Assembly: GCA_963565915.1 (NCBI GenBank) | Contig: OY751491.1 | Coordinates: 186,001 to 250,000, forward strand | Source of the DNA: Entoloma clypeatum | Taxonomy: Eukaryota > Basidiomycota > Agaricomycetes > Agaricales > Entolomataceae | Length of the DNA: 64,000 nucleotides | Reading direction: 5' to 3' | Shown: positions 1-64,000 of the stretch, piece by piece | Numbering within the stretch: position 1 is the first letter of the stretch | Layout of the letters: each line of letters starts with the position of its first letter | Notes under the pieces: model-generated | What the model was told of the DNA's origin: nothing | The model's database searches: none | What the model saw: only the letters and a program-made list of their open reading frames with translations | Program-made: the position numbers and the translations under genes

Positions 1-91
1 AACTAGAACAGGGACTGAAATCTGTTAGCAACCAAAGACTGCTCTCTGACTCACAATCCAATTCACAGGACTTAGGTTAATCATTTACAGC

Positions 92-252
92 TAGTGTTGC
101 CTTGACTGGTCAGTCAGGCTTCAGCCCAGCATGGTCAAGGCTCATTCAGGGCTGTTGAATGACTGGACCGACTAGTGACAAGTCCTGACTAAGCCTTGAA
201 GAGGCTGGACCAAGTCTGCAAAATGCTGAACTGGCCAGTCCAGGCAACACTA
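92..252. mobile_element. hAT-like MITE, 161 bp, perfect 8-bp TSD
   Basis: The element opens TAGTGTTGCC and closes GGCAACACTA, and the inverted similarity runs about 20 bases inward (GACTGGTCAGT against ACTGGCCAGTC). The 8-mer TTTACAGC sits immediately on both sides (84-91 and 253-260). Eight-base duplications with TAGTG ends are the hAT signature. It has no coding capacity and must be moved by a transposase supplied elsewhere; none was found in the window. Its interior consists of variants of the CAGTC/GACTGG word seen in the larger related elements. Confidence 0.85.
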
Positions 253-358
253 TTTACAGCCCGTTCCTTGACTCGTTCAGCCGTCATCAATGCACCATCC
301 CCTGCCATCATTGGTATTGATAATTATCCACATTACTTTTAATGATTAAAAAACAACT

Positions 359-691
359 TCAAATTATGATAAAGGGTACCAACAATCCCGATTTCTTTAT
401 ACATTCTAGCCTGGCCTGGGGCTCTTGTAACTCTCCCCTTTGGAACCTCTGCTGCAGCAAGCATCTTTTCCTGTGTGGCAGGCTCTGTCTAAACCCTTGA
501 CACCAGCCCCTGATGCCACCTTTCTTGCAGCCCCTGACACAGCACTTCCACAGGTTCCTCACTGCACTAAGCCCACTCACGACATCAGCCCAAGACACCT
601 GCATCACTGCTTCCAGCCTGGCTAGAAGATAAGTAGGGTGGCGGCATTGGGGGCTCCATTTGCAATCGCCTCCATGATGAGCCCCAGCCAA
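359..691 (-). CDS. Unrecognised 110-residue ORF
   Basis: An open frame rich in Cys, Arg and Gly that ends exactly where a hAT-type terminus (TAGTGTTTAAAGG at 695) begins, and whose start is not a clear ATG. No family is recognised. It may be a scrap of a repeat rather than a gene. Kept only because it is the one long frame in this stretch. Confidence 0.2.
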   Translation of the reverse strand: MAGAHHGGDCKWSPQCRHPTYLLARLEAVMQVSWADVVSGLSAVRNLWKCCVRGCKKGGIRGWCQGFRQSLPHRKRCLLQQRFQRGELQEPQARLECIKKSGLLVPFIII

Positions 692-694
692 AAT

Positions 695-720
695 TAGTGT
701 TTAAAGGTCTGGTTTTTCCG
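695..720 (+). repeat. Orphan hAT-type left terminus
   Basis: TAGTGTTTAAAGGTCTGG matches the left ends of the TAGTG family found elsewhere in the window. No partner right end with a matching 8-base duplication was found; the next right end, at 3824, has different flanks. Probably a truncated element. Confidence 0.45.
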
Positions 721-727
721 TTTTTGT

Positions 728-870
728 AAATATCTCAACAACTACTGGATGGAATTTCATCATCCAAGAGATGACCCCCATTTATTTTAGCTGCCATTTG
801 CTTTTATGACATGTTGAAATATCTCAACAATGGCTGGGCAGAATCTTTTCATCCAAGAGAAGACCCCCAA
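728..870. repeat. Two-copy direct repeat, unit about 55 bp
   Basis: The segment beginning AAATATCTCAACAA occurs at 728 and again at 818, each followed by a CATCCAAGAGA and GACCCCC block. The copies differ by scattered substitutions. No function is evident. Confidence 0.65.
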
Positions 871-871
871 G

Positions 872-1062
872 CTGACTGTGGAAAGCAAGTCAGCACGGGA
901 GCGAAGTATACTAAAGGGGATGACGAAGTAATGTAATGAGTCAGACTGGGAATTGAAGGTTGCGAAGGTAGACATTAGACATAGTAAGCTCATAGGAGGG
1001 TGCCGAGTCAGGCCGATAAGTAAAAATGATGACATCGTCCACATACCGTAGAGTCCGTAACA
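872..1062 (+). repeat. Partial Gypsy LTR (same family as 59630-60031)
   Basis: Nearly colinear with the right half of the LTR at 59630-60031, in the same orientation, ending at the same GAGTCCGTAACA terminus. The left half is missing. Differences from the intact LTR are mostly transitions. It abuts a DIRS-like RT fragment directly, so one of the two was truncated by the other or by later deletion. Confidence 0.85.
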
Positions 1063-1068
1063 CACGAG

Positions 1069-1626
1069 ATCTTTGGTATCAGAGATTTATTTGGCTATTG
1101 CGACAACAACTATGGGGTCTGCAATGATGAAAGTGTAATTGTGTACATCCCGTATGGCTTGTCAATGCCTGCAAACCAAGCCCGACTGCTGCAACAATGG
1201 GACTTGTTAGGAATCCCCCACAAACCCGAAAAACAACTCAACAGTGATGTACTCACCATCATCGGCATTGAAGTCGATGTCAACCGCCTCACATTCACCC
1301 TCCCAGTTGCTGCCTGCGACAATTTGTTGAAAGAGCTTCGCACATTCTGTGCTCAATGCCGGAATCTGAAGACTGGGCGACCCACGGGGTTGGCCTCATT
1401 CCCCCTTTGGAGGTGGCAACAGCTTGCAGGCTGGCTCAACTGGTCTTTTAATGTCTACCCACTCCTGAAGCCCTGTGTCGCAAATATCTACCCCAAATTT
1501 AAAGAAAAGGGCCCTGATGACAAATTCTGGGTCAACAATGAAATAAGGAGTGACCTCACCTGGGCCATACAACACATGGAGTCCTCAAACGACGTACATT
1601 TGCTTGCCACCATTTCACAGAGGTGA
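1069..1626 (+). pseudogene. DIRS-like retroelement: reverse transcriptase / RNase H fragment
   Basis: The frame shows a degenerate RT active-site region (GYCDNNYG near 1096-1116, in place of a Y-x-DD type motif), followed by PANQARLLQQWD, IIGIEVDV and a WRWQQLAGWLNWSFNVYP block. This resembles the RT and early RNase H of DIRS-order retroelements, which copy RNA and integrate with a tyrosine recombinase. It stops at a TGA at 1624. Residues 1-60 of a typical RT core are missing because the preceding LTR scrap replaces them. A tyrosine recombinase in the same orientation follows directly, which supports the DIRS assignment. Assignment is from remembered family motifs, not a search. Confidence 0.65.
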
Positions 1627-1768
1627 CTCATGTTGTCCCTGGCCTTCACATTTGTGACTTCCAACCCCCTCCCGTGCAGCTGGGGCCTGCAGTATGAACA
1701 TCATCCCTTCCTGTCCATCCAGGCAGCCAGGACGCGCCGCTTGGACCTGCAATTGACTGATCTATGAA

Positions 1769-2526
1769 CGCACCTTGGCACTGGGCCAGACGATCGCCGC
1801 AGGAACATGGGGGTCCTATGGCTCCCACCTCAATTCATACCTCGAATTCATCTGCCTCCACAATCTCAATCCTTCTCCCACACCGGAAACCCTCAGTTTT
1901 TACACAATCTTCATGTCCCGCCACATCAAACCTGACTCTGTGACATCCTATATGTCAGGGATCTGCCACCAGCTCGAGCCATTTTTCCCTGACAGCTGAG
2001 CAAATTGTAACCACCCACTTGTGAAGCGCACATTGGCCAGTTGCAAGCGCCTTTATGGGCGGCCCGTGCACCAGAAACGTGCATTGACCATCCACAACCT
2101 CAAAATTATCATACACCACCATGGGGCATCCACTGCATATGATGACTTCCTATTCATCTCGATGTTACTGACCGGATTCTTCGCACTCATGTGTTTGGGG
2201 AGTTATGTGATCCCGACAATGCAGCCCTCTGTGACCCCTGCTGAACAATCTTCCAGTCCTCTGTCAAATTGTCCACTATGACCTACTCGTTTTTTCTACC
2301 GGGTCACAAAGCTGACCAGCTCTTCTTGGGGAACACGGTCATTGTCCCCCATAATGACGACATTTACAACCCTTTTTCCTGGTTCACCCATTACGTCTGT
2401 ACGCTCCTTGCAGAGCTGGGGACAAAACCATATCTCATCCAGGCCATTGGGTGCTGGCGGTCCAACACTTTCCAATGTTACATCCATAAGCACCCGGTCC
2501 TCTATCACGCCCTCATCTTCACATGA
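1769..2526 (+). pseudogene. DIRS-like tyrosine recombinase (integrase), decayed
   Basis: Three frame segments give a recognisable tyrosine recombinase: an N-terminal core-binding stretch (GTWGSYGSHLNSYLEFI), a central LLTGFFALMCLGSYV block, and a C-terminal IQAIGCWRSNTFQCYIHKHP block containing the probable nucleophile Tyr. In-frame TGA codons lie at 1997 and 2279, and a frame change near 2270 is needed to continue. The position that is normally the first catalytic Arg (ALLRLGEL-type motif) reads Cys, consistent with one C-to-T change, and the H-x-x-R segment appears deleted, so the protein would be inactive. Together with the upstream RT this is one broken DIRS-like element. Confidence 0.7.
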
Positions 2527-2973
2527 CGTCGTCGACCAAGTAGTGATTGCAGTTCATCCCTTCCTGTCCCATGCACCAGCGTGCCATGAGACACACTCCT
2601 TTTCATTCCCATATCATGCGCTCCTCTGCCGTGACATGGACACTTGCTTTCTTTTCCATGTTTCGTCTACCTAGATTCTTGACATCAAATTTTACAGACG
2701 CTTCGCCTCCTTTTTCTTCTCTTCCCATTTCCAAATGCATGGACAATTTCTATACCTTCCTTGTATCATATGTATCGCTTCTCTCATATCCTTTCTTCCC
2801 ATAGGATTTTTTTTAGCCCATCTTGTATGATACAAAAAGAATCAATTCTGCCGCTGGGGGGGTTGGGATCTGACCACAAGGTGGATTCCGACCCCACACA
2901 GTTTCTCCCTACTCTATCATCGCCTCTGCTAAGGCCGAGGATCGACAAATTGGGATACAACCAAAATAGCACT

Positions 2974-3364
2974 AGCCCCATTCAAAGTTGAGCTGCGACT
3001 TTCGTGGTTGCGGCCATGGTCGTGGTTTTGGTATCACATAAGCTAGAACTTGAGACTCCGCTTTTTGGCACGTCGTGATGCATTCGTGACATCGAAATGG
3101 TGCAAAGGACAATCTTTATGCATTGAAGTGTTGACAAGCTTCCTCAATGCTCTCGCATGGTGTAAAGATATTCTGGTAGAGCATAAGAGTGAGATAAGTG
3201 TGTATAACATGCTGTTGAGACTTTGGAGTTGTCGTGGTTGCGCATCCAAATGTCACATTTAGCTGCGATGTGCCGTCGGAGTCTCAAATTTGTAGCTTAT
3301 GTGATGCCAAAACCACAACCGTGGCCGCAACCATAAAAGTCATGGTTCAACTTTGAACGGGGCT
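2974..3364. mobile_element. Foldback MITE, 391 bp, about 90-bp TIRs, 3-bp TSD
   Basis: The left end AGCCCCATTCAAAGTTGA and the reverse complement of the right end (AGCCCCGTTCAAAGTTGA) match, and the inverted similarity continues about 90-100 bases inward at roughly 83%. ACT lies on both sides (2971-2973, 3365-3367). A related sequence at 19611-19640 carries the uninterrupted site (ATAGCACTGTAAAC), which confirms both borders and the 3-bp duplication. Three-base duplications fit PIF/Harbinger-type elements, but the superfamily is inferred. No ORF. Confidence 0.85.
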
Positions 3365-3367
3365 ACT

Positions 3368-3824
3368 GTAAACCCAGATACAAAAAAATAACACTGCAAC
3401 CATCCATATGTTTTAGCTATGTTTTCACCATGTTTTACTCAATTTTTAACCTTTGTGACTCTGAGCAAGAGTTTATATACAAGCTAGAAATGTATTCCAC
3501 TCAGTTGTAGCTTCAAAACAAGACTCGGACCGATAAAATTGGACTATAAGTATCTAGAATATTATGCAAATTACTGAAAAATCTCCAAAAATTGTAGAAT
3601 ATTAGGGGGGGTTGGAGGTGTATCCCAAAGGGCAAAAAGACTGGTCTAGATCTGTTTAGACTGGTCTTTTTGCAGTCTAAGTCAAAAAAAAAAACCTAGA
3701 CTGAACTGCAGTCTAAATTTTCTAAAATGTATAGACCTTAGACCGCGGTTCAGTCCAATGTGGTCTATTTTTCAGTTCAGTTCAGTCTAGTTCAGGTCTA
3801 TGTAGACTGAACCTTTGAACACTA
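3368..3824 (+). repeat. Right end of a hAT-like element (copy of 19631-20036)
   Basis: About 450 bases are colinear with 19631-20036, including the G-run near 3604 and the AGACTGGTC/GGTTCAGTCC subterminal words, ending GAACCTTTGAACACTA at 3824. The foldback MITE at 2974-3364 is inserted in it. The left end was not found. The sequence just right of 3824 (3833-3897) resembles 19450-19515, which lies on the other side of the repeat in that copy, so the copies are rearranged relative to each other. Confidence 0.65.
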
Positions 3825-4129
3825 AGGCAGATGTGCAATGTCTTTTGTAAGTGTGTTTACATTTATTTGATACATTTGATACACACATGAGGCATGTCCA
3901 AATGAGAGCAGGCTATTTGCCCTTGTTTGCTTTTGGCTGACTTTCTGGGCCAAACTCTTTGCCCAGTTCACCATCTGACTCTGATGCTCAAGCTGAAGCT
4001 GAATTTCTTAGCCTGCCCTCTCCATGGTGCCAGATAGTCTGTGCCCTTGCACTGCACTGAGCCTGTTTGTGTCCAAGGTTGGCCTCAAACCCCGCTCAGT
4101 GCTATAACAAGGGCGAAGTCCACCAGGCA

Positions 4130-4735
4130 GATGTTGAGGCACCCAGCAGAAACGGTTTGCTACAGACATTCCTCGTCCCAGGTGGCTATAACAGCCACAA
4201 TTAGCATCTCGTGCAAGCAAGAGATGTGAGGTCCATCGTGGATGGACAACAGGCAGCCTATGTACACTACAGCAAATGGGGTGTGAGATGCCTCTTGTCG
4301 AATAGACAGTCCTAGAGACATGCCGAGCCCAGAATTAAGCCTGTTGTTACACAGGGCCCCCTATGCATGACAGTCTCAAGGAGGCCTGTTGTACCCTACA
4401 AAACCTGTGTTATGAGAGGTGTTCCTCTATGCCAACCCCACCCCTCAGGCTCGCCTGCCACAACATGGCTATACCAGCCATGTTTAATCTCTCATGCAAG
4501 CAAGAGACGCCAGGCCTGTCGCCGCTGGACTTGGGCAAGCCCAAGAATGAACCCCCTTATTGCAAAGGCGGCCCTGACGACGACATTTGGAAGTCGACTA
4601 TTTGTACACTGGAAAAAAATGTGTCATAAGATGTGTCCCGCTACACCAACCCACCCCTCGGGCTCACCTGCCACAACATGGCTATACCAGCTGTGTTTAA
4701 CATCTCATGCAAGCAAGAGACATACTATTTCTACA
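4130..4735 (+). repeat. Three dispersed copies of a roughly 100-bp unit
   Basis: Blocks near 4130-4230, 4415-4515 and 4625-4725 share GGCTATAnCAGCC followed by CATGCAAGCAAGAGA. The second and third copies are closest, also sharing CTCACCTGCCACAACATGG-type sequence. Spacing is irregular (about 285 and 210 bases). No coding potential is recognised. Confidence 0.55.
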
Positions 4736-4739
4736 TAAA

Positions 4740-5590
4740 AATAGATGTTGTTCTACTAATAGAAGAGAAGGGGTTATATATATATTTAATATTTATATAT
4801 TGATATAAATATATTTTTTAGTAGAAAATTTATAAAAAATAATTAACAATAAACCATTAAAAATAAGTATCTATTATAAATTAAAGTAGTTCTACAAGTA
4901 GTACTACAATGTTCTATTTCTTAATTAATGATATTATTTTTTCTTCTACTTAATTAACTTCATATAAAAATATAATCATTATTAGTAGCTAGAGACCAAA
5001 ATCATTTGCAACCTCTGAGTGGATTGTGAGAACATATGCTTTTTCCACAATCAAATCACCAAAATTAGGCTAAAGATTGTGGCTGCATCTGGATTCAAGA
5101 GGTGTGGGAATTACATGTTAAAACAATGCAGTGTCAGATACAGGATAAAAACAGGTCCGACACATTCAAACAATGAATGAAGGAGAAAGCAATAGCTACA
5201 AATATAAGTCGTTTCATAAGATTTACATGTGTTCAGCATCTGAGATAAAGAAAGAATGAAGGTGGGGAGGAGAGAGGAATTCGTGCTCAAAAATTAGTGG
5301 TGCCTTGCAAGGCCTAGGGGCCTGAAAAATGGTGTTACTCTCGACCTTGACCCATCTTGACTGCCACTTGCATGCATGGCAGGAAATCTGAACCTTTTTG
5401 TCGTGTTCTTGGCCATGGAGGTTGAACGGGATGGATCCCAGATGGCAATCCTTTGTCGCACAGGCACTCCAAAGGTAACCAAAGGGGCGATCCACAGAAT
5501 GTATCACAATCTCCCTCACATGTCACATGTTAGGGCTTGGTGTTAGTGTCTGCTGTTAACTGGTTGGACTGGGATCATTATTGCCTCATA
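4740..5590. other. AT-rich stretch and unassigned sequence
   Basis: 4740-4985 is strongly AT-rich with runs of TATATA and TTAATTAA. 4986-5590 shows nothing I can assign. Confidence 0.5.
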
Positions 5591-5850
5591 TAGTATCATT
5601 CTGCTTGCAATTTCAGTGCTGTTTTGATGGCCCTGGAATTTGTAAGCAAATCCAAACATTCTGGTGTTGTCACATGTATTTAGTATCATTCTGCTCGCAA
5701 TTTTAGTGCAAGTTTGATAGAGCTGGAATTTATAAACAAATCCAAACAATCTGGTGTTTTCACATGTATATAGTATCATTGTGCTTGCAATTTTGATGCA
5801 AGATTGATGGAGCTAGAATTTGTCAACAATACCAAACAATCCCTAGTAAT
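5591..5850 (+). repeat. 90-bp tandem repeat, three units
   Basis: TAGTATCATT recurs at 5591, 5681 and 5771, exactly 90 bases apart. Each unit continues with TTGCAATTT, GGAATTT and CACATGTAT blocks. Units differ by scattered substitutions and the third decays after about 75 bases. Confidence 0.8.
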
Positions 5851-6045
5851 ATTCCAGTTCAGAATCATTGAGAATTCCTGTCACCTTCACCTTGTTGTCC
5901 CTTCACCCTTTCACCTTTGCTCTCACCTTTGCTCACCTTTTCTCTCACCGCACCTTCCCTATCTGCAATACTCTCAGATATCCCAGATCCCTTGCTGAGT
6001 AGAGGGCCAAGAAGACAGATGTTGGATGAAGGTCCAGCCTGCAGG

Positions 6046-6479
6046 TGTAAGGGCGACCTTACGATCCAAGACTCAAACTCAGATACTTGCAAGGGAGATC
6101 CAAAGTTTAGATTGAGCAGTCTAATAAGTAATACAACACATACCTTGCAAGGGAGATCCAAAGAGAAAGTTCTAAGGATTTCCCTGCAAGCTAGCTGCGA
6201 TAAATAGTAAAATGAGATATGAAATAAGAGATAAAACAAGACGCATGAATGATGAGCAATGATCGGGAGTAGCAATGAAGGATGAATGGAAACAAGATGA
6301 ATGATAGTACCTGTGATCCGACGTGCGGAGTAGCGGATGGGGGCGGAGTCGTCGGATGCGGAGAGGCGGATAAGATGTCGGAGACAGCGGATACGATCAG
6401 AGGACGTCGGAGATGGTGGAATAGAAAGGAAAGGAAGAAAGTGAAGGAAAAGTGAAAAGTGAAAGTGGTTGCCCTTACA
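6046..6479 (-). repeat. 3' LTR of Gypsy-1 (434 bp)
   Basis: Begins TGTAAGGGC and ends GCCCTTACA, giving 9-bp inverted termini with canonical TG...CA. It contains two copies of CTTGCAAGGGAGATCC about 75 bases apart and a block saturated with CGGA. Compared with the other LTR it has one 10-bp insertion and five transitions, four of them at CpG positions. Confidence 0.95.
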
Positions 6480-6492
6480 TCACCCCCCCTTC
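6480..6492 (-). other. Polypurine tract of Gypsy-1
   Basis: On the minus strand AAGGGGGGGTGA directly precedes the 3' LTR. This is the expected position and composition of the plus-strand primer for retrotransposon DNA synthesis. The pol stop codon (6491-6493) overlaps its start. Confidence 0.65.
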
Positions 6493-9400
6493 AAGGCACG
6501 GCGTCTCGACGTGTCAGGCGAAACGAGTCGAATATCACGGCGGCGATCCGCCGCGGAGCTCCCGGATGACGTCGGTAGAAGTTGCGGACTAGGCGCGGAG
6601 TGTGGACATTGTCTTCTGCTTCCCAGGAATTCTCTTCGTAGCCATATCCCTTCCATTTGACCAAGAATTGAAGCTTGCCTCAATGCAGTCGGCTGTCCAA
6701 GAGGTTTTCAACATCGTACTCTAATTCTTCTCCGACTACCGTCGGAGGCGGAGGAGAGCGGACTTGGCGTCGGAAAGGGTCGTCGGGAACTAGTGAAAGT
6801 TTGATGACATGGAATACTGGGTGAACACAGGACATGGAAGGGGGAAGGCGAAGTTCATAGGCATGTGTTCCGACAGGTCGGACCACTGGGAAAGGGCCTA
6901 TGTATCGATGTGGAAGCTTTTTTGTGGGTCAGGTGGTTTTGAGGTCTGATGAGTCTAAAAAGACCTTGTCCCCCGGGTGGAATGTTGGAGTGGTGCTCCG
7001 ATGCTGGTTGTAGTATCGCACCATGTCATCTTTTGCCTTTGTCAGTGCTGCGCGAGCCTCCTCTAGAGCAGACTTCATCCGCTGGCTGAAATCCGCTACC
7101 ACCTCGATCTCCGTCCGCTTCTCACGAGGTTCAAATCCCATGCGCGGATGGCGGCCAGTGTCAATGTAGAATGGAGTTTGATGTGTCGATGCGTGAACAT
7201 GGTTGTTGTATGCAAATTCAGCCATCGGAAGCCATTCGTCCCAATCGTCTTGACGTTCATTGACGAATAGGCGAAGGTATTGTTCTAATCCTTGATTGAC
7301 CCGCTCCGTCTGTCCGTCCGACTGCGGATGGTAGGCTGTCGAGGCAGCAACCTTAATGTTAAGCAGCCTGTATAGTTTGCGCGTGAACTTGGCGACAAAC
7401 TGTGGTCCTCGGTCGGAGACAATGGCCTCCGGTAGTCCGTGGAGTTTTCAGACATTTTCAACATAGGAGCGTGCAGTCCCAAGTGCGGAGATGTCGGAGT
7501 GCATCGGGATGAAGTGTCCCCGCTTCCCTACTGAGTCCACTACGACCATGATAGCGTCGTAGCCATGGGCTTCTGGTAGTTCAGTAATGAAGTCAACACT
7601 GGTTACTTGCCATCGCTCTGTGGGGACCGGTAGCGGATTGAGCTCTCCAGAGGGCGGAGTGCGTCGGACCTTGGTGCGGAGGCAAGGGTCGCATGTCTTG
7701 CAATATTGACCTATTAAATGGGACATGTGCGGCCACCAGTAATTGCGCGACACCAGTTCCAAGGTTTTCCACCGTCCAGGATGTCCGGCCACCGGAGTGT
7801 CATGGTGTTGTGTGAGGATCCGATGACGCAGTTGGGGATTGTTAGGAACATAGATATGATCCCTGAAGTAGAGCAAACCTTCCGCTTGCCTCCACTCCGC
7901 ACTATGGACGGAAGGGATTTGACAACCTCCGCCACACTATCTTCCAGTAACCCCTCTCGGATTCCCTGTCGGACCTGGCGGAGAACGTCGTGTTCTTCCC
8001 CTTGAACAGTTACCCCACGCATTGCTCGCACTGCAAACAATTCTGGTTGAAGAAGGATGATGTTTTCATTGTCCCGTGATCCGTCTCCGTGGTCCGCTTG
8101 TCGGGACAAAGTGTCGGACTTGCCCATTGACTTGCCAGGTCGATGGTGCATTTTGAAATCGAAACGAGCGAGGTATAAGGACCATCTAGCCTGTTGTCAA
8201 TTTAGTTTTTGAGCTGTCATGAAGTACTCAAGATTTTTGTGGTCCGTCCAAATCTCCACTGTCTTCTCCACTCCTTCAAGGAAGTGCCTCCATTCCTCCA
8301 ATGCGCGGACCACTGCCAACATCTCCTTGTCATAGATCTCGTAGTTGCGTTCCACCGGACTAAGGCTTTTGGAATAGAATGCGACAGGGTGCCACTTACC
8401 GTCCTCTGTTGGTTGGGACAGTACTGCTCCGGTTGCAAAGTCCGAGCTATCCGCTTCTATCCGCCACTTCTTTCCATGATCAGCTAAGACCAGGATTGGA
8501 GCGGATGTAATCCTCCGCTTCAACTCCGCAAATGCGGACACTTCTCCCTCCCTCCAAGACCAGAGGTGCCCTTTCTTTGTGAGCTCGAAAAGAGGGCGCG
8601 CGATGTCCGAAAACCCTTCAATAAAACGGCGATAGAAGTTAGTGAATCCCAGAAAGGACTGTACTTCTCGGACGTTTGTCGGAGCAGGCCACTCCGCGAC
8701 CCCCGCTACCTTCACCGGATCCATCTCTACGTGTCCTTGTTCAATAATAAGGCCTAGGTATTCAATGCGCGTTTGTTCAAACTCGCATTTCTCTGGTTTT
8801 AGATAGTGTTTGTGTTTGCAAAGTCGTTCCAGTACAATCCGTGTGACTCTTCAATGCTCCGCAAGGGTCTCCGTGAAGATGAGTATGTCGTCGAGGTAAA
8901 CACAGACTACACCTTCAGTGATAAGGTCCTGAAAGATCTCGTTCATCATAGTCTGGAATGTGGATGGACTATTAGTGAGGCCGAAGAACATCACCAATGG
9001 TTCATAGAGTCCGTGATTGGTCCGAAAAGCGGCCTTCCACTCGTCTCCGGGTTTTATCCGCACATTGTTGTAGCCCCAGCGGATGTCGAGCTTGGTGAAG
9101 TATTGAGCACGTTGAAGTTTATTGATCAGTTCAGATATGAGCGGAAGCGGATACTTGTTTTTGATAGTTTTGGAATTGAGTGACCGGTAGTCTTGTACAA
9201 GACGAAGCGAGCCATTCTTCTTCTTGATGTAGAATACCGGAGATGCCATCGGAGACTTGGAAGGGCAGATCCAACCAGTTGCAAGGTTTTCCTCCAAAAA
9301 CGCGTTGAGTTCCTTCTGTTCGTTCGGAGCAAGCGGATATACCTTACACCCCGCCAGAGAGGCGTCCGGAACAAGTTCAATGGCATGGTCCCAAGTCCGC

Positions 9401-10539
9401 TCTTCCGGTAAGGTGTCAAAAGAGGTCTTTGAGAATACGTCTTCGAAGTCAAACAAGTGGTCTGGTACAGAGTCGTGGAAAGATTTAGGTTTTTGGTTAC
9501 TGAGGAAGGCCTCCAATAGACATTGCGAGATATTGGATGAAGCACGGATGAACTCCGCCTCCGCGGGTACTGTTCCGACAAAAAGGCGGTCTCCCTCCTC
9601 AAACTCATCCTCTTCCTCATCGTTATCCGCTAACTCCTCCGCTTCCTCTCCTTCTGTGACATCCTCCACCCATGGGCCACGTGGAGCCTCCTCCTCTAGA
9701 CCGGACGTCGGAGTGGAACCCATCCGACAGGCTCGGATGCGGACTTGTTCAAACTTCCGCTCCTTTCGCTCTTGGGCTGCCTCCTGGTGGCATGTCCGAC
9801 ATCGTGCAGGACACCGGCTCATCTTCACTTCCCCTGATGTCCAATCTACCTCGGGGTTGTGTTCCTTGAGCCAAGTGAAGCCTAACACGATTTCTTGTTT
9901 TCCCAAACTTGTGACTGCAAGCTGGGTCCGTTCCGAGTGATCCTGGTAGCGGAGCACTACATCCAACACCTCCATTATTGCTCCGGCCTCGTTTGGAGTT
10001 CCGTCGATGTTGTATACTGGAATTGCGCGTTGTAGTTTTCGAGTAGAGAGTCGATGTTTCTCGACCAGAGTGCGTTCAATAAATGACCCTGTTGCCCCGC
10101 TGTCGAGTAAGGCCTTTTGTGATAGTGAGTCTTTGGTGTCGGTAGTTTCAAGAACTATGTCTAGTTCAATAGAATTGTCGGAGTGAGCGGAGGCGAGGAC
10201 ATATTGTTTTGGAAGCTGATGCTCCCATTTAGAGAGGCGAAGGCGGATGGGATTTGCGGAGTTGGGTGCGACTATGGGATCATTTGCAGGCTTAGAGATG
10301 GAGGGTATAGGATCATATTGTTCCATAAATAAGGCAGCATAACGATTTTTAGCAGACAACGAGGGCGCACTGTTCACTCGCTGTGGGGAGAAAAATCCTC
10401 CTGTCCTCCCTCCGACTCCGCAGACTCCGTGGGCGGAACGGAGTTGCCTTCCGCTGCGTCCTTGACCACGAGTTGTTCCATAACAAACTCGTCCTGCTCC
10501 TCCATTGTCATGAAGCGAACATCGAAGCGAAGGGGGCAT
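6491..10539 (-). pseudogene. pol: Gypsy-1 pol: protease, RT, RNase H, integrase, chromodomain
   Basis: Read on the minus strand, the first 562-residue segment (10539-8851) has the protease DSGATG at about residues 146-151 and the RT YLDD at 548-551. The frame continues through LGFTNFYRRF and an RNase H with Asp present (IEADSSD), then integrase: zinc-binding HHDTPVAGHPG...CKTCDPC, first Asp in SVDFITELP, second in SDRGPQF and Glu in TERVNQ. A chromodomain (FLVKWKGYGYEENSW) and terminal stop at 6491 follow. In-frame stops at 8851, 8197, 7448, 6929 and 6680 are all TGA. One frameshift lies near 7885. Without these it would be a full-length polyprotein with an intact catalytic set. Confidence 0.93.
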
Positions 10540-11633
10540 TCACAACTAAAGTGACCCGTTTTGTTACATTGGAAGCATGCATTGGCATTCTTGCCTTTGA
10601 CGCGTGAAGTATCAATGTCCATTGCATTGGGGTCCCTTGTCAGCGGAGCGGATGCGGATGCGAGCGGAGCTGTATGCGGAGTGAATGGAATGTAGGGGCG
10701 AGAGAATACTGAGGTGCCAGGTACTCTTGGTCCGACAACATTGCGGAAGGCGGAGGTACAGGTCGGAGCAGTGGCTTTGAAGGCTTTGTTGGCAATCCTA
10801 TTGTCGTCATTGACTCGTGCTGCAGAGTACCACTCATCGGGGTTGTCATCCGCAGGTCATCCGTGGGTCAGGGTGGCAATCTCGTTCTGAATGTCGGAAC
10901 GGAGACCATGGCAGAATTTGAGTACGATGTTGGTATCCTCCTGATAGCCCGCTTTGTCAATGTAGTCTTTGAACTCATCAATATAGGTCTCGACATCCCG
11001 TTGATCTTGATAATAGGATTCTCCTTCGAGGATCAGTCTCGCGTCCTGTTCCTCATTCTTCAGAGTGAACTCTGCTGTAAAGACTGCGCGGAAGTCCACC
11101 CAAGTCCGATAAGGCGGAGCACCAGTCCTCCGCTCCTGTCGGATAATGCGATCCGCAAAGCGTGCTGCACGTCCACTCTTCATGAAAGATAAAGCCCAAT
11201 AAATTTTAGCATGGTCGTCTGCGAACTGTTCCGGAGCCAGCCCCATAAACAATTCACAGGAATTTAGAAAGGTCCAGCCATTTGCGCGCGATCCATCGAA
11301 GTCCGACGGATTGGCAGGTTTTGCTCAACGCACGCCCGGATTGGCCGGAGCGAGCGGAGCGGGTATAATAGCAGGTGCGGGGATAGGTGGCGGAGCTGGG
11401 GCAGGAATTGCGTTGAAGGTGAGGAGGAGTTGGTCAAGTTGAGTCGAGATATCAGCGAGAGTTTGACGTTGTTCCTGGAACTCGTGCTCGAGCTGTTCAA
11501 GGCGATTGGGGTTGTCCATTACTATGCGCGGAGCAGAATCACCAGTTACGGAGAGGTAGTTAGAAGAACTGGAAGGGGTGTGAGATGTATCGGAGTCGGA
11601 CGCGGACGAAGCTGCTCCGAAGCACGGAATCAT
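10374..11633 (-). pseudogene. gag: Gypsy-1 gag with CCHC zinc knuckle
   Basis: One frame runs from ATG at 11633 to TGA at 10374. The start region has a short coiled-coil-like stretch (RLEQLEHEFQEQRQTL), then a Pro/Ala linker, the capsid-type helical domain (WALSFMKSGRAARFAD ... YIDEFKDYIDKAGY), and a nucleocapsid zinc knuckle CFQCNKTGHFSCEC near 10575. Two internal stops, at 11325 and 10857, are both TGA. Pol lies in the -1 frame relative to gag and overlaps its last 55 codons; a run of five T lies in the overlap near 10391, so -1 frameshifting is possible but the site is not a textbook slippery heptamer. Confidence 0.9.
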
Positions 11634-11680
11634 GACAACGATGCAATCGGACCCGGTCCAATTAGAAGAGAACTTTCTAC

Positions 11681-12104
11681 TGTAAGGGCGACCTTACGAT
11701 CCAAGACTCAAACTCAGATACTTGCAAGGGAGATCCAAAGTTTAGATTGAGCAGTCTAATAAGTAATACAACACATACCTTGCAAGGGAGATCCAAAGAG
11801 AAAGTTCTAAGGATTCCCCTGCAAGCTAGCTGCGATAAATGATATGAAATAAGAGATAAAACGAGACGCATGAATGATGAGCAATGATCGGGAGTAGCGA
11901 TGAAGGATGAATGGAAACAAGATGAATGATAGTACCTGCGATCCGACGTGCGGAGTAGCGGATGGGGGCGGAGTCGTCGGATGCGGAGAGGCGGATAAGA
12001 TGTCGGAGACAGCAGATACGATCAGAGGACGTCGGAGATGGTGGAATAGAAAGGAAAGGAAGAAAGTGAAGGAAAAGTGAAAAGTGAAAGTGGTTGCCCT
12101 TACA
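11681..12104 (-). repeat. 5' LTR of Gypsy-1 (424 bp)
   Basis: Same termini as the 3' LTR, about 99% identical outside one 10-bp gap. Followed by target duplication GCAGG at 12105-12109. Transcription of the element would run leftward from here. Confidence 0.95.
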
Positions 12105-12408
12105 GCAGGCCTGTCAGGGGGCTAGAGGGTGTCTCACTAACCTTGCTTTTCAAGTGAATGCACCATTCAATGCCCAAACAATTGCCCAAAGTAGTGGGAA
12201 AACATGGAGTAGATGAAATGTCTTGGCGGAAGGGGGATTGAGCGACAGGGCTTGGGGAGCGGGGAGGTGTTCCAAGTGTGAGGGGCTGCAAGTGCACAAA
12301 TGGTGAACAATGTGTTGAAACTTTTCCATCACATAGATTAGATTATATCACGTGACCTTAGACATATTCAATTACATACTTATTTGGTTGGTACAAACAG
12401 TAGTACAG

Positions 12409-12527
12409 TATATAAGACCAGGAAACTGTCAATATCAACAAGTTGTCTCTTGACTCTTAACCAGCTCCATCGCTCTTACCAGCCTCAACTGCTCTCAACA
12501 GCCTCACCCTTTCCAATCCAAGTAAGT
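12409..12527 (+). promoter_or_regulatory. Possible Pol II promoter and first-exon remnant
   Basis: TATATAAG at 12409-12416 is followed about 105 bases later by a strong splice-donor match (AAGTAAGT near 12521). The intervening CT-rich leader resembles a fungal 5' UTR. No coding exon follows, so this may be a promoter left behind by rearrangement, or an LTR relic. Confidence 0.3.
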
Positions 12528-12675
12528 GACTAGAACGGTTAAGTAGAGTATTTCCACTGTAGCTGTGTTGCTCAGTACATCTGTGGCTAGCGCCCAGGTG
12601 GAACTTCAACACAATGCTCCATGGAGCTTGCTGCATTACCCATAGGAAAGTACTAAAGCACAAGGTTGACTCTGA

Positions 12676-12979
12676 GAGGCCAGGAACAGAGAGATTGGCG
12701 AAGAAACACACCAAATTCTGGCAGACTGATCAACAGTGAACAGAACACAATTTCGTGCTGCACTAATGATGGTGTTGGCATGGGATCATGTTTTTCACTT
12801 TGGTCTGGATAAGAAGGCATCAAGACTAAGGCCAGAAGCGGAGAGACCGGTGAAAAAATGCACCAAATTCAGGCAGATTTGTCAATAGTGACCCAAAGCC
12901 AATTTTGTGCTGCGCTGACGACGCCGTTTGCCGTGATCACATCTTCACTTTAGTCTGGATAGAAAGGCATCAAGGCCCA
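12676..12979 (+). repeat. 152-bp tandem duplication, two units
   Basis: CACCAAATTC recurs at 12709 and 12861, and both units continue with GGCAGA, AATTT(C/T)GTGCTGC, and GGTCTGGATA...AGGCATCAAG blocks in the same order. About 75-80% identical. Confidence 0.7.
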
Positions 12980-13088
12980 CTCCAGAAACAGGGGAAAGAA
13001 AAGCATGAACATAATTATTCATTATCTTGCCTTCTCAATGGTATTCACAAGGTGTTTGGATGAATCTTGAGGTGAATGGAAGTTGGTG

Positions 13089-13391
13089 TTGGAAGAGCAT
13101 GCCCAACGACCCCAACTGATGACCAATGGCCTCCCTTCGTGCCTAACAGCCCCCACTCACGCCCAACAGCCCACTCTCACGTCCAACGACCCCTACTGGT
13201 GTCCAACGGCCTCCTTTCGCCCCCAATGGCGTCCCTCACCCGTCTCTCATGCCCGAAAGCCATCTTTCATGCCCAACTGCCTCAACTCATGCCCTTAAAC
13301 CAGTGGTATGTCTGAATCTCATTAACTCAAACCAGTTGGTTTGGTCTGGTTAGTGGTTAATTTTGTTTTTTAAACTGGACTTTGAACACTA
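13089..13391 (+). repeat. GCCCAACGGCC minisatellite and hAT-like right end
   Basis: 13089-13295 is an array of roughly 20-30-base units containing GCCCAAC(G/T)GCC. It is followed by a GGTTTGGTCTGG subterminal zone and the right terminus ACTTTGAACACTA (ends 13391). This is the right part of the minisatellite-bearing hAT-like family; the left end was not found. Confidence 0.65.
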
Positions 13392-14309
13392 CTAGTGAGG
13401 AGGATGAGGTGGAAGTGTCCAGTCTTGGCACCATTCGTAGGATTTGGGCAACCATTGGTACTTAGATTGTGGTCTAAAGTTGCGCTCAAGCCAGTTGCAA
13501 AAGACTGTATGGGGAAAGAGTAATGGGACTAATTGTATAGAGAGAAAAGAAATGATGCCATGCTGTGAGCACTATGCAGTCTAGATAAGAATGGGAACAT
13601 ACATGTGAGGACTGGTGATGGGACGGAACTCTACCATGGCTGCAGGTATATGGCGAGTGGGAGAACAGAGAGAAAGGGAGAGACTTGAAGCCAATGGTTT
13701 TGAGGTTGAAGAAATCAGCAATATCCCATTGCGTGAAATACCTTTTTTTGGGGATGTAAAGTAGTTACTATCTTCTTTTCTTTTTACTACTTAACCCCCA
13801 TCTCCCAATGATTCGAGGTCAAATGGACTAAATGGTTTTTATCCATTGTGACTTCGTTCTAACAAGCGGCCATGGCTGGATGTAAGTTTTTGTGGCTGAA
13901 GCTCATCACAGGACATGATTATTGTGATGTGCACTGAAATCGTAAAATGAGATGAGGGTACATTTCTTTGATGAATTTCATAGTGAGAATTGCTTGGGAG
14001 AGCTCATAACATGTCTAAAGAGAATCACAACATAGCGGCTTTATTCTGTGCTTTATTGGCATTTAGTTGACGATAAATTAAATTAAACGGAAAGGGATGC
14101 ATAGCAGATACTTTGAATGAAATCGGTACAAGTGACAAGGTCTAGTTAGTGTGTGCCTTTTTTTTGGATGGAGAGCTTGGCAGACACCCAGTGATGAGAA
14201 AAGCGACATTATCTGGGGTCTTGTCATCAGAGCGCAACCCCATATCCACTAAATGATAGTTGGAATGTTATATATAAAAGGGTGGATGTGTTGGGGTTGC
14301 TCACCTTCA
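13392..14309. other. No gene seen
   Basis: No long conserved frame or repeat is recognised. A TATATATAAAAG box occurs near 14269 without a following coding exon. Confidence 0.4.
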
Positions 14310-14766
14310 GAGATGATATCAACCGCCTGGACAGTACAACACTGCTGACACTGATGAGTCTTTCTAGAGAAAATATATATTAGGAAAGAGGAATCCTCTT
14401 TCTCTTTTGGTTTATCATCAAAAAAGACACAAAGTGTTATATATAGAAAAGTTCAAGAAACATATAATGTGCTTTTTAAGTATTTCTTTTAGTAAAACTT
14501 TTCATTTTTCCAAGGATTTTTTCCAAAGATAAACTTATTCCATTGTTCAAACAATGGATTTGGGTTTTTCTCAAGAGATAAACAAAAGGTTTTTTGTCCA
14601 AAAATATTTGGAAAAGACATTACATGTTTCTTAAAAATTTCCATGTAATATACTTGGTATCTTTCTTAAAGATACATCCAAGAGAAAGAGGATTTCTCTT
14701 TTATAATAGATTTTTCCTCCAGAGAAACTTATTAGTGTCAGGAGTGCAAGTGTCCGGAGGTTGCCA
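14310..14766. repeat. Inverted-repeat element, about 457 bp
   Basis: The left side (CAACCGCCTGGACAGT onward) matches the reverse complement of the right side (CAACCTCCGGACACTT) for about 95 imperfect bases, passing through GACACTGATGAGT and a GAGGAATCCTCTTTC hairpin. No matching target duplication was found, so the outer borders are approximate. It lies at the 3' end of JmjC-like copy A and may supply its last codons. Confidence 0.5.
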
Positions 14767-17700
14767 TGAAAATGTGGTTGGATGTCGGATGTCAACTATT
14801 TCCCACTCCTCACAGAATTGAGGGATTTCCGTAAAGTGTGTCCAGATGAGCTCCTCAACACAGTGCGTGATGGCGGTCTTGGCAAATGAGCAGGCCTTTT
14901 TGCCCTCAGCATATTTCTTGGCAGAACACATGGCTTTCATTTGGTATGTGAGGTATTGCCAGTAGAGTTGCTTGAGCATAATGTGAGGGGGGTTTTCCAA
15001 GGAATACCGGGCAAGTATTTACTCAACTAGCTGGCATGACTTTTTGCGTGAGTCTAAGATCACAACTCGCTCATGGTGTTGGAGAGGGAATTCCTCATAT
15101 GTTCCAGTATGGATGACGTTGGATAGCTTGATGTTACGGACTCTACGGTATGAGGACCACATTATATCTTTTACCTATCATCCCAACTAATGTCTACTTT
15201 TGCAACCTTTGATTCCCAGTCTGACTCACATTGCTCTGCACCTTTCCACTTCCTGCATACTCTGCCCGAACCTTGGAACAGTTTGTTAAGCATAACACTC
15301 AATGATATTCAAGAGAGAAAAGACGTTGAATATGCCTGCAACTGTATAGACATTGGGGACATGGGAATCTTGAGTTTGGTCTGTGTTGGAAAGCTGAGTG
15401 CAATAGAGCAGTACAGTATCAGAATGTGGCTTACAGTGGCTAGGCTCCATTATAGACTGGCTCCGGAGTTCCATTATGTCTCTCATCAATGTGAGGGCGT
15501 CACTCATATGTTGGGTGTTGGTGACAAGGGTGCTCATTGCAAAGGTCATCAAGAAGCCGAGGCACGTTTGTGGGATGTTAGATGTCAATATGAAATGCCT
15601 GCCATGGCATATCGTGCCTTTTGGGGTCAAGACTGCATGAGTGGTGAAAGGCTGCATATATCTAACAGAGTAATTAGAGGCAGTACAGATGGTCAAGATG
15701 AAAGTTGTTGGCTCACAGGCGTGTGCCCTCTTGCAATAGCACAGCTTCAATCTTCATGTGTTCCAGTGCTTTCAATTGTTTCTTGTCACTGTTGTGAAAG
15801 TTAATTAAAGAGGGTCTGGAAGTCGAGGATATTGGTGGCATCCAAAGAGTCGGGACTCGGCAGGAGCAGCAAGTATCCACCATTTGGACCCATTCTGGGA
15901 GACACATTTGACATATGTGCCCAGTCCATCTGCGTCGATGTGGAAGCTTGTAGCGCCCCCTGAGTGGCAGCGAGTGCCCAACATGTCGCTGATTGAGGAA
16001 AGCAGCGATTTCTGGAGGGGTCTGTATCTCTTCTTGACTTTTTTGTAAAAGACGCGTAGACATCAGATGCGAGTTCAATTGGCAGCATCGAGCTGGACAT
16101 GGGATTGGGGAGGTCCAGGGCATTCAGAGTTTTGCCTTGTGGGGAGTTGTGGGCTCTGGCGAGATCATTGAGCGTGCCCTCGAAGAGTCTATGGTTTTCA
16201 TTGCCCTCAATGGGGCGTGACATATCTGTGGGGTGGCTAGTCAGATATATGTTTTGCAAAACTGATAAGCTTGCCTTGGGTAGTGGAGATGCGAGTAGGG
16301 AGCTTGCCAGTTAGAGCTTGCAGACCTGCCAAATCAAAGGGGTGCGTCTTGACTGCAGTGACGATGATGCGTTTTGCGAAAAAATCTCTAGAATTTTGGC
16401 AGTGGTGTACTGGTAGAATTCCTGTTTGTGCATGACATGGATCATCGAGGACTGGGGGTTAGCGATATGTAGTGGTAAACCGGTATGGTGAAATTGAGCC
16501 TTGACGAGGCAGTGGAGGTGCTCAAACATGTCTAAAGTTTTTGGAAACTATAGGGCAGTTCAATTGGTTAGACAGGTACGTGTTGACGTGCTGATGCTTT
16601 ACATGGAAGATTGGCATATAAAGAAGCCGCCCCGTTGTTGGTCCATAGAGCATGCAAGGTGTGCCAACAACATGAGGTACATATGTTGAATATCCTTTGA
16701 TAGTGGGCATGGGATCATTGAGCTAGAATTTTAAATGGAATGAGTAAACAATAAAGCAAAGTTTGTTTAAATTACTGGATACCTGAACAGACTCAAATGA
16801 GATGATCTCATCTAATTTTTTGCCAGAAACTCGCAAATTTTGGCTGCCATGGTAGGGACATGTGATACTTGCACTGCGACAATGTTTATGTCTGGTTGGC
16901 ATGGGTACATCTTCCTGTTGCTGGTTTTCATCATCGTCTTCTTGTTCTAGGTCTTCTGGTTGTTCTGGGTCCTCCTCTTCATCTTCTGGTTCTGGTTCTG
17001 GTTCTTCGTCGTCATGCTCTGGCCCTTCGTCAGGATCTTCTGAGTCTCGGTGGTCTCACTCTTGCTCTTCCTCGCCGTCTTCTGCTTCTGGGTCTTCCTC
17101 ATCTTGTCCTTATGGGTTCAATGGGGGTTAGAGGAGAGGGGCTCCTAGGAGGACTTCTAGGCACAGAAGTGGATCGCAGTGGCATTGTTTGCATGTGAAT
17201 ATCTTGGTCTGGTTGCAGTTGGTCAGGGGGGTTGAGAGGGTGGAACCATCACGGCTGTACTGACATGTCGCTTGCTTGAACTAGAATTTCTCATATTTTG
17301 CGGACCCAAGAGAGGTCTTCTGGATCCGCTAGTGTTCCAAGGGCAAGCTTGATGATGATTTGAATGATTATCCATTCAAACCGGCATAGAGGTATAGGGC
17401 GCCTGGATGATTGGGATTGCCAAGCCTTGCGAAGATATATAAGATGGTCAGAAAAGACAGGAGTCTTCAAGAGGCTTTACCTGTATTAGGAAGTCCCTGG
17501 TGATATAGGTTGTGCGATGGATAGGCAAGGGTGAAAAAAGGATACTGGGGGAGACCGTGGCAGAAAAGGTGAGGGGTAGACGAAGGGTACCTGTTCCAGT
17601 TCTCGAAGGTCCTATAAAGTGTTGCAGTATAATATAGTTTCTGTTTGAATTCTTCTATCGATTCGGTCAACCCCTATTAACGATGATTCATGAGAACAAG

Positions 17701-17902
17701 CTGTGAATAAATTTAATGGAAACCTACTTTGACATGGGGTAGGTAGGAAACAGGCATGGGGTTGGGTCGCAGTATTATACCTGTGAAGCATGATATATTG
17801 GAGAAAAAAGTGGTGTTGGACTTGGGATGCATAGTTGTTGTGGTTGATGAGAGAGATGGTCAAGATCACATGATCAAGCCCTCCCACTCCACTGCAGTGC
17901 AT
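14767..17902 (-). pseudogene. JmjC-like (cupin) protein, copy A, decayed
   Basis: The diagnostic part reads FHIDADGLGTYVKCVSQ then KWWILAAPA near 15980-15880: an H-x-D metal pair inside the cupin fold. After a 55-nt GT-AG intron (15662-15716) comes YMQPFTTHAVLTP with the second metal-binding His, then CHGRHFILTSNIPQTCLGFL. JmjC proteins are Fe(II)/2-oxoglutarate dioxygenases, many acting on histones; the substrate here is unknown. Upstream is GKTLNALDLPNP and, near 16990-17060, a long Glu/Asp-rich linker. Several frameshifts disrupt the gene, and a solo LTR sits in its 3' part. A hAT-like element is inserted upstream at 17978. The split copy at 34.4-40.8 kb has the same domain order and the same intron. 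Confidence 0.65.
15132..15297 (-). repeat. Solo Gypsy LTR, internally deleted
   Basis: Begins TGTTACGGACTCTACGG and ends GTTTGTTAAGCATAACA, matching both ends of the LTR at 59630-60031 in the opposite orientation, with two large internal deletions. Flanks CTTGA and CTCAA are a plausible decayed 5-bp duplication. It interrupts JmjC-like copy A. Confidence 0.8.
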
Positions 17903-18162
17903 GGCAACAGATCAATGAGCGCCGCCATGAGGATGCATTGTCGACGGACGAATGAGTGCACTACTCATCATCCCAACTAGTGTTTGAGGGTTTGGTTTGG
18001 TTCGGTTTTTTGCCCCCAAAATGGGTGGACCGAGACCGGACCAGTCTTTCATGGTCTCAGCATGTCATTTTTCTTGGACTGGACCGGTCCAAACTGGTCG
18101 AGACCAGTCGTAACTACACTAATACACTAATAATGTAAAAACATGTGTTGAGCGCAAGACAA

Positions 18163-18520
18163 CACTGTTGGACGCGAGTGAGGGGGCCGTTGGGCATGAG
18201 TCGAGGCCGTGGGGCGTGAGTGAGGGGCCGTTGGTCGTGAGAGGAGACCGCTGGACATGAGAGTGGTCCGTTGTGCATGAGTGAGGAACGTTGGGCGCGA
18301 GAAGGTGCTGTTGGGCATTAGAGAGGGCCGTTGTGCACGAGGGGCAGCCGTTGCACACACAAGGGGGACCTTGAGTGTTAGAGGGGGCCATTGGGCATCA
18401 TGGGCAGCCGTTCAGCACGGAGGGAGGGCGCTGGGCGTTAAAGGGCGCTGTTGGGCACAAGAGGGGGGTGTTGGGCATGAAGGGAGGCCGTTGGGCAGCG
18501 GTAGTGGCCATTGGGTGGAA
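18163..18520 (-). repeat. GCCCAACGGCC minisatellite array
   Basis: About 14-16 units of 20-30 bases, each with a form of GGCCGTTGGGC on the plus strand. Flanked on the right by the conserved module containing GGCGATTGCCAAAAG. Confidence 0.8.
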
Positions 18521-19570
18521 GTGGAGCCAGGTGGAGTGGAGGTGGGGGGATAAAAGAAGTGTGGGAACGTTTCATTGGCTGTCTGTTGAATTATGGTTCG
18601 AGTTTTGGCGATTGCCAAAAGTGCTTGGCAGTCGATGCCGAGCGATGAGCATTGATGAAATATAAGGCCTCAATGCCCAAACCATGGCATCACAGGCCTC
18701 AAGACAGCTTTGAACTTATGGATAGAGGTATATAGAGTCATAAAAAGTATATATATAGTTGGGAACTCAAGCTATGTATACTAGAGAATCTGTATTCTAA
18801 AATGATGCATCAAAACACACTGTAGATCGTGATGAACAGGGCATCATCATGGGTTTTCTCAAACACAAAAACAACCTTTTCTTACTTTATTCCTTCCAGA
18901 ACCACTGTAGTCTATATGTACTGTATATATACCATTGTAACATTGTACGTAAATCTACTCAGACCATTCAAATGAAGCCCAAGGACTTAATAAAGTGAAT
19001 AGAAGCAAAATAGGTCAAAAATTTGACCAAAAATTTTTGTTTCAGCTCTGAATTCTCCTCATTCAGGGGACCTCACAGCACAACTGTTTTTCAAATTTGG
19101 TGCATTCATATGGAGATATAACACTTTTACTGAAATATGCACATTTCATCATTTCTATCTTATCTAGAGATCTAAAAATTATACAAGGTGTTTCAGAAGG
19201 TGAATACACATATATTGATGAGTTCTATCATGTTAAACTATTATTAGATCATGAGGAAGGCACCGCGTGCGCCTGCGCGATGCATTTGCACATTGTTTAC
19301 TGTTGTTTGGTGTAAAGCATTGCATCGCTATATGCTCAAATCCGTGGCAAAAATTCATAAAATAAATACATATTTATTGACATATAATACTCTGGTACAT
19401 AATTGATATAGTCTGTAAGCTTACTTTCTCCTGTGTAGCCATATTAAGGAGAAATGCGATGTTTTTTGAGTTTGTTTACATATATTTGACACATTTGATG
19501 CACGTGTGTCGCGCATCATCCAATGTCAAATCGACGCATCCACCCATTGCTCGCTCCGCAATGAGAGGCA
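18521..19570. other. Central module of the hAT-like element
   Basis: 18521-18960 is the inverted counterpart of 56930-57345, sharing the GCGATTGCCAAAAG block, the GATGCATCA block and a TATATAT-rich stretch. 18961-19570 has no gene that I recognise. Confidence 0.55.
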
Positions 19571-19660
19571 CACAGATATAACAAAAATAACACAGTAATA
19601 ATAGTACAGATACAACAAAAATAGCACTGTAAACACAGATACAAAAAAATAACACTGTAA
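19571..19660 (+). repeat. Short tandem repeat, three units of 26-34 bp
   Basis: Units of the form CAGATAnAACAAAAATA followed by (A/G)CAC(A/T)GTAA. The second unit contains the empty insertion site of the foldback MITE seen at 2974-3364. Confidence 0.65.
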
Positions 19661-20261
19661 TAATATGTTTTAGCTATGTTTTCACCATGTTTCACTCAAT
19701 TCTTAACCTTTGTGACTCTGAGCAAGAGTTTATATACAAGCTAGAAATGTATTCCACTCAGTTGTAGCTTCAAAACAAGCCTTAGACCAATGAAATTGGA
19801 CTATAAATATCTAGAATATTATGCAGATTACTGAAAAATCTCCAAAAAGTGTAGAATATTAAGGGGGGGGGGGGTTGGAGGTGTATCCCAAAGGGCAAAA
19901 AGAAAAATCTAGACTGAACTGCAGTCTAAATTTTCTAAAACATATAGACCTAGACCGTGGTTCAGTCCAATGTGGTCTATTTTTCAGTTCAGTTCAGTCT
20001 GGTTCAGGTCTATGTAGACTGAACCTTTGAACACTAGATGTAGTGTTTCAAGATCCAGTTTACCTTCGTTGATTTCAGACCGAGACCAGACCGCCAGTCT
20101 TGGTTTTTAAGGTTTTGGATCACGGCTGGTCTTTGGTTCACTCAAAACTTTAGAATTTGAAAGACCAGCCAAAGACCAGTTTGGATCAGTTTAAACCGGT
20201 ATTTTCCACAGAACAATCCGAGGAACGGAAATCAAGATCACGAAACGGAAAAGTGCAAATT

Positions 20262-20346
20262 TTGTGCCATTTGCAAGAATTGAACTCACAACCTCTATAG
20301 TACAGAACATTATTTCAGTCCTCTATTTAACCAACTGAGCCACCAG
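20262..20346 (-). other. tRNA-derived segment with A- and B-box-like motifs
   Basis: On the minus strand TGGCTCAGTTGG resembles the Pol III A box and D arm, and GGTTGTGAGTTCAATTC about 45 bases later resembles the B box and T arm. A wobble-containing anticodon-type stem (AGGAC/GTTCT) lies between. The acceptor arms do not pair, so it is not a functional tRNA; a tRNA-derived SINE head captured in the hAT-like element is more likely. Confidence 0.45.
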
Positions 20347-20835
20347 TCCATTATATCTGGTGCATCACACTCATTCTACATCACAACTTTCCCACTTCCC
20401 AAATAGGCACACCTAAAAAAAACACAAAAGGTGTGTGTGCGTGCTAGTACAAATGTTGTGCAAAGGAGGAAGCTAGAAAATGTTGTTTTTTGTGTTTGAA
20501 AACACCATGCCACACTGTTCATCATGATTTACATTGTGTTTTGATGCATCAATTTGGAGCACCAACTTTCTACCATCCATAGCTCATGTATATAACTCTA
20601 TATATTCTTCCTATGAGTTTCTAGATATGTCTACATAAGGTAAGAATTGTCTTTGTGGGTTTTGGTGCGACGGTTTGGATATTGAGGGCATGATTTTCAA
20701 TGACGTGCATGGCTTGGCATTGATGCCAAGCATGCTCGGCAATTGCCAAAAGTCGAACCATAACTGCCAGCAAAACCTTCCCACCCTTTTTTAATCCCCC
20801 ACCACCATTCCACCCGGCCACCACATCCGCCCAAG

Positions 20836-21400
20836 GGCCACTCCTTGCGCATAACGGCCACCACTCATGCCCAACGGCCCTCTCTTCCACCCAACGGCCA
20901 CCTTTGATGCCCAATGGCATCCCTTTGCGCCCAACGGTCCCGACTCATGCCCAATGGCATCCCTTCACCCTCAACACATCAATCCATGCCCAATGCTGTC
21001 CTTTCGTCCCCAACGCCATCCCTTTGCTCCCAACGCTGTCGACCCATGCCCAACGGTCCCGACTTGTGCCCACCGCCATTGACCCACGCCATGCCTTCCC
21101 TTTGCCCTCAACGCCATCAACCCACGCACAACAGCTGCCTTTCACGCCCAACGGCTGCCTCATGTCCCCAACGGCCGCCCCTCTTGCCCAACCACCCCAA
21201 CTAGTGCCTCATGGGCCCTCTAATGCCCAATGGCTGCCTCGCGTCCTCAATGCCGTCGACTCACACCCAGCACCCTTCCTTGTCGTGTGCAACGGCCTCC
21301 CTTCGCGCCGTACGGCTCCGCGCACCTGCCACGACATGTGCCCAATGGCCCCCTTTCACACCCAACAGCATTGAGTCATGCCCCAGAGCACATGGGGCTG
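20836..21400 (+). repeat. GCCCAACGGCC minisatellite array
   Basis: About 25 units of 20-25 bases with GCCCAACG(G/C)C cores separated by CTC/CAC-rich spacers. Lies inside the nested hAT-like element and begins right after the conserved CTTTTTTAATCCCCCACC module. Confidence 0.8.
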
Positions 21401-21673
21401 GGCTGAGCCCACAGAGGACCAATTGAGGGAGTATGATGCACATGTGCAGCATCGGGCTGTGCGCGCGTGTGCTTAGTCTTATTATATATTGCTTTAAACC
21501 GGTTGAGACCAGTCCAGTCTCACTTCTTTGAGGTAAACAGAACCGATGCACCAGTCTTGCATCAGTCCGGTTCAGTTTTTTCAAGATCATGTGAACCGAA
21601 AAATCAGTCTCGGTCTCTAAATTTTGAGGGTCAAAAACCGGACCGAATCGAACCTTTAAACACTAACTAGATG

Positions 21674-21990
21674 TGAACCAAGATGTTTCCATTTGGAAGG
21701 TAGACAGTGCACAGCAAGCATCCCTTGCAATTTAGGAGCAAAGGGGATCTTGTGCCCATCGAGGTGTGCCAAGAGATCACAGAATTTTGAGAATTCCAGA
21801 TGAGGGTCACCACTGGACAGGTGCCAATCGAGAGTCAAGGCAAAGTCCTTGAACATCTCATTGGGGCCTTTGTTCTCAAAGAGAGTCTTCAGCTGATCCC
21901 AAACCTCTTTTGAAGTCTGCAATGCTGTAACCTCATGTTTTACAGATTCCACCAGAGATAAGACAATTGCACCACATGCTTTCAAGTCTT
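21674..21990 (-). pseudogene. Ty1/Copia gag fragment
   Basis: A 109-residue frame with VKHEVTALQTSKEVWDQLK, then LFENKGP, matches the helical gag domain typical of Copia elements (the TAKEAWDxL-type motif). No start or nucleocapsid is present. It is sandwiched between two near-identical 125-base hAT termini (19912-20036 and 21997-22121), interrupted by the nested element. Confidence 0.6.
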
Positions 21991-21996
21991 TCTCCT

Positions 21997-22121
21997 TCTG
22001 AACTGCAGTCTAAATTTTCTAAAACATATAGACCTTAGACCGCGGTTCAGTCCAACATGGTCTATTTTTCAGTTCAGTTCAGTCCAGTTCAGGTCTATGT
22101 AGACTGAACCTTTGAACACTA
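21997..22121 (+). repeat. hAT-like terminal 125 bp, second copy
   Basis: Near-identical direct repeat of 19912-20036, from GAACTGCAGTC to the AACACTA terminus. Differences are mainly transitions. Confidence 0.75.
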
Positions 22122-22320
22122 ATCCCAACAGCAACAGCACAATTCCATAACGCAAGGAGACCAGTATATTAAACATGTGATCAATGAGGGGGGGTTGATT
22201 CTGAATTCCAAATCATGTGACTGGTCCGAGACTGCACTGGGCAAGTGTCAGTTATATTACAGAGTTCGGTTTCGACATGTAACAAGTGAATAACATGAAT
22301 ATCATTCTTGTGGCTGGTTA

Positions 22321-22797
22321 TTAGGATTTACAACAAATTAAACATACACAAGGTGCTGCCAACAATGCATTCATATTTTGAAAAATGCTTTGCTCAACAG
22401 CCCATTCTGCAACTTTGAAAATAGTGTTTATCTGTTCTTTGGCTGATATGGTCCAGGATGCGACAGGGGCATGATGCCTTTTGAGATTGTTGGCGATCCA
22501 TAGGCTCATCTGTCGCGCGTGATCTATGTGTCCAAGGGAAGGGGGTATTTGAATGGCGAGGGGTGGTGGGGAATGAACCACAGTGTTGACGGCGAGCATT
22601 GTGGTGGTTTCATAAGTGAATGTGATGAAGGTGACAGTGGTCGCAAGGGGGTCTTTGGTCAATTTTGTGGAAATATGTTGTGGTGAAGATGGGCATAGCC
22701 ATGCGAGTACAGAGAGGGGGATTAGAGTGTGGCTGTGATATGTGATCACATGATGCAGATGTTTGACATTGTGATGCCGCAGCTTTAGAGGTTGCAT
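22321..22797 (-). CDS. Unrecognised 158-residue ORF
   Basis: The second half has natural-looking helical composition (QMSLWIANNLKRHHAPVAS, then EQINTIFKVAEWAVEQS). The first half is less protein-like. It lies between the promoter side of JmjC-like copy A and the hairpin tract. No family assigned. Confidence 0.3.
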   Translation of the reverse strand: MQPLKLRHHNVKHLHHVITYHSHTLIPLSVLAWLCPSSPQHISTKLTKDPLATTVTFITFTYETTTMLAVNTVVHSPPPLAIQIPPSLGHIDHARQMSLWIANNLKRHHAPVASWTISAKEQINTIFKVAEWAVEQSIFQNMNALLAAPCVCLICCKS

Positions 22798-24744
22798 GCA
22801 TGGGGCATGTGAAGGTGTGTAGCACCTTTCTTGGTACCAGGGAATGGCACAACATGTGCCGTTTTGTCATTTGCTAACCAATTTTTCATTTTGAGGGACA
22901 TTGTCCCTCTAGGATTTCTTTTTCCATTGTTGGTCGACTACTGGGAGTCAACCCCATCTTGTTATGCATTGACGAGGAGAGCTTCAGCTCGTCTTCATCA
23001 ACTGCTTCTTCATTCGCCAACGCCGCCCCATTGCTGGCGTTCATCACTGACGGACGACTCCTGGTTGAGGGGCGATTGTCGTCCCTCCTTTCTTGTTGTC
23101 AACCACCTTCACATCAACCCTGTTCTGTCCCACCTCAATGAGGGAGAGCTTTGGCTTGCCCTTGTATCAAGGTGTCGACACTGTCCAATTGCTGGCGTCC
23201 ATCATCACTGACGACTCTCTGTGGAGTGGCGTATATTGTCCCTCCATTCATTATTGGTCGATTCTTCTGAATCGACCTCGTCCAGACACATCTGAAGGCA
23301 CATAGTACCTTCTTCTTGTTGGGGGGACGATGCCATGGGTGTCGTTCATTGTTATTGATGAAACCTGGCTCAAGCAGTGCTAATTAATGGTGGGCATTCA
23401 ACCTCTCACTATGCAGAGCCTTGGAATGCACATCGTTGCACATCATTCATGTATAGGGAGGTACATTGTACCTCCACTTGCAAGTGGGGACAATGCCATT
23501 GGCATTACTGATGACATTTGTCGTCATCCAGATAGGCTGCGACTAGGATGCACATCATTGCACATCAACTGGACTTATGAAGGTACGTGGTACCTTCTGT
23601 CTCAATTGGGGATGGCACATCGGGCGTCATCTGTTGTTTGTTAATGACTGTCCTGTCATCCCCCTAGGTCCTATCTCCATTATAAACTGACTCATAAGTC
23701 AGTTCCTATATGACAAGGTGCAGGGAATGTTAGGTTCCCTGTGGCAATCAGATGGTCATCTGATTGTTGAGGTATAAACCCGACGTGCTGCAGGTTCCTT
23801 TGTACCTGCTTAGTATTCGTCGAGTAGGTCGGGATACCTTGTACCCAATTAGAGTACATGGACGGTGCCATCGGCGCCGTCAATTCAATCACAATTTCTT
23901 CAACTAGAATGACATCCTGTGTCGTTCATGAGATCAGTGGGAGATGCTGGGGCAATTGCTACCCCATTTCCTCCCCTTCTTGCTTCATTCCTACTCTTGA
24001 AGCACATCTTGAGGGTCCTGAGTTGGCCCTTGTTTTGCCAGTTGGGGACATTCATTTTCCCCTGTTGTGTTTCACGACTTTTTCATTTCCAAATGATGTG
24101 TTGTCATTTTGGAAACTGGATGATATTACATCTCCAGTTTTGTTGGGGAGACCTTTTGAGTTCCCCAGGTCCATTTTCTGGATGACATTCATTGTCGTCT
24201 GATGTTCTTTTCTCATGTACCGGCTTCACATCAGTACTCATCTCTGTTTCAGGCTCAAATGAGCCTGAGGATTTTATGAAGGTTCTATTGAACCTTCTCA
24301 ACTTTTCTGCAGCGTTTTCACACCGTTTGATGATTGTTACCGAACTTTTCATGAATGACTGGTATCATCCTATATCTCTATTTAACCAAATCAATTTGGT
24401 TAACCATTCTATCATAACCAAGGGGCCTCTTGACTCCTCCATGGTTGACAATGACCACATCTTTGGTCATTCTCATCATGGGTGACTCTCAAGTCATCCT
24501 TGGTGCAGGTTCTTTCAAACCTGCTTGATTTCATGGCACATTTTCTTCAAATGTGCAAGGTGTATTGACACCTTGTACATTACAATGCAGTGCTATTGTA
24601 CCACCTGTCATTTGACAACTATTGTGGGAATGACACCTGTCATTCCCATGGTTCTCATGTTTCACGGTCATCTCTGTCCATGCAGGTTTATTTAAACCTG
24701 CTTGTTCCATTTTTGGGGTGGTTTCATGGGACAACTATGTTCCC

Positions 24745-25350
24745 ATTTCCTCCCCTTCTTGCTTCATACCACGACAAAGTACTTCAGAGTTCCTGTGAGG
24801 CAACTTCCCTCACTCATCCTGTGGGGATAATATATCCCTTCTCATTTGCAACGACCTTTCTATTCTTCCAGATGATGGTATCTCTGTATGCCATCTTTAT
24901 ATTGGGGCTTATATTCCCCAAGTCGTGGTCCATGACTTTTTGTTCAACGAACAACCTATGTTCATTTTTCATTGGCAAGACTTTTGCCAAGTATATTATC
25001 TTTGCTGAGCTTAGCTTGCCATGTCGTTTGTTCATTTCTCGGGTTCACAAGAATCCCCATGTTCACATGAACCTATCATAAACAACATGTTGTTGTTTCT
25101 ATCTTTCTTCGGCATGAGCATCTTTCTTGCCTTTTGTACAATGGTATCTTCATATGCCATCTATGTACATGTTGTATGGGGACATATAATCCCCATGTCA
25201 TGGTTTGTGACTCTTAGTTCAATGAACTATAGTCATTTTTGTAGGCAAGATCTTTTGCCACCTATACTTTCTTCAGCGAGCTTAGCCCGCTGTATTCTCA
25301 GTTCACTTTTGGGGTTCACATTGATCCCCATGTCATTCATATGAATGACA
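24745..25350 (+). repeat. Diverged internal units of the hairpin tract
   Basis: 24860-25075 and 25140-25350 align with hairpins in the same order: ATGGTAT/ATGCCAT, TGGGG/CCCCA, GTTC/GAAC, GGCAA/TTGCC, a GCTTAGC zone, and a terminal GTTCAC or GTCATTCAT palindrome. A longer repeat also exists: CCTCCCCTTCTTGCTTCAT occurs at about 23970 and 24750, and a diverged form at about 25765. Confidence 0.65.
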
Positions 25351-26261
25351 ACTATACCAGTCTTCATTACTGGTTCTATATGAGACGACAACCTGTTGTT
25401 ATTGTCAACTTTATTTTCTTAAATGACATATTGTCATTTTCATATCATAAACAACACATTGTCATTTCTACTTTACTTTTGATGGTGTTGGTTCTTCAAC
25501 TTCACACCGTCCTTTCTATTTTATTGCCAGAAGGTACATGGTACCTTCCTCGTGTATTGTAGATGGTGCTATTGCCATCTATAGTCTTTCGCAACTATTT
25601 CATAGTATGGCCTTTATGGCCATAAATTGGAAAGGGAAAAATCTTGCATTGTGGAATTATGTGGTATGATATAGGTGCCGTTGTCACCTATTCATCAGGG
25701 GAGATGTCCCCTCCTCTGCCTCCTTCCAAAATGTTCCACAGGTTTCTTGGAATCCCCGCTTTCCCCCTTTCTTGCTTCATTCATAATAAAACAAATTATT
25801 GTTGGGGGTTTGAGGTCTTTGAGACACTACAATTGTCTCAGAGGGCAATTTCTATCATCCACGGAATGTGGAAATGACAGACTCAGTGTCCGTCTATTCT
25901 GTCAGATGGGTCTCTATGAGTCTCTATCCATTACAAATTATATGGAGGACACTTGTGGTTCTCCCTCATCTCCTTCGGCAGGACTTTTTGGTGCCCTGCA
26001 TGTCGCCAACTTTATACTTGGTGAAATCTGACCTCTTGAGGCAACATAGTCACCTCAGGTTTTACGGAGGACACTTTTGTCCTTCCTTTTGCCATTTTGC
26101 GGCGACCACTTTTAGTGGGCCGCCTGTCGCCGACTTTATATTCAGCACAATCTGATTTCCAATGTGGTGTCTGTCACCACAGCTTTTGACAAACCGTTGC
26201 AGACAACAATAACCTTGGCATCTACTTTCACGACCTTAGTGATGCTTGTCGCTATGCTGTA

Positions 26262-26560
26262 ACTTTAGTTTCTCCATGGACAATATTTATATCATCCATT
26301 TCGTCACTTGCAACAACAATTGTTGTTGCTGTAGCTGCTGGTTCTTGACTTTTGCAGATGACAACTTTGTTGTCTTCCTTTGCAACTTCAGCGACATTTG
26401 TTGCTGCTATCTCAGTACTTTGTGCTGTAATTATATTATTTCCATAGACAACTTTCATGTCATCCACTCTGTCAATTGCAACAACTATATTTGTTGTCGC
26501 AGCAGCTCCAATAGCTGCTGAATCTTTTCTATTGCAGACGACAACCTTGTCGTCTAGTTT
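26262..26560 (+). repeat. Two-copy repeat, about 180 bp, within the hairpin tract
   Basis: The segment from CCATGGACAA near 26274 recurs as CCATAGACAA near 26442. Both copies carry a CAACAACAA/TTGTTGTTG-type hairpin, an AGC/GCT-rich block and a GACGACAA/TTGTCGTC-type hairpin, with several arm changes. A 154-residue minus-strand frame (26716-26252) spans both copies and shows the repeat as DDxxVV words. Confidence 0.65.
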
Positions 26561-27745
26561 CCGATTTTTAATGACATTTTTTGTCATTGTTGCGGCACAC
26601 ATTGCCGCAGGGCTTCTACTCTCTTGGACGACATTATTCTCATCCAGACTCTTGTGTATATGATGTTCCAACCTGCGGACATCTTGTTTTTTGGGTGCAA
26701 CCATTTGAAGCACCAAACAAACTTCACAAGTTCATTCTCTGGTGGTCATGGCTTGACCACTCTGCTTCATTATGAAGCAAACAATCTTTTCATTACACAT
26801 AGAGCACAATTTTGTGCTCTCATCGTCAGTTGACACATGTTGACTTTCACTACTCTTGCGATATTGATGGTGGCGTTTTCGTCGCCGTCTCTTCTTCTCT
26901 ACTGTGACAGAGTCTTCTGTACTCTGTCTCTCTTTCTCATTGTCTCTTTGACAGTGAATATTTCACTGTTCAGTATCATTCTCGCCTGGGTTATGTTGAC
27001 CCAGATGTTCGTGTTTATTTCGATGAGCTTGTTCTCGTCAATAACGAACCTGTTGTTTGTTACTCACAGTCCAGTGTAGTCTATTTGACCCATCATTGCT
27101 GGGCAATGAGATCTTTTCATCTTGAGGGTTATTAGAATCCTTTCAGGTACGATTTTCATGGTGAACTTTGGAAGTTCAGAGAACTTCCAGCCCATTTTGG
27201 GCTCTCGCCATGCATTCGCAGTTGACGGCATCTTTCGGACCACAAATGTGGTGCCGATTCTTCTGTTGAGGGTAAACATACCCTCGGAACTCTTGTTTTC
27301 ATTGTTGGTGGTGATTTCGCAACCCATTCCGACAGCCATGAAGGCTGTTGATCTGCCTTCGATAAAGGTCTTTGAATTTCAAGACCTTCTTTTGAAGTTT
27401 ATGGAACTTGCATCCCGCCGAGACTGTCTATGTCTCTTTTGCAATTCAATTTGGCAATGATTTCTGGAGTCTCTTCATTGACTCTGGAGGAGGTTATTTT
27501 AACCTCCGTTTCTTGATTCATATTAATAGAAATGTTTCCGTTCTCTTCTTTAGACTCTTTGAGAGAGTTAGAAGACACAGAAGTCTTCCGTTCTAGTCCA
27601 TCAACTACATGTTGTGGATTTATTGAACTCTCAATTGAAGACTTAATAGTCTTCACTTCTTCACGATCCACTTGGAGTGGTGGTCAACACCATCTCCATG
27701 GTTCAGAAGTTGATGAGGCTTCTCCATTTGAAGACATAACTGTCT

Positions 27746-28531
27746 TCATATCTCCGTTCTGTTGAACAGAGTGATATTCTGAGTCACCTCTCCAACTGTT
27801 GAGAGGTTCAGATGGTTCGCATTCATTTTGGAAGACTTCACAGCCTTCCTCTTCATCTTAAAGACATGCTCAACATATCGGACCACTTCTCCATAGAGGT
27901 CCTTGTAATATGCTGGAGGTTTATGAGCCTCTATAGGTGCATATGGCTTTGTGCACCTGTCCAACTCCATATTGAGTTCACGGACAAATGACCACTTGAA
28001 GTGGTCAATATACTCTCTTTTGTCACATAGTGTATCGCGACCATACACCTCATTCACACTTGCAAGAGTGAATCTATGAGCTTCGTAGCTCATATACTTG
28101 AGATGGTCATTATCGATAACCATCAGAATGATGGACCATAGTTCCATCTTGAAATCCATGATTAGCCTGTGGTCCAGCCACAGCATCTCCTTTGCAACTC
28201 TGCGAATGGTATCTCATTACCGAATTCTTGGTTTGACATAAGTTGACTGCGACGAGGCAGTCAAGTCCACCCTAGTAGACTTTGCTACATGTAATGTAGT
28301 ACATGCAGAATATGTAGACAAGGTCTCTAGTTTGTGATAACTGGACCTCAAGTCTTTTGAGAGGCTTCTTGATGTGTTCAATGCGGCAGAATGGCTCGGA
28401 AATGAGCCATTTCCATATAAGGAAATGCCAGCTGGCAGCAAAGGTGCCAGCTCATCCCAAAAAAGGGAGCCCTGAGTGAACTCCTGGGGGCCAGACAACT
28501 CAAAAGAGGCCATAAGCTGTGTGTAGAGCAC
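27746..28531 (-). pseudogene. Unrecognised protein with conserved-looking central domain, broken
   Basis: One minus-strand frame with adjacent TAA and TGA stops near 28217. The second part (28186-27746) has strongly protein-like composition: LWLDHRLIMDFKMELWSII, MSYEAHRFTLASVNEVYG, YIDHFKWSFVRELNMELD, then AYYKDLYGEVVRYVEHVFK. I do not recognise the family. Downstream on the same strand, frames at 27671-27399 and 27339-27064 (Ser/Glu/Lys-rich) suggest that the coding region once continued into the hairpin tract in shifted frames. It could be a transposon protein or a host gene. Confidence 0.45.
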
Positions 28532-28929
28532 AGCTAGGCAGCAGATAAAGAGGAGGCTTCAAAGTGAAGCCTCTGGGCCAGATGGGGTTGGTGCAGCTAG
28601 AAAGCTGATAGCAATGGGGGTGTTCCCCTGTAGCAGGTAATAGCAGTTAAGGATAGCTTAAAAATGTAACAAGTCTGTTACAGGAAAAGCCCTCAATCTC
28701 ACAGAACAAGGTAAGCTTGACCAAAATCTGGTATTGGCTGTACAATGTCTGCGAGGTAAAACAGCTTTTCGTTACAGGGGTGAGTTTTCTTAGTCCCACA
28801 AGTGCATAAGACCCATTCTATAGCTGAGATAGGGCAGATACAATGTAGTGGTAGACAAGGAGAATGCTAAGGAAGTGGCTGTGCTATGTGTAAGCAATGA
28901 TACCCAGCACATCTGTTACACTCATCTTC

Positions 28930-29795
28930 TTTTTTCTCTTCAGATTCTGTCCCAGCACTTATTGATTCTGGCTCAATCCATTGTTTTATTGACAATAACT
29001 TTTCCTCTGCTTATGATCTTCCTCCACTATTCTGCCTTTAGAACTAAAGCTTTTCAATGGTTCTTCTAACATGTTTATCACTCAAGTTGTAACAATACCT
29101 ATATGTTTTCCTTCAGGTGAAACCTTTGAACAGGATTTTTATGTTACTCCGCTCAACTCCGCTTCTTCCATGGTTCTTGGATACAACTGACTCACCCGCC
29201 ACAATCTTATGATTGATTGGGTATTGGGCAGTATCACTTTCCATCCACAGATGCAAAAAGAGCCGTTTCTGACATTGACATTGATCCCCTCCCAAGGCAG
29301 GACAGCTATGCTTTCTCCTCTGGAACCTCCGATTGTACCTCTGCAATCTGCTCCGCATATTTCACTCATTAAAACAGCTGCATTTATGAGGGCATGCAAA
29401 TTGCCTGGTACACAATCCTTTTGACTTCACCTTTTGACTCCCTCCATTTCTGCTCACTCCGTTTCTGCTTCCAACACCCCCGACTTGACAAACGTACCTG
29501 AGGAATACCACAACTATGCTGACGTCTTCAGTAAAGGAAAAGCAGACACTCTTCCACCATACCGTCCCTATGACCTCAAGATTGAACTTGAAGAGGGTTC
29601 GGCTCCTCCGTTCGGTCCGATCTACTCCCTTTCACAAACCGAACTCAATGCCCTCCATGAATTCATTGATGAACATCTCACCATTGGATTCATCCAACCC
29701 TCTTCCTCTCTGCACGGTGCTCCCGTCCTTTTCGTTTGTAAAAAGGACGTCATCTTCCATGACCTGCTCAATAAGTATGTTACCATATATCTCGA
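28930..29795 (+). pseudogene. Gypsy-3 protease and start of RT
   Basis: The protease reads ALIDSGSIHCFID with catalytic DSG, then GYN-stop-LTRHNLMIDW, where a TGA replaces the usual Trp codon. The RT begins with [18 protein letters not shown] and [18 protein letters not shown]. After the KKD near 29748 the RT core is deleted and the frame resumes at [15 protein letters not shown]. The helitron-like insertion cuts the YLDD catalytic codons at 29795, and pol continues at 31946. Confidence 0.8.
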
Positions 29796-29807
29796 CGAGG
29801 GTATGAC

Positions 29808-29853
29808 CCGTGCCGTATGGCGCGGGCATGAGAAAATGCGCCATACGGCACGG
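29808..29853. other. Perfect 16-bp hairpin at Helitron-like 3' end
   Basis: Arms 29808-29823 and 29838-29853 (CCGTGCCGTATGGCGC and its complement) are perfect, with a 14-base loop. In Helitrons such a hairpin near the 3' end acts as the terminator of rolling-circle transposition. Confidence 0.75.
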
Positions 29854-30249
29854 AGGTTGGTGTGGTGTGAAAAAATAACTGTTTGTGTCCATAATTGATG
29901 TATTATAGAATCATTTTTCCAAAAAATTGCATCACATGTATGTCTACTGCACTCAAGCCTCCTGCCTTTCTGTTGTTTACCTGTTGCTTACTGATTGCAA
30001 AAATCTGGGTTTTCCACTAAAACTGGTTGGTAAGTCCAATCGCTTTCTGTTGTTTACCTGTTGCTTACTGAGTTGCTTCAACAAAATATTTAATACTGAC
30101 AAAATGATGGGGGAAATACATTCCACCTTCTGTATCCTTGATTTGTGCATTGAATGAGTGAATTTGACTGAAGGAGTAAGGGAAATAATGTTCCAATCAG
30201 TCATGAAAGCCATATTCTCCCCATTTTTCTATATTTCAACAAAACACTG

Positions 30250-30490
30250 AATATAAGCAGATCCGTGGAATGGATCCCTATCGTCTCTTTTGTCCCTTGC
30301 ATTATCCATATCATGTATGATTTTTGCTGAATGAATAAGCTGGGAATTGCCTATATACAGTACACACCCTGACCCCCTCTTTTCTGCTTATTTTTATAAT
30401 ATCAACAGATCTGTGGAACAGATCCCTATCATCTTTTTGGCCCTTGCATTATGCATATTATGGATGATTTTTACTGAAGAAATAAGCCAG
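30250..30490 (-). repeat. Direct repeat, about 82 bp, inside the left unit
   Basis: CAGATC(C/T)GTGGAA at 30259 and 30408 begins two copies sharing GATCCCTATC, CCCTTGCATTAT and GATTTTT blocks. A shorter duplication (CTGTTGTTTACCTGTTGC) occurs at 29976 and 30047. Confidence 0.7.
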
Positions 30491-30929
30491 AAAGTCCCTA
30501 CACAAATTGTAACAATTCTGCAGTCTCATCAGGCAAATATCTTATTTCTTTACAGCCATTCATGGTTATTTTTATTTCACTCCATATTTTGTTCAGGTTA
30601 CTCAAATACATGCTACAATACATGGCCCACATAGTATACATACCTTCAGTGAAAGGATCCAGAATATTCAGTGAATTGATGGCTGCATCAATGGATTGAT
30701 GGGAGATTGATGGAGCCATGGCTCGTGCTTCACACTCGTCGGACAGTACATGGGAGGGATTTTGCTTAATAATTAATTAGGTAAGAATTGACTAAGCTTA
30801 GTAATGCTTGGTCAGTTCTGACAAATCTTAATCATTCACCCCCGCCCTCCCACTTATTATAGACGAGCTTATTAACCCATGCTTCGCTACGGCAGTGAGC
30901 ATTGCTCGCGGTGCTCGCAAAGGCTCACA

Positions 30930-31570
30930 ACTGTTGAGCTTTGCACAGGTCACAGCTTGTTGGGGGCTGCTGCCCCCAAACCCCTGCAGCGAGTTTTTGT
31001 GCTCACCAAGGCTCGCCATATCCTATTTCTAGGGTTCCCCCCCCCCTCCAGGGGGAGCGGGTGGGGGTGGAGTTCATTGAACTTATTCTCTTAACCTTGG
31101 CACTCGCCAAGGCTCCTGCTTGTATACAAATTTTGTGCTCGCCAAGGCTCACAGAGTAAGTATCTTTACACAATGTGTTATGGCGCTCGGACCTGCGGCC
31201 CTCGCTTGTCTGGTGGAATAGTAACACTTCACGCAATGTGTCATGGCACTCAGACCTGCAACCCTCGCTTGTCTGGATTAACCCGTGCTTGGGGGCTGCC
31301 GTCCCCAAACCCCTGCCGCCATATATATTCTTGTGCTCGCCAAGGCTCGCCATATCCTATTTCTAGGGTTCCCCCCCCCTCCAGGGGGAGGGGGTGGGGG
31401 ATGCCAAGGCTCCTGTCTGTATACAAATTTTGTGCTCGCCAAGGCTCACAGAGTAAGTATCTTTATGCAATGTGTCATGGCGCTCGGACCTGCAGCCCTC
31501 GCTTGTCTGGTGGAATTTACACAATGTGTCATGGCGCTCAGACCTGCCGCTCTCGCTTGTGTGGTAGTAA
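30930..31570 (-). repeat. Duplicated block rich in GCTCGCCAAGGCTC
   Basis: Two direct copies about 330 bases apart share GGGGGCTG...CCCCAAACCCCTGC, CCAAGGCTCGCCATATCC and a CCCCTCCAGGGGGAG palindrome, followed by ATGTGT(C/T)ATGGCGCTCGG. The last motif appears again as a shorter third copy near 31520. Lies in the right Helitron-like unit. Confidence 0.7.
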
Positions 31571-31945
31571 CATAATATGGTCCTCAGATCTCCTGCCCTT
31601 GCTTGTGTGCCCAAGGACTCACCCAAACAACCAAAAAAGCGCCACATGGCAACCTTGATGGGAGAAATGCAGCTGTTGCATGGCACCGAGGCACAGACCC
31701 TGAGACAGGGCTCCATCAAAATCAGGAAAAAAGATTCGCACTCCATGCTCACACAGGAAATAAGGTTCATGCTCCGCACTCACCCCATGGGAGGATGAAA
31801 AGCTGACCAATTCTTATGTCATGCTTACATGAAACTTACCTAAAACTTACATAACTTTGTTGCATTCTTGGTCAGAATTGGTCAGACTTTTCTCACTATT
31901 GTCAAAATGTCAAGCAACCACCTTCCCTCCCATTAGTAGTATAGA

Positions 31946-32760
31946 TGACATCCTCATCTACTCCGACTCTCCCTCTGAGCATTGGAAGCATGTCCGCAAA
32001 GTCCTCCGACATCTCTGACAACATGGCTTATACGCGCGCACAGACAAATGCGAGTTTTCTATGGACACTGTTGAATACCTTGGCTTTATCCTCTCTCCGA
32101 CTGGCCTCCACATGTTGGATAAGAAAGTAAAAATTATTCAAGATTGGCCTGAACCAAGGAAGGTCAAAGATATTCAATCTTTCCTAGGGTTTGCCAATTT
32201 TTATCATTGATTCATCTCTTACTACTCCGAAATCACTGTTCCGCTCACCCAACTCACCTGCAAAAACACTCAATGGCACTTCTCTGACTCCGCTCATGAA
32301 TCTTTCAACACCTTGAAGAAAGCCTTTACCATGGCACCTGTTCTTACGCATTGGATTCCTGACAGCCCTATTATCGTCAAAACTGATGCCTCTGACTACG
32401 CTTTGGGTGCAACCCTCTCCATCCACACCTCCGATGACAAAATCCATCTGGTCACTTTCCATTCCTGCACCTTTACACTTCCTGAGTTAAACTATGACAC
32501 TCACAATCCATGATGCATTCAAGGTTTGGCATCACTACCTTAAAGGCTCCACTACTCCAATCGATATCATAACAGACCACAAAAATCTTGAGTACTTTTC
32601 TACTACCAAGGTTTTATCACGTCAAGAGGGAAATAGCGACTATTCATCTGTCAATCCAAGCAACTTCAAACCCATCTTCACACAAGAACAGCTCACCACT
32701 TCACTTCATGCAACAGAGTTATATACACCCATCCCTTTTCCTCCATGCCACAATCATCAT
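31946..32760 (+). pseudogene. Gypsy-3 RT end and RNase H
   Basis: Continues the interrupted pol: DDILIYSDSPSEHWKHVRKVL, then EYLGFILSPTGLHM, FLGFANFYH-stop-FISYYS (TGA), and RNase H with its Asp (VKTDASDYALGATLS). After another frame break come DIITDHKNLEYFSTTK and a decayed region. Several frame changes and stops; inactive. Confidence 0.82.
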
Positions 32761-32858
32761 GGATATGGATCAACTCCGCTCCAACATCCTCTCCGCTCTT
32801 CCGACTGATCCTATTTACACCTCTTTTCTTGACAATCCTAATCCACGCTGGATTGTGA

Positions 32859-33494
32859 ATGAAGCAGGTCATCTACTCCACAATGGACATATCTATGTTC
32901 CCGACTCATCCGACCTCCACCTCCGCATCCTCCGCAATAAGCATGACCATATCCTCACTGGACACCCTGGTCAGAATAAGATCCGCTGGCTCCGATGCGA
33001 TTTTGGTTATTGTAGACTGCCTCACCAAACAAGGCATCTTCATTCCTACCACCATTAAGTGCACATCCAAAGACCTAGCAAACCTTTTTGTGCTTCACGT
33101 CTTTTCCAAGCACTGAGTTCCGCAAAATGTCACATCCGATTGCAGACCTGAATTTGTCTCCTGCTCTTTCTGCTCTCTTGCAAAAGCCCTCAACATGAAG
33201 CTTCATTTCACTTCTGGATATCACCCTGAATGCGATGGTCAAACTGAACACACCAACCAGACACTCAAACAATACCTCTGCATCTTCTGCAACTACCAGC
33301 AAGACAACTGGTCCGCTTTGCTTCCGCTTGCGGAGTTCACATACAACAACACTTCAAGTGCCACTACTGGTGTATCACCATTCTTCCCCAACAAAGGTTA
33401 TCACCCCGACATTACACTCCATCCAGAACATGATCTAGCATCCAACAAAGCTCAACAATATATCATTGACTTAGACGACTACATCAAGAACTAA
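32859..33494 (+). pseudogene. Gypsy-3 integrase
   Basis: A piece of the zinc-binding N-terminus (HDHILTGHPGQNKI) joins directly to the core at AILVIVDCLTKQG, so the rest of the zinc domain and the first catalytic Asp are deleted. The second Asp (SDCRPEF) and the Glu region (DGQTEHTNQTLKQYL) are present, followed by LPLAEFTYNNT. Frame breaks near 33115. Confidence 0.8.
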
Positions 33495-33539
33495 AGACTG
33501 CTGTCGCAGAGGCACAACAATGTTATCAAAGCCCTGCGG

Positions 33540-33998
33540 ATGTCTGATGCTCTCCGCCTCCTCCACTCGGCGTCGGACAAGAAGTCTTTGTTAAAGCCAA
33601 GTTCTTCCGCACCACACGACCCACCCAAAAGTTATCTGACAAATATGCTGGTCCAACCCAGCACGCACTCCTTTACACTATGTCTACCCGACACTATGTG
33701 TGCTATACACCCTGTCTTCCACATATCTATGCTTGAACCAGCAACCCCCAACAAGATTCCAAATCGGATACAACCTCCTCCACCTCTGCTCAAGATTGAA
33801 GGAGAAACCGAATACAAAATTGCTGAAATCATCGACTCAAAGATTGATAAAAGACAACGATGCAAACTCCTTTACCTCATCCGCTGGTTAGGTTATGAAG
33901 ACACCAGTGAAGAGTCTGAGCTTGAACATGCAGCAGATATGGTAGCAGACTTCCACTCCGCTCAACCAACTAAGCCAGGCCCATTATCACACTTGTAA
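33540..33998 (+). pseudogene. Gypsy-3 integrase C-terminus and chromodomain
   Basis: An HPVFHISMLEPA motif of the Gypsy integrase tail precedes a chromodomain-like LLYLIRWLGYEDTSEESE, ending in a stop at 33998. Such chromodomains direct chromovirus integration to modified histones. Confidence 0.8.
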
Positions 33999-34020
33999 CA
34001 AGAAAAAAAGCAAAAATCTA

Positions 34021-34203
34021 TTAAATATTTACCCCTCTGGCATGAACTCCGGCTCCTCCAATGCTTTTCTGCTCTTTCACTGCCCTTTTCGCCTCTGTGT
34101 TCTCCTCTGCCTCCTGCAGCTTCCTCTCCAACTCCTTGGTGACTTTCTTCTGGTGCTCCCTTTCAGCACAGAGAGCGGCGAGGGGTGAGTTCTCAGTGGA
34201 CAT
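34021..34203 (-). CDS. Short coiled-coil ORF
   Basis: A 60-residue frame with ATG, dominated by a charged heptad-like stretch (EREHQKKVTKELERKLQEAE). It lies downstream of JmjC-like copy B on the same strand. A GT-AG intron with acceptor near 34302 may link the two, in which case this would be part of that gene's last exon or a separate small gene. Confidence 0.3.
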   Translation of the reverse strand: MSTENSPLAALCAEREHQKKVTKELERKLQEAEENTEAKRAVKEQKSIGGAGVHARGVNI

Positions 34204-34407
34204 GGCGGATAGGCAATGGGATAGATGTTGTGGTTGGGTGACAAGAGAGAAAAATCACGCACAAGTTTTTCAACGAGATGGAAGGGTGCGGAACTGTCTA
34301 TATTGGAACAAAAAAGAATAAAGAGTAAGAAAAAAAAAGGTGGCAAAGTTTGTCTTACCATACTTTGATCGAGTTGCTCCAGAGTTCTAAAATATCTCAG
34401 AGGGAGG

Positions 34408-35160
34408 CTAGGGCGTCGTCAAAAACATTGTTAGGAACCCTAGGCACGTCTGGCATATGTTTGATGCGGATATGAAATGTCCACCCTGGCATATAGCGGA
34501 AGTAGGGGTTAAGAGTGTGTGGTTTGTGAAAGGCTTCATGTAGCTGATGGAGTGGTTAGCATTCAAGGAGAAGATGACAGGGCTTGGCTCACAAGCAGGT
34601 CCCAGGTTGCAACAGGACAGACTCAACCTTCATTTCTTTGAGGTACTTGAGTTGTGTGTTGTCATTTTGGTAGAAGCACAGAAGATGTTTGAAGTCGAGC
34701 ACATTGGTGGTATCAGAGGATTGAGCTGATGCTGCGACTACCCACCATTTCAATTCTTCTTTGGATACGCACTCCACGTAAGTTCCCAGGCCATCGGTAT
34801 CGATGTGAAAGCTGGTAATGGCACGTTGGGAAGCAGAAAGGGCCCAATGTGTCGCCAATTGAGGGAAGCGCGGACAGCCAGGGGAGTTGGTACCTCCTTT
34901 GAAGTGTTGGTTATGGATGTGTATAGGTTGGACGCAAGCTCTATCGGGGGGCATCAAGTTGGACAGAGGGTTAGAGAGGTCTAGGGCATTGAGTGTTTTT
35001 CCCTGAGAGATGGGAGTCAGAGAGGTGCTTGATGGTGCCTTCAAAGAGTCACTCATTTTCATCGTCTTGGACAGGGTAAGATAGATCTAGGAGACGACAC
35101 AAAGAAAAAATATATATATAAAAGGAGAGAGATAAATAGAGATAGATTCTTGCCTTGTAT
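34408..35160 (-). pseudogene. JmjC-like protein, copy B: 3' half of the split gene
   Basis: Contains LFEGT, GKTLNALDLSNP, then FHIDTDGLGTYVECVS (H-x-D metal pair), KWWVVAA, and after a 49-nt GT-AG intron (34544-34592) YMKPFTNHTLLTP with the second metal His, and CQGGHFISASNICQTCLGFL. The intron is at the same place as in copy A. A 67-nt intron (35087-35153) appears to use a GC donor. A TGA at 35049 replaces an Arg codon of copy A. The gene continues at 38537 once the hAT-like element 35169-38528 is removed: the codons read ...VFTIQ across the join. Confidence 0.75.
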
Positions 35161-35691
35161 GGTGAAGAGAGTTCTTTACTTTCCCCCATGTCCTCTGGCA
35201 GAATCCTGTAGGAATTCTGTCAGAATTTCAGATTCTGACAGGAATCCTCCAGGAATTTTTGCCATATATTTGAGTGAGAATTGCTGTAAAATTCCGCCAG
35301 GATTCTGCTAGGATTCCTCCAGGAATCCAAAAGAAATGAAATTCCTATCAGAATCCTTGATAGGAATGGTGACAATCCTGGGAGGAATTCTGCAGGAATT
35401 CCTGCCCAGAAATACCAAAGTTCAATAACAGGGTCAGGTGACCTAGGTGGTCGACATTCAGCAACTTCTGAACATTGATCAGTGTTGTCACATTGTGATG
35501 GCTGATGACCATCTTGTCCTCCCGCCACCACCACTCTTGCCTCTCGCTTGCCGCCCCCTGCTCCTCACCACCTCCACGGCTGCCACAACCCCGCAGCCTC
35601 CACCGCAGCCACTGCTGTCAAGACAAATGGGGACCCCTGGGCCCCCACCACCCAGTAAGCCGCACCCCCACCCCAGCCGAACGCCAACAAC

Positions 35692-36656
35692 TGTTATGAT
35701 TGTATTTTCACTTTTTACTTTATCTGTTATGGATTCACTATCCAAGGCATTGATCGCTCAGACAAGATACAAGACATAGAGGCCTTATCTGATTAATGGC
35801 CAGTTTCATCTTATCTATTGGTTTCATGCTTACTATTCACTTTTACATCATTCAGGCCACGGCCTCCGCTTACTCACTACAGTATGGTCATTGTTACCAT
35901 ATCTAGATGGCTACTCTCACACATCCTTGACATTGTGTTACTTATTGGACTATACTTAGATACTCTCACTCACGCCGCAGCAGTTACCATAGACACCTAC
36001 TCCAGGTCCACTTCTGGAGTCAGACCGGAACCGCTCTAGAGTCATCTAGATGACTCAACCTTCTAGTATATATAGGGTAGATACATTGCATGTATTCCCC
36101 AGATCTAGCAATCACCTTGGTATCCGCCTTTGCTACTTAGCCTCTCTGCCTAAGCATCACATGGGTTTGTCAACCATAACATTATCTTATCTTATCTTGA
36201 TCTTATCTTATCTACATTGTGTCGTACATGAGGACATCTTATCATTAGCATGCAGCAGGATGTCAAGGATCCGGAGTCGCGCAGCATGACACTGCCTCAA
36301 CGCAGCCTCATGGTATTTACATATATAAGTAGGGTACTTTCACTTGTATTCGATAGCTTGTTCTCTTGAGATTCCTGCTGGGTCTCTTGGCAATACAGCC
36401 CCTTCTTCATCTTTCCACGTTCCATCTTCTAAGTTCCTAAGTTTGGGCTCGCGACGTCGTTTGACTTAGCGTCGCCTCAACAGAAGAACAAGCTCTAAAC
36501 TCGCCCGCCCAAACACACTTCCCTTTCCTCCATTTCAACCTCGCTGTTTTGTGCTTTTTCATTAAAAGTACACATCTATACGTGGACCCTAGCATTAAGG
36601 GGGACCTCCCGGACTTCAGGGATAAGAAGAGAAACACTTAATACACCCATTATAAC
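35692..36656 (+). repeat. Probable 5' LTR of Gypsy-4
   Basis: Starts TGTTATGATTG after a CCAACAAC flank and has a promoter-like TATATAAG near 36322. The position just upstream of a plus-strand gag supports an LTR. The right border (near ...CATTATAACTA) lacks the canonical CA and no second LTR is present, so the extent is provisional. Confidence 0.45.
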
Positions 36657-37012
36657 TAGTGTTGCCGTTCGAGACACACAGGGAAATGTTGAGCCCATCC
36701 TGTGTCGAGGTGACCAAAGGCCGATGCATCTAACCTTCAGGGAAGGTGCTGGCACATGGGACGGTTTGGAAGAGAAGACCGTACACGTCTAGTTCGCAAC
36801 AGGTGTTCCAATCCCCGACTCCTCAACATCTCGATTCAACCAGTCCAGCGCGCGTAGGGGTATTGACCACGTGGACTTCATCTTTCCTAGATCTTCCTCC
36901 ATTCAGGCATCCTGACTGCCTGGGTAGACAGATTCGTCAGAACAGGATCGCGCGCCCGATGTAAGGTACTATTGTTCAAACCAAAACACCCTGCCCTGTC
37001 AAAACACCATCA

Positions 37013-37905
37013 TGGACAACCAAGACTTTCAGGACAAAGCCCCCAAACTCCCTGAACATCACTCTCCCCCCATCGCACCACCTCCCCCTCCTCCTCCTCA
37101 CTGACCAGATTGAAGAATTGAAATAGCTGCAGATCCTGGCAAATACAATGGATCCTGACCCCTGTTTTTGGGATGGTGGGCAAAAATGCTCATGTGGATC
37201 CGAGTAAAATGAGATCTGTTACATGGGGATGATGAAATCTGTATCGCAGTCTGGTCCCAATTAGATGGACTGATTGCAGGAACATATGGGGAGACACGAC
37301 TCACCCAATGCATGGAATCAAACAATTGGCCAATGTATCGAAACTTAGTCTATGAGATCACCACAAGGTTTCGCCCTACCACCGAAGTGGAATGGACCAG
37401 AGCAAAGATTGAGGGGTTCAAACAGAACCAGATGAAAACAGATGATTGGATCACGCAGTTTGGAACATCAAAGAGAAAATTGAGGATCATTGGGATTTCA
37501 TTATTGGAGAGAAATGCCCGGGACTCAATCATACAGCAATTGTTTCAGCGAGAAAGACATCAGGATACCATGCAGGAAACTGTTGAAGAAATCTCAGCCA
37601 TCAGAAGGGCTGAAGAGAATTACGCCATGAGGCAAGGAATGAGGCAGGGACCTCAAATACAAGGGAACCAATGGGGAAATCGCCCTTAGAATCAGCAAGC
37701 ACCGCGGCCGCAAGGCCAGAATAATTTTGGAAGGCCCTTTGGGCAACAACAGAATGGGGGGTACCATCCCCAGCAAAACGGTCAGCAGCAACAATGACAC
37801 GATCCAAATGCAATGAATGTTGACAGAAACCAGCGACAAGCTCCTGGTAATTGCTATAACTGTGGTGGACAGGGGCATTTCACCCAAGATTGCAGGCAGC
37901 CGCAG
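37013..37905 (+). pseudogene. gag: Gypsy-4 gag with CCHC zinc knuckle
   Basis: ATG at 37013 opens a Pro-rich start that breaks near 37102. An intact stretch (37312-37689) has the capsid-type helical domain with MYRNLVYEITTRF and DDWITQFGTSKRKLR. After a TAG (37687) and a TGA (37796) the same frame gives a Gln-rich linker and the zinc knuckle CYNCGGQGHFTQDC. The sequence then switches abruptly to minisatellite-like DNA, and no pol follows. This is cargo of the surrounding hAT-like element. Confidence 0.75.
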
Positions 37906-38280
37906 CGCTCTCTTCATGCCCAACAGCCACCAGTTGCCCATAACAATGGGCTCTCGCCTCCACATGTGCCCACCAGTCGCCCCAAATGGGGCCTGTTGCC
38001 ATGCAAATCCGTGCCCTGTGCCCTGACGCCGCCAGGGCCCTAGCCCTATTGACGCATGCCGCGAACCCGACCCTACCCTCCCCTACCTTACCCCCTTGCC
38101 TTATACCGCCCCCCACCTTATGCGGGGGGGTTATTTTTTGTACTTTGTATATATTGTGTCTTGCCCACCTTATGTGGGGTAATCAATTTATTTTATGTAC
38201 TTCTCATGGTCCTCGCTGTCCTCTCAATGCTTTGCATGCCCCCTTGCCTTAACAAATGAGGGGGGGGGGTTATTGTTTGT
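37906..38280. repeat. Minisatellite scrap and GGGGGGTTATT repeats
   Basis: 37907-37975 has a few GCCCAACAGCC/GTTGCCC units. 38100-38280 has two copies of a CACCTTATG(C/T)GGGG-type block and two G-runs followed by TTATT. No gene. Confidence 0.5.
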
Positions 38281-38536
38281 TTAGTTTGTATCATATAAAA
38301 TTAATCAAATACAATTGAAGCTACTGAAAGGAGTGAATAAGAATAACAATTACTGCCATCAGATCACCAATGGATTCCTTTCAGGAATTGTAGAATTCCT
38401 CTGATTCCTCAGGATTCCTATCAGAATCTTTGAATTCTCAGAGGATTCTGACAGGAATCCTAAATTCCAATGGAAATCCTGGCAGAATTCAGATTCTGCT
38501 GGAGGATGTGGGGGACTGTAAAGTACTGGGTGAAGA

Positions 38537-40845
38537 CACAACTGGGGAGTTTCCCTGTGATGGCCTGCAAATCTTTGAGGTCAAATATATGTTCCGGCTG
38601 AGATAGTCCAGTGACGAGAATGTGCTGTTTCGAAAAAATGTTCTGTATGGTTTGGGCATCGCATGCATCAAACATGTCAATGTCCATGATTCAGATCATA
38701 GACACCTCAGGGATGTGAAGAGGCAGTTTGGTGGCATGATATTGAGATTGGACTATGCAAAGGATGTGAGTAAAAAGAATTAGATGTTTTTGCAACTAGA
38801 AGGGGATAGACATCATTGAAAAGGCCCTTGTTAATAGAGTGAAGACTTGCATGAAATTCGGGTGTGTAGGGAATGGGGTCAGGTGTTGGGCCAAGAAGTT
38901 GACAGGGCAGGCCAACTACACGAGGTTGACCAGTTGAATGTGCTCTGAGGTTTGGCCGGGGATTGTCCACCTATGATTAAATTTAAAAAATGATTGAGGA
39001 ACAGAAAAGCTATTTTAGGGAGGATCACAAAAACCTGAACCAAGCACAGGGAGACAAGTTCAAATATGTGATTGTTTGAAACTTGTGAGCTTTGGGTACC
39101 ATAGTATTGCCAGTCACCTTCACAGCTGTGGATGTGTTTATGCCTGGTTTGTCTGCGGGGTATGGGTTCTTGTGGTTCGTCATCTTTGTCTGTGTGGTGC
39201 CCATTTTCATCTTCTTCTTCTTTCTCTGGGTCTGGATCTAGTTCTTCTACATGTGTGTCCACTTCTTCTTCCCTCCTCCCTGCGCTTGGGTCTCTTGTTG
39301 TTGTCGTTTCTGATGCCAATGCACTCCCCTCTGTTCCCCGCCCTTGTCTTGATCCTGTGGCCTTTCTTCCCATTGTGGTGGGCATTGTGGTGGGCAGTCG
39401 TTGACATTGAATGGGGGTGGAGCAGAAGGTGAGGCATCAGGGATATCTTGGCAGGATATCTGGCGGGGACCTACAATATCTGGCATTGTGGGTAGGGTGG
39501 GAACAGGAGATGGAGGTAGAGAAGAGAGTGGGGACATGTTAATGTCTCTGTCTTTATCAACATCTTGATGAGGACTTGGGGGACAGAACCATGTTGGTTG
39601 AATTGATTCTTCCCTTGCCTCAGTAAGAATCTGCTGGATTTCCTGAACCCACAAGAGGTCTGCAGGGTCAACAGAAATCCTGAGTGCCAGCTTGAGAATG
39701 AAACAGATGATGATGTGCTCAATATTTCATAGAGGAATGGGACATTCAGAGGATTGAGATTGCCATGCCTGGTAAGGTCTTTCAAAATGTGGGGTATGGT
39801 ACAGGGTGAGGGGTCCTTACCTGAATCAAAAATTGTCAGTTCATATGTTTTGTACCAGAAATGAAGGAGGTTGAGAACAAGATTCCAGGAGAGACAGCAA
39901 CAGCAAAGTCAAGGGGCAGACAAAGAGAAGCGGTGCCTGTTTTTGATGCCCATATAAAGTTCTGGAGCTGCAGCAGATCGCTGGGTGGGATGTTAGTGGT
40001 ATCCAATGGGCTGTATAAAGGTGATTCACCATTCAAAAAGTTTGGCAAGTTGTGGCACATTGTCTGGATATTCTATTCCCTGTTGGGTGTCATCAGCGTG
40101 AATAATACAAAGATGATGAAAAGTTGTTGACTTCGAGTAAGGTCTCTAGATGCATGGAAGCGATTATAATGTTCAATTGGATGAAGTCAGCCTCGGCTCG
40201 ATCAGCATGGCAGAGGGAACAGTTAAACACCTGAGTGAAGTTCAGTGGAGAGGAGTTCAATTGCGATTGCAATAGGACATGGCAGCCTTGCAAAATGAAG
40301 GCTTGCCAGTCATCCTTGAAGTTGGTCCAAATCTATGATTAACATGTTTATTCAAAGTAAACGGCTGCAAGACGAAGTATACATACTGGATTTTCAGATG
40401 GAGGAACAGGGCATGTGGTAACATAAGCGTTGGGTATGTGCTCTGAATCCTATGTGAATGCAACAAGGTCCAGAGTGCGGTATTTCTTGAAATAGGTTGG
40501 TAGCATATTGCAATGTTTCGATTCTGGCAAAGTTGTGGGTGCAGACAATGTCTGTAAATGGCTGAGTCAATTTTATGACATCTTCGTAATTGAGGGTTTT
40601 TCCGCAATATAGGGTTTTTTCAAATTCTTTGATTGATTCAATTAAGCCCTGTACTCCATATGCATGAGAAATTGGTAGTCAGAGTATTTGAAACATGATA
40701 CTTTGACATGCGGGAGGTATGACATGGGTTCTTGGGATGGCCTAATGACAACTGTTGTGAACCAGGACACAGTGGAGAAGAACGGGATGTTGGATTTAGG
40801 TTGCATAATCACAATTGGATGGTTGTAGAGGATGTTTTGTGACAA
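38537..40845 (-). pseudogene. JmjC-like protein, copy C: 5' half of the split gene
   Basis: The segment next to the insertion reads MFDACDAQTIQNIFSKQHIL then VTGLSQPEHIFDL, the N-terminal part of this JmjC-like family. Further upstream (39385-38879) is an acidic, charged linker (EEVDTHVEELDPDPEKEEED) equivalent to the acidic linker of copy A. The remaining frames up to 40845 form several short exon-like pieces, interrupted by stops, whose order matches copy A. The proposed start near 40845 is followed upstream by a GATTCTGAATTC/CATGTGA block also seen beside copy A. Product class is inferred from the downstream half. Confidence 0.6.
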
Positions 40846-41099
40846 TCACAGTGTGACAACCACAATGCAAAGAAGTGTAGTTGGACAAAAAAGGAAATTT
40901 AATTATTGTAACTGTTGGTAGGAATAATGAAGAATGTGAGGTATGTTAGGGAAGGTATTGTAATGCAGTGGAATTGTACAAGAGTTGAAACTCCATCATG
41001 TGGGGTGTTGCAACGGGAATCTAAGGTCAATGGTTTCTGTTAGGTCATGTGATTCAGAATTCAGAATCAACCCCCCTTGTTCAATTTTTTGTCCACTTT

Positions 41100-42062
41100 T
41101 TTCTCGAATTACTGTGTATTCTCTGTTCTTAGAACATGTAAAACATGTTTCACAGTCTAGGGACAAAGTGAAGTAAAGCGAGGAGCATGTTTTCAATGAG
41201 ACAACGAGGCTGCGCAAACACCACCCAATTCAATTACAGATTACCTTGGAGATGCCTTTGAGTGTTGTGGCAGTATTCCAGGATTTGGAGGCCTGAACTT
41301 GGTGTCTCATATATAAAGAGCGACCATCTCAGTGGGTTGGCCACAATCTGTTTGTTGATTAAAAAATTTAGGCCACTGTGCCATGATACTTGGGTTCAGT
41401 GTGGATGAGGTTAGCAGTGGCTTCACCAAATCCCACAACCGATAAGATTTGGGATTGGAGTCTTTGTCATGAAAAATGTGTTTGAATCATAGGATTTTAT
41501 TGGTAAACAGCCCTGTTGGTAATAAGTCATTTACACGCAAGGATCTCTCAGTCAAAGACATAACCAAAATTACAAAAATGAGAGAATTGTCTTCTTTGCT
41601 TGGGTGAACGTCTCTCTGGGTCTAAAATAACATGCTTGAGGTCTATGAGATGTGCCTAGGGGCTTGTTCAGAGAAAATTACTGTTAAATTGTGTGTGGAT
41701 CATACCTTTTGACCAAGGTCGGAATCATTGTCAAGAAAGAAGTAAGTGTGGGGTATTGAGAGATATACACTGACCCTCATCTTCATCACCATGAATGTCC
41801 ATCCCCCTCAATTGGTGTCTCTGGTCATAAATTATATGAATACTGTATAGCTGAATGTATGCGTGTATATCAATGCATACCTTCGGGCTGCACAATCTGG
41901 GGGACATGTTGGTACATCCTTTCCAGAGCTTGATATATGCTTCAGAATGTATCCGAAGCTTCTTCATTTTCTTTAGGATCTTTAATTGGACTAACTTCGT
42001 CTTCAAGTTCTATTAGTCGAGCATCATCTCAGTGAGGGCTTCAAGAGTATTGTGGGAGTTCA
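41100..42062 (-). pseudogene. Unrecognised intron-containing gene remnant
   Basis: ATG near 42062 (MNSHNTLEALTEM) is followed after a frame slip by an acidic helical stretch (LIELEDEVSPIKDPKENEEA), a TGA in the next line, then IYQALERMYQHVPQIVQP and a plausible GT-AG intron (GTATGC near 41882). Later exons are unclear. No family assigned. It lies upstream of and on the same strand as JmjC-like copy C. Confidence 0.35.
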
Positions 42063-42424
42063 TGATGTGAGTGATGGAAGGGTGGAATAGAATATTGTGT
42101 TATTGAGAACATATGACGGGAAAGTTGGCTTTTTCAAGATGAAAGCCCAACCAAAATGGAGTGAGTATGATCACGTGATTGGGAAATGAGAATCAACCCC
42201 CAAGAAAATCTAACATGCATGCCCTAGGCGGAGATGAATCCGAGGATCACCTGCATTTATTCCACATTGTGATAACCTGGCTATGCAGAGTCTCGAGGAG
42301 GTTTGACTTTCCAAAAACGAAGGCAATAGAGTAGACCAATGTGGGGGAGGAGTTCTGGCTGACTGCGGACCTCGCATCATGTGAGCAGTCATGTAGATAG
42401 TAGTTTGTTCATAGATTCCAGCTC

Positions 42425-42733
42425 ACTCATCTGGGGGACGACACCCGACTTTCAGGGCCCATCTAACCCAGCATCTCTGAACACCACACGACAGTCCTCA
42501 CCACACTGAGAATGGCTGAGAACAACCAGTGAGGTTAAAAAAGCTTATCTGTGGGCAGGTGAATGATCGAACATGGTTGTAAACAAAAGAGATTCTTGAC
42601 GGCTGTGCATGAGATGATAGGTACGAGGTGTCGAGGTGTGGGTCCAAGGTGGGTGTATTGGATAAACGATAAGCTGCATGGGTGAACCTTAATGTATCGA
42701 CTACTCCCCGGTTTTTCTACATCATCCAACACT
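42425..42733 (-). repeat. Possible Copia-type LTR
   Basis: On the minus strand a purine-rich CTTGAGGAGGAGT precedes TGTTGGATGATG, the usual polypurine tract followed by an LTR start in fungal Copia elements. No second LTR or clear right border. Confidence 0.3.
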
Positions 42734-42945
42734 CCTCCTCAAGCTGCCTGGATCAAATAGGTATGTCTGCCAAGATTCATTCTTGAAATGTATTCTGACA
42801 TTTTTGTCTTGTGATGTGACTGGTTGATCTTAGACCGCGGGGACACTCATCTTGTCAGGCTAGTTGAGCTTGCTGACATATCCAGTGGCAGCATATTTCA
42901 ATATGTTTCAATGATTATGCAAGACAAGTTTCTGTGCCTTTTGTA

Positions 42946-43011
42946 AGGGCAAGGCCCTAGAGGAATAGAGAATGATTAAGGGCAAGACCCTGGATGAATA
43001 GAGAATGGTTA
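42946..43011 (+). repeat. 33-bp tandem duplication
   Basis: AGGGCAAGGCCCT...AATAGAGAATG at 42946 repeats at 42979 with four substitutions. Confidence 0.8.
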
Positions 43012-43059
43012 ATGATTGAAGATCTGTGGTATTCCTTTTTCCTTTTTTCCAATTCACAT

Positions 43060-43690
43060 TATCCCCCACAGCCAGCCAAATGTTCCCACACTTTTTTTAT
43101 CCCCCATCTCCACTCCACCCAGCCACCTCCCCCCCCAATGGCCGCCTCTCGTGCACAATGACCCCCTCTAGCGCCCAACACCATTGACTGACACCCAACG
43201 GCCCCCTCTAACGCCCAACGGCCCCTCTCAGCGCCCAACACGTGCCCAACGGCTGCCCCTCCTGAGTTGTGCCCTTACTAGCACCCAACAGCCCTCGCTA
43301 ACACCCAACTGCCCTCTCTAACACTCAAATAGTGTTTCAAGGTCCAGTCTCAAAGAACTGAGACCAGACTGAACCAGGGGGTGGTCCTGGTTCATCTTTT
43401 CAAAAATACAAAGACCACCCCCCCTGGTTCTATGCAGTTCATAGGTTTAAACTAGTTTTTTGGCCAAAAAACCAGTTTAAACTGGTCCTGGTCTGACTGG
43501 ACCTTGAAACACTATGCCCAACTGCCCTCTCTGATGCCCAACGGCACCTTCTTGCACCCAACACTTCCCACTTGCGCCCCTCAGCCCTCTCTCGCCCCCA
43601 ATGACACCCTTTCATGCCTTATGATCTCCAACTCATATGCAACACCCTTCTTTCATGCTCAACACCCTTTCTTCAAGCCCAACGGCCCAT
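43060..43690 (+). repeat. Minisatellite-bearing element fragment
   Basis: The conserved CTTTTTTTATCCCCC(A/T)TC module near 43090 is followed by GCCCAACGGCC units to 43329 and again from 43515 to 43690. A small hAT-like MITE splits the array. Element ends were not found. Confidence 0.7.
43330..43514. mobile_element. hAT-like MITE, 185 bp, inside the minisatellite
   Basis: Begins TAGTGTTTCAAGGTCCAGTC and ends GACTGGACCTTGAAACACTA: perfect 20-bp inverted termini. The interior holds nested complementary blocks (GGGGGTGGTC/GACCACCCCC, AAACTAGTTTTT/AAAAAACCAGTTT), so the strand folds almost end to end. Flanks CACTCAAA and TGCCCAAC match at only 4 of 8 positions. Confidence 0.8.
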
Positions 43691-43699
43691 ACAATACCT

Positions 43700-44410
43700 G
43701 AATCAAGGACCTACATCCACTGAGGAGACCGCACCTCCACCTGCAAGTGAGCCTCTGGCCAACAGCAAGAAACCTGAAGTCATACTATCTTCCAACTTCC
43801 AATGGTATTGAAGCCGCTTCTTGCTACTGTGCAAGAAGATGGATGTCGAACCTGAGACCCTCCATCCCATAACTGTGGAAGATGGGTCTGCCAAGAAGTC
43901 CGTTATAGCTCCTTCAATGGAGAAATCATTGTCCAGCACGGTATGTCGACATACTGCCCCCGACATTCTCTTCTAATTTTTCCCGTATCACAGAAAGGGT
44001 CTGGGTCGGAGGGCAAATCAGTCTCGGTTCCCAAGTCCAACAAGAAACTGCGGCTGGAGACCAAGGAAGCCCTGGCCAAGGACACAGCACCGATGGTACC
44101 AGCGCAAGTGGAGCAGTGAGGTAACTTCCACAAAGAAGGTACTGTACTAAACATATCTGCCTTCTTCATCCAATGCTAATATGTCATCCTGCAGCTGCTC
44201 GCTTCATGATGGACAATCCTCTTGGAGACTGGGTCGATCCTGGAGATGCCCTTGACACACACCGAGAAGTCCCTTCATGACACCAAGGCCCTCATCCAAT
44301 CCCAATTTCTCACTACTATTTCTTCTCCCAATTACAACTTAAAGTATGCACAATACCTTAAGCAGCGACACAACCTTCTCCTTTCTGAATTGAAGGAGCA
44401 GTATGAGTAG
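43700..44410 (+). pseudogene. Unrecognised intron-containing gene remnant
   Basis: Exon-like frames: KKMDVEPETLHPITVEDGSA then a good intron (GTATGT at about 43941 to CACAG at 43993), then GSGSEGKSVSVPKSNKKLRL, a stop, another possible intron ending CTGCAG near 44193, and MMDNPLGDWVDPGDALDTH. After a frame slip it ends in a Leu/Gln-rich helix (YLKQRHNLLLSELKEQYE). Product unknown. Confidence 0.4.
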
Positions 44411-44589
44411 ACTGCCCTTCACATTTCCTGCCGTAGTAAAAGCCACATGTCCCCTTGTAGAGGTTTTTACTGTATAGTTCATAATACAGGTCTTCCTCTG
44501 CTGGCGCATAGGTGTTTGATATGATCGCTAAGTCATTCTAACACAGCCCTAGGCCTCGCGAGATTACACCAGTGGTGATTTCCTTCAAT

Positions 44590-44759
44590 GTAAGTCCCGC
44601 AAGCCTGGTCATTCCTCATCCAAGCTGGAATCCTCATCTGCTTTTGTAATATTGATGAACTCTAACACCTCTTTAGGGACTGCAATGGCACATCTCGCAT
44701 GGTAGGAAATGAGTCTAAATGCTGCAACCTTCTCATGCCATACCCCCATCCAGTTCCGC
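44590..44759 (-). pseudogene. Gypsy-5 integrase C-terminal end (downstream of the insertion)
   Basis: Reads EKVAAFRLISYHARCAIAVP and on to KEVLEFINITKADED, the end of the integrase C-terminal domain found in this Gypsy lineage. It directly continues the frame left at 46456 once the hAT-like element 44760-46455 is removed. Confidence 0.75.
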
Positions 44760-46455
44760 TACACTGTCCAAGGTCCGGTCCAGTTTTCGTCTGGACCTGG
44801 ACATCCAGGTTCAGACTGGGGTCAGACCAGGTCCAGACCGGGTCCGACTGGCTAAAAGACATTTTTTACCTGTAAAGTTTCAAAAATAAGTTTTACTAGT
44901 GCAACGGTACATATTGTGCTGCTACATGTGGCTTGAGAACATAAGTAAGCAGAAACACTTCTTTTGAGACAAAAAACAGTCAAACATGGTTGGAGATAGT
45001 CAAAGAAACATTGAAAAAGAAGAAACATATGACTGCTTGCAGAAAAGGCTGACCGGACGTGTCGTGTCAATGTTACCAATGACGATGATACGACCGCTGT
45101 GCGGCTGTGCATGAAAATTCACTTTTCCCACAGTTTTGTCAATATAAGAATATAATGCTGGCCCCTTCACAAACATATTCTATTGGAACTGATGGTACTA
45201 CTGGCTACCTAAGAGTGTCTAAATACCACTGGACCACCTTTGGTCATGATCTTGGGAACAGTCACTTTGAGGGCTTAACCAAAACTTGACACAACACTTT
45301 ATTTCTCAATGGATAAGACCATTGAGGGAACCAGTCATTAATAAGAATATTCTATGACATATCACCCTATCCAATCACTAATATTGACTATGGACTCTGA
45401 GGGCTCGGGGGACTCATAATAATGAGCAGGATGCCCAGCATCACAGTGTATGACGCGCGATCACAGATGCTGTGATGCCGATCCGTGTGGCTTACCAGAA
45501 ATAGACCGAACCCTGGAAATGGGTTCCCGGTCCGTGATGCTTTGGACTCTTGATCAATGACAACCGGGAACTTGATTGATTGATTGACAACATCAATATT
45601 GATGCAGACTTCTAGAATGCTCGCGAAACGATGTGTTCTTGTCGCTCCACTCTGCCAGGGCCAGTTGCCCTCTCAACATCTTGGAAATATGCTTAAAAGA
45701 CCCATGTGAATATTTGGACCATGCCCAAATAACAGATACCCTGGAAACCAATTTGTTATGGACATATCTTGTAATAAACCTTATATATATATTTCATCTC
45801 TTGTCTTGTATAAAAACTGTAGTTCCCTGCCATGTACTGTAGATTAGAAAGGCCCCCCAGCCAGATCCAATCCCTCTCTCTCTCTCAGTGATTGATTGAG
45901 TGGTTTGATTTTCTAAGTCTCATCCAAAGAGAGTCTCAGTGAACCCTGAGAAAACTCAATCTCATGTAATATTTTATTTGATCAAACCCCTTGATTGTCG
46001 ACGCGCGACCTTGCGACAACTTTCTACAAAAGACAAATGAGTCTAACTACTTACAAAATAAGTGGTTAAGTTCCCGCCACCCCTGAACTATTTTGTTGAG
46101 GAGTTGTGAGGGGTTTTGTGGTGTTTTCGCACCACAGGCCGCTCGTCAAGTCCCATCTTCTCAACAATGTGTCATTGTTTGTTGGTCATGTGACCAATCA
46201 AATTTAATCAAACATTGGTTGTTGTCACGTTTGTCATGCTGGCAACAGGTAAAATTTCTGGTTCTGATATGTACCATTATTTGACTAACATCTAGTGCTC
46301 CTGGGCCAAGCCACCAACGGGCAGTCCTCACAGGTCCGGACCCAGTTCATGGTCCACTCCTTGCCTGGACCTGCACCTGCTGTGGCAGTCCAGTCCAGCA
46401 TTTAGGCAAACCTGGACCGGGTCAGCAGATCCTGGCCCGGACCTCGGACAGTGTA
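44760..46455. mobile_element. hAT-like element, 1.7 kb, in Gypsy-5 integrase
   Basis: Ends TACACTGTCCAAGGTCCGG and, complemented, TACACTGTCCGAGGTCCGG are inverted repeats. Flanks AGTTCCGC (44752-44759) and AGTTCTGT (46456-46463) match at 6 of 8 positions, both differences being transitions. It interrupts the ITEL codons of a Gypsy integrase. The middle (about 45300-46010) resembles an LTR: it has a TATAAA box near 45810 and a polypyrimidine stretch. No transposase. Confidence 0.72.
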
Positions 46456-48148
46456 AGTTCTGTAATGATGTATGCTCCACCTTTATTCCTCACAATGACC
46501 ATCATAGGACCGAAGTACCTGGGCTTCATTTTCTTGTCGAGACTATTTTCAACTGCTGTATTGCATACTAACACTAGATCTCTCTCCCTGAAGTCATGAT
46601 CTCTGATTTTATACCAGTGCTCTTGCTCATAACAAAGTACCACCATCATCTTGGCACACGTAACCCGCTTACACATCTCATCAACGTGCACTTTGTGCTT
46701 TGCAAGCACACAAGCCCTAAATCCAATCAGGTCTGCTGTTGATAGCGGCCCATCTGGAAGTTTCACTAGCCATGTCGCCTCGACAATATCTAGGGGAATG
46801 ATGGGATGGGCCCCCATACACACAAAATATGGCAAGCATCCCAAACCCTTCCGGATTGTGATCCTATCTGCCCACATTATATGGTTGAAGAACCAGAACC
46901 ACTTGCCGATATCACCTCCTGTGGCTTTAAACAAAGCCTGACAAACATCCCAATGTGGCCTCTTGATCCGCCCATTTGCTCTAGAATTATCATAATCCCC
47001 TTAATTCCATACTTCTGTTCTATTCAGGCCAAGACCTTCTTGAATGGTCCCGCATTATCGGTCACAATCATGACCATACCGCCCCACCTACATAGTATGT
47101 CTTGATAAAGAGATAAGATAAAGAGATAAGATAAAGATGAGATTAGATATTAGGATAAGATAAGAGTGATCATAACAAAACTCATCGAACTCTAACAGGT
47201 CATTCTTTTCTGCATTAGGGATACCATTTCCCTTATCAGGATACTCGTACCATGGCGGTTCATCTGGTTCATCCATCCAGTCCTCCTCAATATGGTAGGT
47301 TTCATCCCCTGGTTGCGCTTCTCACCTCGATAGACCATCAGGTGCAAAAGTCTTGCCTGGCACATGCCTTAGTGTGAAGTGGAACATCAAAATGTAATCA
47401 ATCCACCGATTTATAGCAGCATTTGGTCCAAGACCAGGATCCCCTTGATATACTTCGCATTGGTCTCTATAACCAGATTCCAACAGCCCAAGAGCCAAAA
47501 CTTTGCTTCCTTCAATGCACAAAATAAACCATACAATTCTCGCTTTGGTTGCAAATATCTCGCCTCACGCTTGTTTAGTGTTATCAATGTGAACTTTGCA
47601 TATGTCCTCTTCTTAGAATCACCCTCATTCTCTTGACAGATATAGAAGCCAACCACCCACCACAAGGAGTCTATGCAAAGGACCACCACACCTCCACCAT
47701 GATAATCTATTGGCTTGATCATGGGGAACGCCGCTAAAGCATTCTTTATGTCTTTCATGGCCTCCTCCTGTTCCGGTCCCCAGACAAAGAGTTTGCGACT
47801 TTGTGTCAGCTTGACTAGAGGTTCTGCCTTCTTCGCGAAGTCTCTAATAAAGTTTCGACAAGTGCCAGCTGTTCCAAGGAATGACCACACATCATGTATA
47901 TCTTTGCAAGGTCCCCAGCGGCTTATAACTCCGAACCTATCTGTCTCGGGTCTCCGTCCTTTGTACATGCAACGATGGCCAACCACCACTATCTCACTCG
48001 CGCATACTAGCGACTTATACCCAGAGAATGTTCCTCCACTATACCGCATTCTCTGTAACACTCTATTCACATTCTGTACATGTTTCCATACAAATTGCCT
48101 AATGCCTGGATTTTCTTCTATAGTTTCTAGTGATGGACAAGGGTACAC
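46456..48148 (-). pseudogene. Gypsy-5 pol: RT end, RNase H, integrase
   Basis: 47411-48148 carries RMRYSGGTFSGYKSLVCASE, GVISRWGPCKD, FLGTAGTCRNFIRDFAKKAE and an RNase H-like stretch in which the expected Asp region reads VVLCIDSLWWVVGF. 47322-47522 continues with INRWIDYILMFHFTLRHVPG. Around 46930-47090 an integrase core is decayed but shows VTDNAGPFKKVLA. 46934-46456 has ATGGDIGKWFWFFNHIMWAD and NTAVENSLDKKMKPRYFGPM. The integrase zinc domain and first catalytic Asp are not visible. Multiple frame breaks. Confidence 0.85.
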
Positions 48149-48467
48149 AAAACCCTCAGGGTTTTGGGGAAGGGTGAGGGTAAGAAATTCTTACCCTCCG
48201 AAAACCCCTATCCTTTGGGACAGGTTGGGGGGTGGCACATGATATTAGGTTGAGCCAAACAATCAACAATCAACCAGTTGAAGTTGACATGACTTTTCTC
48301 ACATCCTCGCCTCCATCAACACCATGCCCACAAGACAATGACCCCTCCTCATCCCCAACGGCCTCCTAGTGCCTCTCCTCACACCAAATGGCCTCATCTC
48401 GCATCCAATGGCCACACCTCATGCCCAACAGCCCCTCCTCTTGCCCAATGGCCCCGTTTTGCGCCAG
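48128..48467. repeat. Mosaic repeat with minisatellite, left of the Copia fragment
   Basis: TAGTGATGGACAAGGG at 48128 looks like another hAT-type terminus and abruptly ends Gypsy-5. It is followed by inverted AACCCTCAGGGTTTT and AAGAAATTCTTACCC words, then by GCCCAA(C/T)(A/G)GCC units from about 48330 to 48467. Confidence 0.5.
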
Positions 48468-50020
48468 AGGTATTGGATTTGAGTTTCAACAATACCGTCC
48501 AAGCATGCTCAGAATAGTCATCCAAGAAGCTGATGTAGTATTTAAATTTGTGATAGGAGGCGATAGGAAACTCTTTGAGGTCTGAATGGAGCAACTCAAA
48601 GGGTCTGGAAGCACATGAAGATGAAGGAGGGAAGCTTTTCAACCTCAACTTTGCTTCTGCACAGAGACAGCATGGCTTATCCTTAAGGGGAAATTTGACA
48701 TCCCTTGGGAATCCATCACATGCGTCGGGTGCCTTTTTCAGGACATCTTTACCAGGGTGTGCAAACCGCTGATGCCAAATGCTGTAATCGGCTTTATAGA
48801 CATCAATATTTCTAGCATTTAGCTGTGTGATTTGTTCAACACCTGTATTTACCCAGTATATTGTCGAACCGGAAAAATGAGGTTCACATCTTAGTACACA
48901 CTTTCCATCTTTGGAGAAACTAAGATTGTCAGCTGAGCCAGTGACATTTAATCCAGATTCTTGAAGAATTTCGCCCATCAACATGAGGCAAGTGGAAAGC
49001 TCCGGGATGTGTAAAACCAGATAAAGCCGAGTCCTTAGACTTCTTGAGTTTCCTTGACGTGATGGTATCATGTGAGTGATAAACACGGTCCCTCTTCCTT
49101 TTATAGAGATCTTTGCTTTGCCTGCAGTTTGGGCAGTACAGATTGATTTCTCTTCTTCATATGTTGCAAAGTCACTCATCTCTGCAGTGAAGTGCATACT
49201 AGTGCCGGAATCCATGATCCACTCGGCATCATTAGTATTTTTGGATTTGTTCTTACATTTCGAACATAAGGCAAAATGATCATAGATTTCCTCCATGAAG
49301 GAGGCAGCAACGACAGGTGATTTTAAATAACTACGACCCGGTTCTAGTGACTCATCACAAATCTGGGTGTGTTCTTCTGTCATTGTGTGCTCATGTGAAA
49401 CTTGTGAAAGAACATACCTCGGGTCATCGCATGACAATCCTCCAAAAAGCTCGTCGTCAATATCATCCGCCCAACTGAAACATGTCCACTTGGATGGTCC
49501 AGGTTCATCTTCATCATACTTGTATTCCTCATCAAAGTCCATCACCATATCGGCATCATAATCTTGGTGTTCCATCAGGAACAGGGAAGCCTTGTCCATT
49601 ACCTCATTGTCAGGGGTCGAACGAATCCCCAGAATATCTTCGGGGTATATGACATTATTGATGTTTTGGAGGGTCTGGGATGTTCCCACAATGCCAAGAG
49701 ATGTGACAACATCACGCGCTGCCTGCATCTCAGGGTACATCGATGGTTGATTAACCGGAGCACCTGTGAAGTGTTGCACAGATGTGTTTGTCATGCGATC
49801 GAGAAGCTTTCTCGCACCTGCAGTCATGATATGTTCAGCGGGACTAGATGTCAACTGCGATTCAAGAGGAGGACGATGATGGGGGTCAGTCGTCGGAGTA
49901 GAAGATTGTTGGGGGGGCATGACATGCCCCGAGCCTGTGACAGTGTTGAAGGAAGGTGTGGGCAGATTCATAGTCATTGCTGATGAGGCAACATGAGAGC
50001 AGCGGCGGTGTCACCTGCAG
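48468..50020 (-). pseudogene. Ty1/Copia gag-pol fragment without LTRs
   Basis: An uninterrupted 503-residue Copia frame from ATG at 49977: an acidic linker near 140-185, protease WIMDSGTS (DSG at 256-258), the gag-pre-integrase helix IWHQRFAHPGKDVLKK at about 400, CCLCAEAK, then the integrase core start (HSDLKEF, first Asp at 466, and SFLDDYSEHAW). At residue 503 the reading passes directly into minisatellite, giving a spurious tail. The right side also enters minisatellite-like DNA near 50020. So an internal piece of Copia, with no LTR, is embedded in an array. Confidence 0.87.
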
Positions 50021-50278
50021 CCCCACTCGCATGCAACAGCCAGTACTCACGCCCATTCACACCCAACACACTGCAGCGTATATACATATGTAGACCCTGT
50101 ACTAGCACACAAAAGACTGGTTTAGACCAGTCTCAACCAGTGTTTTACCAGTTTAAAAAAAAAAAATTTGCTCGAGACTAAAGACCAGGGCCGTCCCAAT
50201 TTAGCAAGTCTATTTCGGTTCATTTTCGGTTCAGTCTGGTCTGGTTCCAGTCCTATTGGACTGAACCTTGAAACACTA
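50021..50278. repeat. Minisatellite remnant and hAT-like right end
   Basis: GCCCATTCACACCCAACAC units, then TAGACCCTGTACTAGCAC and GACTGGTTTAGACCAGTC words, ending GGACTGAACCTTGAAACACTA-type terminus at 50278. It is the mirror image of 56370-56580, which has the same order of blocks inverted. Confidence 0.65.
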
Positions 50279-50284
50279 ATCGAC

Positions 50285-51969
50285 ATAGGAATGGAGTTCA
50301 CCAGCACTACTGGCCAATGTCTCCAATGGAGGACCGACTCACATTTCCACGTTGTTCAGGACCTCCTCCAGATCTCGACAGATAATGCAGAATGGATAAC
50401 ATCTATGAGCAGCAGCAAATATTCATGAGACCTTGTCAGTCACCTCACCAGGGTCTCTGGTTGCAGGGTCAAACCAGGATCTCAAGCCGAAGGTCCTTAC
50501 GAGGCCATATACCCACAGATGTACATGACAGATAAAGCCCTAACATATCTTCTTCAGGGAAAACATCACCACAGCAAGTATATGACAATCACTGATGCCA
50601 TGGTGAAGGAACAATGCATTAAATTCTTGGAGGCCCTTGGTGAAGTCTACACGCAGGCAATAGAGAAAAATTCCTCAAATGCCTGTGTTGAAGTTCGCGT
50701 CCCATTCAAACATGCAACGATGATTTCTATGTCATTGACTAACCAAGTCTTTCTAGAGTCTTTGTTATCCTTCACAAGAGCGGAATGGTGGTAAGTCTAA
50801 TGTGGGACTCCTTCGGTAGAACTGGGATTGACTCCATTGATAGGACTTTCCAGGCTTTTAGAGTGAGCACCATTGAAATGGTTCTCATGCGTCAAGCTTT
50901 GGGTCCATCAAAGTTCCGTGTCACCCATGACGCCCTCCTCCTGACTGCAGGATGTGTTTTGCATGCGTGTCCTGATGATGGTTTTGCTGCGAGATCCTTA
51001 ATGAATACTGTTTTGCCTCATGTTGCTCGCAAAAATGCGGATATCAATCTGCTTGCATATTGTGCTTCAACACGGCTGCCTGTCCAGGATGCTGAGGAGG
51101 AAGAGAAAGAGGAAGACACACTTCCTGCAAACTTTTATTGTGTTGTATTTTTCTGCCGCCTCAAGTTGAACATTCAAATGCCATGTATGAGATGCCTTGG
51201 GAACTTTCTCAGCCCCCATCAATTTCAGCTGGTTTTGAAACTACCCAGGCGGAGATAGAGTTAAGATACTTCGTGCCCCGTAGGGTGATTGAAGAAAGGA
51301 GGGTCCCAAACAAGAGGCCAGCTGCTTAATATGTCAGCCCCATGGGTGCACCAGAGGACACTATCTTTGATCTCTGGTCAAGAGGACTCCATCTCCCTTC
51401 TCCCATTGTTGATGATACCTCAGATGTCGAGATTGTCGACTCAATTGAAGAGAGTTCACATGATATTGATGCCAAGGTCAGCTTTGGCACCAGTTCTTGA
51501 TTGACTTGGTGTTGAATGCCCCAATCCAGCTGGCGCCAGAGCGTCGTACCTCAAGGTTTGGGGGGAGGATCGGAAAACAGTCAATGAGGACACCTACAAG
51601 AACACAAATCTCTCCAAGTTGTGGATGGCGTGCCAATGGAAGGTCGCAGATGCTGCCGCTTGGGATTGCACATTTAACCACCTGTTCCCTCTGCATGACC
51701 ACCAAGCATCAGAACTCAACAGGCAGAACTATCATTCAGCGCGGTATTATCGGGATTGGAAAATTATCTGCTCTGAAGCAGATAGAAACATGACAGAAGC
51801 AATTCACCACAAATTCCGCAAGAAATTCAATACCTTCTACTGGATACCGCATGCTTGCCAGGACAAGATCTGGGCAACAGGGAAGCTTGTGTCATTCAAA
51901 CAGCTTCCCCTTGGATCTGAAGGAGCGGCACCACGCATCCTGGTGAAGAAGCCACCCCAGTGGTCCTAA
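50285..51969 (+). pseudogene. Unrecognised gene with introns; good C-terminus
   Basis: Frames in order: TGQCLQWRTDSHFHVVQDLL, then MTDKALTYLLQGKHHHSKYM, KEQCIKFLEALGEVYTQAI and LLSFTRAEWW, ending at a strong donor (GTAAGT at 50790). The next part has TFQAFRVSTIEMVLMRQALG and a Glu-rich stretch, then VEHSNAMYEMPWEL in another frame. The final 120 codons are intact: KVWGEDRKTVNEDTYKNT, KVADAAAWDCTFNHLFPLHD, SARYYRDWKII and HACQDKIWATGKL, ending with a stop at 51969. Composition looks like a real protein, perhaps a fungal lineage-specific or transposon-borne family. No function proposed. A hAT-like end at 50278 touches its 5' side. Confidence 0.5.
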
Positions 51970-52068
51970 GTCTCCAAATCATACACAAATTTTCGCCGCC
52001 CCATGCTATGTTTCCCTGATTGGCATTTTTTTTCCTTCTGACTAATTTTACCATTCTTGTGAAGCATC

Positions 52069-53580
52069 TCAGACTATGATAGCACTATGATACATCCGTT
52101 TTTCATGAGTAATGCCAATCTTGTCCCAGTTATGCTCATGAGAATATTGATGGTCATCATGAAACAAAGAAAAGTTTTGGAAACATATCGTGTCTTGGAT
52201 GGCTTCGGGTGTATAACCAACTAGGTGGTCGATCCAGCACTCGCGGTGTTGGAATACGTCTAGATCCAGGTCATTGACTGGATTCTGGATGGCCATCATA
52301 GCATAATCGTGTCTCGGTGGGGGGTTTGTTTTGTAAATGTTGAGGGCATTTGGACTGATTCGTCTGGATTTGGACAAGACTGTGTGGTCAATAGGAAAGT
52401 TTCTTCAGTGCTTTCCTGTCATGAAAATCTGGACGTAGCCAATTAGTTGACCTCTGACGCCGTCGGTACGTAGGGGACATCTTTGCAAATTGGCCTGATG
52501 GGCGAGCAGGCTTTTGGGGCTTTTGGGGCTCTCATAACCACACAAACATCACCTGCATATGTGGTAAGGGAGTGGTTGAACCCTGAGTCCAAATACGGGT
52601 CTGGTCAGGCTTTTTGAGTATTTGATACTAGAGAGATCAACAAGTTTGAATTGATCTTGGAGCTGAGCTGGATACTCACCCATAAAGTTGCATCGTGGAA
52701 AATGAGCGTGGACATGGCGATAAAAAGAAGAGACGGAAACGGTGGTCGCACATACAAGGCAAATGACAAGTCAGTATTTGAAAAACCATGCTTTTGTCTG
52801 GAAGGATGGGGTTTTCTTCTTCTTCAGCCATGGCAATGATGGGAATGTAGATGGCATGGATGAGGGGGAGCGACGTGGAGCACTTGGACTGCTAGGTGTG
52901 TTCAGTTTATGTTGGAGGGTCCGATCAGTTGCAGGTCTTGGTCATTGGGAATCTCTCCCAATTCTAACATTTCAATGGCATGGCATGTTTTTGCATGTTT
53001 CTAGTCATCAAACTGAGTTTGACCCTTCAATCAGACTGGTGTAGATTTGCACCTGGAGAGATGGGAGGTCCTTGTAATGCCCCATGCACCGCCTGCAATG
53101 GAAACAGAGAGTGCTCGGGTTCCTCAATACCTTGATTTTGCAATCCGAATATTTGATTTGACCTTTGTCATCAGTTGATGAATCTTCTGTGTATGGAAGT
53201 ACAAGTCCTTGGCCAACAGGAATCTCTGACTGCATTTCCCACATGGGTGATCAGTCTGTTGACCAGGATTGTCTTGCTTGTCGTCGGTACTAATGATATA
53301 ATTAAAAGACAGCCAAATTATTGATGGGACGACTCACGAGCTTCGGCGCTCCGCTGGCAGCTGGTACGACATGGGTGGGTGAAAGTGAGTATAAAAAAAA
53401 GTGTTGTGTCATGAGAACCGCTTCATATGCTGATAAAGGAAGCCTTGTTTCATAGAGAGCAAGATTCGAACCACTGGGGGGACGATGTTCCCAGCGATGA
53501 CAGGTAGTGAAGTCCAGCAAATCACAGATCTTGCTCGAGAATGTGGATGGGATGCACCTTGGACTGCGAATAGGACTCAT
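52069..53580 (-). pseudogene. Gene remnant with C2H2-type zinc finger
   Basis: On the minus strand near 53225-53160 a frame reads HPCGKCSQRFLLAKDLYFHT followed by QKIH: C-x2-C-x12-H-x4-H, a C2H2 finger. A second, decayed finger-like block follows in another frame (CRRCMGHYKDLPSLQV, His replaced by Gln). Upstream and downstream frames (53580-53302, 52377-52069) are protein-like but unrecognised. C2H2 proteins usually bind DNA. The gene structure is not resolved. Confidence 0.4.
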
Positions 53581-53985
53581 AACAGTCGTGTATAAAATAC
53601 TGGTGAGGATGAGATTATGTAGTAATGATTTTGAAGCCAGTATTGTGGGTGCAAAATGATTTTATACCATCGTCCAAAAAAGGAAATACTGTTTATCTGC
53701 TGCTAAGAGCAAAAATGTAGACGAAAAAGTAACAAGAAACATGAATCTGAAACTCCTCCATCGGCCACCAGACCTCGGGTCAGTGCATTCATGATCCATA
53801 AATTCCATGTTCAGATGGTGGCTGTCTGCTGACACACTGACATCGGCAAGTAGCAGACTGACATGTCGGGTCAGCCGTGCATCCCTGTTGTCGACCTGAC
53901 TGATTGAGGAATGTAGTAGTGCAGGGGTTACTGCACACGCATGTACCCCCATGTTCTCATAGACAGTGTTGTATTCCAGCCTGTA

Positions 53986-54692
53986 CAGCCAGATTTATAC
54001 ATGAAACTGGGCTGTTGCCCAAAACACCTGATACATCCAGCCTGTCCACTATCCATGGTCAACTGTCCAGGCCTCTGTAATATGTACAGAACGAAAATGA
54101 ATAACATGCAGAGCCAACTGATTATATAAGAAAACAAACAAAGAACAAACATTATCAATTGGCCTCTCCTGAACTTTGAGCTTATATAACCAAGATTTTA
54201 TGGCCTCAAATGATATAATCATGTAAGATCAGAGTCCTCCATTCTTCTCACACCCCCGTTTCAAACTCTTGTTCTAACCAACTCTAATCTTTAATCTCTA
54301 ACCCTAACTATCCTAACCACTTAACCCTAACCAATCCTAACTGGACCCTAACCAGCCCTAACCACCAAACCTAACTTTTCCACGGTCACATGACCTGTCA
54401 AAAGGCATGAAATACCATTGTCTGAACATATTTCTGAAAAGTCATGTGATCCTGAGAAAAGGTCACATGATTTTGTCTCTCAGATTTCTCTTTTAAACAC
54501 TTTTGCTTTTGGTCATGTGACTTAGTTACATAATGATTGGTCAGCCAGTTGCCCAGTCTGATGTATGAATATAGTTGTGTAAGCTGGACATATGGTATAT
54601 ATGAGCCTGGGCAGTTGACCATGGACAGTGGGCAGGCTGGATACATTAGGTGTTTTCGGCAACTATCCAGAATTGATATATGAACCTGGCTG
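53986..54692. mobile_element. TA-target MITE, 707 bp, about 90-bp TIRs
   Basis: The left end CAGCCAGATTTATACATG and the complement of the right end CAGCCAGGTTCATATATC match, and the inverted similarity runs about 90 bases at roughly 84%, through AAAACACCT, ATCCAGCCTG and CCATGGTCAACTG. TA lies on both sides (53984-53985, 54693-54694). A TA duplication with CAG ends fits Tc1/mariner-pogo type MITEs. Most arm differences are transitions. The interior includes telomere-like repeats. Confidence 0.8.
54265..54385 (+). repeat. Degenerate telomere-like CCCTAA repeats
   Basis: About nine (C/T)CCTAAC or CTCTAA units follow one another, including four exact CCCTAACs, with spacing of 8-16 bases. Fungal telomeres are commonly TTAGGG. 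The array is internal to a MITE, so it is interstitial, not a chromosome end. Confidence 0.55.
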
Positions 54693-54699
54693 TATCAAA

Positions 54700-56360
54700 T
54701 GTATATTCTGGATTGGGTGGAAGCCCAATGCAGCTGTGATTGCCCCTTTGTTGTTGATTTGATGGTGATCTCCTCTCATTCCTACATCTTCTGAAGTCTT
54801 GTCATGTGGATGTCTCATCCTGGGGGTGGGTCGTCAATAGTGGTGGTTGGTAAAGCCATCTCCTTCGCTGACGAGCTGCTGTGGTGCTGGATGGAGTTGT
54901 CTCAACTAATGGAACCCCATGGGTGGGATAGTGAGGTGGGAGTGAAGGTCGTGAGCCGTTGAATAACAGGGTTAAGATCCGTCAAACAGGGCATGGTACG
55001 TGCTGATGGCCAGGACAGGGATGTGGGACGTTGCTAGTGGTAGTGTGCCCGTCAATGGGCATCAAAGCTGAGGGACGCAAGGTCCTTACCACACGGTGGG
55101 TGTCCTGCATCCTTGCGCGTCAATGCACTGTATTTTTGATTGACAGATCAGACAGGCAGGTGTACTCTTGCGGCCCAGTCATCCACTTGGCTACAGAGTG
55201 CATCACACGTCTTTCGAGGCATGGTTTAGCCACCTCGCTTCGTCTTGGCTGGAGTGAGATGTGAAATGCCCTAGGCCAGCCCTCTGATCACGAATTCATC
55301 GATAAAGTGCACATGGGTCGCATGGCAGGGGCATCTCATCTCTTTGTTGAATGTGGGTGTCTTGAACATCTTCACATGTTTGCCTTGTGCCTTCGTTGGC
55401 AGAGTAAGACAGTGGTGCACTGGTTACAGGCCTGGCATCTGCTTGAGAGGAAGTGGGCGGTTGGAGCAACCTTTGTTCTCACCTAGACATGGCAAGTACT
55501 AACTCTAATGGGAGTGGGAGCATGCGATTTGAAACGTTTTTCCTAGACAACATGTGAGGCATCGTGTTTAAGATATCTGATACAGATGTGGGGGTAAACC
55601 CCCATGTTGCAACCTCCAGATCTGACACGAGAGTGCACTCTCGCATGGACTGAAGTGATAGGTACTGCCCTCAACGGTGTGAGGGAGGTGACTGCATGTA
55701 TTGCTCTAAGATCAGGACGCCTGTTCAGATACAGTCATGTGCAGCCTGACGTGTCAGCCAGTGCAGTGGAACACATTCCAATTGGCTGTTTCACTGATGG
55801 CTGACATGCTGACATCAGCGGACTGTGCTGGGCACTGATAGTCTTGGCTGTGGCTGTGGCAGACGGACACGTCAGATGAAACCAGCCCAATCAGTCTGGT
55901 GACTTGCTGACAAATCAAACGTGAGTGGCTGGGCGCTGGTGTCTGGTGCTGACATGGCTGATTGATTGATTGAAATGGGGATATACCGAGATACCAGCAA
56001 TTTGCCAGCTGCATGTCCACAATCAATGTAACTCATTTCCCCTCATGTGGAGTCAATTCTCGACAGAAAATTATGACCCAGGGTGCGTTCTGACCAGAAT
56101 TTTATTTTATCTTGACTGGGAGGTGACTCGCTTGATGACAAATCAGTGTGGGAGGTGGTGGGACCATAATTGTTGCAAAGTAGTTTAAAAGTACAAAAGG
56201 CCTTCCAGGAATAGGAGTGACAGTATGATTGTTGATGTGAAGTGTGGAGGGGGTGTCAGAAAGCTATAGGAACCAGTGAGACTGACATTTGAGCACAGGG
56301 AATAACAGCCTGCTTTGTTATAAAGCCCTCTGCCAATTCCACTATGACACCACTGCCAAC
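54700..56360. other. No gene recognised
   Basis: 55031-55264 has a 77-residue plus-strand frame with no recognised motif. 55745-55960 is rich in TGCTGACA/TGTCAGC words, also seen at 53815-53900, suggesting another repeat family whose borders I could not find. Confidence 0.4.
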
Positions 56361-56369
56361 ATTGCACAA

Positions 56370-56580
56370 TAGTGTTTCAAGGTTCAGTCTAATAGGACTG
56401 GAACCAGACCAGACTGAACCAAAAATGAACCGAAATAGACTGAGACTGCGGTCTTAGTCTTGCTGAATTGGGACAGCCCCAGTCTTTGGTCTTGACCAAA
56501 AAAAAATATGAAGACCAGTAAAAGACTGGTTGAGACTGGTCTAAACCAGTCTTTTGGGTGCTAGTACAGGGTCTATATAT
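56370..56580 (+). repeat. hAT-like left end
   Basis: TAGTGTTTCAAGGTTCAGTC followed by GGACTGGAACCAGACC and GACTGGTTGAGACTGGTC words, then TACAGGGTCTATATATG. Flank TTGCACAA has no matching partner beside the next right end at 58236, so this is a truncated or recombined copy. Confidence 0.6.
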
Positions 56581-56587
56581 GTATTTA

Positions 56588-56890
56588 TGTGGCAGGCTGT
56601 TGGGCATGAATGGAAGCCATTTGGCATGAATGGGCATGGGTACGGGCCATTGCATGTGAGTGGGGGCCGTTGGGCTTGAGTGGTGGGTGTTGCATGTGAG
56701 TTGAGGCCATTGGACATGAGAGAGGGCCTTTGGGAAGCCATTGGGCATCAAGAGAGGGCGTTGGGCACGGGAGAGGACCTTTGGGCTCGAGTAGTGGGCA
56801 TTGGGCACAGGTCAAAGCTGTTGCGCATGAATAGAGGGTGTTAGGCGTGAGTCGAGGGTGTTGGGCACCAGTGGGGGCTGTTGGGGATGA
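56588..56890 (-). repeat. GCCCAACGGCC minisatellite array
   Basis: About 12 units in GGCCNTTGGGC orientation, 20-30 bases each. Confidence 0.8.
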
Positions 56891-57344
56891 GAGAGAATAC
56901 TCTGAGGAGGTTCAGATACAATGGTTCAACAGTATATAGACAGTACATGTATACTACAGTGGTTGTGGAAGGAAGAAAGTAAGAAAATGTTGTTTTTGTA
57001 TTTGAGACAACCCATGATGATGCATTGTTCATCATGATTTACACTGTGTTTTTGATGCATCATTTTAGAATACAGAATCTCTAGTATACTATACATAGCT
57101 TGAGTACCCAACTATATATATACTTTTTATGACTCTATATCCATCTGTTCATGAGTTAAAAGCTATCTTGAGGCCTGTGTTGCCATGGTTTGAGCATTGA
57201 GGCTTTGAGTTTCAATGATGCACATTGCTTGGCATTGAGTACTGAGTGCTGAGCACTTTTGGCAATTGCCAAGGGTCGTATCTTAAATACAACGGCCAGC
57301 AAAATGGCCTTTCCCACAGTCTTTTCAACTCCCACCTCCATTAC
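56891..57344 (+). other. Central module of the hAT-like family
   Basis: Colinear with the inverted sequence 18521-18960 and partly with 20490-20835: CATGATTTACACTGTG, GATGCATCA, TATATATACT and the palindrome GGCAATTGCC. AT-rich, no coding frame. Confidence 0.65.
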
Positions 57345-58236
57345 ACCTTGCCACCCACTTGTGCCCAACGACCTTGACTCACCTCCAATGCCCTCCCTTG
57401 ATGCCCACTGCCCTCAACTCATGCTCAATGACCACCACTCGAGCCAAACAGCCCTCTTTCGTGCCCAATGTCCCTACTCATGCCCCACATCCCCTACTCG
57501 TGTCCAATGGCCCCTGCTTATCCCCAATGGGCCCTACTTGCACCCAACAGCCTCAACTCACCTCCAACACCCTCCATTCATGCTCAACACCCTCAACTCA
57601 TGCTCAACAGCACCTGCTCATGATCAACGGCTCTTACACATGCCCAATGGGCTCAACTCACCTCCAATGCCCTCCCTTGATGCCTTCAACTCACACCCAA
57701 TGCCCTCAACTCACACCCAACACCCTCAACTCACACCCAACACCCTCGACTGGCGCCCAATGCCCACAACTCACACCCAACAGCCCTTTCTCATGCCCAA
57801 TGGCCCCCACTCACACCCAATGGCCTCTCTAATGCCCAATGCCTTCGACTTGCATCCAACCGTCCTCTCTTGTGCCCAATGTCACCTCCAGCATCCAACA
57901 CTCCGGACTTGCACCCAACGGCCTCCATTCATGTCCAATGGCCACAACTCGTGCCCCATGGCCCTCTCTCATGTCCAATGGCCATCTCTCACATCTAACC
58001 ATATCCCCCCATGTATATAGATTCTATGTATATATGTAGACACAAATTACAGGCCATTTTGCATCCAAAAAACTGGTTCAGACCGATTCAGACCGGTTCA
58101 GTGTGGAACCCATGGACCGGTCCCATGTGGTCCAGTCTGGTTTTTCCATATTTGGTGATATACAAAGACCGGTATCAGTCTCGGTCCATGCCCCTCAGAG
58201 GCAAAAAACCAAACTGAACTGAACCCTCAAACACTA
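57345..58236 (+). repeat. Minisatellite array and hAT-like right end
   Basis: 57345-57990 has about 30 units; in the best part (57690-57800) the period is 20 bases, for example CACCCAACACCCTCAACTCA. It is followed by GGTTCAGACCGATTCAGACC words and the terminus GAACCCTCAAACACTA at 58236, the same end type as 17978. The array is open in one frame for 253 codons only because the unit lacks stops. Confidence 0.8.
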
Positions 58237-58380
58237 GTCTTTATACTCACTATGTTTACCTGAGACTTGACCATCATTATATCAGACTTCTTTATTTATA
58301 TTATGGCAATAGTGTACAAACAGTACAAGGTTCTAATCATGTGAATTTGAACTGTTTCCACACAAGTCCCTCAGTAGAAT

Positions 58381-58846
58381 TAGTGTTTGAAAGTCCAGTC
58401 CAGTCTGGTTTTTTGCCCAAAAAATTAAGGACCTAGAACCAAGACTGGTTGAGTGGTTTCTCCAAAAAGCTGAAACCAGGACTGGAGTGGTCAAAGACTG
58501 GTAAACCAGTCTTTATTTTCTCAAAAAAGTAAAACAGGACTGGTTCAAACTGGTTTAAACTGGTAATTTTCCAATTCATTAAAACTGTTTCAAAATATCA
58601 TTTATGACACATTTCAAAACATTTTATAGAAGCTTTGATGAACAAATCTATGTGAACCTATAAGAACCTGTGGGAACCTATGACCAGTTTACATTTTTTG
58701 AGTCTCAAATCAAGACTGGTGTTAAACCAGTCTTCTTTTTTTTCCAAAATTTGAAGAACCTGAGACTGGTCAATCCTCAAAATTCTGAAACTTGAGACTG
58801 CAGTCCAGTCTGGTCTAGGTCTTTGAGACTGGACCTCAAAACACTA
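58381..58846. mobile_element. hAT-like element, 466 bp, 8-bp TSD
   Basis: Begins TAGTGTTTGAAAGTCCAGTC and ends GACTGGACCTCAAAACACTA. Flanks AGTAGAAT (58373-58380) and AGTAGATT (58847-58854) match at 7 of 8. The interior consists of many CCAGTCTT/AAGACTGG words in both orientations. Non-coding. Confidence 0.88.
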
Positions 58847-58854
58847 AGTAGATT

Positions 58855-59629
58855 GACTTGGTCAATGTCAACAAGTTTCTCAAAAGAACAACTCAGTTTG
58901 GTTCAAGTTGAGCTAAGTCCTCGCAAAGCACTTAGTTTGAAAGCGTCAAAAGGTTGAGACAAGTAAGTGTTAATTGCCTAGGTCAAGCTGAGAACTTCTA
59001 CTCTAAGTTACAAGTCTTTATATATATAATCCTATGGCTATAAATAAGTAATGCTGCAGAGCTAAAGAGGCCATGGGTTAGTTAGATGTTTCAAGGAGTT
59101 TGGCATAAGAGTCAGAGATAAGACCTTGCGGCCATGAGTCATAGATAGAAAGTGAAAAAGTATCCAAATGGAGTGGAGTCTGAGTCATATCGCTGTTAGA
59201 GGAGACACATGTCCCAGGGTTGTCAGGGTTATGTGAAACAGGGTTTGATAAGGATCAAGAGTCGAGGGTTTGTGTGAAGGTGCATAGAAAAGGGGAAAAA
59301 AAGTGTAATGATTTGAATCAATAATGTGGAAAACAAAATGATATGCACCAAGATATATGACACCTTTGAGAGGTATACACAATATACTACCACCTGTTTT
59401 AAATACAGTCAATTTCCTCTCATGCTGGATGAGGCTCTTCACTCACAGTATCTACAACCATTGTTGTGATATAGGAACCACAACACTCGTTATTTGAGAC
59501 AAGATGGATCTGGGGTAACTCTTTCCCCATGTCCTCCAGCAAAATCCACTATTCCTCTCAGATTACACACAGAATGAAATTCTGCTTGGAACCTTATTCA
59601 ATAAATAAAATAATGGCACCAGGTGTGCA
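58855..59629. other. No gene seen
   Basis: No conserved frame or repeat family identified. GTGCA at 59625-59629 is the expected left half of the target duplication of the next element. Confidence 0.4.
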
Positions 59630-60031
59630 TGTTATGCTTAACAAACCGTTCCAAGGTTCGGGCAGAGTATGCAGGAAAGTGGAAAGGCGAAGAGCAAAGT
59701 GATTGCTAAATCTAAGAAATCTACTATAGTACAAGAGGTTTATATAGGTACTGACTATAGGCGGTAGCGGATGAGTCAGTACTGTGGAAGGCAGTGCGCA
59801 TGAGTAAGGCGACTGCGGAAGGCTATGTACAGTGAGTAAGCTGACTGCGGAAAGCGAGTCAGTGCGGGAGCGAAGTATACTAAAGGGGATGACGAAGTAA
59901 TGTAATGAGTCAGACTGGGAATCGAAGGTTGCGAAAGTAGATGTTAGACATAGTGAGTTCGTAAGAGGGCGCCGAGTCGGGCCGATAGGTAAAAGATATG
60001 ACATGGTCCTCATACCATAGAGTCCGTAACA
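59630..60031 (-). repeat. 3' LTR of Gypsy-2 (402 bp)
   Basis: Starts TGTTATGCTTAACA and ends GAGTCCGTAACA (TG...CA, with TGTTA(T/C)G inverted termini). On the minus strand GGAGAGGGGAACA just outside is the polypurine tract. Two other partial copies lie at 872-1062 and 15132-15297. Confidence 0.92.
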
Positions 60032-60065
60032 TGTTCCCCTCTCCAAGCTCTGTGTCCTCACAGAG

Positions 60066-60317
60066 TCACTGTCCCCATCCCTTGTTGTTGCCGGGATCGG
60101 ACCAGTTCGGACTTTCCTTGAGGCTCCAATCATATATCAATTCCTCGTTGATGGCTACAGCGAGCTCGAGGCCTTTGATGGCCAACCGAATGCGTTCGGC
60201 AAGGGAAGTTTCGAGAGCATGGATTTGGTCTCTCATGGAGAGTGCTTCGTTCATGAGGGCGGCAATGGCAGGGTTGATGTCGGTGGTGGAGGTGGAGGTG
60301 ACGGTGGTGTTGGACAT
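60066..60317 (-). CDS. Small ORF between pol and the 3' LTR of Gypsy-2
   Basis: An 83-residue frame with ATG at 60317: a Ser/Thr-rich start (MSNTTVTSTSTTD), then a helical stretch (IAALMNEALSMRDQIHALE, SLAERIRLAIKGLELAVAI). It occupies the place of a third ORF, 134 bases after the pol stop. Most Gypsy elements have only untranslated sequence here; Gypsy-1 has about a dozen bases. It may be a captured fragment, a displaced piece of gag, or an accessory protein. Confidence 0.4.
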   Translation of the reverse strand: MSNTTVTSTSTTDINPAIAALMNEALSMRDQIHALETSLAERIRLAIKGLELAVAINEELIYDWSLKESPNWSDPGNNKGWGQ

Positions 60318-60450
60318 GGCGGCGAGGATGGTTGAGAGATAGAAGAAGAAGGGGGAGGCTATATTGGGCAGGAAAAGGACTAGAGCGGGGAACTCAGTGT
60401 GTGGTTGACTGATGAGGTCGATACTTGTCATGGATTCTGAGAGCTGTCTT

Positions 60451-63400
60451 TTATCGTGGGCGAGACGGGTTCTGCCGATGGAAATCACGGATCAAATCTT
60501 GAGCGTTCTGAACATTAGCTCGAGGTTCCCATGTGTTCTCTTCTGGACCATATCCTTCCCACTGGACGAGGTACTGGATCTTTCCGTGGAACTTTCGAGA
60601 GTCTAGGATTGTAGACACATGGTACTCTTCTCGTCCTTCGACAATGATCGGATCAGGGGCTGGTTTCTTTTTCTGGATGGCGTACTTCGGAGTTTCATAT
60701 GGTGACAACAGGGTCTTGTTGAACACAGGGTGGATCATCTTCCAAGTCTTCGGAAGATCAAAAAGGTACGCGCTAGCTCCTTTCTTCTCTAGGACTTTGA
60801 ATGGTCCATGTCGGAGTGCATCAAGTTTCTTTGAGGGACGATCAGTCCTGATGTTAGTCCCTTCCAGCCACACCTTGTCTCCGATGTGGTAGTCCCGAGA
60901 CGGACTTCGCCGTGTGTCAACTGTCTTCTTCATCTGATCCTGTGCTTGTTTCAGCGCAGCATTGGCTTCTTCTCGTGCCTGTTTGAGTTTTTTCAAGAAG
61001 TCGTTGGCAGCCAGATTGGTATCTTCTAACACGAGCTCTCCCTTCCATGGATGTAAACCATAGTTGAGGTAGAATGGGGTGTGCTTCGTTGCCTGATGTT
61101 CTTTGTCATTGTACTGGAACTCTGCGATTGTGATCCATTCAGCCCAATCATCCTGTAGATGGTTGACAAAGTTTTGTAAGAACGCTTCTGTCTCCTGATG
61201 CGATCGCTCGGCCTGTCCATCAGTCTGTGGGTGGTATGCGGTGGACAGGTTCCTCTTGATCCCTAGCATGTGGCAGAGTATCTCCATGAACTTTGCGGCA
61301 AACTGCAGTCCCCTATCGCTGATGATCTTCTTTGGGATCCCATGAAGCTTCCATATCTGATCCCGATAGATCTTGGCTAATCCTTCTGCTGATAGTTCCA
61401 CGGTTGTCGGAATGAGGTGAAGCATCTTCGAATGTCTATCCGTGATGACCAGAATTGCATTTTTTCCATCAGATTCTGGTATCGGTCCCACAACGTCGAT
61501 TCTCTCCATTTGTACCACATCTTCTGATTCCAACCGTTTCAAGAATAGTCCCTCCTTGAGCATCTGGTCACTGTCCTGTGGTTCGAGTTCCGCTTCATAC
61601 CAGGGTAAGCGTGACAGGATGTCCGCTTTTGCATTGGTCTTGCCGGGCACATGCCATAATTCAAAGTCATAGTCTTGTAACTTCATTTTCCAGCGTCGCT
61701 GTCGTTGATTTAGGTCCTGAGGACGACGGAAATATTCCAGGTTCTTGTGATCGGTCAAGATCTCGAAACGTTCCCTGGCTTCAAGCAGATAGTGTCTCCA
61801 ATCTTTCAATGCTTCCACGACTGCCAGGAGTTCTTTGTCATATATCTCATAATTCTGTTCGGCCGCGGACATGGTCCGCGACAAGAACGCGATGGGGTGC
61901 CATTTGTCGTCTTGCTTCTGAGAGAGTACTGCTCCAATTGCATAGCCCGATGCACCGGTTTCCACCCTGAACTGTCCCTCTGGTTTCGGTAATGCCAAGA
62001 CTGGTGCCGATGTAATTGCCCGTATGAGACCTTCAAAAGCTTGCTGCTCTGTTGGTCCCCAAGTAAATGCTGTACCGCCTGTGAGCGCGGTGAGAGGTTT
62101 TGCGATGTTTGAGTATCCTTCAATAAAACGTTGATAGAAGTTAGCAAATCCAAGGAACTTCTGAACTTCCTTTTTTGATGTGGGTGCTTGCCAGTTTCGA
62201 ATTGTATCCACCTTCTCAGTTTCCATCTCCACACGTCCCTCACCAACCACATATCCCAATATAAAACATTTTGTTACTTCCCATAAACACTTCTTCTCCT
62301 TTAGGAACAGATCATTGTCCGATAGGATCTGTAGGATTTCTTCAGTGTTTCGCGTGAGTTCTTCCTTGGTTTTACCGATAACCACAATGTCATCCATGTA
62401 GATCACGCAGATACGTCGGCGGATCTGGTCCCGGAATAGACTAGCCATCATTCGAGAGAATGTTCCCGGGGAGTTGCAAAGACCGAAAAACATGACCAAT
62501 GGTTCGAACAATGCTCAACTGGTGAGGAAGGCAGCTTTCCATTCATCGCCCTCCTTAATCCGGATGTTGTTATAGCCCCACATGATGTCCATTTTATTGA
62601 AGTAGACCGCATCTTTCAGTACGTCCAAGAGATCGGATATTCGTGGGAGTGGGAACTTGTCTTTGACCGTGAATTTATTGACCATGCAGTAATCTTGTAC
62701 CAATCGTTTGGAGCCATCCTTCTTGTTGATGAAGAAGCAAGGGGAGGCATAAGGGGATTTGGACGGGCGGATCTTTCCTGTTGCTAGACCCTCGTCAATG
62801 AATGCGTCCAATTCCTCTTGTTCCTTTTGCGTCATAGGATATGTGCTTCCCCCTAGTTCCTTTGGTGCGTCCGGTGTAAGTTCAATACCATGGTCCCATT
62901 CCCTCTCCTTTGGGATCTTGTCAAAGTTCTCTTTTTCGAAGAGGTGAGCAAATCGTTCAACATATGAGGGTCATTTGGTTGTGGGAGGTGGTGTGGGAGT
63001 GACAGCTTCCAAAATAGGGTCTCCAGGCTTCCATTTCTGATCCGACTTTTTGGGTGCATCTTTGTCGCGCACCTCAACCATGCGAACCCGGTGTTTGCGA
63101 CCATTAAGGTTAATCCTGAAATCCGAGTGTTTGGTTTGACATGTTGTTGGGCACTGGTTAAATGTTACCGTGCCGGTTGTCCAATTGATTGTGGGGTTGT
63201 GGTGTACCAACCAGTCATGTCCCAAGAGCATGTCCGTTCTCCCAATGTCCAGTACCATTGCTTCCATAGTTTCCTGATGTGCTCCCAAATCCAGTTTGAC
63301 TTCGGCAAGTTGGCTCACTTTCTGTTGTCGATTTGGTGATCCATCCGCATTTAGAATTGCTATGGGTGGTATTCCTCGCATGGGGAGGTTCTGTTCACAT

Positions 63401-63597
63401 ACTATTCTGGGATGGATACATGTGCGTTCACATCCGCTGTCAACCTCGGGTCAGATAACCTTTGGTCCTCGTCGTGTTTTGAGCTGAGCTGACAGCCTGA
63501 TTTCTCGTCTTTTCAGAGGATTATCTCCCTTCACAATCTTAGTTGACGCAGCGGCTCGCTTGGCAGGGATGGCATAGGTTCTATTGTCTGCAGTCAT
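60451..63597 (-). pseudogene. pol: Gypsy-2 pol: protease, RT, RNase H, integrase, chromodomain
   Basis: ATG at 63597 opens a frame separate from gag. The protease DSG lies near 63437 (EVDSGCERTCIH) and LGHDWLVHHNP follows. RT has KMDIMWGYNN and, in the 686-residue segment from 62511, YMDD at 38-41. RNase H starts VETGASGYAIGAVLSQ: the first catalytic Asp is Gly (residue 186), then TDHKNLEYF. The integrase zinc domain is absent: LESEDVVQMERIDVVGPIP joins RNase H to the core. Core residues are Asp in IDVVGP, Asp in SDRGLQF and Glu in GQAERSHQE. A chromodomain (YLVQWEGYGPEENTWEP) precedes the TAA at 60451. Three in-frame stops (63451, 62971, 62515) are all TGA. Confidence 0.93.
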
Positions 63598-63647
63598 ACA
63601 AGGCAAGCAAGTCTGTTTAATAGATAAGGGTCGCGACTTAGCGTCGT

Positions 63648-64000
63648 TTAATCGGACCCTTCGGGAAAATCCTTCTCGTCGGCTTCTAAGATTGTGGTTT
63701 CATCATTCTCAGCATCTTCCTTGGACACCTTCCTAACCCTTCCGGAGTTCTTCTTCGGCTTGCGGCAGTTGCACGCGATATGGCCTTCTTGGTCACAGTT
63801 GAAACATTTGCGACCATCTTTCTTCTTTGGAGCGCTACAGTCTTTAGCCAGATGACCGAAGCGTTGACAGTTGTAGCAACGGGCTACTCCTGCTTTGTCA
63901 ATCTCCATGGCCTTGCCCTGACCACCATAAGTGGTACCCGATCCAGTGCGCATGTTGCCGCCACCTCGGATGACCAGTGCATGTCCTTCCATCTGTCGTC
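63648..64000 (-). pseudogene. gag: Gypsy-2 gag C-terminus with two CCHC zinc knuckles (truncated by window edge)
   Basis: Two nucleocapsid knuckles, CYNCQRFGHLAKDC and CFNCDQEGHIACNC, lie in one open frame that ends with TAA at 63648. The second knuckle is followed by a basic stretch and an acidic tail. Pol starts 51 bases downstream in a different frame with its own ATG, so gag and pol are separate ORFs here, unlike the overlapping arrangement of Gypsy-1. The gag start and 5' LTR lie beyond the window. Confidence 0.9.

Follow-up and report, generated by a model that had tools for sequence, protein, structure and literature searches.

The hairpin-rich tract of Entoloma clypeatum described here is the inside of a dispersed, repeated LTR element, which resembles a large retrotransposon derivative (LARD) and has no detected protein family. 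The element is likely a non-autonomous retrotransposon. The tract lies within a window of 64,000 nucleotides (contig OY751491.1, positions 186,001 to 250,000), the whole stretch of DNA that was analysed. The orientation of the window copy is that of the LTR, and its parts are as follows.

Positions 22771 to 28664, + strand: the hairpin-array interior of the window copy, delimited by family similarity, with 132 stems.
Positions 28666 to 28776, + strand: remnant of the right LTR, in which positions 1 to 99 of the 185-bp LTR can be aligned and the remainder is internally deleted; its end was inferred from the terminal GTTACA.

An earlier note had placed the tract at 22846 to 28681. The tract is real, but these limits are too narrow, as sequence of the family starts at about 22771 and continues to the end of the LTR remnant at 28776. 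Similarity to the family was found in 14 other rows aligned on the window; these represent 15 loci, because row C2b combines parts of two loci that lie on opposite strands of contig 2 (L035 and L036). The leftmost match starts at 22771 in row C2a. The mobile element that had been listed among the possible explanations is upheld by the dispersed copies, the LTRs and the target duplications.

The interior of about 5.9 kb is flanked by LTRs with a length of 185 bp. The genome carries 33 LTR matches, 5 of them partial, and a 551-base piece of the tract gave 17 genome matches with its own locus counted. In the fetched copies, five left LTRs (L028, L031, L036, L038 and L041) and six right LTRs were read; the inner flanks are constant and the outer flanks differ. 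In copy C15 the left LTR starts with TGTAACA and ends with TGTTACA, and is thus of the TG...CA type. A target-site duplication of 5 bp was read in both of the two copies with both outer flanks in hand, as AGCAT in C15 and AGAGG in C10b. The window copy lacks both the left LTR and a leader portion of about 0.7 kb.

The constant sequence 3′ of the left LTR is TATC...TTCAA, and the sequence preceding the right LTR ends in TTAAAAAA. The usual tRNA primer-binding site starts with TGG. No such site was recognised after the left LTR, where the sequence has no initial TGG. Among the fetched subset of the 33 LTR loci, no element was seen that has this LTR and codes for proteins; a helper element presumably supplies them.

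Perfect, non-overlapping inverted repeats with a loop of 2–8 bases were counted in 22846–28681 and in 30 dinucleotide shuffles. With arms of at least 6 bp there are 75, against a shuffled mean of 8.6 (s.d. 2.2, maximum 14), so that the density lies clearly above that of shuffled sequence, as the earlier note had claimed. The excess is 51 to 2.4 (maximum 6) for arms of at least 7 bp and 33 to 0.33 (maximum 2) for arms of at least 8 bp. At an arm of at least 7 bp and a loop of 3–8 bases, 22771–28664 holds 8.65 per kb (0.35 shuffled) and the remainder of the window 0.88 and 1.14 per kb (0.36 and 0.39 shuffled). A mismatch-tolerant caller gave the 132 stems, with a median centre spacing of 37.5 bases. 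Stems and loops cover 2,665 of the 5,894 bases, and the description of a tract built almost entirely of hairpins therefore holds for the dense array but not for the “almost entirely”.

RNA folding in 200-base windows agrees with this excess, with a mean z of -3.77 on the + strand and -3.88 on the - strand in 29 tract windows, compared with -0.61 and -0.85 in 29 windows outside the tract. The strands fold equally well, the stem pair probability being 0.688 on + and 0.692 on - (p 0.67), with no strand preference.

The stems share a ceiling in length. The chance of one further pair is 0.65–0.71 per step from 4 to 8 bp. At the step from 8 to 9 bp it drops to 0.18 for the window copy and to 0.21 when the other copies are pooled. 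Outside the tract the extension chance is flat, at 0.37–0.44, up to the step from 9 to 10. Arms beyond 8 bp occur only as often as chance extension gives; the spread from 6 to 10 bp reported previously gives way to a ceiling at 8. The values below 8 bp (0.65–0.71) are lower than decay alone gives, and some of the stems may therefore have been shorter from the start. Among 110 hairpins, the 5′ arm is purine-rich in 74, the opposite in 20 and equal in 16. For a protein-binding DNA array, one of the earlier suggestions, no shared site was seen beyond this weak bias.

Some of the indels that distinguish the copies comprise complete hairpin units of 32–63 nt. A hairpin is contained in 12 of the 42 listed indel rows of at least 15 nt, including units of 32, 35/36 and 51/63 nt, and is absent from the other 30; several of the rows stand for one site. 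The sites and blocks concerned are given below.

Positions 24382 to 24403, + strand: hairpin that is repeated by an adjoining 32-nt insertion in copy C2a, a tandem duplicate of the unit.
Positions 26345 to 26361, + strand: site of an extra 35/36-nt unit present in six other copies and absent from the window; a perfect hairpin is listed for three of the four row sequences shown.
Positions 27444 to 27445, + strand: site of an extra block of 51 or 63 nt present in six other copies and absent from the window; the 63-nt sequence shown has two hairpins.
Positions 24870 to 25135, + strand: block A of an old tandem duplication, with several hairpins, paired with block B.
Positions 25136 to 25400, + strand: block B, with hairpins at places matching block A, some arms being changed or replaced.

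Tandem Repeats Finder returned 0 rows at a score of 40. A satellite was rejected, in agreement with the earlier reading, as only the old blocks A and B and a 44-nt word in three copies were seen in the tract. A coding region was also rejected, on a Pfam search of 12 of the 22 open frames of at least 85 aa that overlap the tract. This search gave no match at the cut-off; the sole match was a sub-threshold UL45 with an E-value of 0.0089, which scored 16.1 bits where the cut-off is 27. No Rfam family matched at the gathering score in the window, and the tRNA search found none. Elsewhere in the window, the pol frame of another element has basidiomycete proteins, at about 55% identity, as its best named matches among the 120 of 1,206 matches listed.

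The explanation preferred here, tentatively and with slightly less than even confidence, is that a dispersed LTR element with no detected protein family carries hairpins of about 8 bp which were tandemly multiplied, and whose arms are matched by template switching in retro-copying. All units would have one origin in an ancestral 8-bp hairpin, as the ceiling and the weak common arm motif, with its purine-rich 5′ arms, suggest. Small units would then multiply by tandem duplication to form the array. Arm-to-arm copying, rather than selection on the RNA, would keep the arms complementary. Since resident copies decay, this correction may be placed within the transposition cycle, at retro-copying.

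Switching is indicated by inverted loops. Passages of Monttinen and Loytynoja 2022 (PMC8794818) take loop inversion as a sign of inter-strand switching, and it was seen at the following place.

Positions 24480 to 24524, + strand: two adjacent hairpins with loops exactly reverse-complemented in copy C5b (L022), CTCA/TGAG and CTTTCA/TGAAAG.

Exactly inverted loops make up 7 of 11,137 hairpin comparisons, in which no loop was merely reversed or merely complemented. The 7 reduce to two distinct events in this single copy, a scarcity that counts against template switching, and they lie within 231 bases that also contain 13 further differences (counted by eye). A looser loop test gave a 3-nt change, ATT/AAT, and three partial resemblances, which were left uncounted. 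A cluster search for template switching found 13 reverse-complement matches of at least 10 nt against 0 and 0 in controls (4,511 tests); at 8 nt the figures are 32 against 14 and 14. It was not counted as independent evidence, because every hairpin of the array offers its second arm as a match. Of a coding region reshaped by template-switch snap-back, one of the original suggestions, the switching gains one direct sign and the coding part gains none.

Selection on the RNA fold is the explanation that comes closest to template switching, and it is quite possible. The transcript would then form a series of 8-bp or similar stem-loops, to which the capsid or nucleocapsid protein of a helper retrotransposon may bind for packaging, and selection would keep the arms paired. 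The strong local folding and the 8-bp ceiling fit it, although the absence of a strand preference in the folding does not. The unpaired bases are strand-asymmetric, with 38% T and 21% A; a T-rich unpaired strand favours RNA selection, and counts against template switching as a strand-neutral process does not explain it. Avoidance of cross-pairing between units, which would favour selection, was not found: complementary 7-mers number 298, against 227 in shuffled sequence and 271 with the unit order shuffled. The lack of an Rfam family and the presence of a related tract inside an element with terminal inverted repeats also speak against it.

The mismatches bear on both explanations. The stems are nearly pure Watson-Crick, with 734 Watson-Crick, 10 G-T and 15 A-C among the CpG-masked majority pairs. 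Natural RNA helices carry more G-U, and 10 of 759 majority pairs (G-T, A-C and Watson-Crick together) is few, which counts against RNA selection; a structured RNA, as first suggested, stays a rival. The ratio of G-T to A-C varies with the counting method. It is 19:18 in another count, 12 to 6 for conserved non-CpG interior mismatches, and 7:3 in the window and 39:26 in the other copies for strict interior single mismatches. With CpG, TpG and CpA masked, the latter become 3:0 and 12:1, the copies not being independent. Single-change products are 175 G-T and 138 A-C, or 65:66 with CpG masked. RNA selection would give a lean towards G-T, and where it appears, as in the counts of 12:6 and 12:1, it counts against template switching.

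Compensatory change is weak. Covariation among close copies (52 cells in 21 pairs) was dropped as evidence because CpG decay on both arms mimics compensation; many double changes fall on CpG positions, where decay can produce them, and of 1,516 changes of the type C>T or G>A, 891 are at CpG. The substitution rate is 6.2% in stems, 11.7% in loops and 11.9% in linkers, which was not read as constraint since choosing perfect window stems alone gives about half. Alignment A1 has 34 double-changed cells against 18.6 shuffled. Alignment A2 has 21 against 13.6; counted by pairs, double changes number 8 there and average 9.0 in shuffles. Pairing far exceeds that of slid controls, at 82.6% against 40–48% in A1 and 88.0% against 31–50% in A2; this speaks for RNA selection, although the structures were voted from the very sequences tested, which favours the unslid version.

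An unlikely alternative is that the hairpins are a mutational by-product, made de novo with no common unit by an unusual polymerase that snaps back with an 8-nt ruler. The loop inversions would suit such a process, as would another LTR with 6 hairpins in 261 bp (0.33 shuffled) and a 3.26-kb stretch beside a right LTR with 7 (1.4 shuffled). However, the few hairpins of that other LTR lack, by eye, both the 8-bp ceiling and the purine-rich 5′ arms. The length law of hairpins outside the tract is flat, and in several copies units are duplicated or missing. The dense hairpins on both strands would suit a source of double-stranded or small RNA for the host or the element, but this is highly improbable, since Dicer is known to cut much longer precursors than stems of some 8 bp.

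LARDs are already known, and the mini-hairpin interior was not met in the literature searched, mostly titles and the starts of abstracts, where no hairpin-array interior of this kind was found. LARDs of the Sukkula type are alike in their LTR pair, their large interior in which no proteins are detected, and their dispersed copies. The element described here differs in its short 185-bp LTR, its mini-hairpin array with an 8-bp ceiling and its unrecognised usual primer-binding site. Passages of PMC7215508 state that LARDs specify conserved RNA secondary structures. For the mushroom fungus Laccaria bicolor, the portions of PMC3411680 consulted tabulate three families of LARDs with 118 copies; “hairpin” and “secondary structure” are absent from its text. 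TRIM elements (Cassandra and others) are similarly non-coding with short LTRs, and predicted RNA structure is mentioned for them in parts of PMC7215508. The same parts give them almost no internal domains, in contrast to an interior here of at least 5.9 kb. The template-switch hairpins in the passages of PMC8794818, a text without the term “retro”, share the perfect stems and loop inversion. Those are in rRNA and microRNA genes, whereas here about a hundred units, alike in stem length, form an array in a mobile element.

It is conceivable, though doubtful, that the array is a new non-coding domain, consisting of modular 8-bp hairpins of free sequence, which would multiply unit by unit, restore its own complementarity in each transposition cycle by template switching from arm to arm, and have passed between an LTR element and a terminal-inverted-repeat element. 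If the arms are held by copying, the family would be a natural, many-fold record of hairpin template switching, with the neighbouring unpaired sequence as a built-in control and a length rule to explain. If RNA selection holds the arms, this would be a gene-free retroelement with a string of stem-loops as its payload, and the recognition of gene-free LTR elements by helper proteins would become directly testable.

The tract at 22846-28681, described in the earlier note as a run of mini-hairpins, does have the hairpin density claimed for it, with counts far above those of dinucleotide shuffles. With arms of at least 6 and loops of 2-8, its perfect, non-overlapping inverted repeats number 75, compared with a mean of 8.6 over 30 dinucleotide shuffles (s.d. 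2.2, maximum 14). At arm 8 the counts are 33 and 0.33; at arm 7 the density is 8.65 per kb versus 0.88-1.14 per kb in the remaining window. A mismatch-tolerant caller identified 132 stems, 110 with arms of at least 6, and folding strength is equal on both strands. Elsewhere in the window, longer hairpins with GGAATTCCT-like arms cluster at 35200-35420, and 20815-21391 is an array of GCCCAACGGC-type units with 20-bp spacing.

Perfect stem lengths obey a rule, an 8-bp ceiling. The chance of one more pair in the window stems is 0.67, 0.71, 0.67 and 0.65 at n=4 to 7 and 0.18 at n=8 (Fisher p 4e-5 for the drop); the other copies, pooled, give 0.71, 0.69, 0.71 and 0.64 and, at n=8, 0.21. For stems outside the tract the chance is a steady 0.37-0.44 through n=9. 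When hairpins with a seed of 5 perfect pairs are followed outward from the loop, the pairing rate is 0.71 at pair 6, 0.53 at pair 7 and 0.45 at pair 8, and drops to 0.23, equal to chance, at pair 9. Loops measure 3-4 nt in 31/48 non-redundant 8-bp hairpins. The 5′ arm is purine-rich in 74 stems (20 opposite, 16 equal), and roughly half of the bases at positions 4 and 5 are G; the purine bias is weaker in the tract's final quarter (8 vs 5). Among unpaired bases, T makes up 38% and A 21%.

The surrounding element is LARD-like (large retrotransposon derivative). Across the genome (60.08 Mb, 20 contigs), a 551-base tract piece has 17 matches, itself counted, at 87-100% identity, and 28665-28761 matches a short sequence, a 185-bp LTR, found at both termini of other copies. 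Features of this element, and a second host of the tract, are as follows.

L038:86-270, complete LTR of 185 bp; 33 genome matches, 5 of these partial
L044:68-1624, element of about 1.56 kb hosting a related tract; also at L040, L043 and L045
24870-25135 (block A) and 25136-25400 (block B), old duplication with hairpins at matching places
Copy C2a, 32-nt tandem duplicate of a hairpin unit
Copy C5b, 32-nt hairpin absent
Unit of 35/36 nt, present in six copies, absent from the window
Block of 51/63 nt, present in six copies, absent from the window

Besides the window's own, 5 left and 6 right LTRs were read in the fetched copies, matching the query up to 186 and 185, respectively. A constant TATC...TTCAA stretch follows the left LTRs and another, ending AGCTTAAAAAA, precedes the right ones. 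Outer flanks vary between copies; in the two for which both could be read, identical 5-base sequences stand on either side (C15, AGCAT; C10b, AGAGG). The window copy lacks the leader and left LTR, starting at about 22771, and carries an internally shortened right LTR. Near this truncated left end, identical 35-bp repeats (20002-20036 and 22087-22121, 2,085 bases apart) are possibly the ends of another element. No protein family reached the cut-off in the 12 open frames searched of 22 of at least 85 aa.

Beyond the right LTR of C2a lies L027:5510-6450, a stretch that looks gag-like by eye and packs six perfect hairpins into about 1 kb; over 3.26 kb there the count is 7, versus 1.4 when shuffled. 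In a different young, abundant family, L029:1440-1700, likely its LTR, spans 261 bp with 6 perfect hairpins, against 0.33 when shuffled, and has at least 40 matches at 98-100% identity (40 of 406 candidates scored), often paired about 5.86 kb apart.

The tracts in L040, L043, L044 and L045 match 22799-23151 over 0.3-0.36 kb at 73-76% identity, within about 0.8 kb holding more hairpins. By-eye reading of one copy suggests that the L044 element (below, the TIR element) is bounded by inverted repeats (CAGTCAAAACCGAACCTGG and CAGTGAAAATCGGACCTGG), and it is likely a non-autonomous DNA transposon; its right-hand part recurs at 6 more places.

Some indels between copies are entire hairpin units, and a hairpin is present in 12/42 listed indel rows of at least 15 nt. 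Cells are paired at 82.6% between blocks A and B (40-48% with slid partners) and at 88.0% between the LTR and TIR elements (31-50%), both comparisons using structures voted from the same sequences, which biases toward the unslid version. Pairs changed on both sides between the two elements number 8, not above the shuffle mean of 9.0.

Differences between copies are dominated by C>T and G>A (891/1,516 such changes at CpG), resembling the pattern of methylated repeats. Relative to perfect window stems, the other copies diverge by 6.2% in stems and 11.7-11.9% in loops and linkers, about the halving that choosing intact stems in one copy would produce on its own. Resident copies therefore seem to go on decaying uncorrected.

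Selection on RNA could also keep the arms paired. Majority-shared pairs outside CpG comprise 734 Watson-Crick, 10 G-T and 15 A-C; stricter interior sets lean to G-T over A-C, at 12 to 6 for conserved mismatches and at 12 to 1 once TpG and CpA are masked as well, the latter count coming from copies that are not independent. Stem pair probability is 0.688 vs 0.692 on the two strands (p 0.67), and no avoidance of cross-pairing between units was found. In C5b, the loops of two adjacent hairpins are exactly reverse-complemented (CTCA/TGAG and CTTTCA/TGAAAG), within a 231-base stretch with 13 further differences. These two events account for all 7 inverted loops in 11,137 hairpin comparisons, among which reversed or merely complemented loops number 0. 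Loop inversion is taken as a mark of inter-strand template switching by Monttinen and Loytynoja (PMC8794818). Unit duplication with arm-to-arm copying is therefore favoured over RNA selection, which stays a close rival: hairpin units would multiply by duplication, and copying would keep their arms matched.

No description of a hairpin-array interior was found in the titles and abstract openings of a literature mostly outside subscription journals. The element belongs to a known kind, LTR elements in which no proteins are detected; what is new in it is the hairpin-array interior with its 8-bp ceiling. Related tracts lie in the LTR and the TIR element, and thus two classes of mobile element seem to carry related hairpin arrays.
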